Shown here piece by piece: positions 1 through 64,000 of a DNA stretch of 64,000 nt (the first letter of the stretch is position 1; every line of letters starts with the position of its first letter). The translations under genes and the position numbers were made by a program. This stretch comes from Dulcicalothrix desertica PCC 7102 (GTDB taxonomy: Bacteria > Cyanobacteriota > Cyanobacteriia > Cyanobacteriales > Nostocaceae), in NCBI RefSeq assembly GCF_003991905.1, contig NZ_RSCL01000003.1:91092-155091 (forward strand), in the 5' to 3' direction. Below the pieces are notes generated by a model, which had not been told where the DNA came from, did no database searches, and worked only from the letters and a program-made list of their open reading frames with translations.

Positions 1-2160
1 CCCTCCTAACTGACAATAGGCAAAAGCTATTTTTGGTTGATTATCTAAGCGTTGATAAATCTGTAAATAATTTTGGCCACCCTCAATTGCTTGCTCATAC
101 TTGCCCCAATCTTGGTAGCAGTCGGATATTAAACCTGATAAATCAGCTATGCTCGCCTCTAATTTTAGTTGTTCGTAAAGGTCACGACTTTGCTGATAAT
201 GAGCAAGTGCTTGTTCGTACTTACCCCATGCTTGATAAATATATCCTAACTGCCAATATCCATTAGCTATATTTGGCTGATTATCTAAGTGTTGATAAAT
301 CTGTAAGTAATTTTGCTGACTCTCAATTGCCTGCTCGTACTTGCCCCAATCCCGGTAGCAATCAGATATCCAACCTAATAAATCAGCCATATCCGCCTCT
401 AATTTTAGTTGTTCGTAAAGGTCACGACTTTGCTGATAATGAGAAAGTGCTTGTTCGTACTTACCCCATTCTTGATAAATTTGTCCTAACTGCCAATATC
501 CATTAGCTATATTTGGTTGATTATCCAAGCGTTGATAAATTTGTAAATAATTTTGCCGACTCTCAATTGCCTGCTCGTACTTGCCCCAATCTTTGTAGCA
601 GTTGGATATCAAACCTGATAAATCAGCTATGCTCGCCTCTAGTCCTAGTTGTTCGTAAAGGTCACGACTTTGCTGATAAGGAAAAATTGCTTGTTCGTAC
701 TGACCCGATTCTTGATAAATCCGTCCTAGCTGACAATATGCATTCGCGACATTTGGCTGATTATCTAAGCATTGGTAAATTTGTAAATAATTTTGCTGAC
801 TCTCAATTGCCTGCTCGTACTTGCCCCAATCTTTGTAGCAATCAGATATCCAACCTGATAAATCAGCCATATCCGCCTCTAGTCCTAGTTGTTTATAAAG
901 GTCACGACTTTGCTGATAATGAGAAAGTGCTTGTTCGTACTTATCCCATGCTTGATAAATTCGTCCTAACTGCCAATAGGCAACAGCTATATTTGGCTGA
1001 TTGTCCAAGCGTTGATAAATCTGTAAGTAATTTTTGCGACTCTCAATTGCCTGCTCGTACTTACCCCAATCGCGATAGCAGTTGGATATCAAACCTGATA
1101 AATCAGCCGTATCCGCCTCTAGTCCTAGTTGTTCATAAAGGTCACGACTTTGCAGGTAATGAAAAAGTGCTTGTTCGTACTTATCCCATGTTTGATAAAT
1201 CCGTCCTAACCTCCGATAAGCAACAGCGATATTTAGCTGATTATCCAAGCGTTGATAAATTTGTAAGTAATTTTGCCGACTCTCAATAGCCTGCTTGTAC
1301 TTGCCCCAATCTCGGTAGCAGTCGGATATCCAACCTAATAAATCAGCCGTATCCGCCTCTAGTCCTAGTTGTTCATAAAGGTCACGACTTTGCTGGTAAT
1401 GAAAAAGTGCTTGTTCGTACTTATTCCATTCTTGATAAATTCGTCCTAACCTCCAATAAGCAAAAGCTATATTTGGCTGATTATCTAAGCGTTGATAAAT
1501 CTGTAAATAATTCTGCTGACTCTCAATAGCCTGCTTGTACTTGCCCCAATTCCGATAGCAGTCAGATATCCAACCTGATAGATCAGCCACATCTGCCTCT
1601 AGTCCTAGTTGTTCGTAAAAGTCACGACTTTGCTGATAATGATAAAGTGCTTGTTTGTGTTTGCTCCATGCTTGGTAAATCTGTCCTAACTGACAATAAG
1701 CAAAAGCTATATTTGGCTGGTTATCCAAGCGTTGATAAATCTGTAAGTAATTTTGCCGACTCTCAATTGCCTGCTTATATTTGCCCCAATCCTGGTAGCA
1801 GTCGGATATCCAACCTGATAAATCAGCCATATCCGCCTCTAGTCCTAATTGTTCGTAAAGATCACGACTTTGCTGATAATGGGAAAGTGCTTGTTCGTAC
1901 TTGTCCCATGCTTGATAAATCCGTCCTAACCTCCAATAGGCAAAAGCTATATTTTGCTGATTATCCAAACGTTGATAAATTTGTAAGTAATCCTGCCGAC
2001 TCTCAATTGCCTGCTTGTATTTGCCCCAATCCTGGTAGCAGTCGGATATCCAACCTAATAAATCAGCCACATCTGACTCTAGTCCTAGTTGTTCATAAAG
2101 ATCAAGACTTTGCTGATAATGATAAAGTGCTTGTTCGTACTTACCCCATTCTTGATAAAT
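1..2160 (-). repeat. Tandem 120-bp TPR coding repeat arranged as a 240-bp superrepeat
   Basis: The sequence repeats every 120 bp (one 40-codon TPR) and more exactly every 240 bp (an A+B pair), giving about nine pairs or 18 TPRs up to the window edge. Copies differ at few positions, mainly near the same codons, which points to recent amplification or gene conversion. No GGCGCC occurs in this stretch. Confidence 0.9.
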
Positions 2161-2457
2161 TTTACCAATATCCCATAGTGTATTTGCTTCGTTTTTTGAA
2201 TGGCTATGTTTTCTATCAATAGTTAAAGTCTGCTCAAAACATTCTACTGATTTCTGATATTTGCCATGTAAACGATGACAAACACCTTGATCTATCCAAA
2301 GATATCTAAAAGATAATGTATGAATATTTGAAGATAATTTTTTAAAGCATTGCTCATAATAAAAAAATGCTTCGTCAAATTCTTCTTTTTGTTGGTAACA
2401 AATAGCTAATGCCCAATTAAAATAAAGATTTAAATGACTATCTAATATTTGATTAAG
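1..2457 (-). pseudogene. TPR-repeat C-terminal part of the NACHT STAND gene, separated by an in-frame stop; runs off the left edge
   Basis: On the minus strand the reading frame of the upstream NACHT gene (2458-5148) stays open from 2457 down to base 1: I checked the triplets of this frame in most of the 60-base rows and saw no stop except the TAA at 2458-2460. The translation is a degenerate helical segment (about 95 codons) followed by 40-residue tetratricopeptide repeats of two alternating kinds, one with the core WGKYEQAL.HYQQS.DLYEQLG and one with DWGKYEQAIES.QNYLQIYQ. No ATG occurs in frame until about position 1830, deep inside the array, and no ribosome binding site was seen, so separate translation is unlikely. 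Either the gene carries a nonsense mutation (CAA to TAA would do it), or the stop is read through, or it is a sequence error. In STAND proteins such C-terminal repeats usually sense ligands. Confidence 0.75.
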
Positions 2458-5148
2458 TTATTCAAAAAGATTAACAGCTTTTTCGTAGTTATCTTCACGA
2501 AGGTAACTCATAAAAATCATAAACTTTAATGCTTTAATACTATTTCTATCAATATTTATATACTGACAATTTTTAAGGGCAGAAGACATTTCTTCGCCCA
2601 ATTCTTTTACTAAATACCGAATGCCACAAAATAGTATCGCATTTAATGTACCAACAATATCAATAACACAATTGACTAATTGCATATCTGCTTTTCCACA
2701 AGCAACAAATAAAATAGCTAGCTGCAACTTAACTCTATTTTCTTCTGATAAATTTGAGTCATTTGCAGCTTGTTTGAGTAGCGCAAATACTTCACCTTTT
2801 TGAGTAAACGATTCAATCCTGCGTAGCAGTTTTAAAAGTTGCTTGATTATATCATCAATACCATCTGTATCTAAACAAATAAGGGTAGTAACTAATTTTT
2901 GGATAATTTTCTTACGAATGCTACTATTACTTACCTCGACTTGAGTTAGAACTTCACCAGCAAATATTAAATCTTTTAAGTTTAATTCAAACTTACTTGT
3001 TTCTGATTTTTCAAGTGAATTTGACCAAACAAGAATAGCATCGTGAGATAAGGAATTTTTAAATTTTATATCGCCACCTTGAAGTGTAGGCTCATATGCG
3101 TCAAGTTTACTAAACAGTTTCTTTAATAATTTATCAACTTGTGCATTAAAGTGTATTCCGTAATAGCCTAATGCTAATAATATTGGTTCGTTCCAACGTG
3201 GCTCGTAGAAGTGTTTGTCAATTAGGCTTAAAATTTCACTTTGGTCGTTATCTGCTATGTAACGCGCGACAAAGTACTCTTCAAATGTTAGGTGCATAAA
3301 GCCGTAAATCCCAGGCGCCCTTTCAACAAATAGCCCAGTAGTTTCCCGCACTTTCCGCAAAAACTCTTCTACTGCTTGACGGACGCTTTCTGTGTCTGGC
3401 TCAATATCGTTTAATTCTGCAAGTTTTTCTGCTAGCTGTTGTTCTACTTCTGCTTGAGTTACTAACCCTGATGGTTTTTCTTCGTGCATCCAATAAGCTA
3501 GCGGCGCCAGTAGTCTCACTACCTCGGTTTCTTTAAGCACTACTGTTGGTGCATCAGGCAGTTTTTTACTTAGCTGCCAATCTTCTATTAATGTCTTAAC
3601 TGCTAAAGCATATAGTTCAACTCTACGATTTGGCAAACGGGCGCCATTGCGATGTATCAATGACAAAATAGTTAATAGCAAAGGGTTTGCCGTTAAACGC
3701 TTTACACCTTCGTTACCTTCTATTGCTTCTAAAATTTCCCTTGTTTGATTATCTCCTGCTGTTTGCCATTGCTCTTCGGTTGCTTCGGGTTGCTGTGCTT
3801 TTTCAACCGCGCGACACCAACGATGCAGAAATTTTTCTACCTCTTCGCTGTCCATATCCTCGATGGTAAATTCAGCAAAGCGGCTGCTTAGTTGTACGTC
3901 ACGGTAGCCAGCAATACGGCTTGTGATGACAAATTTATTACCTGCGAATTCATCAGCAAACTGATTGATGCGCTCAACTATTTGTCTGCGGCTCTCTTGG
4001 TCAAATACTTCGTCTAAGCCATCAAGTAATATTAAGCACTGCCCTTGCTGCATTGTTTCTAATATTCGTGCTATTACCTCAGCTTCAGCGTGGTATTGAC
4101 GTAAATAATCTAGTAAGCTCAAATTTGGTTGTTTGTCTAAGCGTTCTGCATAATCAGCTATACGAAAGAAAACAGGTAATAACGTTCTACCTAGTTCTTG
4201 TTCACCATCTGTAACTATTTCCTGGCTATCTCGTTTGGCAACAGCATAATGCAATGCTAGATAACGTAGTAGTGTTGTTTTACCTGCACCTGGCGCCCCC
4301 AAAATTACATTGTATTGGTTTTGCCGTACTGCTTCAGATAAATCAAGCTTTTGCGTAATAGTTTTTGTGGTAGTAGAAAAAGATGATTCGAGGACAACTG
4401 GTTCGTCATAGTAACTAGGCTCATCCAAGTCATGCGGACTAGAATTTCCAATTGTTAGCCTTTGCGTGTAATTACTTAATTCATGTCGCTCGGTTTCTAC
4501 TACCTCCTGGCGCCGTACTGCCTGTAGGGAAACATAAATTTGGTCTAGAAAAATATCTACTTGGCGCTGCACTTGCATTACACCACTAATTTTTAAATAA
4601 GAGTTTTCTGCAATTAGTCTTTCTAGATATGAATAAAGTAAGGGATTTAAAACAGGACGTGTCTCAAAGGTTACTACTTTGTTTCGCCAATCCCAAAAAT
4701 CTGGCGCCCGGTTGCTAAATTCCTTTAAAAATTCAGATTTGTTCAGCCAAAAAATCAATACGATGTCTCGGTTAAATATAGATTCTCTACCCAAATTTAA
4801 CTGTTTCATCTCGCGTACTAGGCGAGGTAAGGGCAATTGGTCTATTCCAAATGCCATTATTAACTTGCGGCTAGCTTCTTGCTGTATATTTGCTTGATTA
4901 TCTAAGCTGTAGAGAAAATTATATAGAGAATTATCGCTGTAGAAAAAGTTTTGAATTTGAAAGTTTTCGTCACAGTCTGATAATAAAGTTTTGAACTGCT
5001 CCACCACTGGATGTTGGGGACTGCTATCTGGGGCTATTGCAAAAATAATAGTGCCGCCATCAGATAGTTCTAAGGTGGTAACTAATTTATCTAGCTCTGT
5101 ATCGTCAGTTTCGCTTAGATAATTTGACTCTTGGGGAGCAGTTGTCAT
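2458..5148 (-). CDS. STAND-type NTPase with degenerate N-terminal P-loop-like domain and NACHT domain
   Basis: An 896-residue protein. Residues about 25-180 look like a nucleotide-free STAND-like domain: beta strands GGTIIFAIAP and KLIMAFGIDQL, then the motif RAPDFWDWR (147-155) typical of degenerate or inactive STAND modules, with no Walker A. A NACHT domain follows: Walker A GAPGAGKTT (about 284-292), Walker B ILLDGLDE (about 373-380), ITSRIAGY (about 408-415), and the conserved FMHLTFEEYFVARYI near residue 640. The C-terminal third is helical and ends at a TAA, beyond which the same frame continues into TPRs. STAND NTPases are signal-transducing switches, many of them in immunity or programmed death (family knowledge). 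The neighbour 72 bp upstream is an AAA/ORC-like ATPase on the same strand, so the two are probably co-transcribed. The role as a defence or conflict protein is inference. Confidence 0.8.
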   Translation of the reverse strand: MTTAPQESNYLSETDDTELDKLVTTLELSDGGTIIFAIAPDSSPQHPVVEQFKTLLSDCDENFQIQNFFYSDNSLYNFLYSLDNQANIQQEASRKLIMAFGIDQLPLPRLVREMKQLNLGRESIFNRDIVLIFWLNKSEFLKEFSNRAPDFWDWRNKVVTFETRPVLNPLLYSYLERLIAENSYLKISGVMQVQRQVDIFLDQIYVSLQAVRRQEVVETERHELSNYTQRLTIGNSSPHDLDEPSYYDEPVVLESSFSTTTKTITQKLDLSEAVRQNQYNVILGAPGAGKTTLLRYLALHYAVAKRDSQEIVTDGEQELGRTLLPVFFRIADYAERLDKQPNLSLLDYLRQYHAEAEVIARILETMQQGQCLILLDGLDEVFDQESRRQIVERINQFADEFAGNKFVITSRIAGYRDVQLSSRFAEFTIEDMDSEEVEKFLHRWCRAVEKAQQPEATEEQWQTAGDNQTREILEAIEGNEGVKRLTANPLLLTILSLIHRNGARLPNRRVELYALAVKTLIEDWQLSKKLPDAPTVVLKETEVVRLLAPLAYWMHEEKPSGLVTQAEVEQQLAEKLAELNDIEPDTESVRQAVEEFLRKVRETTGLFVERAPGIYGFMHLTFEEYFVARYIADNDQSEILSLIDKHFYEPRWNEPILLALGYYGIHFNAQVDKLLKKLFSKLDAYEPTLQGGDIKFKNSLSHDAILVWSNSLEKSETSKFELNLKDLIFAGEVLTQVEVSNSSIRKKIIQKLVTTLICLDTDGIDDIIKQLLKLLRRIESFTQKGEVFALLKQAANDSNLSEENRVKLQLAILFVACGKADMQLVNCVIDIVGTLNAILFCGIRYLVKELGEEMSSALKNCQYINIDRNSIKALKFMIFMSYLREDNYEKAVNLFE

Positions 5149-5220
5149 AAGTAGATAAAATTATTTGGCTATAAGAATTTAGTAAAGGACAGGCAAGTAA
5201 TTGAAGGACAGGCAGGATGC

Positions 5221-6510
5221 CTATCCCACGGGTTTCCAGCGTTCTAAGTCTTCGATAAGAATTGGGTTTACGTCAAACCAGTGATTTCGGCGCTCGTCGT
5301 AGTACCCTAGAACAAATTTGTTTTGTAATAATTCGTCACAAATTACAAAATCTCCTTTACCTGGTAAGTTGTAGGTTTTGGTATTGAGTTTGCCTGTACG
5401 ATGTATTTCTTCCATTGCAGGATAATGATAGTCGCTGAGAGTGTAGTCTTTACGGACTTGTTGTACTGCTTCAATTGCTGTGTCTAAATCTACTAATAGT
5501 AATTTTTTTCTTAAAGAGACTTCACAGGAAGCGCGTGCTAATCGTATTAAGTCACGGATAACACCACCGCTTTTCTCACATATTAACTCTAGTGCATCGG
5601 GGTTAAATAAACCTTTGTAGCTGTTGCCTAGTCGCGCAAGTCGCTTGTTGATGATGCTAATTAAAACATCTCTACCATCCGAGTGGTTATTAAGGGTAGG
5701 TTGGGAGTTGGCGCCACATTCAAAAACTGGCGGGTTTGTTAAATCTAGGCATTTTTGAAAGCTTTCCATTGGTTGGCGGAAGTTGGGTGAGTATCTGAGA
5801 GAGATGGGAATGGAATAAATAATGTGACAGCTTAATTCGGTGAGTAGGGGACTGGAAAACATTTGCAAGGCTGTGACAAAATCGTGTCTATCTAACCCAT
5901 CTACTATTACTACTAACTTTTGCTCGCTTTTTTTCTCTGCGACTTCAACAATGGCGTTTACTCTTTCAATTATTTCGCTGAGTACTGGGCGGATATTAAC
6001 GGTTTTAGTAAGTTTTTGGTTTAAACCTTGTTTGAGGATGAAACCAAGCTTTTCGATAAATTCTGGTAGTTTTAACCCTGCGTCAGTAGCTTCTTCGTCT
6101 TGTAATACTACTGTTTTGAGGCTATCTCCAAGATTTTGTAAGAGTTCGTCGTTTAATCCCCAATTTGATTGCAGGACTGTTTCAAAAATTTTTACACCAA
6201 TTAAAACTACTACTTCGGCGTAACCAATGTTGTAACGGTCAAGTGCTGTTTCTGTATCAACCCAAATTACTGTGTAATCTTGATTTAGTTGTTGTTGCAA
6301 CCACCGTAATTCAGTAGTTTTACCACCTCCTCTATGACCAGCTAGTAAAAATTTTGCTGGGTCGTCTTCCATTTCTAGCGAGGTGATGAGGCTGTCTACT
6401 GGGCTGTTGGCGCGTTGTACGTAAAAGTCTCGTAGGTCTTCGGGTTTATTTAGTGGCTCTTCTGGCTTAAATAATTGGTAAGCAGGTTTCCAAAATTTTG
6501 TATTGCTCAT
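5221..6510 (-). CDS. AAA/ORC-like P-loop ATPase, partner of the NACHT protein
   Basis: A 429-residue ATPase with Walker A GHRGGGKTT (58-66), Walker B KLVVIVDGLD (198-207), an arginine-rich RDLIRLAR segment after the ATPase core, and a winged-helix-like C-terminal tail (about 370-429). The arrangement resembles ORC/Cdc6- or KAP-like STAND-related ATPases found beside NACHT or iSTAND proteins in multicellular bacteria. No transmembrane segment or DNA-binding motif is evident. It lies first in the minus-strand pair, with a 72-bp gap to the NACHT gene, so joint expression is likely. An exact family was not assigned, and the cellular role is unknown. Confidence 0.7.
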   Translation of the reverse strand: MSNTKFWKPAYQLFKPEEPLNKPEDLRDFYVQRANSPVDSLITSLEMEDDPAKFLLAGHRGGGKTTELRWLQQQLNQDYTVIWVDTETALDRYNIGYAEVVVLIGVKIFETVLQSNWGLNDELLQNLGDSLKTVVLQDEEATDAGLKLPEFIEKLGFILKQGLNQKLTKTVNIRPVLSEIIERVNAIVEVAEKKSEQKLVVIVDGLDRHDFVTALQMFSSPLLTELSCHIIYSIPISLRYSPNFRQPMESFQKCLDLTNPPVFECGANSQPTLNNHSDGRDVLISIINKRLARLGNSYKGLFNPDALELICEKSGGVIRDLIRLARASCEVSLRKKLLLVDLDTAIEAVQQVRKDYTLSDYHYPAMEEIHRTGKLNTKTYNLPGKGDFVICDELLQNKFVLGYYDERRNHWFDVNPILIEDLERWKPVG

Positions 6511-6617
6511 TGCCAGATAACCTCAATTTTGATTTATGTCAAAACAATTAGATTTAAGTATAACTAAGGATGTTCCGGCGATGGATTATACAAATTTTCA
6601 TAAATTATGAGCTAACT

Positions 6618-6691
6618 CTTGTGGGATGGGCATCCTTGCCCGTCCCTTAAAATGTGTATTAATTAACAGGCAGGGATGCCTGTTCCACAAG
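6618..6691. repeat. Two inverted copies of interspersed repeat family B
   Basis: A copy reading CTTGTGGGATGGGCATCC (6618-6646) faces an opposite-strand copy (6665-6691, ending GCCTGTTCCACAAG). Each copy is an imperfect palindrome (GGGCATCC/GGGATGCCC), and together they can fold into a long hairpin between the AAA gene and the parM-like operon. Further copies lie at 15811, 16511, 18149, 19934, 28375, 45859 and 46505. Confidence 0.85.
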
Positions 6692-6789
6692 ATATACACA
6701 AGACAAAAACAATACTCCTCAATACACATGTATCAAGGAGTGCGAATAAAAGTATGGAATGATTCACCCTGTATGGATATTTGCTTGAA

Positions 6790-7341
6790 CTAGAAATCAT
6801 CAACAAGTAGACTCAAGCGGCTGATAACAGGGTCAACTTCAACAGGCGCCGGAGGAGGAGTGTTACTAGGTTTATATACTTCTCCTCCTGTGGGTAGTGA
6901 TTGGGTTGGGGCAACTTGAACGGTGACACCCTGTGTTACCATAATTGCCAGTTGTGCAACTTGTTGACTCAGTTGTATTAGCTGAGTTTCGACGGCATCA
7001 AGTCGATTTGCTTCTCTGGAATAATAGCGTCCTTCAAGGTCAGTAATTTGACGATGTAGGTCGGCGATTTGTGGTTCACCACCACCAGTACTACTAGGTA
7101 ATGGCGGTGGTGTTGATATTTGTGATGGTGATGACGACGGTAGTGCTTGTGTGGGTTTTTGGTTTGGGCGTACCGATTCTGGTACGCACAAAGCTTGCCA
7201 CAACGCTTCTTTACAAAGGTCGCTAAACGACTTATCAGGGTCTTTTTCCAAATGGCTTTCGACTAGCGCAAGCAAACTTTCGTCCGCAACCCCCGGATTA
7301 AATGTGACTGATTTAACTACTTTTTTTGACCATTGGAACAT
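6790..7341 (-). CDS. ParR-like adaptor protein, partner of the actin-like protein
   Basis: A 183-residue protein. The first 60 residues (VKSVTFNPGVADESLLAL, then a helix to EALWQAL) have the beta-helix-helix layout of a ribbon-helix-helix DNA-binding domain. The middle is rich in Pro and Ser, and a predicted coiled coil spans about residues 85-135. It follows the ParM-like gene with only 5 bp between them. In type II partition systems ParR binds the centromere and the end of the ParM filament; by position and architecture this is the likely counterpart. The sequence is too divergent for certainty, and it could also be another filament-associated factor. Confidence 0.55.
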   Translation of the reverse strand: MFQWSKKVVKSVTFNPGVADESLLALVESHLEKDPDKSFSDLCKEALWQALCVPESVRPNQKPTQALPSSSPSQISTPPPLPSSTGGGEPQIADLHRQITDLEGRYYSREANRLDAVETQLIQLSQQVAQLAIMVTQGVTVQVAPTQSLPTGGEVYKPSNTPPPAPVEVDPVISRLSLLVDDF

Positions 7342-7346
7342 TTCTT

Positions 7347-8537
7347 TTAAGCCTTAGCGGGACGATTGGATAGCTGTGCCTCTCCATAAATATACTGTCC
7401 CAAAGCGTTAGCTTGCCGCGATGGTGCAGCTAAATGAGCGTTAATTTTTGCTTCTTTGAGTAAACGCTGCATGTCATCCCAGAAAAATTCGCCACCACCA
7501 CCAGTGAGAATTACGTCTGTCACCCGTTCTGGCAACCATGCTAATACACGATTACAAATTTCGCGGGAGAACATCTCAGTTAAGTTAGGTAGGAAATCAT
7601 CGAGGTTTGTTGGTTTGCCGGCGCCACGTGGACGGTAGAAGCGGTCACCTTTTGGACGGTTTACAGCAGCGATTAAAGATAATGATTGTGCGTCAGAACC
7701 TTCGATTTCAGCGGCAACTAGTTCGTAGAATTTGTTCATACCAAATTCTTCGCTCTTGGAAGCTCCACGTGCGAAGCGGAAGTTATCAACCATTAAGCAG
7801 TCGATTGTTTGGTGACCAATGTCAACGATGGCAACTGAAACTTTTGTAAAGTCAGGAGTTCCGGGGCCTTTTTTAGGTTGTGCTTCACACCATAACAAGC
7901 TGCCGTAACCTTCGGGCATTATCCAAACTTTGGTGACGTTGAGTTCTACTGTCTCACCACGGAAGTTCATTACGTGTGGTCCGCTGATTTGACTCATCAA
8001 CTGACTTTTTTCTTTTTCAAATTGCTCTTGGGAATGATAGGGCAAACTTAGTACTACAGAAATTTCGTCTTTGAGTTTGAAGTAACCTGCACAAGCTAAT
8101 ACTTTTGCAAGTGCGTCTTCTACCTTCGATTGACCCACACCTAAGTTAGCTCCAAAGTCAGCAGCTAATTGACCAATTGCGTAACCGCTACCTTGAAATT
8201 CCATCCACAAGTCCATCAATGGGTCGGTAGCACGTGCTTCAAATACTCCACCACGTACTTCTTCCATCGTCATTTTTTTGACGTTGGCAGGAATAAATAA
8301 TACGCTGTTTGGTTCGCGACTGACGGAGGTTTTTGTGGAAGTTCTACCTAAGTCAACGCTAAGTATATTTTTGCCTGAGCTATTTCCAGTTGGTCTTGGC
8401 GCCACTCCTGGGTTTGCTGTCATTGGATTTGCACCAATGGGGTTTGCAGTCACCGGGGTGCGATTCATTGGAATTGAGGCAGCGTTCATTGGAGTTGCTG
8501 CGCTAATTGGTGTTGTATTGTTGGGTTGGTCTGTCAT
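7347..8537 (-). CDS. ParM/StbA-family actin-like ATPase
   Basis: A 396-residue protein of the actin/HSP70 ATPase fold. After a low-complexity N-terminus of about 50 residues (repeated N-P-M/A motifs), it shows phosphate-1 loop ILSVDLGRTSTKT, a second phosphate loop VAIVDIGHQTIDCL, and adenosine motif DVILTGGGGEFFW. These match plasmid-segregation ParM and archaeal/phage actin-like proteins. A RHH-like gene follows 5 bp downstream, consistent with a parMR operon. Such operons usually push plasmids or phage DNA apart. Here the flanks look chromosomal, so the cargo is unknown: an integrated element, a megaplasmid origin of the contig, or a cytoskeletal role are all possible. Confidence 0.8.
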   Translation of the reverse strand: MTDQPNNTTPISAATPMNAASIPMNRTPVTANPIGANPMTANPGVAPRPTGNSSGKNILSVDLGRTSTKTSVSREPNSVLFIPANVKKMTMEEVRGGVFEARATDPLMDLWMEFQGSGYAIGQLAADFGANLGVGQSKVEDALAKVLACAGYFKLKDEISVVLSLPYHSQEQFEKEKSQLMSQISGPHVMNFRGETVELNVTKVWIMPEGYGSLLWCEAQPKKGPGTPDFTKVSVAIVDIGHQTIDCLMVDNFRFARGASKSEEFGMNKFYELVAAEIEGSDAQSLSLIAAVNRPKGDRFYRPRGAGKPTNLDDFLPNLTEMFSREICNRVLAWLPERVTDVILTGGGGEFFWDDMQRLLKEAKINAHLAAPSRQANALGQYIYGEAQLSNRPAKA

Positions 8538-8781
8538 AAAGCTCCTAGTAATTACTTAGCTCTAACAAGTTATCATGCTATAAACGCAAAAAAACGAGTA
8601 CTAGAAAACGCTGGTAACAAAAATTTTTACCTAAATACAAATGTAGCTAGAGATACGTTACTAAACATTTGCATACTCGTTCTTCAACTCGAAGAAGTTA
8701 CAAAAGGCACGTAATGTTTGAAATTATCGCTTCTTATGCTTGCTTTTATTGACGCGCATCAACAATCGCTCAAATGTGCTG

Positions 8782-9262
8782 CTATCTCGGTCTTCGTTTT
8801 TGTTTGCGTCTAAACACCCACAAGCTAAATGCTTATACCAAAGCCACCAGCACAATTTTTGATACAGGGGCAAGGTACTTATCAACTAACTCGTACCGTG
8901 TACAAGGACGCATATCCTGAGTATGTTAGCAAACATGTCCACAGTGCGCTACCCAATGTTGTATAAAATAAGAAAGATGGCAACAGCATGTTACCAATAC
9001 CCGCACGGTCAAACCATTCGATAGATTTAGTAATGTCTTTACTTGACACGGTTATCCACTTGCCGTATTTATCTGCAAGTTTCTTTAGAGAAGCTTGTGC
9101 TGCTGCAACTGCGACTTCTTTGGCTGTAAAACCTGCTAGGGGCATTATCAATTCCGATGGAATTGGTGGAAACAGGTTCTCTAAGAACATCATTAAAGCT
9201 ATTCCAAAGTAACCCAAGGAATAGACAATATTTATTACACTTGGTATTATCCAATCGAACAT
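8782..9262 (-). pseudogene. Decayed DedA-family membrane protein gene
   Basis: The start matches DedA proteins (ALMMFLENLFPPIPSELIMP, then GFTAKEVA), but the next family blocks are missing: the text jumps to ADKYGKWITVS and FDRAGIGNML, then straight to FLFYTTLGSALWT, so the segment normally carrying the arginine-proline loop of the transporter is deleted. The frame then shifts near 8900; in the next frame the family's C-terminus resumes (VDKYLAPVSKIVLVALV), followed by an internal TAA (8833-8835) and the basic tail FRRKQKRRPR ending at 8782. Two internal deletions, one frameshift and one stop make this a clear relic. DedA proteins are inner-membrane lipid/proton-dependent transporters. Confidence 0.8.
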
Positions 9263-9598
9263 TGAGTTGATGGGTGTGAAACTTCTAGCCGTCTCGTTAC
9301 ATTATTATAGGACTTACGCTCAGAAACCGGGTTTCTACGCAAAATCGTTATTTTTATTACAAGATTTCAATCAAGAAACCCGGTTTCTAGGATTTTATGC
9401 GTAAGTCCTGATTACTTAAATAATTTTGCCCGATTATGGGGGCGCCTGCGCGTGTCGAATAGTTAAAATGTTAGCTTTCAATGTGATTAATACAATCTTA
9501 TGCACGTAGCAAGTATAACAGCTAGCTTAATTTATTAATCGTAGAAATTTGGTATAAATTTGAGGAGGGGGAATAGGCGCGCCAATCCCCCACGCGGA
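9263..9598. other. Intergenic region between dedA relic and oxidoreductase
   Basis: Holds one copy of palindromic repeat family A (listed separately), one GGCGCC site, and AT-rich sequence. No gene was recognised. Confidence 0.6.
9310..9408. repeat. Interspersed repeat family A, long form with terminal inverted repeats
   Basis: A 99-bp element with outer inverted ends GGACTTACGC/GCGTAAGTCC and inner inverted blocks AGAAACCGGGTTTCT and AGAAACCCGGTTTCT. It resembles a small non-autonomous (MITE-like) element. Shorter relatives lie at 11033, 22116 and 62069. Confidence 0.85.
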
Positions 9599-10687
9599 CT
9601 AAACAATAGGCGTCAATGATTGGCGGATATTAGAATGTTCTGATTCCCAATCTAATGGATTCCAATCACGCTCTTCAAGCGCCATTTGCTCGATTAAACT
9701 AGCTAAACGTAAAGCTTTTAATGCTTGTTCTCCACCCACAGAAGGAGGATTGCCACCACGAACACAGTTGACGAAATGGTCTAATTCCGCGCGTAAAGGC
9801 TCAATATTACTAGTGTAAACTTTTTCAATTAAGCCATCTTGCTTGTAAAGTCCTTGTCGATTTGCAGTGTTTGGGTTAGCTGCTGTGTGTCGATGAATCA
9901 ATATTTCGTTTTTAAGAAAATCTGCTTCAGTTAGTGAGTTTTGACAGTGAGCTAAGATATTGCGAGTTTTTCGATGCGTAATTTTACTTGCGGTCAGTGT
10001 AGCGACAACCCCGTTCGCAAATCCTAATGTTGCTGTCACATAATCTAAATAAACAGAGTCTGGACTGCGAGTCCCATTAGCAGTTAACTTAACCACAGGC
10101 GCCGCAGCTAAATCAAGCAATAAATCAATATCATGAATCATTAAATCCAAGACAACCGATACATCATTGGCTCGATTTGAGTAAGGACTCATTCTGTGTG
10201 CTTCGAGAGCTAAAACTTTTTCGGTTTTCAAAACTTTACTCAATTCTTGAAAAACAGGGTTAAAGCGCTCAATGTGACCCACTTGCAAAATACATCCCGA
10301 CTCAGCAGCAGCATTAACGAGCGACTCTGCTTCAGAAAGACTTGCAGCAATAGGCTTTTCGATTAAAACATGGACACCAGCTAACAAACAACTAATACCG
10401 ACGGCGTAATGCATCCTTGTTGGCACTGCAATACAAACCGCATCGACAAGAGGTAGCAGGTCAGCATAATCTTCAAAAAAGCGAGCTTTGTACTTGCTTG
10501 CTGTTTCCAGTCCACGCTCAAAATTAATATCTGCCACTCCCACTAGTTCAACGTCTTTCATTGAACTAAAAACGCGAACGTGATGTTGCCCCATGTTACC
10601 TACACCAATCACACCGACGCGGATAGGGCGTAGTGGGCTACGTTGTGTATATGGATTTGGTTCTGCCACTGACATGCTATCTTGCAC
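9599..10687 (-). CDS. Gfo/Idh/MocA family NAD(P)-dependent oxidoreductase
   Basis: The Rossmann fold motif GVIGVGNMGQHH is followed by the family's EKPIA motif (VHVLIEKPIA) and the catalytic-domain segment MIHDIDLLLDL. These enzymes act on sugars or sugar-nucleotides using NAD(P). The open frame extends to 10747, but I prefer the GTG at 10685-10687 because AGGAGAG lies 6 bases upstream and the longer N-terminus is not family-like; an ATG at 10675 is the alternative. The length of about 360 residues is normal. The substrate cannot be told. The gene is isolated on its strand with no evident operon partner. Confidence 0.85.
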   Translation of the reverse strand: MQDSMSVAEPNPYTQRSPLRPIRVGVIGVGNMGQHHVRVFSSMKDVELVGVADINFERGLETASKYKARFFEDYADLLPLVDAVCIAVPTRMHYAVGISCLLAGVHVLIEKPIAASLSEAESLVNAAAESGCILQVGHIERFNPVFQELSKVLKTEKVLALEAHRMSPYSNRANDVSVVLDLMIHDIDLLLDLAAAPVVKLTANGTRSPDSVYLDYVTATLGFANGVVATLTASKITHRKTRNILAHCQNSLTEADFLKNEILIHRHTAANPNTANRQGLYKQDGLIEKVYTSNIEPLRAELDHFVNCVRGGNPPSVGGEQALKALRLASLIEQMALEERDWNPLDWESEHSNIRQSLTPIV

Positions 10688-11122
10688 TATTATTCTCTCC
10701 TCAACCACCAAATATAGAGATGCTACGGACATTGGCATATCATACAAAATACCAATAACGAGCCGTTTTAAACCATCCAGATGGTAACATGGAGGTTATA
10801 TTTATGAAGAATTTCAAAGTTTGTTGTGAGTTCCCGTTACATGAGAGTCTTATGCGCGCATTCCCTACACTATGGGATTCTACTTACTTACTTTTTGTAT
10901 ATTTTGCACAAAATTCAATAAGTCTTCTCGCAAACTTTATATATTTTACTCCAAATACCGATTAGCCGGATTCATCTTACTACAGCGCAATTGCAGCTTA
11001 TCAGCAACAAAATCAAAATTATTTTGAAATTTAGAAACCGGGTTTCTTGGTTGAAATATTGTAATGAAAATAACAATTTTACATAGAAACCCGGTTTCTT
11101 TTAATTAGAATTACTTCCAACT
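10688..11122. other. Intergenic region upstream of the oxidoreductase
   Basis: Contains a family A repeat at 11033-11100 and AT-rich sequence that must include the oxidoreductase promoter. No gene was recognised. Confidence 0.55.
11033..11100. repeat. Interspersed repeat family A, short form
   Basis: AGAAACCGGGTTTCTTGG and its inverted mate AGAAACCCGGTTTCTT flank about 38 bp of AT-rich sequence. Confidence 0.85.
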
Positions 11123-12451
11123 TTAAACTTCTAATCTTCGCAGTTGAATTTGGTGCAAGCGTGGACCAACGACTGAAATAACCGTGAACTCCAGGTTTTG
11201 GTAGATAAAAATTTCTCCCAAAGCTGGAATTTTCTGCAACTGATACAGCAAGAAGCCTCCTACTGTCTGATATTCTCTTGTCAGAGGTAAATTGATATGT
11301 AAATTTTCATTTAATTCTTCGACATTGATTTGTGCTTGCACTAAATATGTGAATTCATCCAGAACTTGAATAGATAGATTATTGGCATTCTCTGAGTCAT
11401 TGGCATCACCGATAATGGTACCAATAACGTCTTCGATAGTTACCAGTCCAGCAGTTTGCCCAAACTCATCTACCACCATTACCATTGCTGGCTTTTGTCG
11501 CTGCATCACTGGCAGCAATTCATGGAGTAGTGTGTTTTCTGGGACAAACCTTGCTGGTCTTATCCAAGGTTGAATTTGTGTATCTAGCGTGAGTTTGCCT
11601 AGAGCTAAGGGTTTTGTTAGGTCTTTAAAGTAAGCAATACCACGAATATCATCCAAATCTTCACCGATGACTGGGTAGCATGAGTAACCAGTAGTTATCA
11701 TTGTTTTGAGCAAAGTTTGTAATGAGGCGTTTACTGGTAGTGATACAATACTAGTACGGGGAATCATTACTGCTTGAACGGTAATTTCTCCAAATTCAAA
11801 AACCCTTTTAAGTAATTGCCGTTCTTTAGCGAGTAGCCCTGTTGATTCGCGTTCGGTCGATATAATTAGCTGCAATTCTTCAGATGTAACAGGCGGGCGC
11901 CAGCTTTTACCAGTATACTCAATACCAAAAAGTCCGAGTAAGCACCGATTAGATTGATTGAGTATCCAGATAAATGGTCTAAAGAATCTAACTATTGCTT
12001 TAAAAAGCGGACCCAAAAATCTTGCAAGCTGTTCCGAGTAAAGAATTGCCAGCGATTTTGGGCAAAGTTCACCCAAAACAATTTGCAAGTAAGCAATTAA
12101 AAGAAAAGTAATGGGAATTGAAAGCGAATGCACAACAAAAAAATTCATCCCACTAGGCAGTGGTAATGACGTTAGCCATACATCAATCAATTTAACCATC
12201 GTACTTTCCCCTATCCATCCCAATGCCAAGCTGGATAGGGTTATGCCTAATTGAGTAGTAGATAGTAGTCTATCTATACTACGATGCAGCGATTCAACTG
12301 CAACGGCGCCTGCATCACCTGACTCAACCAACTGGTGGATGCGCGAACGTCGCACCGTCACCATCGAAAACTCAGCAATCACAAAAAAAGCATTGATTGC
12401 AATCAGCAACAATACCGACAACAACCTCAGCCCCACGTCTCTGAAACTCAC
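11123..12451 (-). CDS. CNNM/CBS-domain membrane protein (hemolysin C/CorC-like)
   Basis: A 442-residue protein with the family's three parts: an N-terminal DUF21 membrane domain with about four transmembrane helices (residues 1-200, including the STTQLGITLSSLALGWIGE block), a pair of CBS domains (about 215-345, with VMIPRTSIVSLP and VVDEFGQTAGLVTIEDVIG), and a C-terminal CorC/HlyC transporter-associated domain (about 360-440). Proteins of this family are linked to magnesium or cobalt efflux and were first called hemolysins. Length and domain order are typical. It sits alone between unrelated genes. Confidence 0.88.
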   Translation of the reverse strand: MSFRDVGLRLLSVLLLIAINAFFVIAEFSMVTVRRSRIHQLVESGDAGAVAVESLHRSIDRLLSTTQLGITLSSLALGWIGESTMVKLIDVWLTSLPLPSGMNFFVVHSLSIPITFLLIAYLQIVLGELCPKSLAILYSEQLARFLGPLFKAIVRFFRPFIWILNQSNRCLLGLFGIEYTGKSWRPPVTSEELQLIISTERESTGLLAKERQLLKRVFEFGEITVQAVMIPRTSIVSLPVNASLQTLLKTMITTGYSCYPVIGEDLDDIRGIAYFKDLTKPLALGKLTLDTQIQPWIRPARFVPENTLLHELLPVMQRQKPAMVMVVDEFGQTAGLVTIEDVIGTIIGDANDSENANNLSIQVLDEFTYLVQAQINVEELNENLHINLPLTREYQTVGGFLLYQLQKIPALGEIFIYQNLEFTVISVVGPRLHQIQLRRLEV

Positions 12452-12678
12452 TTTATTGATAACCCGCCTTCGAGATAAGCGCCCACTAAAATTTTAGATT
12501 TTAGATTTTAGATTTTGGATTTTATATTAAAGACAAAGTGCTATATTTGGTACTTTTGTATCACATATCTCATCCAAAATCCATTCATTGTCGTTCACGC
12601 AGTGTTCGCGCCTGTAAGACAAATCCCCAATCCCAAATCCATTCATGTCCGCAGGAAAATCCCCAATCCAAAATCCAT
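12452..12678. repeat. Short tandem repeats (GATTTTA and AATCC-type) between two minus-strand genes
   Basis: Around 12493-12530 the heptamer-like TTTTAGA is repeated several times and ends in GATTTTGGATTTT. Around 12575-12680 the motif AATCCA(T/A)T recurs about four times. Such short tandemly repeated sequences are common between genes of heterocystous cyanobacteria. No gene was recognised. Confidence 0.6.
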
Positions 12679-13371
12679 TTATCTTTCCACTGGGATATTC
12701 GATACTTCAAGTCGCATTTTCTGTGCTGGGTAGTCAGTCAAAGCTAGTGATATTTTTTTGACATCATCAAGTAGTGGTGTGGGAATACTAACCGTACCAG
12801 TAAATTCTGAGCTATTTCCTGGTAATTCGGCGGGTAATCCTTCAGTACTTTGGCTAAGAGTTCTGCCCTTATCGTCCGTAACATCCAAAAAACTATACAA
12901 AAAACGTACAGTTTCTGAACCTTTGTTTTGCATTTTTACCCTAAGTACCAAATCGCCACCCGAAAAGCTTGCTGACTGTACCGAGAAATTCACACCGCCA
13001 TTTTCAGCATTGATAGGAAATCCAGCTTGAGGCTTTTCTTGTGTCTCTTTTGGTTTCTCTTCTGGCTTTTGCTTCTCCTTAGTATCTTCGTCATCATCAG
13101 ACTTCGACGCTTTAGCAGCCTTAGTCTTACCTTCAATACGTGCCTTTACAATTTTTAATATTTCTTCTTCCCTTAATAATGCCACTCCTGTCTGTGCCGT
13201 ATTGCCAGATTTAGCGCTAGCAAACTTACTAGTAGGACGTGCGTCGGGAGTAGTTACACCTTTTAGGGCTTTACTACCGACATCAAAACCGATTATGGCA
13301 CTTACAGAACCAGCTCCCAACATCAGGGTTAATAAAGTCAACGTCAGAAGCACAGTAGAATTAAGTTTCAT
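12679..13371 (-). CDS. Exported hypothetical protein with charged linker
   Basis: A 230-residue protein. An N-terminal hydrophobic segment (TVLLTLTLLTLMLGAGSVSA) looks like a signal peptide cleaved after Ala-Xaa-Ala-like residues near 25. A strongly charged Lys/Glu/Pro linker (about 75-120) follows, then a beta-rich domain (about 125-225) with segments like LVLRVKMQNKGSETVRFLYS and LALTDYPAQKMRLEVSN. The latter resembles immunoglobulin-like telobox or DUF4352-type domains. It is probably periplasmic or cell-surface. The function is unknown; a conserved cyanobacterial protein is likely. Confidence 0.65.
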   Translation of the reverse strand: MKLNSTVLLTLTLLTLMLGAGSVSAIIGFDVGSKALKGVTTPDARPTSKFASAKSGNTAQTGVALLREEEILKIVKARIEGKTKAAKASKSDDDEDTKEKQKPEEKPKETQEKPQAGFPINAENGGVNFSVQSASFSGGDLVLRVKMQNKGSETVRFLYSFLDVTDDKGRTLSQSTEGLPAELPGNSSEFTGTVSIPTPLLDDVKKISLALTDYPAQKMRLEVSNIPVER

Positions 13372-13605
13372 CGCTCTTAATACTCAAGAGAATAAATAAT
13401 TGGGCTAATGTAACTAAAATAGAGGAGTTTGTAAACTAAAACCATTAGTCAACTTTATCAATATCAGTTTGCACTATATTTATTCTCAAATTATGTATTA
13501 TAATCCGATAAACTACCACTACTGACTTAACATTTACACATTTTTTTGACAGAGCAGCTGGCAAAAGTGTTTTTGTGTGTTATTGTAGATTATTAGTTTA
13601 GTCAA

Positions 13606-13678
13606 CCAGGGTTGGCCGATCGGTTTAGGCAACGAACTCATAATTCGTCCCAGACAGGTTCAACTCCTGTACCCTGGA
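13606..13678 (+). tRNA. tRNA with anticodon CAT (elongator Met or Ile2)
   Basis: A complete cloverleaf can be drawn: acceptor 13606-13612/13671-13677 (CCAGGGT/ACCCTGG), D stem GCC/GGC (13615-13617/13628-13630), anticodon stem ACGAA/TTCGT with loop CTCATAA (13637-13643), variable loop of five bases, T stem ACAGG/CCTGT with loop TTCAACT, and discriminator A at 13678. CCA is not encoded. The first base pair is C-G, so it is not a typical initiator with a C1:A72 mismatch. The anticodon alone cannot separate Met from lysidine-modified Ile2. Confidence 0.9.
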
Positions 13679-13690
13679 TTTAAGACAAAG

Positions 13691-13746
13691 TTAGGAGTTA
13701 GGAGTTAGGAATTAGGAATTAATCTTCAACTCCTAACTCCTAACTA
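13691..13746. repeat. Heptamer repeat TAGGAGT in inverted arrangement
   Basis: Several copies of TTAGGAG(T) followed by ATTAATC and several inverted copies ACTCCTA. It can form a hairpin between the tRNA and the following convergent gene. Relatives occur at 46693-46732 and 51088-51130. Confidence 0.8.
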
Positions 13747-13750
13747 TTTA

Positions 13751-14170
13751 TTATCTTTGTTCAAATCGGAACTCAGTGCCGCTTCTGAGCTTCTCTTGAT
13801 TCATGCGTGGGGACATCATTAAAGATGTATTGTAAGGGTTGGGTAGGTCTGGTGTACGAATGTACGGGTCATTCATTGCTTGCTGCATAATTACATCTCG
13901 GTAAAGCGCGTTTACCAAGTCAGCATCTCTTTCAATTTCTTTTTCAGGGAAAGAGCTACGGAAAGGTGTACCTGTACCTAATATCAAGTCAATATCTCGA
14001 TTGATACCTTGGTTACGGTAATAGTTAGGACTATTCTTATAGAAAGCTCTTTGCATTGCATCAGCTGCGGTTTCATAGCCAGGTGCGCTTTCTTGTGCTG
14101 CTGCAACTGATGGAAATGATGATGCTAGTAGTATAAAAAGACTACTTAATAATTTAAACTTTAAACCCAC
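13751..14170 (-). CDS. Small exported hypothetical protein
   Basis: A 139-residue protein with a clear signal peptide (LLSSLFILLASSFPSVAAA, cleavage near AAA-QE). The mature part has repeated Asn, Tyr and Arg residues (SPNYYRNQGINRDIDLILG, then DADLVNALYRDVIMQQ) and ends FRFEQR. No cysteine pair or enzymatic motif is visible. It resembles short conserved cyanobacterial secreted proteins of unknown function. It is divergent from pyrE, with about 136 bp between the two starts. Confidence 0.65.
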   Translation of the reverse strand: MGLKFKLLSSLFILLASSFPSVAAAQESAPGYETAADAMQRAFYKNSPNYYRNQGINRDIDLILGTGTPFRSSFPEKEIERDADLVNALYRDVIMQQAMNDPYIRTPDLPNPYNTSLMMSPRMNQEKLRSGTEFRFEQR

Positions 14171-14306
14171 AATTAAATTACTCCTACTTTATGAACTATT
14201 AAGCTATTGCTCGTGGGCGCCTCAAGAGCGCGCATCATAATTTATGCTTAGTTTGGGAACTCGGATGAGTTCAACTTTGGTGTAGCACAATTTTTTACCA
14301 GTTGTA

Positions 14307-14924
14307 ATGAGTTATTCCGCTGAAATTAGTCAGAAGTCAGATGTTTGGGCTGTCAGTACTGATATATCTACCCTACGTGACAAGTTATTAGATTTACTTT
14401 GCCAAGATGCGTACAAAGAGGGAGATTTTGTTCTTTCCTCTGGGGCAAAAAGTACATACTATATAAACGGCAAGTTAATAACGCTGCATCCAATAGGCGC
14501 CTTGGCTATTGGCAGGTTACTTTTAAATATGTTGCCACCCGATACACAAGCTGTAGCTGGGTTAACTTTAGGCGCCGACCCTATTGTCAGTGCTGTTAGC
14601 GTTGTATCGGCATATGAGAATAAACCTGTATGCGCGCTTATTATTCGTAAAGAAGCTAAAGGTCACGGTACACAAGCGTATATTGAAGGGCCTGTTTTAC
14701 AAAGTGGCGCCAAAGTTGTTGTGTTAGAAGATGTTGTCACAACTGGACAGTCCGCGATGAAGGCAGTAACTAGATTACGTGATGCTGGTTATGTAGTTGA
14801 TGAAGTTATATCGCTTGTAGATAGGAAACAAGGTGGCGCCGAGTTTTATGAGTCGCAAAATTTAAAGTTTGAAGCTGTGTTTGATATTGAGGATATTCAA
14901 AAGAGATATAAGGAATTGCTTTAA
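14307..14924 (+). CDS. pyrE: Orotate phosphoribosyltransferase
   Basis: A 205-residue enzyme of pyrimidine synthesis that joins orotate to PRPP to give orotidine 5'-phosphate. The PRPP-binding loop VVVLEDVVTTGQSAM, the lysine-rich LIIRKEAKGHGTQAYIEG segment and the N-terminal FVLSSGAKSTYYINGK are all family hallmarks. The start at ATG 14307 gives a short, variable N-terminal extension before the conserved part; no clear Shine-Dalgarno is seen. The gene stands alone. The body contains five GGCGCC sites, all tolerated in frame. Confidence 0.95.
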   Translation: MSYSAEISQKSDVWAVSTDISTLRDKLLDLLCQDAYKEGDFVLSSGAKSTYYINGKLITLHPIGALAIGRLLLNMLPPDTQAVAGLTLGADPIVSAVSVVSAYENKPVCALIIRKEAKGHGTQAYIEGPVLQSGAKVVVLEDVVTTGQSAMKAVTRLRDAGYVVDEVISLVDRKQGGAEFYESQNLKFEAVFDIEDIQKRYKELL

Positions 14925-14946
14925 ACATCTGTAGCACAGGGTAAAA

Positions 14947-15075
14947 TTGGCAACGGATGATAAACGGATGTAACGGATAAGTGATTTTAAATAATTAGGC
15001 GCCTTAAGTAGGGTGTGTAACTGCATAAAAAAAACTACAACCAAAACGAAAAATTAAAATGCCAGTTACGCACCA
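14947..15075. repeat. Family D repeat followed by family C repeat
   Basis: 14947-14979 is a family D element (GGCAACGGATG plus two more ACGGAT units). 15008-15075 is family C, an inverted repeat whose ends are GTAGGGTGTGTAACTG and CAGTTACGCACC. Both families recur in this window (D: 24022, 28331, 42074, 44349; C: 16044, 29982, 32321). Confidence 0.8.
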
Positions 15076-15178
15076 CCAATTTTTAACCTATAAACTTCCT
15101 ATTATGGGTTTAAAATTTTCCTTTCATCAAATTCGTTGCTAGAGCGTATTAATCGGTCTCTACATGGTTTTAAATCAT

Positions 15179-15511
15179 TTAGACAGCGTACTTTTGCATC
15201 ATTGCTTCGATTTGATTGTTTAGCTGTTCAAGCTCTTGCTGTTTTTGGCATATCCATATTTTGTCAGTTCCACGTTGCTCTAAAGTTTCTTGGTGTGCTT
15301 TTTGATGCTGCTGTAAAAGATTTTCATAAAGTGAGATAGCTTGAGAAATTACTCTACTTGCTGATTCAACCTTAGTATCAAAAACAGAAGTAGTGATTTC
15401 GTGTAGTTGCTCAGAAAGTTTATCGATAGATTCATCAAATTTTTGAAATCCTATTTCCAAAACTTTCGATTTTATTTGATTATGTAGTCCATCAACATCA
15501 AACATTCCCAA
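15179..15511 (-). CDS. Small coiled-coil hypothetical protein
   Basis: A 110-residue protein starting with TTG at 15511 (the next Met is two codons later). It is almost entirely helical and hydrophilic, with long coiled coils (FDESIDKLSEQLHEI and ICQKQQELEQLNNQIEAMM). The sequence upstream in the same frame (RLLINASIAATIAGSFGLG) is hydrophobic but lacks a start, so the gene may be a shortened form of a membrane-anchored protein. I do not recognise a family. Confidence 0.45.
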   Translation of the reverse strand: MGMFDVDGLHNQIKSKVLEIGFQKFDESIDKLSEQLHEITTSVFDTKVESASRVISQAISLYENLLQQHQKAHQETLEQRGTDKIWICQKQQELEQLNNQIEAMMQKYAV

Positions 15512-15562
15512 ACCGAATGAACCTGCTATTGTAGCAGCTATACTAGCATTAATCAGCAGTCT

Positions 15563-15769
15563 ATAAATGCTGGTTACAAAACATTAGTTCCGTGTAATTT
15601 AGAAAAAGCATCAGATTTAGCTGTTGCTAATCTTTATTACTATTTCAAAGTTAGAGATAAATCTCAAGATGAACCTGAAGAACAATTAGCTGATAATCCT
15701 CAACCTATCTCAGATTTGACCGCAAAATCTTCTACCAATGATATAGAAACTTTTTTATCGCGGTTTTAA
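15563..15769 (+). pseudogene. C-terminal fragment of an unrecognised gene
   Basis: A 68-codon open stretch (NAGYKTLVPCNLEKASDLAV, then LYYYFKVRDK, ending DIETFLSRF and a TAA) has coding character but no start codon; upstream in frame the sequence is not protein-like. It is probably the tail of a deleted gene. The family is unknown. Confidence 0.35.
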
Positions 15770-16123
15770 TAATTTAAAAACTCCTAGATAAAAAAGTATG
15801 AAATAATTTATTGTGGGATGGGCATCCTCGCCCGTCCCTATTTATTAGAATGTCAATTTAAGCATTTACTTGGTTTGATTAATACACAAATATACATATA
15901 TACATATATTGTCTTCTCTATGTTATCGCAAAGAAACCTAACAGACCTGTAATGTTGGGTTCCGCAAAGCCTCCACCCAACCTACGGTTTTTAGTTGCTC
16001 CCGTTGCGAGAACTGGGAATAGACTCAGAGGCGCCGTAACGTAGTAGGGTGCGTAACTGCATTAAAGAACCATAACCAAAACTAAAAATTAAAATGGCAG
16101 TTACGCACCACCAATTTTTGTAA
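15770..16123. other. Repeat-filled intergenic region
   Basis: Contains a family B palindrome (15811-15838), a family E element (15953-15985, TGTTGGGTTCCGCAAAGCC to CCAACCTAC), and a family C inverted repeat (16044-16109). No gene was recognised. Confidence 0.75.
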
Positions 16124-16483
16124 TCATAAGGCATCGTAGGCGCCCATATCTGGATTTTCCCAGTCAGCAAAACATTGTAATCTTGCGCGTAAGTTTGCTG
16201 CTTGTTCTGGGTTTATTCCACGAGAAGGTAAATCTATAAAATTATCTTTTGAGACAAAAGTAACAATAACTTTTGCTCCTTCTAATAAATCAGGTGTTTC
16301 AAGTAGTTCAATTTTTCCGTTCTGATAAATACCTTCTATTGATTTACTCCCTTCACGCTCAAAGAATACCGAAAATGAACGAACCGCAAAGGACGCAAAG
16401 TACGCAAAGGAAGAGAGAGAATTTATAGGTAATCTTCCAGCAGGAAGGGAGTAAGCATTTACTTGGTTCCGCAAAGCCTCCAC
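16124..16483 (-). CDS. Antitoxin-like protein with repeat-derived N-terminus
   Basis: The C-terminal 70 residues (SIEGIYQNGKIELLETPD, then GINPEQAANLRARLQCFA, ending MGAYDAL) match a cyanobacterial antitoxin-type family that usually starts just before SIEGIY and is followed by a PIN toxin. Here the frame runs about 49 residues further upstream through a family E element and the repeat ACGCAAAG (three copies near 16385-16405), and no in-frame ATG, GTG or TTG sits at the expected start. No toxin follows downstream, only repeats. It is probably an orphan antitoxin whose start region was replaced by repeats, perhaps no longer expressed. Confidence 0.5.
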   Translation of the reverse strand: MEALRNQVNAYSLPAGRLPINSLSSFAYFASFAVRSFSVFFEREGSKSIEGIYQNGKIELLETPDLLEGAKVIVTFVSKDNFIDLPSRGINPEQAANLRARLQCFADWENPDMGAYDAL

Positions 16484-16510
16484 CCAACCTACAACTGTCT
16501 AATTTTTTGG

Positions 16511-16537
16511 GGCGGGCAGGGATGCCCGCTCCACAAG
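16511..16537. repeat. Interspersed repeat family B
   Basis: GGCGGGCAGGGATGCCCGC palindrome followed by TCCACAAG, just downstream of thiC on the minus strand; it could act as its transcription terminator. Confidence 0.8.
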
Positions 16538-16550
16538 AACAACAAAGATT

Positions 16551-17933
<1,383 letters not shown>

Positions 17934-17957
17934 TTAAATCATTTCCTTCATGAAAGA

Positions 17958-18037
17958 GCTTCCCTCCGCTGGTATTACCCAGACTCAGGTGTTAAGGGTG
18001 TAATCTCAGCCCGGTTTAACTCAGGCACCCCTAGCAA
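17958..18037 (-). promoter_or_regulatory. TPP (THI-box) riboswitch upstream of thiC
   Basis: Read on the minus strand it carries the conserved TPP-aptamer blocks in order: AGGGGTGCC, then CTGAGAT with an ACCC segment, ACCTGA, and GGGTAATACCAGCGGAGGGAAG. The distance to the thiC start is about 28 bases, which suggests control at translation initiation or by an overlapping structure. Confidence 0.95.
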
Positions 18038-18148
18038 GGAAATTAATCCTATTGTTGTTATTGTGACAGTTTTTTGCCTCGTCAAAAATTAATAAATGTA
18101 TTGCAAAATCGTCCAAATGCATTACTTTTATGTGCTTTTGTAAAGAAT

Positions 18149-18175
18149 CTTGTAGCACAGGCATCTTGCCTGTGC
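18149..18175. repeat. Interspersed repeat family B, divergent copy
   Basis: CTTGTAGCACAGGCATCTTG followed by CCTGTGC; the inner palindrome is ACAGGCA/TGCCTGT. Confidence 0.7.
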
Positions 18176-18211
18176 AGTAAAATATTCTTAACAGTCAAAT
18201 TTAATTCAAAT

Positions 18212-18371
18212 ATGGATAAATCACTCCAAAAATCAAGAAAGAGCAGAAATTGATGCCGAATTCGCAGAAATGGCTAACGATAACAATTATCAAACAGAAG
18301 TTGAAATTTTGAATCAAGAATTTGCGAGTGCAGATTGGGAAGCATTCAAATTAGGCGAATCTCAACTATAA
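18212..18371 (+). pseudogene. Frameshifted small antitoxin-like gene
   Basis: ATG at 18212 opens MDKSLQ, then the frame breaks at an A5 run. Removing one A restores NQERAEIDAEFAEMANDNN, followed by EILNQEFASADWEAFKLGE and a TAA at 18371. The (A)EMAN...ADWEA..LGE pattern matches short antitoxins paired with MazF/PemK-type toxins in cyanobacteria. No toxin follows; the next gene is the DnaJ-WD40 gene. Total length with the repair is 52 residues. Confidence 0.6.
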
Positions 18372-18446
18372 ACAGAGATTGTTACATAATAAGTATTTTA
18401 GGGAAAACTAAAGTAACCTTAAATACTTAACATCTACTTAGTCGTC

Positions 18447-19892
18447 ATGACTGAACAAATTGATACAAATTCCGCTTTAAAAACACTCAATTTAAAACCA
18501 GGTGCATCTCAAGAAGAAATAAAACAAGCTTACCGAAAGCTCGCTCTTGAGTGTCATCCTGACCTTTTTCTCGACCCAACACAAAAACGAGGCGCCGAAG
18601 AAAAGATTAAGATAATTAATCAAGCTTACGAACAGCTTAAGAATTATCAATATATAGATACAAACACCGTAAACACAACTTCATCCAATAAAACAAGCGT
18701 TTCTTCTACTGCATCAACTCCAGAAACAATTTACCAAAGAGGGATGAGCAAAGCTTCCACAGGTAAATACAGCGAAGCTATTGAAGATTTTACTATCGCG
18801 ATTCGGTTAAAGCCAGATTATATTGAAGCATATAAATTTCGCGCGCTGGCTTGTGAAAAGCTGGGATACGTTAACCGTGCAAAATCAGATTACAAAAAAG
18901 CTTCAGAGTTAGAAGTTATTCAACGTAAATTTGAGCTTCGTGAACGAATACGAAAAGAGCAAGAACAAAAGTATCAGCAAGAAACTGCTCCTCAAAAGCC
19001 AAAACGTGCATATCCATGTAAATTAGTCAAGTCATTAAATCATGGTAATTGTATTTGGAGATTAGCAGTTAGTGCTGATGGACAATTTATAGCTAGTGCG
19101 GGTAGTGATAACATTATCAAAATTTGGAACTTATCAATATGTGAATCAACAGGTAACTTAATACACACTATTAAGCACGACCAATTAATACGGTGTGTTG
19201 TATTTGGTAATGATAATCAAATGCTAGCTAGCGGTAGTGATGATGGTAGTATTGCTGTTTGGCAAGTTGCAACGGGTAAATTAGTTAATAAATTCAAAGT
19301 ACACTCGGCGCCTGTTTGCTCAGTTATTATTAGTCCAGATAATCAAACTATAATTAGTGCTAGCAATGACACGAGTATCAAAATATCCCATATCAGTATG
19401 GGAGAAATGTTGCATGTAGTTAAAGCACATACTCATACTGTACATTCGTTAACACTTAGTACAGAAAAACAAATATTAATTAGCTGTAGTAGTGATAAAA
19501 CCATAAAACTATGGAATTTAAAGACCCTTAAATCTATAAGTGTAATACCACACTCGGCGTTTATCACTTGTATTGCTATTAGCCCAAATGAAAAATATGT
19601 AGCTAGTGGAGGTTTTGACCAAAGTATAATTTTATGGGATATCAGTACAGGGAAAAAAATTAATACTTTTGCTGGACATCGCGCGCAAATTTCCTCTGTA
19701 TCTTTTAGCTGTGATTCTCAGATTATTGGCAGTACAAGTACAGATGGAGCTTTGAAATTGTGGCAAATTAGTACTGGAGAAGAACTTAATATAGGGACAA
19801 GTAAAATTAATGTTGCTAAGTTTAGCGAAGTTTCCAAAAGTCTTATTTGTGCAACTAGTGAGGGAATTATTCAAATTTGGCAATGTGATTAA
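18447..19892 (+). CDS. DnaJ-domain, TPR and WD40-repeat fusion protein
   Basis: A 481-residue protein in three parts. Residues about 9-66 form a J domain with the HPD motif ([10 protein letters not shown]). Residues about 88-150 form TPR-like helices ([20 protein letters not shown]). Residues about 190-480 form a WD40 propeller of seven blades, each with endings such as [20 protein letters not shown] and LKLWQI. J domains recruit and activate DnaK/Hsp70, while WD40 and TPR modules bind partners, so this is probably an adaptor that directs a DnaK to particular clients. It carries no signal peptide and should be cytosolic. It is monocistronic, with a family B palindrome after the stop. Confidence 0.85.
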
Positions 19893-19933
19893 TTGTAAAA
19901 AGGAAGAAGTTTTTATAATTAGCTTTAATATTT

Positions 19934-19962
19934 GGGACGGGCAGGGATGCCCGTTCCACAAG
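19934..19962. repeat. Interspersed repeat family B
   Basis: GGACGGGCAGGGATGCCCGTTCC palindrome core with CACAAG following. It lies between two convergent genes and may terminate both. Confidence 0.8.
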
Positions 19963-19966
19963 AGGT

Positions 19967-21004
19967 TTAATATGTGTTGTATGAATCGGCGACTTTATCT
20001 AGAATTTTACCTAGTGCGGCGCCACTTGATTCACATGAAAAGTTATCTTTAGCATAGCGTTGTGCTGCTTGACCGAGACGGTTTCTTAGGTCTGCGTTAT
20101 TCCATAGCATTTCTATTGCTTGAGTTAACTCATCAACGGAGTTTGGTTCTACTAATAAACCTGTTTCACCGTGTTGAATATAATCTTCTGCTCCGTGACA
20201 ACGGGTGGCAATAACTGCACGACCCATTTGCATTGCCTCTACTATAGTGACTTGTCCTGCTGCGGTTACTTGCGAGTTGGGAAGTAAGGGGACTACATTT
20301 ATTCGCGCTTCTTGAGACAGGCGCCAGCATTCTGCTTTACTAATACCGAAGGGTGTTTGAACATTGGGTGGAATGTCTATTCCTTCTAATGCGCGTTTGC
20401 CTGATGCTACTACTGTTGGTAAGTTAAGTTTAGAAACTGCTGTAAAGAACGAAGGAAAATCACGGTGTGCAGAACCTAGGGCAGTTATAAATGGTTGTTC
20501 TGTATTTTCTTGATGCGTTATAGGAATTTCTTTTTCGTGGAATGGAACGAATTCAAAGCGCTCTTTGGGAATACCTAACCATTCATGATAAATATCGCGT
20601 TCACGTTTTGTATGTACGATAAAGCTATCTATATTATCTAACGAAGCTTTGGCAAACTGGCACCTAATTCCAGTTGAACATGTACCAACGTTGAATAACC
20701 AAGCTATGATTGGGAAACGCTTACGAGTTAGGCGCCTTTGCATACCTAATACTGCTGGCAGTTGCGGGAAAACTGTTATAATCCCTCCTCTAGTTATTTT
20801 AACTGCGTCCATTCCATGCTGCCAATAAATAAGCCAATCTTTTAAACCAGTTACCTTTGACTTGCGGTCGTGCCAGTTTTGTAACGGTTGACTGCGCGGT
20901 ACAATAGCAAATTTATGCCTATCTCCAGGAACATATTTAGTTAACCAGTACTCCTGGGTCAGGTTCAATCTATTAATAAATGGGGCAGCAACTGTCCAAT
21001 GCAT
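19967..21004 (-). CDS. Glycosyltransferase, GT4 (GT-B fold)
   Basis: A 345-residue protein. The C-terminal half has the GT4 donor-binding signature (ITALGSAHRDFPSFFTAV, then TIVEAMQMGRAVIATRCHGA and EDYIQHGETGLLVEPNSVDE) with the paired glutamates of EX7E-type enzymes. The N-terminal half carries the acceptor domain (WLFNVGTCSTG, IDSFIVHTKRERD). It probably adds a sugar to a lipid or polysaccharide; donor and acceptor cannot be told. It is isolated from the exopolysaccharide cluster at the right end of the window. Confidence 0.82.
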   Translation of the reverse strand: MHWTVAAPFINRLNLTQEYWLTKYVPGDRHKFAIVPRSQPLQNWHDRKSKVTGLKDWLIYWQHGMDAVKITRGGIITVFPQLPAVLGMQRRLTRKRFPIIAWLFNVGTCSTGIRCQFAKASLDNIDSFIVHTKRERDIYHEWLGIPKERFEFVPFHEKEIPITHQENTEQPFITALGSAHRDFPSFFTAVSKLNLPTVVASGKRALEGIDIPPNVQTPFGISKAECWRLSQEARINVVPLLPNSQVTAAGQVTIVEAMQMGRAVIATRCHGAEDYIQHGETGLLVEPNSVDELTQAIEMLWNNADLRNRLGQAAQRYAKDNFSCESSGAALGKILDKVADSYNTY

Positions 21005-21491
21005 AAATTATTTTCGATGTATTCTATTGTTTATACGTCTACAAACTTTCTGGAATTAACTAATCAATCAGGATTAGTTAAGTACACTATAACCAGTGAC
21101 TTCACTTAGATTTATATAAATGAAGTCATTATTATTACTAAGCTTTTAATGTTCTTTATAATGTATATCACCAGGCATAGAAAAATGATAGTGATAAATG
21201 ACACTATCAGAATAAATAGATAAATCTTCAGATAAGAACGCTGAAAAAATTACAAAAGCTTTAAGTTATAGTTGTACTATTTATGCTTGGGCTTGTGTTG
21301 AAATTTAACCCATTCTTGTTATAGTGCTAGTGGCGCCGGATACTGGTGAGCAACTGCGGGCAAGTCTAATAATGATAATCTTTCTACTAACGCGGTGCCT
21401 CCTAAAAATAAAAATGAACGTCGATTAATTTCACAACTAGAATTTGTCATGGTGCGATATTATTGTTTTTCCCCTTTACTATTTGCCCCCG
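21005..21491. other. Intergenic region
   Basis: AT-rich, with an imperfect inverted repeat near 21185-21210 (GATAGTGATAAATGACACTATC). No gene, tRNA or riboswitch was recognised. Confidence 0.5.
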
Positions 21492-22169
21492 ATGACCGAT
21501 ATCGAATACAAGTATATTATTTTTTACAAGCCATACGGAGTATTGTGCCAATTTACACGCGATACCCCAGAACGTCAAACTCTCCAAGATTATATAGATG
21601 TGCCAGATGTTTATCCAGTTGGGCGCCTGGACTGGGATAGTGAAGGTTTAATATTATTAACGAACGACGGACAACTACAACACCGTTTATCTGACCCAAA
21701 GTTTGGACACGAGCGAAGTTACTGGGTACAAGTAGAGCGCATCCCCACTGAAGAAGCTTTGTCCCAATTAGGCACTGGTGTAAAAATTCAAGATTACCGT
21801 TCTAAAAGCGCGAAAGTTCGGTTATTGCCACAAAAACCAGATGTACCCGAACGTAACCCACCGATAAGATTTAGAAAAAATGTCGATACTGCATGGTTAG
21901 AGATGACTCTGACTGAGGGAAAAAATCGCCAAGTTCGTAGAATGACCGCAGCAGTGGGTTTTCCAACACTCCGGTTAATACGTTTCCAAATCGCCCATCT
22001 CATGCTAAATAGTTTACAGATGGGTGAATGGCGCCACCTCACATCTGCTGAAGTAGATTTGCTGCATAATATTGTTTTTACAAGCTGTAATTATAAACAG
22101 GTGGTTAAAAAACCTAGAAACCGGGTTTCTTCGATGAAATCTTGTAATAAAAATAACGATTTTGCATAG
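21492..22169 (+). CDS. Pseudouridine synthase, RsuA/RluE family
   Basis: The start ATG at 21492 fits the family N-terminus (YKYIIFYKPYGVLCQFT); a TTG start at 21444 would add an unlikely extension. The catalytic motif PVGRLDWDSEGLILLTNDG contains the active-site Asp, and ML.EGKNRQVRRMTAAVGFPTL-type sequence follows. By similarity it is an RluE-like 23S rRNA enzyme. The last 18-20 residues (KKPRNRVSSMKSCNKNNDFA) are encoded by a family A palindromic repeat that reaches into the gene, so the C-terminus has been replaced or extended by the repeat. Confidence 0.85.
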   Translation: MTDIEYKYIIFYKPYGVLCQFTRDTPERQTLQDYIDVPDVYPVGRLDWDSEGLILLTNDGQLQHRLSDPKFGHERSYWVQVERIPTEEALSQLGTGVKIQDYRSKSAKVRLLPQKPDVPERNPPIRFRKNVDTAWLEMTLTEGKNRQVRRMTAAVGFPTLRLIRFQIAHLMLNSLQMGEWRHLTSAEVDLLHNIVFTSCNYKQVVKKPRNRVSSMKSCNKNNDFA

Positions 22170-22182
22170 AAACCCGGTTTCT
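22116..22182. repeat. Interspersed repeat family A, overlapping the end of the RluE-type gene
   Basis: AGAAACCGGGTTTCTTCG and the inverted AGAAACCCGGTTTCT. It supplies the last codons and the stop of the gene ending at 22169. Confidence 0.85.
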
Positions 22183-22349
22183 GGTAGATTTTAATTTTTT
22201 TTAATCTTTTTTTAATAATTGTATGAATAGTATTATTCTAGCACTAACAAATAATCGTTAAAGATTTTTGTATTAAATATAGTATAATAATACTCCTTTC
22301 TTTGTTATCGTTTATAAACATTCGCATACGGGTGCTTTCAAACTAAATT

Positions 22350-24041
22350 ATGATGAGCCGTAACCAAACATCTAGTCGAAATCGTATTTGTCAAGAGGAA
22401 GATAATATTTTACCGATTTCTTCAACGCGCTTGGAGCTTGTATCCGATAAAGTGTTAGCTAGCGAACTTAGTCAAACAACTGAGTTACATCCCTGTGATA
22501 GTACTTTGTCGTACCGTAAGCTTTACGATGAATTACCTTCGATTAACTTTACGCTTGATGCAAATGGTATTATTTTATCTATAAATAGATTTGGCGCCTC
22601 GAAGCTTGGTTACACAAAAGAAGAGTTGCTATATCAACCAATTTTTAAATTATTCGCTTCAAACGAACGTGAGAAGTTGGCAAGTTTGATATTAAATCTA
22701 TTTAAAGTATCCGGAACAGGGGTTGTAAGTTCTGAGTATCGCTTAAATTGTCCGAATAGTAAAATTGTTTGGGTAAAAGCGACTGCACAAATATTTTCTT
22801 CATCAGCAAATCCTGTAGTTGTCTTGGTTTTCGAGGATATTACACAGTTTCATGATTTGAAAGAAGCTTATAATGAGTGCGAACAGCGGTTTAAGACGAT
22901 AGCGAATAGCGCTCCTATAATGCTGTGGACATCAAACAGCAATGGGATGTATGACTTTTTTAATGAGTTTTGGCTTGAATTTACAGGGTGTGCTTTAGAA
23001 CAAGTGCGCGGGATAGGATGGCTTGAGCATGTACATATAGATGATAAAATCAACTGTTTACAAACCTATTACTCAGCTTTGAATGCAAAAACAAAGTTTG
23101 ATATGGAGTATCGGTTACAACGTGCTTCGGGTCAGTATTGTTGGGTTTCAGATACAGGTATTCCAAGATTTACAGCGAGTGGAGAGTTTAGTGGGTATGT
23201 TGGTTGCTGTGTAGATATTAGCCAATATAAAACGATTGAACTGGTACGAGAACAAAGCGAAAGCGAGAAAAAGCTCCAAGTTTCCGAGATTGAAAAACTT
23301 AATCGTCTTAAGGATGAATTTCTCAGTACTGTTTCGCACGAGCTACGTACACCACTAACAAATATGAAAATGGCAATTCAGATGCTTGGGATTACGCTGA
23401 ATATGAATGTCGATGCTTCCCATGCTTTAGAAAATAGAATACAGCATTCTGAAGCGAAAGCCGCGCGTTACTTCCAAATTTTAAATAATGAGTGTGAGCG
23501 TGAGATAAATCTAATTAGTAATTTTTTAGATTTACAGAAGCTTGATATTAATAGTAAACCGTTGGTTTTGGAAACGGTACATATTAAGGAATGGGTAGTC
23601 AAAGTAGTGGGGTTATTCAAAGCAAGGAACAGGAACTCTTTGAGTAACTTATACGTGGATGTTGCTCCAGACCTTCCTCAGTTGGTTAGTGACCCTTTTA
23701 GTTTAGAGCGAATTTTAATCGAACTCTTGACTAATGCGTGTAAGTTTAGTCCAGCAGACGAAGAAATCATTGTTAGTGCGCGTTTAAAATCTCAAGATAT
23801 TGAGCTTAGGGTGACAAATACAGGTGTGGAAATTCCTGCATCTGAGTTACCGCGTATTTTTGATAAGTTCTACCGTATTCCTAGTAATGACCCTTGGAAA
23901 CAAGGTGGTACAGGTTTAGGATTAGCACTGGTGCAAAAGCTTACTAAGTGTTTAGGGGGAAGTATAGAGGTTGAAAGTGCGTCGAATCGTACTTGTTTTA
24001 CTTTGCTGATACCTATCAATAGTAACGGATGTAACGGATGA
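22350..24041 (+). CDS. PAS-PAS sensor histidine kinase
   Basis: A 563-residue soluble sensor. There are two PAS domains (about 55-165, INFTLDANGIILSINRFGAS; about 180-295, IANSAPIMLWTSNSNGMYDF with the GYVGCCVDISQ end), a coiled linker, a HisKA box (DEFLSTVSHELRTPLTNM with the phosphorylated His) and an HATPase_c domain with N box LIELLTNACKFSP and G box GGTGLGLALVQKLT. No transmembrane helix is seen. The ligand is unknown. No response regulator gene is adjacent, so the partner is elsewhere. The last residues (SNGCNG) come from a family D repeat (24022-24040). Confidence 0.88.
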   Translation: MMSRNQTSSRNRICQEEDNILPISSTRLELVSDKVLASELSQTTELHPCDSTLSYRKLYDELPSINFTLDANGIILSINRFGASKLGYTKEELLYQPIFKLFASNEREKLASLILNLFKVSGTGVVSSEYRLNCPNSKIVWVKATAQIFSSSANPVVVLVFEDITQFHDLKEAYNECEQRFKTIANSAPIMLWTSNSNGMYDFFNEFWLEFTGCALEQVRGIGWLEHVHIDDKINCLQTYYSALNAKTKFDMEYRLQRASGQYCWVSDTGIPRFTASGEFSGYVGCCVDISQYKTIELVREQSESEKKLQVSEIEKLNRLKDEFLSTVSHELRTPLTNMKMAIQMLGITLNMNVDASHALENRIQHSEAKAARYFQILNNECEREINLISNFLDLQKLDINSKPLVLETVHIKEWVVKVVGLFKARNRNSLSNLYVDVAPDLPQLVSDPFSLERILIELLTNACKFSPADEEIIVSARLKSQDIELRVTNTGVEIPASELPRIFDKFYRIPSNDPWKQGGTGLGLALVQKLTKCLGGSIEVESASNRTCFTLLIPINSNGCNG

Positions 24042-24146
24042 TTTGGTCTAAGTGGGATAACCGGGCTGATAGATGGCAAATCATAGGTTAAAATAGTTGC
24101 CTATGCGATGTTGCCCGTCATAAGGACTTCAGTCCTTACAACGGGC
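24022..24146. repeat. Family D repeat and a hairpin between kinase and phosphatase genes
   Basis: 24022-24040 has two ACGGATG units of family D inside the end of the kinase gene. 24114-24146 is a palindrome (CCCGTCATAAGGACTTC and AGTCCTTACAACGGG) that may terminate the kinase transcript or structure the leader of the next gene. Confidence 0.65.
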
Positions 24147-24176
24147 GCCTTAAAAAGGGATTAAGGAATTTCCACA

Positions 24177-26201
24177 ATGCTGATTTGCCCTGAATGTAAA
24201 TTTGAGAACCCCGATAAGAATAAGTTTTGTCAAAATTGTGGCACTTCCCTGACTGAACGCGCTTGTCCTGCTTGTGGCGCCGATGTGCCGAATAATGTTG
24301 AACAATGTCAGCATTGTGGTAAGGATTCTGGGACGATTTGGTGGGGAATTATTAAGTTTAATGAAGATATTGTTACGAATGATTCTAATTCTAATGTAGA
24401 GGCGCCTCCAGTTGAAGTAAGTACTTTTATTCAAATAGATGTACCTACACCCGTTTTGGAATTAGAACAGAAAAAAGTTATTTCTAAATTTGAGGTTGGT
24501 TCTTACTTAGATAAACAAGAACGATATAAAGTACTTGAATGTAGCGAAACCCAAGCAGGTCAGCAAGAATTATTAGTCAGAGTTCTAGATTGTAAACCGT
24601 ATCAAATTACACCGATTACTGCTCAATTAGAACAAGGATTATCATCTGTAATTGAGGCGCCTGGTATTCCAAATGTTGCAAAACCATATTTAGCTTTACA
24701 CAAGCTGTGTAATTATGGAATACCTCCAATACATGATGCTTGGGTTTTAGAGAATATGTCGGTGGTGCTGCTTGTTGACCGTTCAAATTACTCATATTTA
24801 CTTGAGTTATGGCTTGAAGACGAAATGTCATCGTTACAAGTAGTGCATTACTTCCACCGCATGACTCAGCTTTGGCAAATGCTCGAACCGTTTAACTGTC
24901 GTCAAAGTTTATTAGAGTTAACAAATTTACGTTTAGATGAAGACCAAGAGTTAGTGCTACAAAGACTTTATACTGAATCGAGTCCAGGCGCCAACGTTGA
25001 TTTTGAAGCTTTTGAACCATCAGAAACATTAAGCATAAAAGCACTAGCGAATATTTGGCACACTTTATTCAAACAGTCGCAACGCACACAGTTCGGTCCG
25101 TTGATGCAGTTATTGGGAGACTTAGATGTTGGGACTGTTGAAACGTTGGAGCAGTTGCAAGCAAGGTTACGAAAAATTGCCTCAGAACTTGAGCCAACTC
25201 CAACTATAGAAGAAAATAATCATGATACTAAGGATATTCATGATAATTACGAGTCGGAAGATGTGACGGTTACGATGGCAGCGGCGCCAAATACTGCGGT
25301 ACCTACTGTTCTACAATTGGTCGAAGCAGGGGAGAATGAAATAAAAAGCGATGATATGCCTACAGTAGTTCTTCCAATGCAGCTAAACAGTCTCGATAAC
25401 GCAGGACTTACCGATGTTGGTCGTCAACGTGACCATAACGAAGACTATTTTGGTATTGAGACAAGAATTAATAGAGTTGAATTTCCGAAAGCGCAAGCAA
25501 TTGCAGCACGCGGACTATATATATTATGTGATGGGATGGGTGGACATGCTAGTGGCGAAGTTGCTAGCGAGTTAGCTGTCACCACACTCCAAAAGTATTT
25601 TAACTCCTATTGGAATTTTAATCATTTACCAAGTTTAGACATTATCAAAGAAGGAGTACGTCAGGCAAATAAAGCTATATATGACCTCAACCAAAAAGAT
25701 GCTCGTTCGGGTGTTGGTCGGATGGGGACTACATTAGTCATGCTTTTGATACAAGATACACATGTTGCTGTTGCCCATGTTGGTGACAGTCGGATGTACT
25801 GTTTAACTCGCAGGGGACTTGAGCAAGTCACTATTGACCATGAAGTTGGACAACGGGAAATAATGCGTGGTGTAGAACCGAGTATCGCATATGGGCGCCC
25901 GGATGCGTATCAACTAACACAAGCATTGGGACCACGAGATGAAAATTTAATTGACCCAGACGTGCATTTTTTCCAAATAAATGAAGATAGTTTATTTATT
26001 CTTGCCTCAGACGGGTTAACAGATAATAATTTACTCGAAACAAATTGGCAAACGCATCTCAAACCTCTACTGAGTTCTAATGCTAACTTAGATAAAGGCA
26101 CGCGCGAGCTAATTGACTTAGCCAATAAGTGCAACGGTCATGATAACATCACTGCTGTGCTAGTACGAGCCAAAGTACGTCCAAATCCAGGGGCTGGTTA
26201 A
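24177..26201 (+). CDS. PP2C-type Ser/Thr protein phosphatase with double zinc ribbon
   Basis: A 674-residue protein. Residues 4-50 hold two zinc ribbons (CPECKFENPDKNKFCQNCG and CPACGADVPNNVEQCQHCG). A pseudo-kinase-like or linker region spans about 90-390. The C-terminal PP2C domain (about 408-665) has the metal-binding blocks DVGRQRDHNEDYFGIE, YILCDGMGGHASGEVAS, VAHVGDSRMY and LASDGLTDNN with all key aspartates. It removes phosphate from Ser/Thr proteins. The FHA-Ser/Thr kinase starts 46 bp downstream, and the two genes very likely form an opposing pair in one operon. Confidence 0.88.
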   Translation: MLICPECKFENPDKNKFCQNCGTSLTERACPACGADVPNNVEQCQHCGKDSGTIWWGIIKFNEDIVTNDSNSNVEAPPVEVSTFIQIDVPTPVLELEQKKVISKFEVGSYLDKQERYKVLECSETQAGQQELLVRVLDCKPYQITPITAQLEQGLSSVIEAPGIPNVAKPYLALHKLCNYGIPPIHDAWVLENMSVVLLVDRSNYSYLLELWLEDEMSSLQVVHYFHRMTQLWQMLEPFNCRQSLLELTNLRLDEDQELVLQRLYTESSPGANVDFEAFEPSETLSIKALANIWHTLFKQSQRTQFGPLMQLLGDLDVGTVETLEQLQARLRKIASELEPTPTIEENNHDTKDIHDNYESEDVTVTMAAAPNTAVPTVLQLVEAGENEIKSDDMPTVVLPMQLNSLDNAGLTDVGRQRDHNEDYFGIETRINRVEFPKAQAIAARGLYILCDGMGGHASGEVASELAVTTLQKYFNSYWNFNHLPSLDIIKEGVRQANKAIYDLNQKDARSGVGRMGTTLVMLLIQDTHVAVAHVGDSRMYCLTRRGLEQVTIDHEVGQREIMRGVEPSIAYGRPDAYQLTQALGPRDENLIDPDVHFFQINEDSLFILASDGLTDNNLLETNWQTHLKPLLSSNANLDKGTRELIDLANKCNGHDNITAVLVRAKVRPNPGAG

Positions 26202-26247
26202 TACATATTAACTATCCACTACTACTAAATTTTATAATTTCAATAAT

Positions 26248-27459
26248 GTGGTTACGCTCACCTTACTAGAACCGCGACAAAAAAAACCACTTCACCAGTG
26301 GAATTTTAGCGATGAACCCTTAATACGGATTGGTCGCGCGTCAGATAATCATATAGTTATTTCAGATGATTTGGTATCTCGCTATCATTTGGAACTTCGA
26401 CGAGTTGATACAGGTGGGTTAGATGGTTCTTGGCATCTAGTCAATAAGGGTATAAATGGCACTTTTGTAGATGGTGTTTTAGTAGCTCAGGCGCCGATAC
26501 CCAACAACTGCCTATTACAATTAGCAAACGGTGGCCCTTTATTGAGGTTTCAAATCGAGCAAAAAGTCGAACAACCAGTAGCAAAGCCTAAAATTACTCT
26601 ACCTACCTGTAACCACGAAGGCAACAATCCGAATAATTTATTTTGTATACATTGCGGTCAACCCATCAAAGTTCTCCAAACAGTACGTAATTACCAAGTA
26701 CTGCGAACTTTAGGACAAGGAGGTATGGGGACTACCTTCTTAGCATGGGACGCTGTGGGTCAAACAGGGCGCCCACAACTGTTAGTATTAAAACAGATGA
26801 ATGCCGATATGGCACGAATAGCGAAAGCGCAGGAATTATTCGAGCGTGAAGCAAACACGTTGAAATCGCTATCGCATCCAGGAATACCGAAATATTATGA
26901 CTTTTTTGTTGAGGAAGGAAAAAAATATCTAGCAATGGAGCTAGTCCACGGGGAAGATTTAGAGAAATTGGTTTTTTTAAAGGGACCAGTGACACCGAAT
27001 CAAGCGATATTTTGGATGATTCAAACCTGTGATGTACTAAGCTACTTACATTCCCAAGAACCACCATTGATACATCGCGATATTAAACCAGCGAATTTGA
27101 TGATGCGCTCGTCGAATAATAATATAGTAGTACTGGATTTTGGCGCCGTCAAAGAAAGTTCAACGGCACCAGGAACCCGTATAGGTGCAGAAGGATATTG
27201 TGCCCCAGAACAGGAGAGGGGGCAACCACTAACGGTTTCAGATTTATACGCAATAGGACCCACCCTGATATTCTTGCTATCGGGGGAAAGCCCATTCAAA
27301 TATTACCGCCAGCGTGGGCGCCAGTTTCGGTTTGAAATAGGAAATATTCCAACAATTACCCCTAAATTGCGAGAAGTCATCGACCGTTTGACGGAACCAT
27401 TGCCACGCGATAGATATCAAACCGCACAGGAGGTAATTGCTGTACTGAAAGAACTTTAA
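26248..27459 (+). CDS. FHA and zinc-ribbon Ser/Thr protein kinase
   Basis: The start is GTG at 26248. A 403-residue protein with an N-terminal FHA domain (IRIGRASDNHIVISDDLVSR, YHLEL, then NGTFVDG), a single zinc ribbon (CNHEGNNPNNLFCIHCG, about 126-145) and a protein kinase domain: glycine loop LGQGGMGTTFLA, lysine VLKQM, catalytic loop HRDIKPANLM, DFGAVK, and GAEGYCAPEQ. No transmembrane segment is visible. The upstream PP2C with matching zinc ribbons is its probable antagonist; FHA domains bind phosphothreonine and may bring in substrates or its own phosphorylated form. Confidence 0.9.
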   Translation: MVTLTLLEPRQKKPLHQWNFSDEPLIRIGRASDNHIVISDDLVSRYHLELRRVDTGGLDGSWHLVNKGINGTFVDGVLVAQAPIPNNCLLQLANGGPLLRFQIEQKVEQPVAKPKITLPTCNHEGNNPNNLFCIHCGQPIKVLQTVRNYQVLRTLGQGGMGTTFLAWDAVGQTGRPQLLVLKQMNADMARIAKAQELFEREANTLKSLSHPGIPKYYDFFVEEGKKYLAMELVHGEDLEKLVFLKGPVTPNQAIFWMIQTCDVLSYLHSQEPPLIHRDIKPANLMMRSSNNNIVVLDFGAVKESSTAPGTRIGAEGYCAPEQERGQPLTVSDLYAIGPTLIFLLSGESPFKYYRQRGRQFRFEIGNIPTITPKLREVIDRLTEPLPRDRYQTAQEVIAVLKEL

Positions 27460-27525
27460 ATTTTAGATTGCGCGATTTTGGATTTTGGATTGAATCTAAA
27501 ATCCAAAATCCAAAATCCAAAATTC
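27456..27525. repeat. GGATTTTG-type short repeats, inverted
   Basis: GATTTTGGATTTTGGATT followed by ATCCAAAATCCAAAATCC. It forms a long hairpin between the kinase and the convergent small gene, and is likely a shared terminator. Confidence 0.8.
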
Positions 27526-27526
27526 T

Positions 27527-27748
27527 TTATTCTTCTTCGTCCCATGTTTCCACGCACAATAATTCGCCAAGGGGGTCTTGCATAGTAAATCCAAAATCGA
27601 GCAGTTCCTGTTTCCAGTGCTGCCAGTCATTGCCAAAAAGTAGAGCAATCTTCCAAATGCTGTCTGTTGGCTTGACAATATTAGAATCTACAAGTGATTG
27701 CACATTGCGCTGCAATTTCACCATTGGGTGAAGTACTTGTTGAGGCAT
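27527..27748 (-). CDS. Small conserved cyanobacterial protein (possibly DUF4327)
   Basis: A 73-residue protein with a dense conserved-looking core (HPMVKLQRNVQSLVDSNIV, KPTDSIWKIALLFG, DWQHWKQELLDF) and an acidic end (ETWDEEE). This pattern fits a short protein family known from cyanobacterial genomes as DUF4327; no function is known. It is convergent with the kinase gene. Confidence 0.65.
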   Translation of the reverse strand: MPQQVLHPMVKLQRNVQSLVDSNIVKPTDSIWKIALLFGNDWQHWKQELLDFGFTMQDPLGELLCVETWDEEE

Positions 27749-28428
27749 AATCTCAATTTAATTTTGATTTGATTGGAATAAAAACTTGGTCAAAACTGTC
27801 TTCCAGTATTTTTGGAAACTTCGCCTATACGTAGAGTAATATTACCTTTGGCAAAGTTCAGTCTTATCTTCTTAACTATATCACAACTAACAGAATGTTG
27901 TTAGCATGTAATTCTAGTTTTGTACGGTAATCACCACACAGTGCATAAAGTAGTAAGTAACTTTCGTTAAAATTAGGCAGAATTAAAAACCATTCTACAA
28001 CTTGCAGATATTACATGGTATATGAGAGCCAAATAAACTAGCTCAGAACACATAGCAAGGGCAAAGAACACATCCTTACCACTTCTACAGTTATTTTTCT
28101 GATTATCTGGAGATAAACGCTCTTTTATTGAATCTGTTCAAAAAGGCAAGATGCATAAAAGGTATTCAACACCATTAAACAGAGGGGTAACAGTGCCTAT
28201 TAGTCAAGTAACTACAAACTTGAGACATAGATTCCGGTCGGGTTTGCAGTTAATCGACTTATAGCTTATCGCAAACATCTACAGAAGGATACACATCATG
28301 CCAATCTTTAGAAAAATTTAATATTTCCCTGGCAACGGATGAGAGCGGATGTAACGGATGGTTAAATAAACTATCTTGTGGAATAGGCATCCCTGCCTGT
28401 TCCCATGCTAGAGGCGCCTATAAGTCTC
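27749..28428. other. Long intergenic region with tiny open frames
   Basis: AT-rich. A GTG at 28193 opens 23 codons (PISQVTTNLRHRFRSG), and a GAAGGA site precedes an ATG at about 28299 that opens only seven codons. Neither can be supported as a gene. A family D repeat (28331-28361) and a family B repeat (28375-28404) lie at the right end. Confidence 0.5.
28331..28404. repeat. Adjacent family D and family B repeats
   Basis: GGCAACGGATGAGAGCGG followed by ATGTAACGGATG (family D), then CTTGTGGAATAGGCATCCC and TGCCTGTTCCC (family B). Confidence 0.8.
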
Positions 28429-28743
28429 TTATTCCCCTTTCCTCCTAAACAAATGTTCTAAAATCCGCTGATTTTCCGTTCCTATTCCCTGCATCTCGCT
28501 TACAACTTGACGAAACACCTCTCTATCTTGTTCAACATTGCCTTCAGAAACACGCAGTAATTTTTGATGCAAGCGTGCAATATCCAGCAATTCCACCACA
28601 CTATCTTGAATTGAGGTTATTTGAGTGTTATATATGGTCTCTTCTCTCACTTGCCGCATTTCTGTACGAAGCTGGTCAATTTTATTACCTAACGCTTTAA
28701 GACGCGCATCAATATTATCATCAGGTAGTTGTAAGTTAGTCAT
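28429..28743 (-). CDS. Coiled-coil hypothetical protein
   Basis: A 104-residue, wholly helical protein with heptad patterns (DARLKALGNKIDQLRTEM and ITSIQDSVVELLDIARLHQKL) and a basic end (EHLFRRKGE). It has no signal peptide or membrane segment. The family was not recognised; it may be an accessory or structural protein. It is flanked by repeats on both sides. Confidence 0.5.
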   Translation of the reverse strand: MTNLQLPDDNIDARLKALGNKIDQLRTEMRQVREETIYNTQITSIQDSVVELLDIARLHQKLLRVSEGNVEQDREVFRQVVSEMQGIGTENQRILEHLFRRKGE

Positions 28744-28860
28744 TCGAGCAGGCGCCTATTATAAGCTAGATTTTTGTAATAACACAAACAGTCTGAATTG
28801 AGCAACATAATTAAAACATATATAGCTGCAATCTGTAACCTGACGATTAACCATGATGTG

Positions 28861-28888
28861 GTAGGGACGTTACATGTAACGTCTCTAC
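28861..28888. repeat. Palindrome GACGTTACATGTAACGTC
   Basis: A perfect 18-bp palindrome flanked by GTAG/CTAC. An identical core lies at 44129-44154, so it is another dispersed element. Confidence 0.8.
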
Positions 28889-28974
28889 AAATTTTTATTA
28901 CGTTTGCGTAATATCCTATTTATGAATAAAATCTCACAGTAGATAATTAATTTATTGGTTGGGCGTGTGAGTTA

Positions 28975-29419
28975 ATGATTCCGGATTTTGATGAGAATGG
29001 TAATCTACCTCCAGGTGTGCATTTTTGCGAGTGGGATGAGTTTGTAGATAGATTCGGTTATAACGACGGAAGAGCGCTCTTGATTACGGGATTGCAAATG
29101 GCAATGGAGCAGCTTCAAGCAGCAGGTTGTCGGACAATCTACCTTAACGGGAGTTTTGTTACTATAAAACCAGACCCTGTTGACTTTGACGCTTGTTATG
29201 ATAGAGAAACTGTAGATTTCAATTATTTACGAATGTACGCTCCTCGATTACTTAACTTTTATGACCGTGCTGGACAAAAGCCAAATACCGAGGCGAGATT
29301 TTTCCATCCGACCAACCTGTAGGTGACTATGGAGATAATTCGTTTTACTTTTTTCAGCGTGATAGAGGTAAAAGGAAAAAGGGATTATAGCTATTGATTT
29401 ATTAAGGTGGGAACCATGA
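28975..29419 (+). pseudogene. DUF6932-like (nucleotidyltransferase-related) gene with two frameshifts
   Basis: The first frame (ATG 28975) gives MIPDFDENGNLPPGVHFCEW, then LLITGLQMAMEQLQAAGCRT and the hallmark IYLNGSFVTIKPDPVDFDAC. At the A4 run near 29280 one base is missing; the next frame continues AKYRGEIFPSDQPVGDYG and SFYFFQRDRGK. A second shift at the A5 run near 29375 restores GIIAIDLLRWEP with a TGA at 29417-29419, overlapping the ATG of the following gene. The protein would be about 148 residues. The family looks like the toxin-side partner of the HTH protein that follows. Confidence 0.65.
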
Positions 29420-29969
29420 TTAAAAATGATTGGGAATATGAAGTAACTACTGACTGCATAGAACAGTTTGAAAAATCTATTGCTGCAATAGAGAAGGATG
29501 AAGAAAAAAAATAAACGACCCTGAACGTTGGGCAATGAGACGAGGAGTAGCACAGTGCCATCTTGATAAATTAAAAGCAGAAAAAGCCGAGTACGAAATG
29601 CTAACTTCTCATGATAGTCAAACACCTATTGTGTTAAAGATTGATGATATTGGTTATTTACCAGATATTTTAATCAAAGCGCGCATTGCTGCTAAGTTGA
29701 GCGAAAAAGAACTAGCAGCTTTGTGCGGACTTACCGAAGAGCAAATAAAAGTTTATGAAAAGAATGATTATCAAGGCGCCAGTTATCTTGACGTAAGATT
29801 TGTAATGAATGCACTAGATATAAAAATGCAGGGAGGTGAGTTTCTAGTTCCCCTCGATACATTAAGAAGAACTCCTATAACAAAAGAAGAATTAAAGTCT
29901 TCTAAAAAACGTGCTAAAAGTCAAGAAGTTGTAAACGAAAAGAAAAATTTTCAACCCGCTTTGGATTAA
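29416..29969 (+). pseudogene. XRE-type HTH antitoxin, first tandem copy, frameshifted
   Basis: ATG 29416 opens MIKNDWEYEVTTDCIEQFE and runs into a TAA at a poly-A tract (29500-29512). One extra A restores the frame to the TAA at 29969. The rest is nearly the same as the intact copy at 30201-30746: NDPERWAMRRG, a helix-turn-helix (LPDILIKARIAAKLSEKEL, AALCGLTEEQIKVYE) and the tail LDTLRRTPITKEELKSS. The upstream DUF6932-like frame overlaps its start by one base, as in a two-gene toxin-antitoxin operon. Confidence 0.7.
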
Positions 29970-29981
29970 AAATCGTTCGGA

Positions 29982-30047
29982 GTAGGGTGTGTAAGCGCCT
30001 AAAATAAGCGAATTTGTAACCAACAAGTAAAGAAGCGCTTACGCACC
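29982..30047. repeat. Interspersed repeat family C
   Basis: Ends GTAGGGTGTGTAAGCGC and GCGCTTACGCACC. It is inserted in the 3' flank of the first XRE copy; the second copy lacks it. Confidence 0.8.
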
Positions 30048-30200
30048 ATCCAGATGTTGATTATTATGAGGCATCATCAAAATATCTTGTTCGTAATCAA
30101 ATAAAACATCCGTTACACCTAAGTAAGTCGGCGCCAGTCTCACCCCCCTTTTAATTCTTGATATAAAATACAAGCTACCGATAAGCGTAAGGTAGGCGCC

Positions 30201-30746
30201 ATGATAAAAAACAATTGGGAGTATGAAGTAACTCAGGACTGCATAGAAAAGTTTGAAAAATCTATTGCTGCAATTGAGAAGGATGAAGAAAGGAAGACAA
30301 ACGACCCGGAACGATGGGCAATGAGACGAGGAGCTGCACAGTGCCATCTCGATAAATTGGAAGCAGAAAAAGCCGAGTATGAAATGCTAACATCTCATGA
30401 CAGTCAGGCGCCTATTGTATTAGAACTTGATGATATTGATTATCTACCTGATATATTAATCAAAGCGCGCATTGCTGCAAAACTGAGTGAGAAGGAGCTT
30501 GGCGCCTTATGTGGATGTATTGAAGAACAAATTAAGCGTTACGAAAAAGATGATTATCAAAGTGCTAGTTTCCTTGATTTTAGGCGTGTGATTTTTGCAC
30601 TTAACATTAAGATTCAAAGTGGTAAGTTTTTGATAGAGCTAGATACTTTAGAAAGAACACCGATTACAATAGAAGATTTGCGGTCATCCAAAAGCCGTGC
30701 AAAAAGTCAAGAAGTTGTTAATGAAAGTAAACAATTTCAACCTTGA
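30201..30746 (+). CDS. XRE-family HTH protein (antitoxin-like), second tandem copy
   Basis: A 181-residue protein. The N-terminal helical part (MIKNNWEYEVTQDCIEKFE, IEKDEERKTNDPERW) is followed by a HigA-like helix-turn-helix at about 75-135 (LPDILIKARIAAKLSEKEL, then IEEQIKRYEKDDY). GGCGCC occurs right before the ATG (taggcgccATG). It is a near-duplicate of the frameshifted copy 230 bp upstream, but no DUF6932 partner precedes it. Probably an orphan antitoxin that can bind its own promoter and the old partner's operator. Confidence 0.7.
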   Translation: MIKNNWEYEVTQDCIEKFEKSIAAIEKDEERKTNDPERWAMRRGAAQCHLDKLEAEKAEYEMLTSHDSQAPIVLELDDIDYLPDILIKARIAAKLSEKELGALCGCIEEQIKRYEKDDYQSASFLDFRRVIFALNIKIQSGKFLIELDTLERTPITIEDLRSSKSRAKSQEVVNESKQFQP

Positions 30747-30800
30747 TTATTATAAGGCGCCACAAAAAAATCTTGTTCGCAATGAAATAAATCATCCGCG

Positions 30801-31061
30801 TTAATATCCGTTGCCAATGGCTTTTTCAAATTCGTCCACTGCTAAAATTGAATCTGTAATTGTGATACACCGCTCAAGCAACTCAATATCTAGAGAAGGC
30901 AGTAACTCGCTTGCTGTAATTAACTCATAACCGTAGGTATCAGGGAAAACAGTAGTTTTTGGGAGTAGACCGCTATCCCGTAGGTGATATATTTTAAGTT
31001 GGTTTATTTCCCAAAACCAAACTTCTGCTACCCCTAATCTTCGGTATATTTCTTTTGGCAT
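30801..31061 (-). pseudogene. N-terminally truncated Uma2-family endonuclease-like protein
   Basis: 86 residues match the C-terminal half of Uma2 (DUF820) proteins: KEIYRRLGVAEVWFWEINQL, YHLRDSGLL, then ITASELLPSLDIELLERCI. The N-terminal half with the catalytic Asp/Glu residues is missing. It shares a boundary with the duplicated XRE cassette. Confidence 0.7.
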
Positions 31062-31109
31062 CGATGTTATAACACCAAATCAATTTTTACAAATAGTAGG
31101 AGAAATACT

Positions 31110-31350
31110 GTGACTAATTTAAACGTACAAATACCAAATTCTCTGTATAAACAAATAGAAGCAAAAGCAGCTAAGGAAAATGTACCTATTGACCAGCTCG
31201 TTGCTATCGCATTGTCAGTACAGGTATCAGCGTGGGCAAGCTGCATACTATATAGAAGTTAGGAAAGCGCGCGGTAATTGGGATAAATTCAGACAAGTGT
31301 TAAGCAAAGTTCCTGATGTTGAACCAGAAGATTACGATAAATTAGCATAA
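31110..31350 (+). pseudogene. Frameshifted RHH-type antitoxin-like gene
   Basis: GTG 31110 is preceded by AGGAG. The first frame gives MTNLNVQIPNSLYKQIEAKA and VPIDQLVAIALSVQVSAWAS, then a one-base shift near 31225; the next frame gives YIEVRKARGNWDKFRQVLSK and VPDVEPEDYDKLA with a TAA at 31350. This is the pattern of cyanobacterial DNA-binding antitoxins (…KVPDVEPEEYD..). The toxin is not seen downstream. Confidence 0.7.
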
Positions 31351-31824
31351 TTTCAGAAGGCGCCTACAATGTTTGTAATGTTAAGAACCTCTACGGTAAA
31401 TTACGTCATCATAAATTACAGAACTTTCGCGGCGCCTGCTTTTCTGGCTTTGTTTCTAAAGGTAAAGTTTTGTTTGCTCTTGAAATATAATCAATCCCAC
31501 CAGACAAATAATAGCTGTGATAAAACCTCTAGTTCGTCAATTAATCGAGTTTATCACCTATAAGATCAAACCCACACACTAAAATAGTCATTTTGTTCTA
31601 TCGCGCTATTATGGTACAAATGTTTTATCCGTAGAAGGAACAGCGGCTTTAACTCAGCACTATATATATTAGATATGGCTTGAGAGCAAATGGTAAAACT
31701 TTTACAAAGCGAATGTTAGTTTTGGGTAAACAGATGGGTATCTTAACAAGAGTTTACCATAATATAGAGACTAAACATGTTCAGAGGATATTTGAGAAGT
31801 TATATTTAATACACAATTCTTCGT
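31351..31824. other. Eroded sequence with short coding-like stretches
   Basis: Two short frames look protein-like without starts: 31395-31475 (LYGKLRHHKLQNFRGACF) and about 31580-31675 (FVLSRYYGTNVLSVEGTAAL). Frame 31680-31825 (RANGKTFTKRMLVLGKQMG) is also possible. None can be assigned, and this is probably remains of deleted genes. Confidence 0.35.
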
Positions 31825-32205
31825 TTAATCCCACGCAAATAACTCCTGGGATGAAACCTCTATATCGTCACATCCTCTAGTGAACTTGACAAATTCTCCA
31901 ACAAAATTTAAATCTTTAACACCTACAACTGTTATAGTATCGAGAACCGTGTCTAATTCATCACGGTAAAAAGCATGACCGTCAAATGTCGCAACTGCTC
32001 CCATATTGGCACAACGCTTTCCAAAATCGATAAATTGGCTAATTGTCGGCGCCGCATTGAAATATGATGTTGGAGTTGTACAGCCTTGTGCGAGTAATTC
32101 TTCCACTTTGTTCAGGGATAAGCCTGTAAACTTGATGGCGTTAGGGGTGTATCCTGTGATGGAGGCGCCTAAAACATGTTCTAAACGTTGCTTATTCTCA
32201 TTCAT
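31825..32205 (-). CDS. Hypothetical protein
   Basis: A 126-residue protein of mixed alpha/beta type, acidic, with no signal peptide: EHVLGASITGYTPNAIKFTG, then FGKRCANMGAVATFDGHAFY and TITVVGVKDLNFVGEFVKFT. The family was not recognised. Its place at the edge of the toxin-antitoxin island and its size would suit an immunity-type or accessory protein, but nothing in the sequence shows this. Confidence 0.5.
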   Translation of the reverse strand: MNENKQRLEHVLGASITGYTPNAIKFTGLSLNKVEELLAQGCTTPTSYFNAAPTISQFIDFGKRCANMGAVATFDGHAFYRDELDTVLDTITVVGVKDLNFVGEFVKFTRGCDDIEVSSQELFAWD

Positions 32206-32320
32206 GTTAACTACTAGGATAATAGTACATAGTTAATACAAGAAATAATTTTAGTCAACTTAGCAAACCGTGTGTTGATAAATATATATGATAGGGCTTA
32301 AGCAAACGGCAGATAAAATT

Positions 32321-32383
32321 GTAGGGTGCGTAACGCTATAAAAAAACTTCAACCTAGTGATAAGACTTGTAGCGTTACGCACC
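32321..32383. repeat. Interspersed repeat family C
   Basis: Ends GTAGGGTGCGTAACGCTA and TAGCGTTACGCACC; inner spacer about 30 bp. Confidence 0.85.
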
Positions 32384-32585
32384 GACGATTAATTGTGACT
32401 GTATCGTGAATCCATATAAGTAAATTATATATTTTAATAATAATTATATATGTATTAGTGATATTACTTAGTTATTGTTAGTTGTAGCTAATTAAGTGGG
32501 TATCCTCAGTACGGATATATATTTCCATCAACAATCAGCCCACAACTTTAATTTATGGCAAGGTGCTTCCTTGCTCTGTTTTACT

Positions 32586-34172
32586 ATGGAATCATCTGTG
32601 TCAAATCAAGATTCGTATTTACAGTATATTAAACAAACTGTTCCAGGTATTGAGGTTGGTACTTTATCACGCATTACCAATGTTATAGAAAATACTTCTT
32701 GGGAAAATCCTAGTTCTTCAAGCGATTGGAATAATGTGGCAGTCGTTGCTCTAGCAGAAGCAGAACAGTACAGCGATGAAATGGAAACACGCACGCTTTA
32801 TCTGGAAATGGCTTTTGATGCTCTAAATAGTGCGTTCGAGCTAGAACAACACCCGCTATGTGCTGCTCATCTTGCTTTAGTACACAGCATGATAGGGGAA
32901 ACACAACGAGCCATAGAAATTGCGTTTAATACATTTATTAATACGCTTCAGCTAGCTTACGAGAATGCAAACACAGATTCTGAGTATTTAGTGTACTTGT
33001 CTCCAAAGCAGCAAGGCTTATTAAAATTAGATTATCAATTCACGCAAACAGCTTTATACAAACAAAACAGTTATCAGCAAGCGCTTGTTGTTTTAAGCCA
33101 AGTTTTGTGTAATTCGCAACTAGTATTTTATAATGCTGTAGGTCGTCGCTTTTTACAACTTGCGTCTCAAGTTATACCTGATTCAGCAAGTATTGCGCTT
33201 CAGCTTGGAATTTCAAGTTTAATGGCTAGTGAGTGGGAAGGGATGCTACATTTACATCGTGCTAAACAGTTAGCTCCATATTCCTCTGCGGCTTATCAAG
33301 CTTTGTATTTAACATACCGAGATTTAAACCAAACTGAAACTGCAAATTATTGGTTGAAATTAAGTCAAGAATTTTATCAACAAAATCCTCAATCTCCAGA
33401 TTGGCAATGGACGCAGCTTCAGACTGAGAATACATTTACCTATGTTCCATTTGAAGGTTTAACGATGGCTGTTGAACCAAGTTTACGTAGTATTGTTACT
33501 AGTGTACTTATTGGCGAAGGGGAATGGTTTGAAAAAGAGATGGAATTTTGGCGCCACTTTATTAAACCAGGTATGACAGTGATAGATGTCGGCGCCAATG
33601 CTGGGGTTTATACATTTAGTGCAGCGCTAAAAGTCGGTGTTGAGGGGAGAGTACTAGCAGTTGAGCCTTTTTCAGGATGTGTGAATTATTTAAAAGAAAC
33701 TTGCCGGGTAAATCAACTAACTCAAGTAACTGTATGTTCAGGCGCCGCAAGTAATTTCAACGGTACAGTTAAATTACTTCTTCACAACGCTAGCGAGTTA
33801 AATGAGATAGTTTCTAGCGAAGCTGCAGAAAGTATGGCAGATGCTCCTTTTGAAGAAGCTGAGTGTTTTACATTAGATAGTCTAGTTGAGAGAGAAAAGC
33901 TAGAGCGAGTGGATATACTCAAAATTGATGCAGAAAACCATGAGCTTGCGGTGCTTGAAGGAAGTACAAATATTTTATCGGAAATGGCGCCTGTGATTCT
34001 TTACGAAAATATTGCTGGTAGCAAAGGTAGCAATTATCAAGTTGCTGAATACTTAAACAAGTTAGGATATCAGCTTTTTAGATATCAACCATATTTACAA
34101 AACTTGATTCCAGTAGAATCACTTGAAGATATTCAGGGGCATCTTAACTTAATTGCTTTTCCAAGCAAATAA
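32586..34172 (+). CDS. TPR-containing FkbM-family methyltransferase
   Basis: I place the start at ATG 32586 because the longer frame from GTG 32496 (with LWQGASLLCFT) has no family look. About 528 residues. The N-terminal 300 residues are TPR-like helices (ADSASIALQ-type repeats: MLHLHRAKQLAPYSSAAYQ, LYLTYRDLNQTETANYW). The C-terminal FkbM methyltransferase begins with SAM-binding IKPGMTVIDVGANAGVYTF and has RVDILKIDAENHELAVLEG near the end. FkbM enzymes often O-methylate sugars. Three bases separate it from a second FkbM gene, so they form an operon. Confidence 0.82.
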   Translation: MESSVSNQDSYLQYIKQTVPGIEVGTLSRITNVIENTSWENPSSSSDWNNVAVVALAEAEQYSDEMETRTLYLEMAFDALNSAFELEQHPLCAAHLALVHSMIGETQRAIEIAFNTFINTLQLAYENANTDSEYLVYLSPKQQGLLKLDYQFTQTALYKQNSYQQALVVLSQVLCNSQLVFYNAVGRRFLQLASQVIPDSASIALQLGISSLMASEWEGMLHLHRAKQLAPYSSAAYQALYLTYRDLNQTETANYWLKLSQEFYQQNPQSPDWQWTQLQTENTFTYVPFEGLTMAVEPSLRSIVTSVLIGEGEWFEKEMEFWRHFIKPGMTVIDVGANAGVYTFSAALKVGVEGRVLAVEPFSGCVNYLKETCRVNQLTQVTVCSGAASNFNGTVKLLLHNASELNEIVSSEAAESMADAPFEEAECFTLDSLVEREKLERVDILKIDAENHELAVLEGSTNILSEMAPVILYENIAGSKGSNYQVAEYLNKLGYQLFRYQPYLQNLIPVESLEDIQGHLNLIAFPSK

Positions 34173-34175
34173 AAA

Positions 34176-35249
34176 ATGAGATTCCTTAATTCCCGACTTA
34201 TAAAAAATTTGGGATATCAAAGACTAACTTTAGACACTGCTATTTTCCATAATCTTACATTTTCCTATAGGAATAAAATTATGCCAGTATTTCTCAACAA
34301 TCTAAAGAAAAATAGTCATTTAGACCAAATTCACATGACAGTTTGCAATGTTGGTTCTCGCAAGCTTGGAATAAACGATGATTATGCTAGCTTAGGCTGG
34401 GAAACATTTGCGCCCAACTTAAGTATATATGGATTTGATGCGGATGCAGATGCATGTGAAGAAGCAAACGCGAATATTGAAGCTAGACAAGTAAATTGGC
34501 AAGAAAAGCATATCCCTTTAGCATTAGGAAGCTCTGTTGGAGAATCTACACTTTACGTAACAAAGCATCCTATGTGTAGTTCGCTTTATCCTCCTAACGA
34601 AGCTTATTTAAAGCGCTTTCAAGGATTACCAGAGCTAGTAAATTTGGATTTCGCTTTAGAGATTGAAACAACAACACTTGATACTTTTTGTAAAGATGAA
34701 GGAATCAGAGAAATTGACTTTTTACAAATCGACGTACAAGGAGCAGACCTTGATGTATTAAAAGGAAGCTATTATCTATTAGAAAAAAGCGTTTTAGCAA
34801 TTCAAATAGAAGTAGAGTTTTCACCTTTATATGTCAACCAACCTTTATTTACAGACATAGATATATTTTTAAGGAATCAAGGTTTTAGCTTATTTGACTT
34901 AGCCCCATCTTATCGTACTCGTTCTGATTCTCCAATTCAATCAACTCTTCACCCAGGACAAATACTTTGGGCAGATGCATTTTATTTTAGAGATTTGATT
35001 CAGGAAAATGTTAATTTCAATTTGAAAACACCACAGCAAATTTTAAAATTAGCTTGTATAGCTGATATAATGCACTTCCCTGACTACGCTTTAGAATTAT
35101 TAACTTATGTAACTATCAATTATGGTCATGACCCCAAGTATAATTTCGCAAGCAGTATTATTGAAAGCTTGTCTGAAATACCCGATTTAGTACAAGCTGA
35201 AATTGAAACTTTACCTGCTGTTAGTAAATTAAAAAGCTACATAAACTAG
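34176..35249 (+). CDS. FkbM-family methyltransferase
   Basis: A 357-residue protein. The SAM-binding region starts TVCNVGSRKLGINDDYASL, with the acidic loop in IYGFDADADACEEA. The FkbM end motif REIDFLQIDVQGADLDVLKG and the family's IEVEFSPLYVNQPLF block follow. It is preceded after 3 bp by the TPR-FkbM gene and faces the O-GlcNAc transferase-like gene convergently, with 38 bp between the stops. It probably methylates a glycan; the substrate is unknown. Confidence 0.82.
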   Translation: MRFLNSRLIKNLGYQRLTLDTAIFHNLTFSYRNKIMPVFLNNLKKNSHLDQIHMTVCNVGSRKLGINDDYASLGWETFAPNLSIYGFDADADACEEANANIEARQVNWQEKHIPLALGSSVGESTLYVTKHPMCSSLYPPNEAYLKRFQGLPELVNLDFALEIETTTLDTFCKDEGIREIDFLQIDVQGADLDVLKGSYYLLEKSVLAIQIEVEFSPLYVNQPLFTDIDIFLRNQGFSLFDLAPSYRTRSDSPIQSTLHPGQILWADAFYFRDLIQENVNFNLKTPQQILKLACIADIMHFPDYALELLTYVTINYGHDPKYNFASSIIESLSEIPDLVQAEIETLPAVSKLKSYIN

Positions 35250-35287
35250 TATTGTACGGTGGGCAGTGCCCACCTGACTCTCAAACA

Positions 35288-37516
35288 TCAACGACCTTCA
35301 ACATATATTTGCCACATCTGTTGATAAGCTTTCTCCATTTCACGAGTAAACTGTTTAGCATTCCAAAGGGGTGCTGTATGTCTAGATTGACGTAATTTCC
35401 AAGCTACCTGCTGTCTTAGATTTGCATCTTTACCTAAACGAATACCCCACTCAATATACTCTTCATCTGTCCAAGCAATACCTTCTGTAATGCCAGCATT
35501 TATCATCATTGTGTAACTATTGCGTGCGGCAAACTGTTCACCAACGCGCGTGACTAGAGGAATACCCATCCACAGTGTTTCTAAAGTTGTTGTGGCGCCG
35601 TTATATGGGTAGGTATCGAGTACAACATCAGCAATACTTAAATTCGCGCGGTGGGTTGACTCTAAGGGGTCTTGCTGCAAAAATTTTAATCTGGAACAAT
35701 CAACACCCTCTTCATCAGCTATTTTGTAAAAGAAATTTTTGATTGCTTCTTCCTCTCCGGAACCCTTAATTAAGAAATAGCTGTTTGCCACTTCGTTAAT
35801 TATTTTCATTTGCCATCTTGTTGTTTCAGGATTACGCTTATATCCTCTTTGCGCGCTAAGGTAAACTACAGCATCGCTAGGGATATTTAATTCATCCCGA
35901 CGCAGTGTAGGTATTCCCACTTCAAACCCATCAACAGCGATATAAGTATTAGGTAGGCGCCAGATTTTTTCAGTGTAGTAATCTTGTGCAGTATATGGGA
36001 GTACGTAAGGGTCAGCAATGAAGTAATCTACTGTAGGTATTCCAGATGCATCCCATCCCAACCAAGTTGCTTGTAGTGGTGCTGGTTTAAGCGCAATAAC
36101 TTCAGAAGTAACATCTAAAGTTAAACTGTCTAAATCTATTAAAATATCAATTTCGTCATTACAAATCTTTTCAGCAATATCCCAAGCACTCATTCCTAAT
36201 TTATGAGGATGTGTAACTTGACTGACATACCATTCTTGCAACCAATCATTAATTTGTTTATAGTCTACAAAGTATATATAAGTTTCAAATTGCTCTTTGT
36301 CATGATGCTGAATCAGCCAACGCGCAAGCCAGCCTACAGAATGCTGTCTTAATGCATAAGATAAATATCCTACTTTTAATTTACGATGAGAATAACCAAA
36401 ACTCTTATTTTTATTTAGTTGAGAATAGCAATTCAAATATTCACCAGCAAACTTTTGTATACTAGCCTGGAAAATTTTTGCAACTTGATTATTTGTTGAT
36501 TTAAATTGTACAGGATTATCTTTAATGTGCGGAATAGCAAAGAATGGAGTTAATAGACGAAGAGTTTGTATTTCAGAAATTTCTATTGGCTGTAAACATA
36601 TTAATTGTTTAAAAAGTAATTCTAGCTCTTGACAGGCATTACAAACTTCTTCCCAGTATCCACCCGCACTCATTAATCCACGAAGTAATAAGTGAATAGC
36701 AAAAATCTTATCCGGCAATTCATGAGAAATAGAATAACATTTTTTAGAAATCTTGATACCTATATCATATTTTTGTGAGTCTTGATAAAAAATGGCTAAA
36801 GCTCTTAAGCTTTCTATATTATCGCTATCTAAACGTAAAATTAACTCTAAAATTTTTGTAGCTAATTCGGGGCATTTTAAAGTATGCCCAATTCGCATTG
36901 CAGCAGGTAAAAAAATATCTAAACAATCACTCACACTTGAGCTAGAAAAGTAAGGTAAACTAGCTTCTAAAAGATTAAATGTTGCAAAATGTAAAGGTGC
37001 CTCTTTTACAACCTCCTGAATTAAATTTTTTAAATCATCGTATAAACTATTATAATTTCTGCTAGTATTTAAATACTCTATTAAGCATAACTCAATTAAA
37101 TTATCACCTTGAAAATTGTTAATTTTAATCGAAAGAGTAATAATTTTGATTAGATTATTAATATCAGTAGGATTTATTTCTCGAATATGTTGACGAATAA
37201 CCCACGCTAAAGAAAATTCTTCAAGCTTCTCACGTTGTATTGCTTCTGCTTCTAAGACTTGAAGAAGTTCATTCGTCAACTTACCTATTTCTTCTTCATC
37301 GACTTCAGCCATTGGAAGCATCCAAGTCATTTGTGCTTCGGTTTCTTGCCCTTGTAACAGTAAAATTAAGCCTAAGTACCAATAGTATGGAGTTACATAT
37401 GGTTCTGCAATAATTGCTTGTTCATATAAGTAAGCAGCCGAAGTATAATTACCTTCGCTTAAATATTGTTCAGCTTGCGTTTTCCAATTAATTAAATCTG
37501 TGACCATAATTAACAA
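35288..37516 (-). CDS. SPINDLY/O-GlcNAc-transferase-like glycosyltransferase (GT41) with TPRs
   Basis: A 742-residue protein. TPR-like helices occupy the first 350 residues (AAYLYEQAIIAEPYVTPYYW). The GT41 catalytic part covers about 370-742: KLKVGYLSYALRQHSVGWLA, HPHKLGMSAWDIAEKI, LKPAPLQATWLGWDASGI with VDYFIADPYVLP, VYLSAQRGYKRNPETTRWQ, and ADVVLDTYPYNGATTTLETL with WMGIPLVTRVGEQFAARNSY. These match bacterial OGT homologues that glycosylate Ser/Thr of proteins. With a pilin gene 240 bp upstream on the same strand, the pilin is a possible substrate (inference). Confidence 0.88.
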   Translation of the reverse strand: MLIMVTDLINWKTQAEQYLSEGNYTSAAYLYEQAIIAEPYVTPYYWYLGLILLLQGQETEAQMTWMLPMAEVDEEEIGKLTNELLQVLEAEAIQREKLEEFSLAWVIRQHIREINPTDINNLIKIITLSIKINNFQGDNLIELCLIEYLNTSRNYNSLYDDLKNLIQEVVKEAPLHFATFNLLEASLPYFSSSSVSDCLDIFLPAAMRIGHTLKCPELATKILELILRLDSDNIESLRALAIFYQDSQKYDIGIKISKKCYSISHELPDKIFAIHLLLRGLMSAGGYWEEVCNACQELELLFKQLICLQPIEISEIQTLRLLTPFFAIPHIKDNPVQFKSTNNQVAKIFQASIQKFAGEYLNCYSQLNKNKSFGYSHRKLKVGYLSYALRQHSVGWLARWLIQHHDKEQFETYIYFVDYKQINDWLQEWYVSQVTHPHKLGMSAWDIAEKICNDEIDILIDLDSLTLDVTSEVIALKPAPLQATWLGWDASGIPTVDYFIADPYVLPYTAQDYYTEKIWRLPNTYIAVDGFEVGIPTLRRDELNIPSDAVVYLSAQRGYKRNPETTRWQMKIINEVANSYFLIKGSGEEEAIKNFFYKIADEEGVDCSRLKFLQQDPLESTHRANLSIADVVLDTYPYNGATTTLETLWMGIPLVTRVGEQFAARNSYTMMINAGITEGIAWTDEEYIEWGIRLGKDANLRQQVAWKLRQSRHTAPLWNAKQFTREMEKAYQQMWQIYVEGR

Positions 37517-37637
37517 TATATATTACTTTTAGTTTAAAAGATATGGGAATAAATAGAAATATTGAACAATTAATAATTGTAAATTTAAATATAAGTATTT
37601 TTTTTGTTCATAATAGCTTTATTCAATCAACAGAAAT

Positions 37638-37665
37638 AAAGTGAGTAGAAATATCTACCCACTTT
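37638..37665 (-). terminator. Rho-independent-type hairpin after the pilin gene
   Basis: Read on the minus strand, AAAGTGGGTAG pairs with CTACTCACTTT (one G-U pair) across a six-base loop, about 100 bp after the pilin stop. It probably ends pilin transcription before the OGT gene. Confidence 0.7.
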
Positions 37666-37759
37666 TTAAAAGTTAGCAAAATAGTTGAGAAATACTTTTA
37701 TTCAGAAAAATACTTTTATAATAGTGATAGTAATTCACAACTAATTAAGTATCAAAATA

Positions 37760-38326
37760 TTACTTAAGCTCAACGTAATCACCACCACCACATGATGGCC
37801 CAGTCGCAGTATTGGCAGCACCGAAAGTTGCTTCTTCTATACCTGTTTTACCACCAGCAGCACCAGCAGTCTTGGCTTCACATAAAATAGCAAGCGTAGT
37901 TGCTTCACTAGTTGCACCAATAGTTGCTATTTGCACACCACCTATGTAAGCTTTAAGAGGTGCTGTCGCAACTTTTAGTACTGCTTGATTCGTAACTGCT
38001 GTTGTGCCTTTCAGTACAGCTTTATACTGGTAGTTTTGAGTTTCTGTCCTTACACCTAGACCTAACTTACCAAAGTTAGCAGTATCAGCAAACGCACCGC
38101 CTTCCATATATTGTGCTTGTTGTGCGCGGTTCATAGAACCAACATAAGTTTTAGATTCTGACTGCTTTGCTTTGTTTGCTTGGTTAAGGAAAGAAGGTAA
38201 TGCAATTGCAGAAAGAATACCAATAATAATAATTACAACTAGCAGTTCGATTAAGGTAAAACCTTCGTCTTCTTTCTTTTTATTGAGGATGTGCTGAATA
38301 AACTTTGCTTTGAGTTCGGTTTTCAT
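37760..38326 (-). CDS. Type IV pilin (PilA-like major pilin)
   Basis: The start is ATG 38326, preceded by AAGGAAAG; a longer open frame upstream lacks family character. The 188-residue prepilin has a leader ending KKEDEG, a cleavage site before FTLIELLVVIIIIGILSAIA with Glu5, and the usual helix. The C-terminal domain has a cysteine pair (ILCEAKTAG, PSCGGGDYVELK) and many Thr, Ala and Gly residues, so O-glycosylation sites are plentiful. It lies in a minus-strand row with the OGT-like and methyltransferase genes. A terminator-like hairpin follows. Confidence 0.9.
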   Translation of the reverse strand: MKTELKAKFIQHILNKKKEDEGFTLIELLVVIIIIGILSAIALPSFLNQANKAKQSESKTYVGSMNRAQQAQYMEGGAFADTANFGKLGLGVRTETQNYQYKAVLKGTTAVTNQAVLKVATAPLKAYIGGVQIATIGATSEATTLAILCEAKTAGAAGGKTGIEEATFGAANTATGPSCGGGDYVELK

Positions 38327-38631
38327 ATCAGAGCTTTCCTTGTTGAGTTTAAATTTCGGAATTTGATTTTTGTCTTCTAAAATAAACTTACCCACTTTGG
38401 TTGAGTTTCATATCACTCAATATAAAAAAATTGCCAGACTAATCACTAAGTAAACTGAATGGTTAAAAAGTTGGGGTACAATTATTGTGATGTACCCCAC
38501 TAGAACCTATCTATTTTTAGGCGTAACTTGAGAATCAAGGCGTTTTGCTGAAACAATTTCGCCCCAATCAGATTTTATTATTTCCATTGGTTTGATAAAG
38601 AAGGAAAACTTTACCCTGAAGAATTTACCCG

Positions 38632-39979
38632 TTAAGCTTGACGTTCCAGCATTACGTAACCAAGACCCTCCAGACGCAAGAGCATTTGCTGTATCAAGTT
38701 AAATGCTTGCTCATGTTCTATGGGCTTCAAAGTAATGGGGTCAAGCGGTCGTATTTGCTTCCAATTTTCAACTAACGCCATTATTGGCTGAGGTTGCTCT
38801 AACAACCGCAGTAAACAAATTGCCATTGCGCTATCAATACTTACTACTGGCTCTTATCAACGGTAAATGTTGGCTAATTGGGAAGGCTCTTAACTCTGTT
38901 ACGCAAGCAGTAAGGTCTTCACGAAATTTTGGAGTTTTGAGCTGGGGGTGCAAATATGCTTTGCTATTTTGCCAATCTGAATCTGTCCACTCTACAATAG
39001 GTGTAAATGAATGCCCTTGTTCAGGATGACCACACCACAAATCTAGCAAGCGCTGATTTGGGTGTATTAGTTCAAACAAGTGCAGTTTTTCTTGATCTGA
39101 GAGGTCAGGTAAACACATTGCAACGTATGCAGGCAAATTATCTGGCTCTTTGAAAAGTTCCATTACATCCCATTGCATCCAGTTGACCATACTAATAAAT
39201 TCTAATCCGGCTCCACGTAAAATTGCGAAAAACTCCGGAATTGTAAAGCCTTTATCTCCAACCAGCATGTGATTGGCTAGTATTGCCTCATTTTCAGTTT
39301 CACTTCTGGGATTCCAAGTCTGTGTCTTAATCAAAACTCCATCTTTAAGAGCTTTCATAATGTCACGGACAATACCAAGTTCCATTTCTTCTGGATTATT
39401 ATCCATTAAACCCATGAACTTAAAGAGTTTTTGCGCGCGGAAAAAATTAGCGCGTTGTAGCGAACTATGGAGGTTTGCACGAATAATACCTTCCGGTGTT
39501 AAAACTGACTTCATCGCTTGCAAACCTGTTGTCGCATCTTCTAAAAGATACAGCACATCATCGCAATTGATGTAGTCAAAATTTATACCCAGTTTCGGCA
39601 GGTCTTCAAGCAAGAGTACATGAAATTCTACATTATCAACTCCGTGGAACTGCAAGCGTTTCTCTGCAAGTCTGACCGATTCTTCAGAAAAATCAATTCC
39701 AACAATTCTAGCTTCAGGGTTTGCAAGAGCTAGTATTAGGGTTTTGTAACCTGTTCCACAACCCGCATCAAGAATTACTTTTCCTTTAAGGTCAATAACT
39801 TGTTGATTCCTTAAATAGTAAGATGTTGTTAAGTTATGAAAATATAATAAGTTTGCATCGTCTTTCGGCGATTTCTCTATAGGAACTCTTGGATAGGGGG
39901 CATTATCAAATTGTTGCCGAATTTTTTCAAGCATTTCAGATGCTGAAACCGATTGTTGTGTAGGTATTTGAGCAGTCAT
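38632..39979 (-). pseudogene. SAM-dependent methyltransferase with a C-terminal frameshift
   Basis: The main frame (39979-38834, 381 residues) has motif I KVILDAGCGTGYKTLILALA, acidic IVGIDFSEESVRLAEKR and INCDDVLYLL, a class I methyltransferase with a long C-terminal regulatory domain. It ends prematurely at LIRASSKY. The next frame continues from AMAICLLRLLEQPQPIMALV through RPLDPITLKPIEHEQAFNLI to a TAA at 38632, the usual C-terminus. One base is gained (or two lost) near 38850. If repaired, the protein is about 448 residues. It may be functional in shortened form. The target is unknown; it stands next to the pilin. Confidence 0.7.
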
Positions 39980-40353
39980 ATTTTCTCCTAATATTAATTA
40001 TTTTCTGATACTGCTTACAATTTATTGAGTTGCAAGATTACTGAGCGGTGTTTATCGCTACTTGTGCGAATTCAGGCAACAACAACTATCTAAACCTCCT
40101 TAATCTCATAACTCATAACTAATTGCCGCATACGTATCTAAGTATTCCCATTTTTTTTAGTTTTCTATCACAACACGCTTAAGAGATTCAGAGAAACTTT
40201 TTCAGTACACACTTACTAAGAGATAGGGATGTTACTAAAATAAAGAATAGATATGCTTGGACGCTGCGAATAGAACTTACAGGTGCCAAAATACTCAAAT
40301 GGAATTGCGTATCGAGGGAAAAACAGAATTTCCTACTTATAGAGGATTAACCG
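39980..40353. other. Intergenic region
   Basis: AT-rich with no recognised gene. Right-hand edge of a 4.5-kb stretch (35.96-40.43 kb) without GGCGCC. Confidence 0.5.
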
Positions 40354-40729
40354 ATGGGCATAAAATATATTATCGGACGCACAGACTGGAGGGAAGAACA
40401 CGGCACCGAAACTAGGCAGCTAGCTCACACAGGCGCCATAACGGATATCCTTGTAGAACACTTTGACTCGAATAGCGGGCGCCCAATACCGCAACCTGGT
40501 TATAGACCAAGGGAGTTTCATCGAACCATCGCAATTTGCTGACCCTCGTTTAAGAGGCGCCAGTACCCACAGTCGGGTTGGAGATTGGGAGGTAATGCGA
40601 GTCGAGCAGTACCCATCAGGACAACCGGATAGTGATTTCGAGACAATAGTTATTTGTTACTACCGCTACTCCCCTGTTACTACACCGTTAAAACCACTGT
40701 CAAAAATTCAAACGACACAGGCATTGTAA
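40354..40729 (+). pseudogene. Frameshifted copy of the 43174-43551 protein gene
   Basis: MGIKYIIGRTDWREEHGTET and QLAHTGAITDILVEHFDSNS are in the first frame. After YRPREFHR one base shifts the frame and IEPSQFADPRLRGASTHSR, VGDWEVMRVEQYPSG and TIQTTQAL-like sequence follow in the second. The paralogue at 43174-43551 is intact and about half the residues are identical. The frame length of 376 confirms a one-base gain. Confidence 0.75.
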
Positions 40730-40833
40730 AAGTAGGCGCCATGATTCAAGATGATAAGCACTCTTCGCGTACACTTAATAAGTTAATAGCATCGTCCGTT
40801 GCCGTATGAAAAATGATAACGGACAAAGCAGTA

Positions 40834-40983
40834 TTAAGATAAGGGGTTATTAGGATTTTCAATTGTCAATCCCTCAGCTATTATCGCTGCATTTAACTCA
40901 TTATCTGCAGATACAAATCTTATAGGAGTTTCAGTGATGTAACGCTTTACCAATGCACTACTATCTAAGAAATAAACTGCCAT
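40834..40983 (-). pseudogene. VapC-like PIN toxin with large internal deletion
   Basis: A 49-residue frame begins MAVYFLDSSALVKRYITET, the canonical PIN start with the first Asp, and jumps directly to FVSADNELNAAIIAEGLTIE and NPNNPLS, the canonical PIN end. About 80-90 residues in between, with the other catalytic acids, are missing without loss of frame. The ATG abuts the antitoxin stop. Not too short to be translated, but it cannot be an active nuclease. Confidence 0.75.
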
Positions 40984-41247
40984 TTAACGGCGTTCCTCAA
41001 TTATAGTTTCTGAAACAGGCTTTCCCTCAACCTTATATAAACGTCGTTCAGAAATTGGGTCATAACAAGGACGCTTAATCTGTTTTACTAAGCCAGAATC
41101 TAACAGTGCTTGATGAAATGCGGCTCGCGCGCGTGACTTCTCTTTATCAGCTAAACGTTTTTGAATTGTTTGGTTAAGTTGATTGAGTTCTTCTATCTCG
41201 AGAGTTTCAAGTTGACTTAATATTTCATTTAAAGTTGCTTGTGCCAT
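40984..41247 (-). CDS. Antitoxin-like protein of a VapBC-type pair
   Basis: An 87-residue, helical protein with charged repeats (EILSQLETLEIEELNQLN, QKRLADKEKSRARAAFHQAL) and a C-terminal LYKVEGKPVSETIIEERR. Its stop touches the ATG of the deleted PIN gene, the usual gene order antitoxin-toxin. It is intact, whereas the toxin is internally deleted. The DNA-binding fold was not recognised. Confidence 0.6.
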   Translation of the reverse strand: MAQATLNEILSQLETLEIEELNQLNQTIQKRLADKEKSRARAAFHQALLDSGLVKQIKRPCYDPISERRLYKVEGKPVSETIIEERR

Positions 41248-41412
41248 ACTTTAGCTACTAACTATTACTTCTACTATCATAAACTAGTCCTTCATATCAT
41301 TATTTTTTGGTATATAAAATCACTTGTAGGCTTACGGCATCTCATCTAAACGTAGCATTCAAAAGCTATCATGTAAGAAAATTGCGAAAATAAATACTTG
41401 AACTTTGATACT

Positions 41413-42016
41413 ATGGTTCAAACTCCAACTAAATCATTAACGCTAGCAGAATTTTTACAGTTACCCGAAACTAAACCCGAAGCGCGAGTACATTGATGGC
41501 CAAATTATCCAGAAGCCGATGCCAAAAGGAAAACATAGTACAATTAAGGGAGAACTGGCAGCAACAGCAAATCTAGCGGCAAAATGTCAACACATAGCTT
41601 GGGCATTTCCAGAGTTAAGGTATACTTTTTGTGGACGTTCCATTGTCCTAGATGTTGCTGTTTTTACCTGGAACCGTATTCCTTTAGATGAAGAAGGTGA
41701 TATTACAAATGTTTTTTCCGCTCACCCAGACTGGACGATTGAAATTTTATCACCTGAGCAAAGCCAGACAAAAGTTATAAATAATATATTACATTGCCTC
41801 AAAGCAGGTTGTCAGATGGAGTGGTTAGTTGACCCTTCCGAAAAATCTGTTATTGCTTATCCTCAGTCTCAACAACCTATTTTTCTACAAGAACCAGAAT
41901 TATTGCTTCCTACTCCTGATTTTATTACGAATTTAAAGCTGAGTGTTGGAGAGTTATTTAGTTGGCTGAAACCAGGTCATGTTAAAGCTTCAGATACACA
42001 ACTGTTGTTAAATTAA
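41413..42016 (+). pseudogene. Uma2-family endonuclease-like gene, frameshifted near its start
   Basis: ATG 41413 gives MVQTPTKSLTLAEFLQLPET, then a one-base slip near 41480 moves to the frame of EYIDGQIIQKPMPKGKHSTI (the standard Uma2 N-terminus). The rest (from 41519) is complete: VAVFTWNRIPLDEEGD, FSAHPDWTIEILSPEQSQTK and CQMEWLVDPSEKSVIAY. These contain the PD-(D/E)XK core. Uma2 proteins are widespread cyanobacterial nuclease-fold proteins of unclear role. Translation from ATG 41519 would give a 165-residue product lacking the start. Confidence 0.75.
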
Positions 42017-42073
42017 TCGTTTAGACCCTAAAAACAGATTTACCTACCTTTGGCAATCAGTGTAACGCACAAG

Positions 42074-42108
42074 CCATCCGTTACATCCGCTCTCATCCGT
42101 TGCCAATC
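42074..42108. repeat. Interspersed repeat family D
   Basis: CATCCGTTACATCCGCTCTC followed by ATCCGTTGCCAAT, the inverted form of the family D motif. Confidence 0.8.
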
Positions 42109-42123
42109 TTCTAACCATACACC

Positions 42124-42453
42124 CTAATAACTACAAACTTTTGTCTGAGCATGTTTTTGCGATTCAGGTTTAGCTTTCACAACAATCTCTATATCACATC
42201 CCAAAATATTTAAAAATCGAAAAAGTCTTTCAGTTGAAAAACCTGATAATTTTCCTTTAAGTAATGCGGAAATTTTAGGTTGGTCAATTCCTAAAAGTTC
42301 TGCTGCTTGAACTTGGGTGATGTTTTGTTTGCTAATAATTTCACTGATGCGACGTACCAGTTCTGCTTTTACAAGCAATTCATCAGGGTTTGGCAGACCT
42401 AAATCCGCAAAAACATTTCCACTGCCTTCATATACACTAATTTCTTCAGTCAT
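42124..42453 (-). CDS. XRE-family HTH antitoxin-like protein, orphan
   Basis: A 109-residue protein with a helix-turn-helix at about 45-95 (ISKQNITQVQAAELLGIDQP, KISALLKGKLSGFSTERLFR) typical of HigA/HTH_37-type antitoxins. The N-terminus (GNVFADLGLPNPDELLVKAE) is also family-like. The RelE/HigB-type toxin usually found upstream is absent; the upstream 260 bp contain the RHH repeat region instead. Confidence 0.75.
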   Translation of the reverse strand: MTEEISVYEGSGNVFADLGLPNPDELLVKAELVRRISEIISKQNITQVQAAELLGIDQPKISALLKGKLSGFSTERLFRFLNILGCDIEIVVKAKPESQKHAQTKVCSY

Positions 42454-42633
42454 TCCTAGCTGGTTTTAGCAAAGATACCATCTTTTTAATTATGCTAGTT
42501 TTGGCATATTAAGTCAATAGTACACTGACTGGTGCCTGCTAAAACCATTCATTACTCCAAAATATTTATGTTAAAAGAACCCACAAGCGAGAGTGGGGAG
42601 TTTCACAGAGCCATATAACCTATCATAAAGTTT

Positions 42634-42766
42634 GATAGCTTCTGAAGTTATATTAATTTAACTGATAGCTTCTGAAGTTATATTAATTTAACTGATAGCT
42701 TCTGAAGCTGTGTTAAGATGAAGACTTCTGTTGTTAACTGGAGATATCAAATATCTTCAGAAGCTA
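42634..42766. promoter_or_regulatory. Three 30-bp direct repeats and an inverted half-copy upstream of the RHH gene
   Basis: GATAGCTTCTGAAGTTATAT and the following ten bases occur at 42634-42663 and, identically, at 42664-42693; a third copy (42694-42715) diverges at its end. An inverted copy CTTCAGAAGCTAT spans 42754-42766, touching the ATG at 42766. Equal spacing, a central AGCTTCTGAAG and the RHH gene just after them fit an operator array for autoregulation (inference). They are not CRISPR: no spacers. Confidence 0.8.
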
Positions 42767-42948
42767 TGGGAGCCACTAAAAAAGCCAAAGTCACTTTTAC
42801 TTGTACTGACGAAATTAAGGGTAATTTAGAAGTTTGGGCAGAACTAGAAAACCGCACAGTCTCTAACCTTGTGGAAAAGCTGGTTATGGACGCGATTGCA
42901 GCTCAACAACCTTCATTACCCAGAAAACAGGACAGAAAAACAGCGTGA
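42718..42948 (+). CDS. Ribbon-helix-helix (CopG/MetJ-type) DNA-binding protein
   Basis: 76 residues from ATG 42718, or 60 from ATG 42766 if the second start is used. The core KAKVTFTCTDEIKGNLEVWA followed by ELENRTVSNLVEKLVMDAI has the beta-strand and two helices of a RHH repressor. Neither start has a good ribosome site; GGAG lies 22-26 bases before the second ATG. Three direct repeats and an inverted copy border it, so it likely represses itself. Two small genes follow on the same strand (42985-43170 and 43174-43551). Confidence 0.75.
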   Translation: MKTSVVNWRYQISSEAMGATKKAKVTFTCTDEIKGNLEVWAELENRTVSNLVEKLVMDAIAAQQPSLPRKQDRKTA

Positions 42949-42984
42949 CAGAAAGCTGTCAAGCTAATAAAGAGGGGTGTAACG

Positions 42985-43170
42985 ATGAACGAGAACGCAG
43001 AAAAGCCAGAGTCCCGACACTCTGCTACCGACCCACAAAAGTGCAGACAAATGGAAGCAAAATATGGGTGGGAATTACTGCGAATAGAGCGCACAGGAGG
43101 CAAAGTCTTAAAAGTTGACTGTGTGTTTAAGGGTGATACCAAATTTCCTGATTATTACCAAGAGGACTAA
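42985..43170 (+). CDS. Small hypothetical protein of the RHH cassette
   Basis: A 61-residue protein (ESRHSATDPQKCRQMEAKYG, WELLRIERTGGKVLKVDCVF, ending DYYQED). The last part resembles a beta-rich domain. An aGAGGGGTGTAACG site sits 7-12 bases before the ATG, so translation is plausible. It is separated by 3 bp from the following gene. The function is unknown. Confidence 0.55.
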   Translation: MNENAEKPESRHSATDPQKCRQMEAKYGWELLRIERTGGKVLKVDCVFKGDTKFPDYYQED

Positions 43171-43173
43171 AAC

Positions 43174-43551
43174 ATGGGCAAATATATTATTTTTAAAACT
43201 GAGTCGATGTCAGATTCTGGGTGGGAAGAGAGAGTATTAGCTCACACAGGCGCCTTGACAGATATTCTTGCGGAACACTATGACTCATCTAACTCCCCAT
43301 CACCAACACAAGGTTACAGGCTAAGGGAGTATCACAAAATTGAACAGTTTGCAGACCCTGCATTTCCTGGCGCCAGTACTCACAGTCGGGTTGGAGATTG
43401 GCAGGTAACGCGAGTTGAGGAGTACCCATCAGGACAATCAAATAGCGGTTTTGAAGCAATAGTTGTTTGTTATTGCCGCTACTCTCCTGTTACTACACCG
43501 TTGGAACCACTGCCAAAAATTCAAACTACACAGGAATTACAAGAAGTTTAG
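43174..43551 (+). CDS. Hypothetical protein, intact paralogue of the 40354 pseudogene
   Basis: A 125-residue protein with several conserved blocks shared with the broken copy 2.8 kb upstream: LAHTGALTDILAEHYDSS, GYRLREYHKIEQFADP, STHSRVGDWQVTRVEEYPSG and CRYSPVTTPLEPLPKIQTTQ. No signal or membrane segment. I do not recognise a family. It is probably in the same transcript as the RHH gene, with the preceding gene only 3 bp away. Confidence 0.65.
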   Translation: MGKYIIFKTESMSDSGWEERVLAHTGALTDILAEHYDSSNSPSPTQGYRLREYHKIEQFADPAFPGASTHSRVGDWQVTRVEEYPSGQSNSGFEAIVVCYCRYSPVTTPLEPLPKIQTTQELQEV

Positions 43552-43857
43552 TTAAAGTATAAGGTTTGTATTATGCGCTTTTTAAAGAAAAACACAAAAA
43601 GCGCTTATTACGAGCTTATCAATTGGAGACAAAAGTAGATATTGCAACCGAATGAATCGAAATAGAAGTACCCAAATCTGACATTGTAATTGGATTTCAT
43701 ACGCCTAAAGTACTCCAGCTAACTGGCTTTGGCGTTGAGAAAGCAAAAAAATAATGTCCGCACGCTTCCAATTTTCTTGCTGGCTTATAACAAAGCTAGT
43801 GTTCCGCAAGTGGAGCGCGTTAAATTATAGTTTTGGTAGAGGCGCCTTAAATACACA
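43552..43857. other. Sequence with a broken coding remnant
   Basis: A plus-strand stretch reads YQLETKVDIATE, a TGA, then IEIEVPKSDIVIGFHTPKVL and QLTGFGVEKAKK with a TAA near 43752. It is coding-like but interrupted and without a start, so a relic of an unrecognised gene. Confidence 0.35.
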
Positions 43858-44032
43858 TCAATCTACTAGTTCAAAACGCACCTTTTTTCCAATTACTCTA
43901 GCTGCACGTTCAATCGTATCCAGTGTTACAGCAGGATTATCAGGGTCTAACAGACGCTCAAGAGATGATCTGCTTGTTTGCATTTGTTGTGCCATTTCTG
44001 TTTTGCTCAAATTCTTTTTAGCTGTTGCTAGT
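43858..44032 (-). pseudogene. N-terminally truncated XRE antitoxin
   Basis: Reads WRQLATAKKNLSKTEMAQQM, then QTSRSSLERLLDPDNPAVTL and DTIERAARVIGKKVRFELVD before a TGA at 43858. This matches the C-terminal half of HigA-type antitoxins. Upstream a TAA precedes it in frame, right at a GGCGCC site, so the N-terminus is gone. Confidence 0.65.
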
Positions 44033-44128
44033 TGGCGCCATTACAATCCAAGATATCTAAAATCACAAAACAAGCTTTCTTTCCCTATAGATAAATGGAA
44101 CATACGCATGGGGATTCAAAACCTGCTT

Positions 44129-44377
44129 GGAGACGTTACATGTAACGTCTCTACGTGCATCGCATAAACGTTACTATTTTTATTCAGTCCTCTTTTAGAG
44201 GACTTGTACTATTAGCATATGGGTTTTCAACCCTATGCGGGTAAGAATGCAATCGAAAAATCTACAATTACGGGCGTTGTTTTTGTCTCCCAACGTACAA
44301 CGCGCGCTTAATATGTTGGGTTCCGTTCCACCAGCCAACCTACGTCTATCCGTTACATCCGTTACATCCGTTGCCAA
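44129..44377. repeat. Cluster of four dispersed repeats upstream of the NTRC-type gene
   Basis: 44129-44154 is the ACGTTACATGTAACGT palindrome. 44187-44222 has AGTCCTCTTTTAGAGGACT, and next to it CATATGGGTTTTCAACCCTATG, two hairpins. 44314-44343 is family E (GTTGGGTTCCGTTCCACC). 44349-44377 is family D inverted (CATCCGTTACATCCGTTGCC). No gene was seen here. Confidence 0.75.
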
Positions 44378-44450
44378 TACACATTTGCTCATAGCTAAAA
44401 ATGTGCTATATTAAATTAAACGTAGTCGTTATGAGTTTGTATAACCTGTT

Positions 44451-45815
44451 ATGACAAATCCCACAGTAGAAAACGTAGTAATTATTGGTTCTGGCCCTGC
44501 TGGATATACTGCTGCTATATACGCAGGTCGCGCGAACCTTAAACCTGTTGTGTTTGAGGGTTTCCAAGCGGGGGGTTTACCTGGTGGGCAGTTAATGACG
44601 ACGACTGAGGTTGAGAACTTTCCTGGGTTTCCTGCTGGTATTACTGGGCCTGAGTTGATGGATAAAATGAAGGCGCAAGCAGAAAGATGGGGCGCCGAGT
44701 TATATACTGAGGATGTGATATCAGTTGATTTGAGTCAGCGTCCTTTTACGGTGCGCTCTGAAGAAAGGGAATTTAAAACCCACAGTATTATCATAGCTAC
44801 TGGCGCCACTGCAAAACGTTTAGGTTTACCTAGCGAGCATACTTTTTGGAGTCGAGGCATAAGCGCGTGTGCTATTTGTGACGGTGCCACCCCGATATTT
44901 CACGGTGCTGAACTTGCTGTAATAGGCGCCGGAGATTCAGCAGCAGAAGAGGCTATTTACTTAACTAAATATGGTTCCAAGGTGAACTTGCTTGTGCGTA
45001 CCGAGAAAATGCGCGCGTCGAAAGCAATGCAAGACCGTGTATTAACTAACCCCAAAATCACCGTACATTGGAACACCGAAGCTGTAGATATTTACGGTAA
45101 CGGGCACATGGAAGGGGTAAAAGTTCGTAACACTAAGACGGGTGAGGAAAGTTTATTACATGCCAAGGGCTTATTTTACGCCATCGGTCACAAACCCAAT
45201 ACATCATTATTTGAAGGACAAATTCAACTTGACGAAGTAGGTTACATTGTTACTAAACCTGGTTCACCAGAAACCAGTGTAGAAGGTGTATACGCAGCAG
45301 GTGACGTACAAGACCACGAATATCGTCAAGCTATTACAGCCGCAGGTTCGGGATGTGCCGCTGCAATGTTGGCAGAACGTTGGTTGTCTGTAAATGACTT
45401 AGTTCAAGAATACAAACAGGCGCCGCACACTCCAGATAATGAACTCGAACATGAAGAGTCAGCGAAAACAGTGGCGCCTGTCGAATTTAGTCTCAGCGCA
45501 ACACGTCACGAAGGTGGTTTGGCACTGCGGAAACTATTCCACGACAGCGATAGATTAATCGTTGTTAAATATGTATCACCAGGTTGCGGCCCATGCCACA
45601 CCCTAAAACCCATATTAAACAAAGTAGTAGACGAATTCGACGGTAAAATACACTTCGTCGAAATAGACATCGACAAAGACCGCGACATCGCCGAAAACGC
45701 TGGTGTAACAGGCACACCCACAGTTCAGTTCTTCAAAGACAAAGAGTTACTCCAAGAAGTCAAAGGCGTCAAGCAAAAAAGCCAATACCGTCAATTAATC
45801 GAAACCAACATCTAG
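44451..45815 (+). CDS. NADPH-thioredoxin reductase with C-terminal thioredoxin domain
   Basis: A 454-residue protein. Residues 1-310 are a thioredoxin reductase: FAD-binding [19 protein letters not shown], redox pair C140/C143 in ACAICDG, NADPH-binding [15 protein letters not shown], and [20 protein letters not shown]. Residues about 350-454 are a thioredoxin with CGPC (379-382, [14 protein letters not shown]). This fusion is the NTRC type of cyanobacteria and plastids, which reduces 2-Cys peroxiredoxin using NADPH. Length and order are standard. It stands alone, with repeats before and after. Confidence 0.93.
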
Positions 45816-45858
45816 AACAACTCCCAAAAACCAAACCAACCCAAAATGTGCTAAACAT

Positions 45859-45887
45859 CTTGTGGGATGGGCATCCTTGCCCGTCCC
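45859..45887. repeat. Interspersed repeat family B
   Basis: CTTGTGGGATGGGCATCC followed by TTGCCCGTCCC, just after the NTRC-type gene and likely its terminator. Confidence 0.8.
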
Positions 45888-46022
45888 ATAAAACTTAGGT
45901 GTGGGTCATGATTACACAACGCAGAACAAAATCAATCTAAAATAGGCGCCAAAACATATAATTATCAATATAAATTCATCATTCAAAAGCTTTGCCCATT
46001 TACGTTGTTCAATATATAAATT

Positions 46023-46253
46023 ATGCAAAACCTTACTAGAATTACTCGTAACCCAGAAGTAATGGGTGGTAAACCTTGCATTCGAGGAATGCGTGTTACC
46101 GTCGGCACTGTTGTTGGCTTACTAGCGTCTGGACACTCACAGAATGATATTCTTAAAGCTTATCCGTATTTAGAAGAGGGAGATATTTACGAAGCACTGG
46201 CTTATGCAGCTTGGCGGGCAGAAGAGATTGAAGTACCTTTAAAAACGGCATGA
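46023..46253 (+). CDS. DUF433 antitoxin-like protein
   Basis: A 76-residue protein with the DUF433 pattern: RITRNPEVMGGKPCIRGMRV, then TVGTVVGLLASGHSQNDILK and AYPYLEEGDIYEALAYAA. These are winged-helix antitoxins of a PIN-like (DUF5615) toxin. The last bases overlap the start of the truncated toxin by an ATGA, so the two were an operon. Confidence 0.85.
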   Translation: MQNLTRITRNPEVMGGKPCIRGMRVTVGTVVGLLASGHSQNDILKAYPYLEEGDIYEALAYAAWRAEEIEVPLKTA

Positions 46254-46435
46254 AAATTTTGATTGATATGAACCTTTCGCCTGATTGGGTCATAGTCTTT
46301 GACAGGTATAATATTGAAGCTGTACATTGGTGTATATTTACCCGTACCGCTTTCAATGCCTTCAAGCCAAAGATTTCGCACTTCCTCTATATTTTGCAAT
46401 TGCAACAAACGTTTTTGCTTCCACTAACTTTCTAA
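46250..46435 (+). pseudogene. Truncated DUF5615 (PIN-like) toxin
   Basis: The start MKILIDMNLSPDWVIVFDRY and NIEAVHW are the normal N-terminus of this toxin family, including the first acidic residue. After W the rest of the family (the part with the second acidic pair) is replaced by an unrelated frame (CIFTRTAFNAFKPKISHFLY). The overlapping antitoxin is intact. The toxin should be inactive. Confidence 0.75.
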
Positions 46436-46737
46436 AAATTAGATATAAAAATATCCTTTTTGCTCTAAAGTAGCAAAGATTCTTATAAAACCCAATATTA
46501 GGGTAACAGGCAGGGATGCCTGTTCCACAAGAAGTGTATTTATACTACAAGTGTTATATTTGCCCCCAATGAAACATTTTGTTGCGATGTGCGTTCAATT
46601 GGTTGTATATTCCATTGACAAAACTATTGTTATATATTAAAACTCTTAACTCATAACTCCTAATTCTGTACAGACCTAATTAATTCGGTCTCTACTAATT
46701 CCTAACTCCTAACTCCTAACTCCTAACTTTTAAATAT
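46436..46737. other. Repeat-rich intergenic region
   Basis: A family B element (46505-46531) and AACTCCTA heptamer repeats (46693-46732) directly before the ABC permease start. Nothing else was recognised. Confidence 0.7.
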
Positions 46738-47628
46738 ATGGCTGTTACAAAGAGTCCTCTACCTAAGTTTCTACAGCTTCCCCAAAATCCTAGTCTTTCG
46801 CAGAAGTTGATGTATGTGGGGTTGGCGTTAACTTTATTTTTTATATTGCTGGCGTTTTTTGCGCCTGTTTTACAAGCTATTGGAATTCTACAAAATCCTA
46901 CTGAGTTTCTTAGTAACCCTATGCATGAGGCGCCTTCTGGTAAGTACTGGTTTGGTACTAGTCGCCTGGGGTATGATGTGTTTTCTCGGACTATGTTCGG
47001 CGCCCAAGCTGCTTTACAAGTTGTAATAGTCGCGACGGCGTTAAGTATGGTTATTGGTGTTCCACTGGGAATGTTAAGTGGTTACACGGGCGGCAAGTTA
47101 GACAAAGTATTACTATTTATTATGGATAGTATTTATACTTTGCCGGGATTGTTGCTTTCGGTAACGCTAGCTTTTGTTGTTGGACGCGGAATATTAAACG
47201 CTGCTATCGCTATTAGTATTGCTTATATACCCCAGTATTATAGAGTTGTACGGAATCATACAGTTAGTGTGAAAACAGAGGTATTTATCGAAGCTGCTCA
47301 GGCAATGGGCGCCAACACTTGGCAGGTACTTAGCAAATATTTGTTTTTCAATGTTATCCAAAGTGTACCTGTACTCTTTACCCTTAATGCTGCGGATGCC
47401 ATTCTAGTGTTGGGTGGATTAGGATTTTTAGGACTAGGGCTTCCTGATGAAGTTCCTGAATGGGGGCATGATTTAAAGCAAGCTTTAGAAGCTTTACCTA
47501 CAGGAATTTGGTGGACTACTTTATTTCCGGGTTTAGCACTAACTTTGATGGTAGTAGGTTTATCCCTATTTGGTGAGGGGTTGAACGATTTGGTTAACCC
47601 ACGCTTACGAAAACAAATTAGGAATTAG
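46738..47628 (+). CDS. ABC transporter permease, DppC/OppC type
   Basis: A 296-residue inner-membrane protein with about six transmembrane helices. HWFGTSR-like text (SGKYWFGTSRLGYDVFSRTM) and the cytoplasmic EAA loop (FIEAAQAMGANTWQVLSKYL, then FFNVI) are typical of dipeptide/oligopeptide/nickel permeases. It would pair with a DppB-like permease and ATPases, none of which lie in the window. No signal of an operon is seen; the next gene is a small exported protein 160 bp downstream. The start ATG at 46738 follows a heptamer repeat with no clear ribosome site. Confidence 0.85.
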   Translation: MAVTKSPLPKFLQLPQNPSLSQKLMYVGLALTLFFILLAFFAPVLQAIGILQNPTEFLSNPMHEAPSGKYWFGTSRLGYDVFSRTMFGAQAALQVVIVATALSMVIGVPLGMLSGYTGGKLDKVLLFIMDSIYTLPGLLLSVTLAFVVGRGILNAAIAISIAYIPQYYRVVRNHTVSVKTEVFIEAAQAMGANTWQVLSKYLFFNVIQSVPVLFTLNAADAILVLGGLGFLGLGLPDEVPEWGHDLKQALEALPTGIWWTTLFPGLALTLMVVGLSLFGEGLNDLVNPRLRKQIRN

Positions 47629-47638
47629 TGTAGAAGAT

Positions 47639-47726
47639 CGTTGTAAGCACGTTGTAAGCACGTTGTAAGCACGTTGTAAGCACTTTAGTGCTTGTACATG
47701 AAAGCACTAAAGTGCTTACAACGTGC
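47639..47726. terminator. Four 11-bp direct repeats and a 24-bp perfect hairpin after the permease
   Basis: CGTTGTAAGCA is repeated four times (47639-47682). The last unit is part of a stem GCACGTTGTAAGCACTTTAG plus TGCT (47669-47692) matched perfectly by 47703-47726 across a ten-base loop. It lies 10 bp after the permease stop and would make a strong transcription stop, although no U-run follows. Confidence 0.65.
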
Positions 47727-47789
47727 CATAAATCCAATTTCATTTGTTAATCTATATATTTTGTTCTATTTATAACAGAGAGTCTGAAC

Positions 47790-47975
47790 GTGAAAGATAA
47801 GATGTCCTTGATTGCTGCTACGACTGGCGGTTTCATGCTTTCGGTTGCTTTAACCGGGATATTACATGGTAAGCCTGTAACTAATATTGCTAGTGAAGGT
47901 AGTTTTAATATTTCTCCTGTCACTTATGTGAATGTCAAAAAATCTGAAGTACACGAAGTGAAGAAATTAGGCTAG
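47790..47975 (+). CDS. Small exported or membrane-anchored hypothetical protein
   Basis: A 61-residue protein with one hydrophobic N-terminal segment (LIAATTGGFMLSVALTGIL) and a short polar tail (SPVTYVNVKKSEVHEVKKLG). GTGAAAG near the start and the spacing of 15 bp before the next gene (47991) suggest co-transcription with the ROK kinase. The function is unknown. Confidence 0.45.
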   Translation: MKDKMSLIAATTGGFMLSVALTGILHGKPVTNIASEGSFNISPVTYVNVKKSEVHEVKKLG

Positions 47976-47990
47976 GCAAAAAAACTACCA

Positions 47991-48908
47991 ATGACAAATA
48001 ATAATATTCAAGTTATTGGGATTGACCTAGGTGGAACAGCGATAAAGTTGGGGAGATTTACTGTTGACGGCGCCCTTTTACAGTCGATAACCGTTGCAAC
48101 TCCTCAACCTCCTGCTCCTGAAATGGTATTGAATGTAATAGTTAGCGCATTACAAGAACTGGATTCAAATAATCAAGCCGTTGCTATTGGTCTTGGAATG
48201 CCTGGACCAAGTGACCCAGAGGGACGAATTGCGCTAGTGTCTATTAATTTACCAGGTTGGCGTGATGTTCCGTTAGCTCAATGGTTAGAAGAAAAAACAG
48301 GCAAACCGACTATTTTGGCTAACGATGCTAACTGTGCTGGTTTAGGTGAAGCTTGGCTAGGCGCCGGTCGTCGGTTCAAAAATTTTATTATGCTGACCTT
48401 GGGTACTGGTGTTGGTGGCGCCGTCTTTATTGACGGTAAATTATTTATTGGACATCATGGCGCCGCAGGTGAACTTGGTTTAATTAGCTTACACTCAGAT
48501 GGTCCAGAATGTAACAGTGGCAACCAAGGCTCATTAGAACAATTTACTTCGATTCGGGCAATTAGGCGCCGTACTGGTAAAGAACCTTCGGAATTAGGGG
48601 AATTAGCAGAAACTGGTAATGTAGAAGCTTTAAACTTTTGGCAAGAATACGGCAGAGATTTAGGTATTGGTTTAACTAGTTTAATTTACGTGCTGACACC
48701 ACAAGCTATTTTAATTGGTGGTGGAGTAGGCGCCAGTGCAAAGTTTTTTATACCTAGTGCCAAAGCTGAAATTGAAAAGCGAGTCTTTATTACGTCGCGC
48801 GCTGGTTTAGAAATTTTACCAGCAGAGTTGGGTAATTCAGCAGGTATGTTAGGCGCCGCAAAATTGGCATTAACAAAAATAAATACCAAATTGTCATTAG
48901 TCACGTAG
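47991..48908 (+). CDS. ROK-family sugar kinase (glucokinase-like)
   Basis: A 305-residue kinase. ATP-binding GIDLGGTAIKLGRF, LANDANCAGLGEAWLGAGRR with the catalytic Asp, and TLGTGVGGAVFIDGK are all ROK hallmarks. The zinc-binding motif of classical ROK proteins (CXCGXXGCXE) is altered to ECNSGNQGSLEQF, retaining only one Cys. Likely phosphorylates glucose or a related sugar; cyanobacterial members of this kind often lack the full motif. Start ATG 47991. Confidence 0.85.
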   Translation: MTNNNIQVIGIDLGGTAIKLGRFTVDGALLQSITVATPQPPAPEMVLNVIVSALQELDSNNQAVAIGLGMPGPSDPEGRIALVSINLPGWRDVPLAQWLEEKTGKPTILANDANCAGLGEAWLGAGRRFKNFIMLTLGTGVGGAVFIDGKLFIGHHGAAGELGLISLHSDGPECNSGNQGSLEQFTSIRAIRRRTGKEPSELGELAETGNVEALNFWQEYGRDLGIGLTSLIYVLTPQAILIGGGVGASAKFFIPSAKAEIEKRVFITSRAGLEILPAELGNSAGMLGAAKLALTKINTKLSLVT

Positions 48909-48993
48909 CGTAATGCGGAGCCTTTGCCGCAGGCTAGAATCTAGATGCTTCACTACGTTCAGCATGACATTATTGATATTTTTTAAAAAACTA

Positions 48994-50322
48994 TCAAATA
49001 CTTAGAGGACGAATATATTTGGTCTCCAAATTTAGTTTACTATCCCAATCTTTTATTAAAGATTCATCTATAGTTTCTAATTCCGGGTGTTCCTCAATAT
49101 AAAAGTCTAAACCGCTATGTAAAACCCTCTTCGTATCTATCAAAGACATTTGTCTTGATTGAAAATTATTTCCGTTGACAAAATCACCCATGACCTCGCT
49201 ACCTTGGACTAAACGTTTAATTATTGTAGCTATAGCTAGGGGAGAATTATCGATAGTTATCCATTGTCTGCCTAATTCTTCTGCTACCGCAGCAGTGGTT
49301 CCACTTCCTGCAAATGCGTCTAGTATTAAATCTCCTGCATTCGATGAAGCAAGAATTATTCTTTTTATCAAATCTGGGTTCTTCTCTGTAGGATAACCGG
49401 TAATTTTAATATTTTGGTTGTGAGCGTCTTTATAATCAAGCCAAATATCTTGAACCCCTATGCCTTGACTGTTATCTAAATAAACTTTTCGTCTAGGGTT
49501 TCCTGTTGGAGACCAATATATTTCTCCTCTTGCATCCATTTCGTCCAATGTTTCAGGAGTATATTGCCAGTGTTTTCCAGGAGGGGGTAACATTCCTCTC
49601 CAAGGTTTACCTGTTGAACCTTTTCTAGTCCCAGGTGCATGAATAGGAACTTTTTTATATAGTCTTCCTGTTCCTTCTTCTACATATTGATATTCTTTTT
49701 TTATTGCTGCTTCTGTCCATGCTTCAAACGGCTGGTTCCATGTGTATTTGTCGGTCTTTGTATAAAATAATATGTAATCAGCAACATTTCCGTACTGCTT
49801 ACGTGTGTAGTTTTTGGGATTACATTTTTTCCTTGTTATCCAGTTACGGAAATTTCTGGCGCCAAATATTTCGTCCATGATAATTTTTACTGGAAAAGCC
49901 ATGTTTTCGTCTAGATGGACATATATGGCGCCTTGCTCAGATAAAAGTTCTTTTAGTAGTATTAGTCTCTGACGCAAAAATTCTAAATATACTGCTCCTT
50001 CCATGCAGTCGTGGTAAGCATGGTCGCTTTTACGAGATTCAAAGCTGCTTCCTGTTGCGTAGGGAGGGTCTATGTAGATTAATCCAACTTTTCCAGCAAC
50101 GGTAGGGTCTTTTAATAAGGAGCTTAATACCCTTAAATTTTCTCCGTAGATTAATTTATTTTTCAGGTTTTTGTCTACGGTGACGACATGCTTTAATTTG
50201 GCTGGTTGAGTTTTTAATACGTGTTCTGCTGGAATTTTGCCTTCGTAATTTAATTGAAAGGATATATTTGTATTTATCGAGTTACTGATATAAGCGTTTT
50301 TACCAGGTATCCCTGTTGCCAT
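48994..50322 (-). CDS. Orphan site-specific DNA methyltransferase (beta-group, N6-adenine or N4-cytosine)
   Basis: A 442-residue enzyme. Motif IV DPPYATG and the SAM motif (ILDAFAGSGTTAAVAEELGR) occur in the beta-class order, with IV before I. The central region contains HAPGTRKGSTGKPWRGMLPP and LDEMDARGEIYWSPTG, of the type seen in type III Mod-like enzymes. There is no restriction endonuclease gene next to it. Only a short fragment of an upstream gene survives at 50397-50532. DPPY most often means N6-methyladenine. The recognition site is not known. Confidence 0.85.
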   Translation of the reverse strand: MATGIPGKNAYISNSINTNISFQLNYEGKIPAEHVLKTQPAKLKHVVTVDKNLKNKLIYGENLRVLSSLLKDPTVAGKVGLIYIDPPYATGSSFESRKSDHAYHDCMEGAVYLEFLRQRLILLKELLSEQGAIYVHLDENMAFPVKIIMDEIFGARNFRNWITRKKCNPKNYTRKQYGNVADYILFYTKTDKYTWNQPFEAWTEAAIKKEYQYVEEGTGRLYKKVPIHAPGTRKGSTGKPWRGMLPPPGKHWQYTPETLDEMDARGEIYWSPTGNPRRKVYLDNSQGIGVQDIWLDYKDAHNQNIKITGYPTEKNPDLIKRIILASSNAGDLILDAFAGSGTTAAVAEELGRQWITIDNSPLAIATIIKRLVQGSEVMGDFVNGNNFQSRQMSLIDTKRVLHSGLDFYIEEHPELETIDESLIKDWDSKLNLETKYIRPLSI

Positions 50323-50396
50323 GTGAGATGTTTTATTTTATTGGTACATTTGTCTATATTACCTGATAGATAAACAAAGGTGAAGTATTTACTTGG

Positions 50397-50532
50397 TCAT
50401 GCTTCAAATGCTTCCAACATTTCATCAGGCAAAATTTTCCGAGCAGTCATGCATCTAAAGAAATAATTACTTAATCTTTGAGGCGCCTGCAAATTTCGCT
50501 AATCGAATATATTTTCCCTTTAGTTTTGAATT
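50397..50532 (-). pseudogene. Short C-terminal remnant upstream of the DNA methyltransferase gene
   Basis: About 40 codons open on the minus strand: KGKYIRLAKFAGASRLSNYF, then MTARKILPDEMLEAFEA with a TGA. It has no start; to the left it runs into a family E repeat (50537-50570). It could be the tail of a gene once upstream of the methyltransferase in the same operon. Family unknown. Confidence 0.35.
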
Positions 50533-50536
50533 ATAA

Positions 50537-50570
50537 TGTTGGGTTGCGCGCTCCGTTTCACCCAACCTAC
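50537..50570. repeat. Interspersed repeat family E
   Basis: TGTTGGGTTGCGCGCTCCG with CACCCAACCTAC. Related to 15953-15985, 16461-16492 and 44314-44343. Confidence 0.75.
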
Positions 50571-50604
50571 TTTACTACCTGGCTCAGCACTCAGCACTTT
50601 TTAC

Positions 50605-51021
50605 TTACATAGAGTATCCTGTGGCTTTTTCTATGTAGTCGATGACTTTTTGGTATGATTCGGGGTTGCTGACGGGGTTGATGATAATAGGTATTGTGCT
50701 ATCGGGTAGCCAAAAGGTAATTCTACCATTGGGTTCGCGGCAAAATGAACTGATACATTTTAGGTTGATTATGTACTCGTTTCTTTCGTATATTATTTTT
50801 ACCCAATATGTATTTTCAGGCAATTGTGTAACTTTTTCGGTGTAGTTAAGAATTTTTTGGTAGTCTTTTGGGTTACTTTGCGGGTTTATCACAATTGGAA
50901 TAGCGTTATCTGGTAGCCAAAATGTTACTCTACTGTTCGGTTCGCGGCAAAAGGCACTGACGCACTCAAAGTCTACTATGTACTCGTTGCGGTCAAATAG
51001 TACTTTTTCCCAGTGCGCCAC
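50605..51021 (-). CDS. Hypothetical protein made of two similar halves
   Basis: A 138-residue protein in which residues about 1-66 and 70-135 are near copies: first half FDRNEYIVDFECVSAFCREP and VTFWLPDNAIPIVINP; second half YERNEYIINLKCISSFCREP and ITFWLPDSTIPIIINP. A tandem duplication, so the domain is about 65 residues long and beta-rich. No known family was recognised. It lies between the methyltransferase and pyrG on the same strand, with a heptamer repeat AGTGCTG upstream (51045-51083). Confidence 0.7.
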   Translation of the reverse strand: MAHWEKVLFDRNEYIVDFECVSAFCREPNSRVTFWLPDNAIPIVINPQSNPKDYQKILNYTEKVTQLPENTYWVKIIYERNEYIINLKCISSFCREPNGRITFWLPDSTIPIIINPVSNPESYQKVIDYIEKATGYSM

Positions 51022-51044
51022 GATTTTCTCCCATTAATAGTTAA

Positions 51045-51130
51045 AAGTGCTGAGTGCTGAGTGCTGAGTGCTGAGTGCTGAGAAAACAATTAATAACTCC
51101 TAACTCATAACTCATAACTCATAACTCTTA
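51045..51130. repeat. Heptamer repeats AGTGCTG and ACTCATA
   Basis: Five consecutive AGTGCTG units (51045-51083) and, after it, four ACTCATA/ACTCCTA units (51088-51130). Typical cyanobacterial short tandem repeats between the two-half protein gene and pyrG. Confidence 0.85.
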
Positions 51131-51147
51131 ATTCAGCACTCAATACT

Positions 51148-52788
<1,641 letters not shown>

Positions 52789-52846
52789 TCAATTATCAAA
52801 TTTTAGCAACTTCTGTAAAAGACACCCCGTCATTGTGCCACAGTAA

Positions 52847-54703
52847 ATGTTATGTTCTTATTTATTTAGTGGCGTGAAACCCGTTTTAGGATTATTCTTA
52901 ATTAGCTCAATACTCACCCCCTATAGCGTTTTGGCTAGTACACAATCCCTTAAGGTTGTTTACCCGCGAACCAATCACAAAACAAGTGCCGATAGAATCT
53001 TCTTCATTGGCACGGCGCCGTCAACCGGACAAGTTTTAATTAATGGTAAGCTAATCAAAAGAAGTCAGAGTGGTCATTTTGCACCAAGCTTACCGCTCTC
53101 GATTGGGGAAAATAACTTTACAATTCGTTACCAAAATCAAGAATTGTTGATCAAAGTAACGCGGTTGAGTATACAACCGGAAATTCCCACTAGAGCTACG
53201 TTTGCTCCAAATTCTCTCACACCATCCGTTGATATTGCCCGATTACCAGGAGAAACTGTATGTTTTAGTGCCGTTGCACCTCCTGCTTCAAAAGTAAGAG
53301 TCAAACTTGGTTTACAAACAATTTCTCTTTTACCTCAACCACAAATTGCACAACTTCCCGATAATAAAGCAGCTTTAACAGGAAGGAACCAACCAATTGC
53401 GAGTTCGAGCGTTAGTAAGTATGAAGGCTGCACCACTGTTGGACAATCCAGTCAACAAACAGGTACGTTACTTTATGGCAATAACATTATCTCAGGTACA
53501 GTTATTCCAGATACTCCCACTTTGATTGAGTTAGGTAAACCGGAATTCCAACTAACTACTAACGGTAAGACTGTTACCCAAACTGGTACTGGTAATATTA
53601 CCGTACTTCCAAGAGCGCAATTGCAAGTAGCTGAAGTTACATCCGACGCTGGTGTCGCAAGAACTGGATCCAGTACCGACTTTTCTCGGCTTACACCTCT
53701 ACCAAAAGGTACAAGGGCATCAATTACCGGAAGAGACGGTGATTGGTTACGCTTAGATTACGGCGCTTGGATTAATAGTAAAGAGACTCGTATTATACCA
53801 GGTAGTGTAGCACCACGCACAATTATTCGCAGTGTTGGCTATCGGAATTTACAGGGCAAAACTGAGATAGTTTTTCCTCTACAGGTACCTGTTCCTGTCA
53901 GTGTCCAGCAAGGTGACAAGTCTCTGACTTTGACTCTTTATAACACCACTGCACAAACCGATACGTTCCGCACTGACAATAACCCAATTATTTCACGTCT
54001 TGATTGGCAACAAGTCAACCCAAATCAAGTTCAATACACTTTCAACCTCAAGACAAATCAACAGTGGGGTTACAAACTTCGCTATGAAGGCACTAGCTTA
54101 GTTTTAACAATGCGTCACCCCCCCACTCAAACTGGACGCAAACCATTATCTGGTGTCAAAGTACTACTCGACCCAGGACATGGTGGTGCTGAATCTGGCG
54201 CCACTGGTCCTGAAGGTACTTTAGAAAAAGATGTTAATTTAGTTATTTCTAGGTTAATACGCTCAGACTTAATCAAACGTGGCGCCACTGTAGTCATGAC
54301 GCGCAACTCAGATGTAGAACTCTCACTAGTTGACCGTCAAAAAATTATTGACGCAGAAGAACCTACAATCGCTTTATCTGTTCACCATAACTCGTTACCC
54401 GATAATGGTGATGCCGAAAACATTAAAGGATTTGGTACGTTTTGGTACAATACGCAAGCACACGACTTAGCTTTATTTTTACATAACTATGTAGTAGAAA
54501 AAATTAGGCGCCCTTCTTATGGAGTATTTTGGAATAACTTAGCGCTAACACGTCCCGCGAGTTCTCCATCTGTACTACTAGAGCTAGGGTTTATGAGTAA
54601 TCCTAATGAAATAGAACTAATTACCAACCCTGAAGACCAAAAGAAGATGGCACGCACTATTTCTAATGGTATCGCCGAGTGGTTTAAGAAAAATCGCAAA
54701 TAA
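52847..54703 (+). CDS. N-acetylmuramoyl-L-alanine amidase (AmiC-like) with SH3-type region
   Basis: A 618-residue exported enzyme. An N-terminal hydrophobic segment (PVLGLFLISSILTPYSVLA) is a signal peptide. Residues about 60-250 are beta-rich, about 265-310 SH3-like (VARTGSSTDFSRLTPLPKGT), and about 440-615 form the Amidase_3 domain with zinc ligands in LLDPGHGGAESGA and HHNSLP, and the catalytic Glu in VLLELGFMSNPNE. Such proteins split septal peptidoglycan and in filamentous cyanobacteria make nanopores between cells. Start ATG 52847. Confidence 0.9.
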   Translation: MLCSYLFSGVKPVLGLFLISSILTPYSVLASTQSLKVVYPRTNHKTSADRIFFIGTAPSTGQVLINGKLIKRSQSGHFAPSLPLSIGENNFTIRYQNQELLIKVTRLSIQPEIPTRATFAPNSLTPSVDIARLPGETVCFSAVAPPASKVRVKLGLQTISLLPQPQIAQLPDNKAALTGRNQPIASSSVSKYEGCTTVGQSSQQTGTLLYGNNIISGTVIPDTPTLIELGKPEFQLTTNGKTVTQTGTGNITVLPRAQLQVAEVTSDAGVARTGSSTDFSRLTPLPKGTRASITGRDGDWLRLDYGAWINSKETRIIPGSVAPRTIIRSVGYRNLQGKTEIVFPLQVPVPVSVQQGDKSLTLTLYNTTAQTDTFRTDNNPIISRLDWQQVNPNQVQYTFNLKTNQQWGYKLRYEGTSLVLTMRHPPTQTGRKPLSGVKVLLDPGHGGAESGATGPEGTLEKDVNLVISRLIRSDLIKRGATVVMTRNSDVELSLVDRQKIIDAEEPTIALSVHHNSLPDNGDAENIKGFGTFWYNTQAHDLALFLHNYVVEKIRRPSYGVFWNNLALTRPASSPSVLLELGFMSNPNEIELITNPEDQKKMARTISNGIAEWFKKNRK

Positions 54704-54710
54704 TACTTAG

Positions 54711-54737
54711 GAAATAAGAACCCCAGTTTCTTATTTC
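54711..54737 (+). terminator. Hairpin after the amidase gene
   Basis: GAAATAAGAA pairs with TTCTTATTTC across CCCCAGT, 8 bp after the stop. The stem is AT-rich and not followed by a strict T-run, so only a weak terminator candidate. Confidence 0.45.
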
Positions 54738-55313
54738 TTAATCTTTGTATTCCTAAGCACACAAACGCGAAAAGTTTTTTAAGATAAGTATAAGTAATTT
54801 AAAAGTTTGACAAAGCGTATATTAAGACAGCTTTATATTATTGTTATTTTTAAGTGAATCCCCTCATTGACAAGGGTTAGAGGTTATGCAAACTCGATTA
54901 ATCGCTGATATGTTTGTGTATTTTAATTAATTAAACAAAGTTGGTATATAAAAATATGGCAATAATGAGATACTTATTTATCAGTAGATATTCTCTTCAT
55001 ATCGGCGGAGATTGCGTAAGTATTTGACTGTAACGTTTGTAAGTTTTTATCCGTTACGAATGTTACATTTTCGTGAAGTTGTGATTAAATGTTATTACAA
55101 AAATATTTTTGGGCATAATGAGACATTTGACTATATAGTAGTCTTTGCTACATAATCATTTGTACTCAAATATACACGCTGAAGTGCATTTACCTTAGTG
55201 AATGTACTAGATTCTGATGACTTGATAGCATGTGCAATTTTTTTGTCTACATATTCAACGTTTGTACGCACTAAAGCGAAAGTTATTTAATAATGTAGTA
55301 AGAGGAAAACCCA
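54738..55313. other. Intergenic region before the lectin-repeat gene
   Basis: AT-rich, nearly 580 bp. No gene, no family repeat and no riboswitch were recognised. A long leader may regulate the secreted protein gene at 55314. Confidence 0.45.
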
Positions 55314-57557
55314 GTGTCTAATTCATTAAAGCACCAACTCAAAGAGTATTACCAACGAAGTCTGTCGCTATCAACAGAATTACCGATATCATCTTCTCCA
55401 ACTCCGTTAAGTGCTTCTTCTAGTTCAAGTTCTGCTGTTGCTGCGGATGTTAGCGGGGGGTTAGGAAATATTTCTGGCAATATTAATTACAGGGGTACTG
55501 CTCCACAAGTTGTTGACTCAGATTTAACTATCACCAATGTTGGTACACTCAATGGCGCACGGGTGTTAATTGGTAACTTTGATGCCAGTAAAGACCGTTT
55601 AGGTATTGATGGAGCTACAAGTGGTAGTAGTCCAGATGGAGTTAATTGGAACTACGACCAAGCAAGAGGTGTGCTGACCTTAGATTCAGCGACTGCCCTT
55701 AGTTCTGATGTTTACCAAGGTTTATTGCGTCGAGTTACGTATGCTAATACTGATGGCAGCAACCCAGGAGCAGCGCGCAATATTCAATTCTCTTTAGGTA
55801 ATTTGCTTGCAAATCCAGAAAATGGGCATTTTTACGAGTTTGTAACGGGTGAAAATAATGTTGGTATTTCTTGGACTGATGCCAGAACTGCTGCTGAGGG
55901 TCGTAACTATTTAGGAAAACGAGGGTATTTAGCTACAATCACCACTCAAGCTGAACAAGATTTTATTCAAAGTCGAGTTAGTGGTAATGGTTGGATAGGC
56001 GCCAGTGACGCAATAACCGAAGGAGACTGGAGATGGGTAACGGGGCCTGAAGGTTTAGAGGCAGACACCAGTGGTATTGGAAGGTTATATTGGCGAGGGA
56101 CTAGTACAGGTGCTGCAATTGATGGGCGCTACAACAACTGGGATTTACAAAGGAATGAGCCTAACAACTCGACTGATGGTGGTAAACCTGACGGTGAAGA
56201 TTATGCCCACATAGTTGGAAATGCGAATGCTGGAAATATAGGTAAGTGGAATGACCTTCCTAACCAGCAAGATTATACTAATTTTGCTGCTTATAGACCC
56301 CAAGGTTACGTCGTCGAGTACGGTGGTTTACCAACAGATTCTTCACCAACTGTTAGTGCTAGCGTCACACTTAACTTTACTGGCGCCGTTGGTAATGCTG
56401 GTACTCCCGCTGTTGGTGCCTCATCAAGGGTTCCTAATTTTGGTGGTACTCCCAACGCTAGTGGCTTTAATACACCTGAAATACTATGGCGCAATTATGG
56501 TAATGGAAGCCTCAGTGGGGGGAATGCTGTTTGGGGTATTAATTACGACCCTGCAAACCCAACTAACCCCTTTAGCTTGAGTACAGACACAAGACTAACT
56601 AAGGCCATTCGAGAAGTAAGAGACACTGATTGGGAAATTGAAGGTTTGTATGACGTAGATAACAACGGTATTACCGATATTTTCTGGCGCAATTATGGGA
56701 ATGGACCCGACAGTGGTAAAAATGCTGTTTGGTTTATGACATTTGACGCTAACACTGGTATTGATGTTGATTTATCCAGCACAACTAGAACTCAGACTCT
56801 TCGTCCTGTAGAAGATACAAACTGGGAAATGGAAGGGGTGACAAACTTTGGTGGCAGCAGTGGACCTCAGATTCTTTGGCGCAATTACAGAACTGGTGAT
56901 ATAGCTATATGGGCATATAACTATGATTCTAACGTTGCTGGAACTGGCGCCCTTACTCTTGACCTCAGCAGAAGCAGAACTCTCGCTCGGAGAGTTCCTA
57001 CTGACTGGACTATCGAAGGCTGGGCTGACTTTAATAATGACGCTATTCCCGATATTCTCTGGCGTAATTATAGAACTGGCGAAAATGCTATCTGGAAATT
57101 AAATAATACTACCACGGGTAACAATCCTTACTTTAATGACGCTGATGGGTACGTTATTACTCCTATCGCTGACACTCAGTGGGAAGTTGCAGATGTAATT
57201 GACTTTGATACAGATGGTGTTGCTGATATTCTCTGGCGCAATTACCGCACTGGCGGAATTGGTATTTGGGGAATGCAAAATAGCGGTGACTATGACCCAG
57301 CCGAGACAAACGCCATTATTACTCCTCCTGTCACAGATACCCAGTGGCGCATTGATGGAACTGCCGACTTTACAGGAGATGGTGTACCTGACTGGGTATG
57401 GCGCAACTACCGTACTGGTGAAACTAATATGTGGGCCATGAAGCGTGATGCAAGCAACGGCGACCGCTATGCTTTCGATGCTGGTTCTGTTATTTTCAGA
57501 GTTGAGGATGTAACTTGGGAAATTGAAGGCCCTAGCCCATCACGTGACAGAGTGTAA
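55314..57557 (+). CDS. Large C-type-lectin and FG-GAP/VCBS-like repeat protein
   Basis: 747 residues from GTG 55314 (AGAGGAAAACCCA upstream). The N-terminus is Ser-rich and has no signal peptide (SLSLSTELPISSSPTP), so export by a type I-like system is possible. A C-type-lectin domain covers about 175-345 (GHFYEFVTGENNVGISWTDA, WDLQRNEPNN, DYTNFAAY). About 380-745 hold seven repeats ending ILWRNY.TG...IW.., like FG-GAP/VCBS beta-propeller units with ADFNNDAIPDILWRNYRTG-type calcium sites. Probably a cell-surface or matrix protein that binds carbohydrate. A strong hairpin terminator follows. Confidence 0.8.
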   Translation: MSNSLKHQLKEYYQRSLSLSTELPISSSPTPLSASSSSSSAVAADVSGGLGNISGNINYRGTAPQVVDSDLTITNVGTLNGARVLIGNFDASKDRLGIDGATSGSSPDGVNWNYDQARGVLTLDSATALSSDVYQGLLRRVTYANTDGSNPGAARNIQFSLGNLLANPENGHFYEFVTGENNVGISWTDARTAAEGRNYLGKRGYLATITTQAEQDFIQSRVSGNGWIGASDAITEGDWRWVTGPEGLEADTSGIGRLYWRGTSTGAAIDGRYNNWDLQRNEPNNSTDGGKPDGEDYAHIVGNANAGNIGKWNDLPNQQDYTNFAAYRPQGYVVEYGGLPTDSSPTVSASVTLNFTGAVGNAGTPAVGASSRVPNFGGTPNASGFNTPEILWRNYGNGSLSGGNAVWGINYDPANPTNPFSLSTDTRLTKAIREVRDTDWEIEGLYDVDNNGITDIFWRNYGNGPDSGKNAVWFMTFDANTGIDVDLSSTTRTQTLRPVEDTNWEMEGVTNFGGSSGPQILWRNYRTGDIAIWAYNYDSNVAGTGALTLDLSRSRTLARRVPTDWTIEGWADFNNDAIPDILWRNYRTGENAIWKLNNTTTGNNPYFNDADGYVITPIADTQWEVADVIDFDTDGVADILWRNYRTGGIGIWGMQNSGDYDPAETNAIITPPVTDTQWRIDGTADFTGDGVPDWVWRNYRTGETNMWAMKRDASNGDRYAFDAGSVIFRVEDVTWEIEGPSPSRDRV

Positions 57558-57589
57558 AATTACTATCAAATGTGTAGTTATTAAATGAT

Positions 57590-57624
57590 TATGCAGAGGC
57601 GCCTTACTGAGGTGTCTCTGCATA
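57590..57624 (+). terminator. Hairpin terminator of the lectin-repeat gene
   Basis: TATGCAGAG pairs with CTCTGCATA across a 17-base loop that includes GGCGCC, 33 bp after the stop. Confidence 0.7.
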
Positions 57625-58430
57625 CTCTATGTCTTTATATTTAAATGTCTCCTGTAACACTTTATGAATTCTTTTTAATTTTGCTTCATCATTATTGATT
57701 TTTATTTGTGTATTGAGACAATTTTTTCCTAGAACTTCAGGGAAAAAACGCTTGCTTCACAATTTCTTTATAAAAACTTATTTCTTTCTACACATTAGCT
57801 TTACACTAACTATTTAAATTCGAGCAAAATAAAAGATATATTAAAGCTTGACAATTCTCAGACTCAGGCAGTTACTGTGTCTGACAAATGCGATGGCAGG
57901 TAAAGTTGGATACTTTCGCTTTTCACTCTAATATTCTCTGTCATGCAGTGTGTTTACTTTGGAGTGACAAGAAAGTAACTGTGCATTCCTGTCACCATAG
58001 CAGATATCAATGCTGCCTTCCTTGAGATACGTGTAAGCTTTATATGCTTATCTTAGGATGAAATCTATTTTGTTTAATTTAACATTGCTGAGTAGGGATG
58101 AATTTTACTTACAAATTCTGCTAATTAAGGCGCCGCTAGAATAAGTATGTAAGATTTAAGTCAAGATAATTAAAAAATTCTACCTAATGATTGAAGCGCT
58201 AATAAAGTTAAGCAAAGTTAAATAGGACGTGAGAGTAAAGACTTAATAATTAAATCGCCATGAAGCTATACATTCTGTTTAATTTGATTAACATTAGGAG
58301 GACATCGAGTTAAATAAGTTTTGGCTGAATTTTAATTAATATTAAGTTTCGTGTTCCGATTCGACAAGTGGCTAGGCAGGATGATGAGCAAATACGTAAA
58401 CATTAAGTATCACTTGTTTTGAGAGCGGTG
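57625..58430. other. Long upstream region of the exopolysaccharide cluster
   Basis: About 800 bp without a recognised gene. A possible promoter TTGACA is at 57849-57854. A ten-fold-AT-rich stretch from 58150 leads to the first gene. No riboswitch could be read; a regulatory role for the cluster is an inference. Confidence 0.45.
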
Positions 58431-59264
58431 ATGAGGCAAATAAACTTACTAAATGTCAAAATTCATAACATCACAATGGTGGAGCTTTTAGAAACGCTTT
58501 ATCACGGTGGGGTTGTATTTACTCCCAACGTTGACCATGTTATGAAATTGCAGGAAAATTACGAGTTTTATGATGTGTATCAGGAGGCTGACTACCGAGT
58601 TTGCGATAGTAAAGTTTTGATGTATGTGTCAAATTTTCTCGGAACCCCAATCCAAGAAAAAATCTCTGGCTCAGATTTGTTTCCAGCATTTTACAATTAC
58701 TATCGTGACGACGAGGATATTAAGATTTTTTTGCTGGGGTCTGAACCAGCGGTTGTTAAAAAAGCTCAAATGAGCATAAATTCCAAAGTTGGAAGAAACA
58801 TTATTGTTGCCGCTCATTCGCCGTCATATGGATTTGAAACTAACGAGCAAGAGTGTCAAGAAATTGTTGATTTGATTAATCTTTCTGGTGCGACTGTGTT
58901 AGCAATTGGTGTTGGCGCCCCAAAGCAAGAAATGTGGATTGCAAAATATAGACATGCTTTAAAAAATGTCAAGATATTTTTGGCAATAGGAGCAACAATC
59001 AACTTTGAGGCTGGAGATATTCAACGTTCACCAAAATGGATGAGCGAAGTCGGTTTGGAATGGTTATATCGTTTAAATTCAGAACCGAAAAGACTCTGGA
59101 AACGTTATATGTTAAGCGCATTCCCATTTTTATGGCTAATTTTAAAACAGCGGATTCATCTGTACAAAAATCCTTGGTCTGAATTTGAAATGCCATTAGA
59201 AAAGCCAGCAGAAAAGCCAACAGAAAAAGCATTAGCATCGGCAGTTAGGAGTAATACCATCTAA
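58431..59264 (+). CDS. WecG/TagA/CpsF-family glycosyltransferase (GT26)
   Basis: A 278-residue protein from ATG 58431 (GAGAG before it); TTG 58419 and GTG 58428 are alternatives. GT26 hallmarks: VFTPNVDHVMKLQENYEFYD, YRVCDSKVLMYVSNFLGTPI, SGSDLFPAFY, GSEPAV, LAIGVGAPKQEMWIAKYR, and the final GLEWLYRLNSEPKRLWKRY. The C-terminus carries an unusual EKPAEKPTEK linker. It adds a sugar to a lipid-linked intermediate, as first or second step of exopolysaccharide or teichoic-acid-like glycan synthesis. First of a plus-strand row reaching the right edge. Confidence 0.88.
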   Translation: MRQINLLNVKIHNITMVELLETLYHGGVVFTPNVDHVMKLQENYEFYDVYQEADYRVCDSKVLMYVSNFLGTPIQEKISGSDLFPAFYNYYRDDEDIKIFLLGSEPAVVKKAQMSINSKVGRNIIVAAHSPSYGFETNEQECQEIVDLINLSGATVLAIGVGAPKQEMWIAKYRHALKNVKIFLAIGATINFEAGDIQRSPKWMSEVGLEWLYRLNSEPKRLWKRYMLSAFPFLWLILKQRIHLYKNPWSEFEMPLEKPAEKPTEKALASAVRSNTI

Positions 59265-59332
59265 TAAATTACGAACAAAACAAATAAAAGGTGCATCGAA
59301 TTCAACCAATCTTTACTACATAAATAACCTGT

Positions 59333-61516
59333 ATGGAGCAGCAACACAACCGTTCCGAAGACATTGATATTCGCAGCTACTGGCTAGTTTTAAAACGACG
59401 CTGGCTTATTGCATCAGGGATTTTGTTCACATCGATAGCATTATCAGGGTTTGCGATTTCGTTGCAACGTCCTACCTATCAAGCTTCTGGAAAACTACTG
59501 TTTCAGGCAAACCGTGCTTCGCTGCTAACAGGAGTAGGAGAGAAAGTCGGAGATTTAGAAAGTGTAAGACGCGAAGCAAATCCTCTTTCGACTCAAGCTG
59601 AAATTTTGCAATCACGTCCAATCATAGAAGAGGTGATTAAAAAGCTTGACTTGCGAGATAAAAATGGTGAACTTTTAAAACCTGAGTCTATCAATATTAA
59701 AATCGATCCCATTCCTGGTACAGACGTTCTGAAAGTGGCGCATATATCTGGCGAATCGAAGAAAGCTGCGGACGTTGTAAATCAAATCATGCGGTCATAT
59801 GTAAATAGCAATATTCAAAATAATCGCCAGGAGACAATTGCCGCGCGCAAGTTTATTGAGGGTCAACTGCCACGCGCGGAAGGTGAATTAAATAGAGCAA
59901 CTGAACAATTACGCTCGTTTAAGGCAGCAAATCAAGTTATTAATTTAGAGCAAGAAACAGAGGAAACCGTCAAAAGTATTGGTGAGCTTGATAAGCAACT
60001 CAACGAAGTCAAAGGACAACTAGCAGAAGTTACATCACAGCAGGCGGAGCTTCGTTCTCAAATTAAAATACCCAGTTCAGAAGCAGTAGATAGAACATCG
60101 CTGTCGCTAATACCTGGTGTGCAAGAAGCATTGGGTGAACTACAAAAAGTGCAAAGTCAAATAGCTACACAACAAGCGCTTTATACCAGTGACAACCCAA
60201 TAATGATTACCTTAAGGGAAAAAGAAGCATCCTTAAGTCAATTATTGCAACAGAGAGCTAGTCAGTCTTTAGGTACCAACGTTAAAGTTTCACCAGACAA
60301 GTTACAGTTAGGTCAACTCAAAGAACAGTTAGTTGGAGAGTCAGTAAGGCTGCAAGCGCAGCGCTTAGGTTTGGAGAGTAAAGTCCAAACTCTCTCTGGT
60401 CTCCACCAGCAGTTCAGACAACGCGCGCAGGTTTTGCCGAATTTAGAGAAGAAACAAGGTGACTTAGAACGGCGCGTAATGGTGGCTCAAAAAACCTACG
60501 AAACCTTACTTGGTCGTCTTCAAGAAATTCGCGTTGCTGAGAACCAAACTATTGGTAGTGCGCGCATCGTCCAAAATGCGGTTGTCTCGCCAAACCCAGC
60601 GCGAATGAGAATGATGCTGCTTTTAGGAGCAGGTGGAATTTTTATTGGCACCTTATTGGGAGTTGCTGCTGCGTTCCTAGTTGATGTCATCGATAAATCA
60701 ATCAAAACTGTTAAAGAAGCTCAGGATGTATTTGGTTATACATTGCTTGGTTTAATTCCCAAATTTGATACCAATAGTGCTTCTATTGAGCAAACAATGG
60801 AAGGCGCCTCACCAAGGGTAGTTGTAGGAACTTTGCCACGCTCGGTAATTCACGAAGCATATCAAATGCTACAAGCGAACTTAAAATTTATTAGTCATAA
60901 AACAGTTCGCACTATTGTAGTTACTAGTTCAGTTCCAGGTGAAGGAAAATCTGAGGTCAGCGCGAATTTAGCCGCTGTAATTGCACAAGCAGGGAAACGT
61001 GTCTTACTTGTAGATTCCGACATGCGTAATCCTTCGCAACATCATTTGTGGGGAGTAATGAATTTGACGGGGTTGAGCAATGTGATAGTCGGACAAGACC
61101 GAATTCGCAATTGTATTCAAACGGTAACACGAAATCTATCAGTATTAACGGCTGGGGTAATACCACCAAATCCTCAAGCTCTATTAGACTCTGAAGGCAT
61201 GAGCGCTTTGATTCAAGCTTTATCACAACACTATGATTATATAATCTTTGATACTCCACCTTTAGCGGGAACTGCGGATGCAGCAGTTTTGGGTAAAATG
61301 GCGGATGGTGTTTTGGTTGTAGTTCGTCCTGGTGTCGCTGACTTGAAGAGCGCACTTGCAGCTAAAACTTTGCTCATGCGTTCAGAAGCTAACGTTTTAG
61401 GTATGGTCGCTAATGGCGTCAATATCAAACATGAGCCTGATAGATATTTCTATTACAACAGTACCCGTGATACTAATAATAGTTCGCTTGTAGTTCAGGC
61501 ATCTTTACGTAAGTAA
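59333..61516 (+). CDS. Wzc-like polysaccharide co-polymerase with tyrosine autokinase
   Basis: A 727-residue protein. The N-terminal Wzz domain has transmembrane helices at about 25-45 and 430-455, with a long coiled-coil periplasmic stretch (ELNRATEQLRSFKAANQVI, LDKQLNEVKGQLAEVTSQQA). The C-terminal BY-kinase (about 515-700) has Walker A SSVPGEGKSEVSANLA, A' LLVDSDMRNPSQHHLW and Walker B IIFDTPPLAGTADAAVL. Tyrosines cluster near the end (DRYFYYNSTRD). Controls export and chain length of the capsule or exopolysaccharide, by cycles of autophosphorylation. Start ATG 59333, following the GT26 gene by 68 bp. Confidence 0.92.
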   Translation: MEQQHNRSEDIDIRSYWLVLKRRWLIASGILFTSIALSGFAISLQRPTYQASGKLLFQANRASLLTGVGEKVGDLESVRREANPLSTQAEILQSRPIIEEVIKKLDLRDKNGELLKPESINIKIDPIPGTDVLKVAHISGESKKAADVVNQIMRSYVNSNIQNNRQETIAARKFIEGQLPRAEGELNRATEQLRSFKAANQVINLEQETEETVKSIGELDKQLNEVKGQLAEVTSQQAELRSQIKIPSSEAVDRTSLSLIPGVQEALGELQKVQSQIATQQALYTSDNPIMITLREKEASLSQLLQQRASQSLGTNVKVSPDKLQLGQLKEQLVGESVRLQAQRLGLESKVQTLSGLHQQFRQRAQVLPNLEKKQGDLERRVMVAQKTYETLLGRLQEIRVAENQTIGSARIVQNAVVSPNPARMRMMLLLGAGGIFIGTLLGVAAAFLVDVIDKSIKTVKEAQDVFGYTLLGLIPKFDTNSASIEQTMEGASPRVVVGTLPRSVIHEAYQMLQANLKFISHKTVRTIVVTSSVPGEGKSEVSANLAAVIAQAGKRVLLVDSDMRNPSQHHLWGVMNLTGLSNVIVGQDRIRNCIQTVTRNLSVLTAGVIPPNPQALLDSEGMSALIQALSQHYDYIIFDTPPLAGTADAAVLGKMADGVLVVVRPGVADLKSALAAKTLLMRSEANVLGMVANGVNIKHEPDRYFYYNSTRDTNNSSLVVQASLRK

Positions 61517-61537
61517 TACCAAAATATAGGCGCCTAT

Positions 61538-62080
61538 ATGGATAATACGGTTGATACAGAATTAAGTTTTTGGGAGCAAATAGAAGAAGATTTCCGGTCA
61601 CACGGGTGCGACTGGACACTTCCTGGTTTTCGTGCCGTGGCAGTACATCGATTTGGTGTATGGCGTATGACAGTACAACCAAAGCTTTTACGCGCTCCTT
61701 TAAGTCTTCTCTACCGAATGTTATTCCGTAAAATTCGCAACGGTTATGGTATTGAACTACCTTACACTGTTAACCTTGGGCGCCGTGTAGTTATTGAACA
61801 CCAAGGAGGTATTGTAATTCACGGTTACAGCACAATTGGTGACGACTGCATTATTCGTCAAGGTGTAACTTTAGGAAATCGTTATCTCAACCGTCCGTTA
61901 GATGCACCGAAGTTAGGCAAGCGCGTTAATGTTGGTGCTGGCGCCAAAATTTTCGGTGATGTCACTATTGGTGATGATGTGAATATTGGCGCCAATGCAG
62001 TCGTACTAAACGATATTCCTTCAGAGTCAACTGCTGTAGGTATTCCCGCAAAAGTTATTCAGAAATCACTCGTCAATTAG
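61538..62080 (+). CDS. Serine-O-acetyltransferase-like hexapeptide transferase
   Basis: A 180-residue protein. The first 70 residues resemble CysE-type N-terminal helices (FWEQIEEDFRSHGCDWTLPG). From about 85 onward the left-handed beta helix appears: VIEHQGGIVIHGYSTIGDDC, LGKRVNVGAGAKIFGDVTIG, DDVNIGANAVVLNDIPSEST. Such enzymes use acetyl-CoA to decorate sugars in polysaccharide clusters; direct cysteine synthesis is less likely given the context. The last codons (SLVN, stop) were copied into the tandem repeat that follows. Confidence 0.85.
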   Translation: MDNTVDTELSFWEQIEEDFRSHGCDWTLPGFRAVAVHRFGVWRMTVQPKLLRAPLSLLYRMLFRKIRNGYGIELPYTVNLGRRVVIEHQGGIVIHGYSTIGDDCIIRQGVTLGNRYLNRPLDAPKLGKRVNVGAGAKIFGDVTIGDDVNIGANAVVLNDIPSESTAVGIPAKVIQKSLVN

Positions 62081-62234
62081 AAACCGGGTTCCTTACGAGA
62101 ACTTAAAATTCTTACCCAAGTTTTTCACAGGAACCCGGTTTCTTGGATAAAACTCGTCAATTAGAAACCGGGTTCCTTACGAGAACTTAAAATTCTTACC
62201 CCAGTTTTTCATAGGAACCCGGTTTCTTGAGTAA
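62069..62234. repeat. Tandem 83-bp duplication of a family A repeat, including the last codons of the acetyltransferase
   Basis: Unit one 62069-62151 and unit two 62152-62234 differ at few bases. Each contains ACTCGTCAATTAGAAACC (the gene's end CTC GTC AAT TAG), the inverted block GGAACCCGGTTTCTT and an inner pair CGAGAACTTAAAATTCTTACC. The duplication boundary lies within the coding sequence, so the second copy carries a dead gene tail. Confidence 0.85.
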
Positions 62235-62265
62235 TAAATTTTAGGAAATTTGGAGATTCTCCAAT

Positions 62266-63465
62266 ATGTATATAAATCAGCTAGTGCATCTATCAATAGA
62301 AATAATTCTGCTGATAAGTGCCTTCTTTTTGCTTGTTCTGGGTTCTATTTTACTAATTGAATGCATCGCTGCTCTGTTTCCACTGACTTCCACAACTTCA
62401 AAAATTCAGACTAATAAGGTAGCAGTCTTAATTCCTGCTCATAATGAAGAAGCTGTAATTTCAAACACATTAAAAAGCTTAAAATCTACGTTATTACCAC
62501 ATCATAAAATTGTGGTAGTTGCTGATAACTGTACAGACGCAACTGCTGAAATTGCGTCACGTGCAGGAGTTACAGTCATAGAAAGACAAGACGAGAATAA
62601 GAAAGGTAAAGGATACGCTCTAGACTACGGGTTAAAATTTCTAGAGAATGACCCACCTGAAGTTGTTGTATTTATTGACGCTGATTGTGTAGTTCAAAGA
62701 AATACAATAACGCTGTTGACCGAGAAAGCTAATAGTACTGGTAGACCAGCACAAGCAGTCTACTTGATGTCAAAACCTAATCAACCGACTCCTAAAGATT
62801 CAATATCAGTCTTTGCATTCAAAGTCAAAAACCTTGTGCGTTCACGTGGTTTAGTACGCATGGGTTTACCCTGTTTGCTGGCAGGTACTGGAATGGCATT
62901 TCCCTGGCCAGTTATTCGTTCGGTTGACCTGGCAAATTCTGAAATTGTCGAAGATATGAAACTCGGACTAGATTTAACTATTGCTGGATATCCACCAATT
63001 TTTTGTCCACAAGCAAGTGTGAATAGTAGTCTACCCCAAAACGCGAAAGCAGCTAAAAGTCAACGTACTCGTTGGGAACATGGTCATATTCAAACTTTGC
63101 TTACTTATGTACCTAAGTTAATTACTAATGGAGTACGTCAAAGAAGATTAGACTTGTTTTTCAGCGCACTTGATTTGTGTATTCCACCCCTATCGCTGTT
63201 TGTAGCAATTTGGTTCGGGTTGATGTGCATATCACTTATATTCGCATTTGTAACATCTATATCTACTCCAGCATCAGTAATTGCTATCGCTGGTGTATTT
63301 ATCTTGACTGCTATTTTGATTGCTTGGAGTAACTTCGCACGTTCTGATTTACCATTGTTAGAACTACTAGCTGTACCATTCTATATATTGTGGAAAATCC
63401 CTTTATATTTCAAATTTCTGATTCAACCCCAAAAAACCTGGATTCGTACCGAACGCGATGTGTAA
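62266..63465 (+). CDS. Family 2 glycosyltransferase with membrane helices
   Basis: A 399-residue membrane enzyme: N-terminal transmembrane helix (about 13-35), GT2 domain with VAVLIPAHNEEAVISNTLKS, VVADNCTDATAEIA and VVFIDADCVVQ (the DXD-type pair), ED motif EIVEDMKLGLDL, and QRTRWEHGH (the QXXRW-like acceptor motif). Three helices lie at the C-terminus (about 300-385). Similar to exopolysaccharide polymerising or inner-membrane transferases. Start ATG 62266, with AGGAAATTTGGAGATTCTCC upstream. Confidence 0.87.
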   Translation: MYINQLVHLSIEIILLISAFFLLVLGSILLIECIAALFPLTSTTSKIQTNKVAVLIPAHNEEAVISNTLKSLKSTLLPHHKIVVVADNCTDATAEIASRAGVTVIERQDENKKGKGYALDYGLKFLENDPPEVVVFIDADCVVQRNTITLLTEKANSTGRPAQAVYLMSKPNQPTPKDSISVFAFKVKNLVRSRGLVRMGLPCLLAGTGMAFPWPVIRSVDLANSEIVEDMKLGLDLTIAGYPPIFCPQASVNSSLPQNAKAAKSQRTRWEHGHIQTLLTYVPKLITNGVRQRRLDLFFSALDLCIPPLSLFVAIWFGLMCISLIFAFVTSISTPASVIAIAGVFILTAILIAWSNFARSDLPLLELLAVPFYILWKIPLYFKFLIQPQKTWIRTERDV

Positions 63466-63527
63466 CGCACCATAAATATTTGTTACAATCATGATTCAGC
63501 GCATAAAGCTAAAATCGAAGTTATCAC

Positions 63528-64000
63528 ATGTCCAAACAACTGCGGATTGTATACACTATTGGACCAGAAGACGTTATTGAGTCATACAAGTGTTGGAAAA
63601 ATGGCGAAGATACCTCTTCTCAAGTTTCGATGACTTTCTCAGGTCATTTCTACGATGTGTGTACAGCTTTGGATGCTTTTGGATATGTTATTGCCGAAGC
63701 AAGCTCTAAAGAAGTTATTCGTGACGAACGCTTTATCGTTGAACGGCGCCTTCTTCCATTTAACTATTCTACGGGTGTATTCTATCATTTACGGCAAATT
63801 ATACGAGGATTACAATTATTTGTTTCGGCTACTAAATTTGGCGCCAATGTGGTAATTGCTGATAGTGGTACAACTCATTGGTTTACTTTATTACCTTTAA
63901 CTTGGATTGGCATCAAAGTAATTCCATCGCTGCAATGTACCTTGTGGCCCAAGTACTCTAAGCAAACTCTTGGAGAAAAAATTAACCTGAAATTGAGTCG
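63528..64000 (+). CDS. Glycosyltransferase-like protein, N-terminal part (runs off the right edge)
   Basis: ATG 63528 opens a frame to the end of the window: KQLRIVYTIGPEDVIESYKC, then FSGHFYDVCTALDAFGYVIA and IADSGTTHWFTLLPLTWIGI (158 codons seen). The N-terminal alternation of beta strands and helices with a short hydrophobic part is like the acceptor domain of GT-B enzymes, and the gene stands after the GT2 gene with 62 bp between. Only the first part is visible, so the family is not certain. Likely the fifth gene of the exopolysaccharide row. Confidence 0.6.
   Translation, partial: MSKQLRIVYTIGPEDVIESYKCWKNGEDTSSQVSMTFSGHFYDVCTALDAFGYVIAEASSKEVIRDERFIVERRLLPFNYSTGVFYHLRQIIRGLQLFVSATKFGANVVIADSGTTHWFTLLPLTWIGIKVIPSLQCTLWPKYSKQTLGEKINLKLS

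Follow-up and report, generated by a model that had tools for sequence, protein, structure and literature searches.

Antiviral STAND receptors of the bNACHT/Avs type have a tripartite layout, and as set out in the portion of PMC10907252 used here, this layout matches that of the gene analysed in this study. The likeness consists of a central NACHT domain followed by a C-terminal TPR array; the difference lies at the N-terminus, where the present gene has an AAA+-like domain and no recognised effector. A second described group, the iSTAND ternary conflict systems (PMC7159879, in the sections drawn on), is comparable in that a conflict-type protein from multicellular bacteria contains an AAA+-type domain that appears to be inactive, although the resemblance is one of fold only, with TM-scores of about 0.3-0.4. 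As described in the same sections of that paper, the ternary systems have vWA/MoxR partners, whereas the conserved partner found here is a 429-aa P-loop NTPase (PMC7159879). Neither vWA nor MoxR was detected among the few neighbours that were scanned against Pfam, namely the neighbour at L056 2896-4329 and, within the window, four ORFs between 5224 and 10747.

The gene is interrupted by a stop codon. Belinky et al. 2021 (PMC7918605, in the part consulted) report that in-frame stops with dN/dS below 1 occur widely among bacteria. The nonsense alleles treated there resemble the present one in having one in-frame stop and an omega that is still below 1, and in that the stop is not shared at wider distance. 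The part of that study used here was, however, centred on stops common to at least two species, whereas the present stop occurred in one genome only (PMC7918605).

The window, i.e. the whole 64,000-nucleotide stretch of DNA that was analysed, lies in contig C3 of a genome of 11.4 Mb in 109 contigs. The following features of the window were relevant.

5221 to 6510, minus strand: upstream partner gene, a 429-aa P-loop NTPase, intact here (KAP_NTPase match of 21.5 bits, cut-off 20).
2461 to 5148, minus strand: 5′ piece of the NACHT-TPR gene, 896 codons (896 aa), encoding an AAA+-like alpha/beta domain, then a NACHT NTPase and a helical region, and including the greater part of the first TPR-like hairpin.
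2458 to 2460, minus strand: in-frame TAA, stop codon 897, a sense codon in 38 of 38 aligned relatives.
1 to 2457, minus strand: part of the 3′ piece within the window, 819 codons, TPR; it runs on past the window to C3:88584, 1654 codons in total.
2068 to 2070, minus strand: first possible start (GTG) after the TAA, 129 codons downstream and within the TPR array.
1 to 2160, minus strand: window part of a 240-bp tandem TPR array, interrupted by a 10-N gap that adjoins window base 1 on the outside.

The initial annotation had described a NACHT-TPR STAND gene whose minus-strand frame from 5148 to 2458 was split by a single TAA, with at least 819 more open codons after it, protein-like sequence on both sides and no start nearby for a second gene. 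These points were borne out. Translation of the reading frame placed the TAA at 2458-2460, codon 897 of an otherwise open frame, and the frame of the 5′ piece was open down to window base 1. Flanking DNA (L056, C3:83000-97500) extended the downstream part to 1654 codons, the frame ending at two consecutive stops at codons 2552-2553; apart from codon 897, it was open for 2551 codons. The nearest ATG, GTG or TTG past the TAA was the GTG at window 2070, 129 codons on. We scanned contigs C2 and C3 together with 180 kb of C4, in total 1.27 Mb out of 11.4 Mb, and found 37 stop codons flanked by at least 120 open codons on each side in the same frame. Among these, the TAA at 2458-2460 was the extreme both in distance to the first start and in summed open length, which marks it as exceeding chance. 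By eye, only a few others of these 37 same-frame neighbours resembled one gene cut in two; an example is a transposase-like pair separated by a TGA at C3:424728.

The tandem TPR array comprised 16.2 copies of the 240-bp unit with 85% matches (L056 6356-10252). A 10-N scaffold gap (L056 8083-8092, window -9 to 0) falls inside the array at the window edge, and the true length of the array is uncertain because of it. The length of the array (window 1-2160 together with L056 6356-8092) seems strongly species-dependent, at about 16 units here across the gap versus a whole protein of 1755 aa in Calothrix sp. HK-06. The TAA itself lies about 300 bases outside the array, in unique sequence that gave a single match in the genome.

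The domain matches agreed with the gene type and with the protein-like character of both pieces, NACHT before the stop and TPR after it. The NACHT domain (PF05729) covered residues 281-446 of the 5′ piece with 39.9 bits against a Pfam cut-off of 26.7, with P-loop residues visible in the translation, and TPR_12 matched in nine stretches of the TPR part. In the structure model of the 5′ piece, which had an overall mean pLDDT of 67.3 and low confidence past residue 189, residues of about 11-160 were predicted to form an alpha/beta fold with pLDDT of 66-90 in ten-residue blocks. This domain resembled AAA+ proteins such as clamp loaders and Rif2, the latter being a degenerate AAA+ protein; 62 Foldseek matches had E<=0.001, the best being 3.8e-5, with TM-scores of about 0.3-0.4. 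Upon reading of the sequence, no Walker A motif was seen in residues of about 11-160. The HK-06 orthologue from residue 641 on was modelled with a mean pLDDT of 88.4 and was helical over most of its length. The stop column corresponded to position 260 of this model, as counted by hand, within a helix at 251-262 that we read as the second helix of a predicted first TPR-like hairpin; with the stop in this hairpin, the truncated product would therefore keep the NACHT domain and the linker and lose the TPR array.

With regard to named defence families, the match to NCBIfam EruA reached 47.3 bits against an equivalog cut-off of 1000, and the protein is thus not an EruA member. In PADLOC, the P-loop matches of the NACHT piece were weak and partial, reaching 25 bits at best, and those of the rest were generic TPR matches; the libraries searched (PADLOC and NCBIfam) thus yielded no named anti-phage family for the receptor. 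By analogy with its family, the intact system may serve anti-phage or cell-death immunity.

To place the stop among relatives, contigs were scanned and 54 loci were obtained, 40 of them cyanobacterial and 14 distant. Thirty-eight loci aligned across the site and all carried a sense codon there, encoding 12 different residues, so that a stop at the same site was conserved between species in 0 of 38; L021 and L055 ended short of the site, and the 14 distant loci had no match there. The closest orthologue with an uninterrupted frame was that of Calothrix sp. HK-06, one NACHT-TPR protein of 1755 aa with 86% identity in the best segment. The initial annotation had proposed that the two pieces be aligned with intact homologues, and had held that homologues existing as two genes, the TPR part having a conserved start of its own, would speak against a split gene. 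The alignment was run with the outcome just given, and no such arrangement was found; in the relatives, one continuous frame crosses the site, except where a locus is broken at another place. Relative to its intact orthologues the present frame is interrupted, as in a nonsense pseudogene. When 145 genomes of the family were searched with HK-06 residues 1-1010, 18 had a match with E<=1e-100, this genome included, and an internal stop occurred in one of the 22 rows of the search, that of this genome.

Other loci were broken in other ways. Calothrix sp. NIES-4105 (L003, 87% identity) has a first frame that ends after 961 codons, the TPR part resuming in another frame; this break lies about 65 codons past the position of the TAA studied here (L003 about 8880). 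From the 40 cyanobacterial loci, seven that run off their contig and three with N in the frame (L009, L016 and L027) were set aside, and 5 of the remaining 30 had a C-terminal part beyond the first stop (L003, L004, L025, L029 and L032). L029, a Moorena MAG, had its own in-frame TAA at 8493-8495 on the plus strand, at the 840th codon of the match, after which the frame was open for 452 more codons, with a 100-N gap further on. Two loci were doubtful: L026 had a 40-aa C-terminal match in another frame, and L022, which ended early, yielded no C-terminal part within 5 kb. The loci among the 30 other than these named ones were not each checked for completeness. A family-specific excess of breakage was not supported, the rough rates being about 5 per 54,000 codons versus 1 per 16,000 in the partner gene; some loci are MAGs or drafts, in which errors inflate the break counts of both genes.

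We then estimated selection and the age of the stop on the branch leading to this genome, HK-06 and NIES-4105 forming the remaining tips of the tree. Omega was 0.072 (bootstrap 0.038-0.119) for residues 1-660 and 0.321 (bootstrap 0.165-0.742, a wide interval) for the C-terminal 255 codons. The C-terminal value was similar to those of the sister branches (0.285 for HK-06 and 0.328 for NIES-4105, also with wide bootstrap intervals). Residues 661-1030 were fast-evolving in all three pairs, with omega of 0.40-0.80, and the TAA therefore lies where the gene is under weak constraint. Downstream of it, the 1654 codons contained no further stop, versus about 50 expected if they had been neutral along the whole branch. 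This expectation was calculated with dS set to 0.135; the C-terminal own-branch dS was 0.151 (bootstrap 0.072-0.237), and own-branch dS ranged from 0.137 to 0.210 depending on the gene, which shifts the age bound. As none of the approximately 50 expected stops was seen, the TAA is either young or a base-call error. Assuming neutrality after the stop, it is probably confined to the last 6% or so of the branch (5-9% for dS of 0.17-0.09); calculated from codons outside the array only, the bound probably widens to about the last 34% (27-51%). Alternatively, the downstream part may still be in use.

The reading that we prefer is that a recent point mutation made a loss-of-function nonsense allele of a NACHT-TPR receptor, to which we assign a probability of about 0.76. 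The intact gene would encode a STAND receptor in which an AAA+-like domain and a NACHT NTPase are joined by a fast-evolving helical linker to a long homogenised TPR array, most likely the sensor. A point mutation in this strain would have created the in-frame UAA at codon 897, at which ribosomes would terminate to give a protein of about 896 aa with the NACHT domain and without the sensor array. This truncated protein would probably be inactive or unregulated, the TPR part would remain untranslated, and the allele would be too young for more damage to have built up. Among the four options offered by the initial annotation, a fresh nonsense mutation was thus the best supported, given the sense codon in 38 of 38 relatives; readthrough and phase switching gained no positive support, and a base-call error stays the main rival. 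Among the points that weigh against a young allele, a downstream part that was still translated would equally show no decay, and the presence in one genome of two NACHT genes split by TAA may exceed the genome-wide background, which was judged by eye; the wide C-terminal omega interval and the variation in own-branch dS count here as well. The preferred reading makes UAA recoding less plausible at this site, and the gene would illustrate a bacterial NLR-like receptor that carries a young nonsense allele, whose maximum age could here be estimated. Our literature searches returned no title about this gene.

A base-call or assembly error, in which case the gene would be intact in the strain and the TAA an artefact of the draft assembly, is unlikely. 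The assembly is a draft of 109 contigs with a 10-N gap in the TPR array of the same gene, 2.46 kb from the TAA, and one wrong base would be enough in a frame that shows no other damage. On the other hand, the TAA lies in unique sequence about 300 bases away from the tandem array, and in our judgement a substitution error that yields exactly a stop at this place is a priori improbable. A second NACHT gene with a single in-frame TAA also argues against a chance error here, although it fits a high error rate as well.

This second gene was found when the 34 NACHT matches of the genome were judged for in-frame stops alone; 2 of the 34, the gene studied and one on contig C60, were cut by a single in-frame TAA.

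L058 2548-2550 (contig C60), plus strand: single in-frame TAA of the second split NACHT gene.

Past this TAA, the C60 frame is open again and encodes a conserved segment as well as NACHT C-terminal helical domain 2 (NCH2, PF22727, 141 bits). The genus-mates, which showed 85-88% identity before the stop, were intact in the corresponding region: G002 and G005 had sense codons across the site, and G003 had an open frame of 905 codons. In the genus search as a whole, 3 of 69 NACHT-type matches contained an internal stop, one TAA and two TGA. We claim no test for an excess of TAA splits in NACHT genes from 2 in 34, the genome-wide background having been judged by eye with a different criterion. The simplest view of the two split genes is that single receptors of a large repertoire are lost independently of one another; the other view is an elevated assembly error rate.

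There is a slim chance that the UAA is either a tolerated site of low-level readthrough or a population-polymorphic off-switch that uncouples the sensor array, with several strains repeatedly silencing such receptors just past the NACHT-linker and the array being kept for reversion. It is slightly less likely still that regulated or low-level readthrough of the UAA gives some full-length receptor, the stop serving to lower the expression of a costly immune receptor. The lack of visible decay downstream would fit such readthrough, but the stop was common to 0 of 38 aligned relatives. Both release factors of bacteria recognise UAA. General readthrough in this genome was rejected: of 847 open frames of at least 150 codons in the 1.27 Mb, 503 ended with TAA, 211 with TAG and 133 with TGA, and general suppression would lengthen most proteins. 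The reported spread of in-frame stops with dN/dS below 1 through bacteria (PMC7918605, in the part used) is also compatible with readthrough.

The tRNA genes bear on the same point. A genome search gave 60 tRNA matches to RF00005, and ARAGORN called 28 tRNA genes in an array on contig C2.

L109 591-7334 (C2:248590-255333), minus strand: array of 28 tRNA genes called by ARAGORN, beside a scattered tRNA set.

As far as the trn operon of Anabaena PCC 7120 is described in the part of PMC10272220 drawn on here, the array resembles it; our searches of the literature found nothing linking the tRNA cluster and a suppressor in Anabaena. ARAGORN called no UUA anticodon in 39 loci that covered the 60 RF00005 matches. 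This set has gaps: an Ile tRNA was missing from the calls, a match on C41 had no call and some members of the array had been missed by the genome search. One tRNA of the array (L109 6111-6188, RF00005 47.3 bits) has an enlarged anticodon loop written 'ttat' and is ambiguous, which counts for readthrough; upon reading, UAU flanked by U33 and A37 appears to be a better fit for its anticodon than UUA. Another tRNA (L122 101-173) received a two-base anticodon call. The tRNA loci that were read, an incomplete survey, thus contained no clear ochre suppressor, which counts against readthrough.

We give little credence to the view that the truncated NACHT protein is itself selected and that loss of the TPR sensor is adaptive and recurrent. 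In its favour, NIES-4105 likewise has its TPR part in another frame, the break lying about 65 codons beyond the present stop, and residues 1-660 are strongly constrained both there (omega 0.121) and here (0.072), but this constraint probably accrued mostly before the breaks. The whole frame of HK-06 and the lack of decay in the downstream frame argue against selected truncation, as does a number of breaks per codon that, by a rough estimate, is no higher than in the partner gene.

Two genuine genes, NACHT and then TPR, translated separately by restart or from a second start, are highly improbable: both pieces are long and coding-like, but there is no ATG, GTG or TTG within 129 codons past the TAA, the first one lies inside the repeat array, and relatives continue in one frame across the site. 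Reversible phase switching was not supported: window 2200-2800 contained only poor inverted pairs (one of 33 nt with 73% complementarity flanking the stop and one of 18 nt with 78%) and one 23-nt direct pair, and single-base (A/T) runs in 2300-2620 were at most 7 long. Neither the repeats nor the runs offer a plausible switch, and a change in such a run would shift the frame and not create this TAA. A diversity-generating retroelement appears unlikely, since the site is not at a 3′ end (compared with the part of PMC10907252 used here).

The conserved NTPase gene upstream is, in our opinion, a more durable finding than the stop. It was found in 37 of the 40 cyanobacterial loci; in 36 of the 40 it lies upstream on the same strand and ends within about 650 bases of the receptor gene, and in L030 it lies downstream. 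The three misses were L035 and L037, which have almost no upstream sequence, and L048. Only 1 of the 14 distant loci contained it (L044, Chloroflexi, 29% identity). The own-branch omega of the NTPase was 0.068, and its frame was broken in 1 of the 37 cyanobacterial loci (L023), L020 being cut by a contig end. Judged from these sequences, the NTPase and the NACHT-TPR gene look like an old, kept module, and the results point to a conserved pair through filamentous cyanobacteria in which a P-loop NTPase stands beside an AAA-like/NACHT/TPR receptor. The NACHT-TPR layout alone would suggest a defence role for this pair.

Within flanks of only 6 kb, a phosphoglucomutase gene was found downstream of the receptor in 8 of 54 loci, the nearest relatives included. 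At window 8882-9262 on the minus strand, we also observed a 126-aa ORF, putatively DedA-like by reading, whose alignments with longer relatives, found in 8 of 54 loci, spanned 140-189 columns, as if it had been internally deleted.
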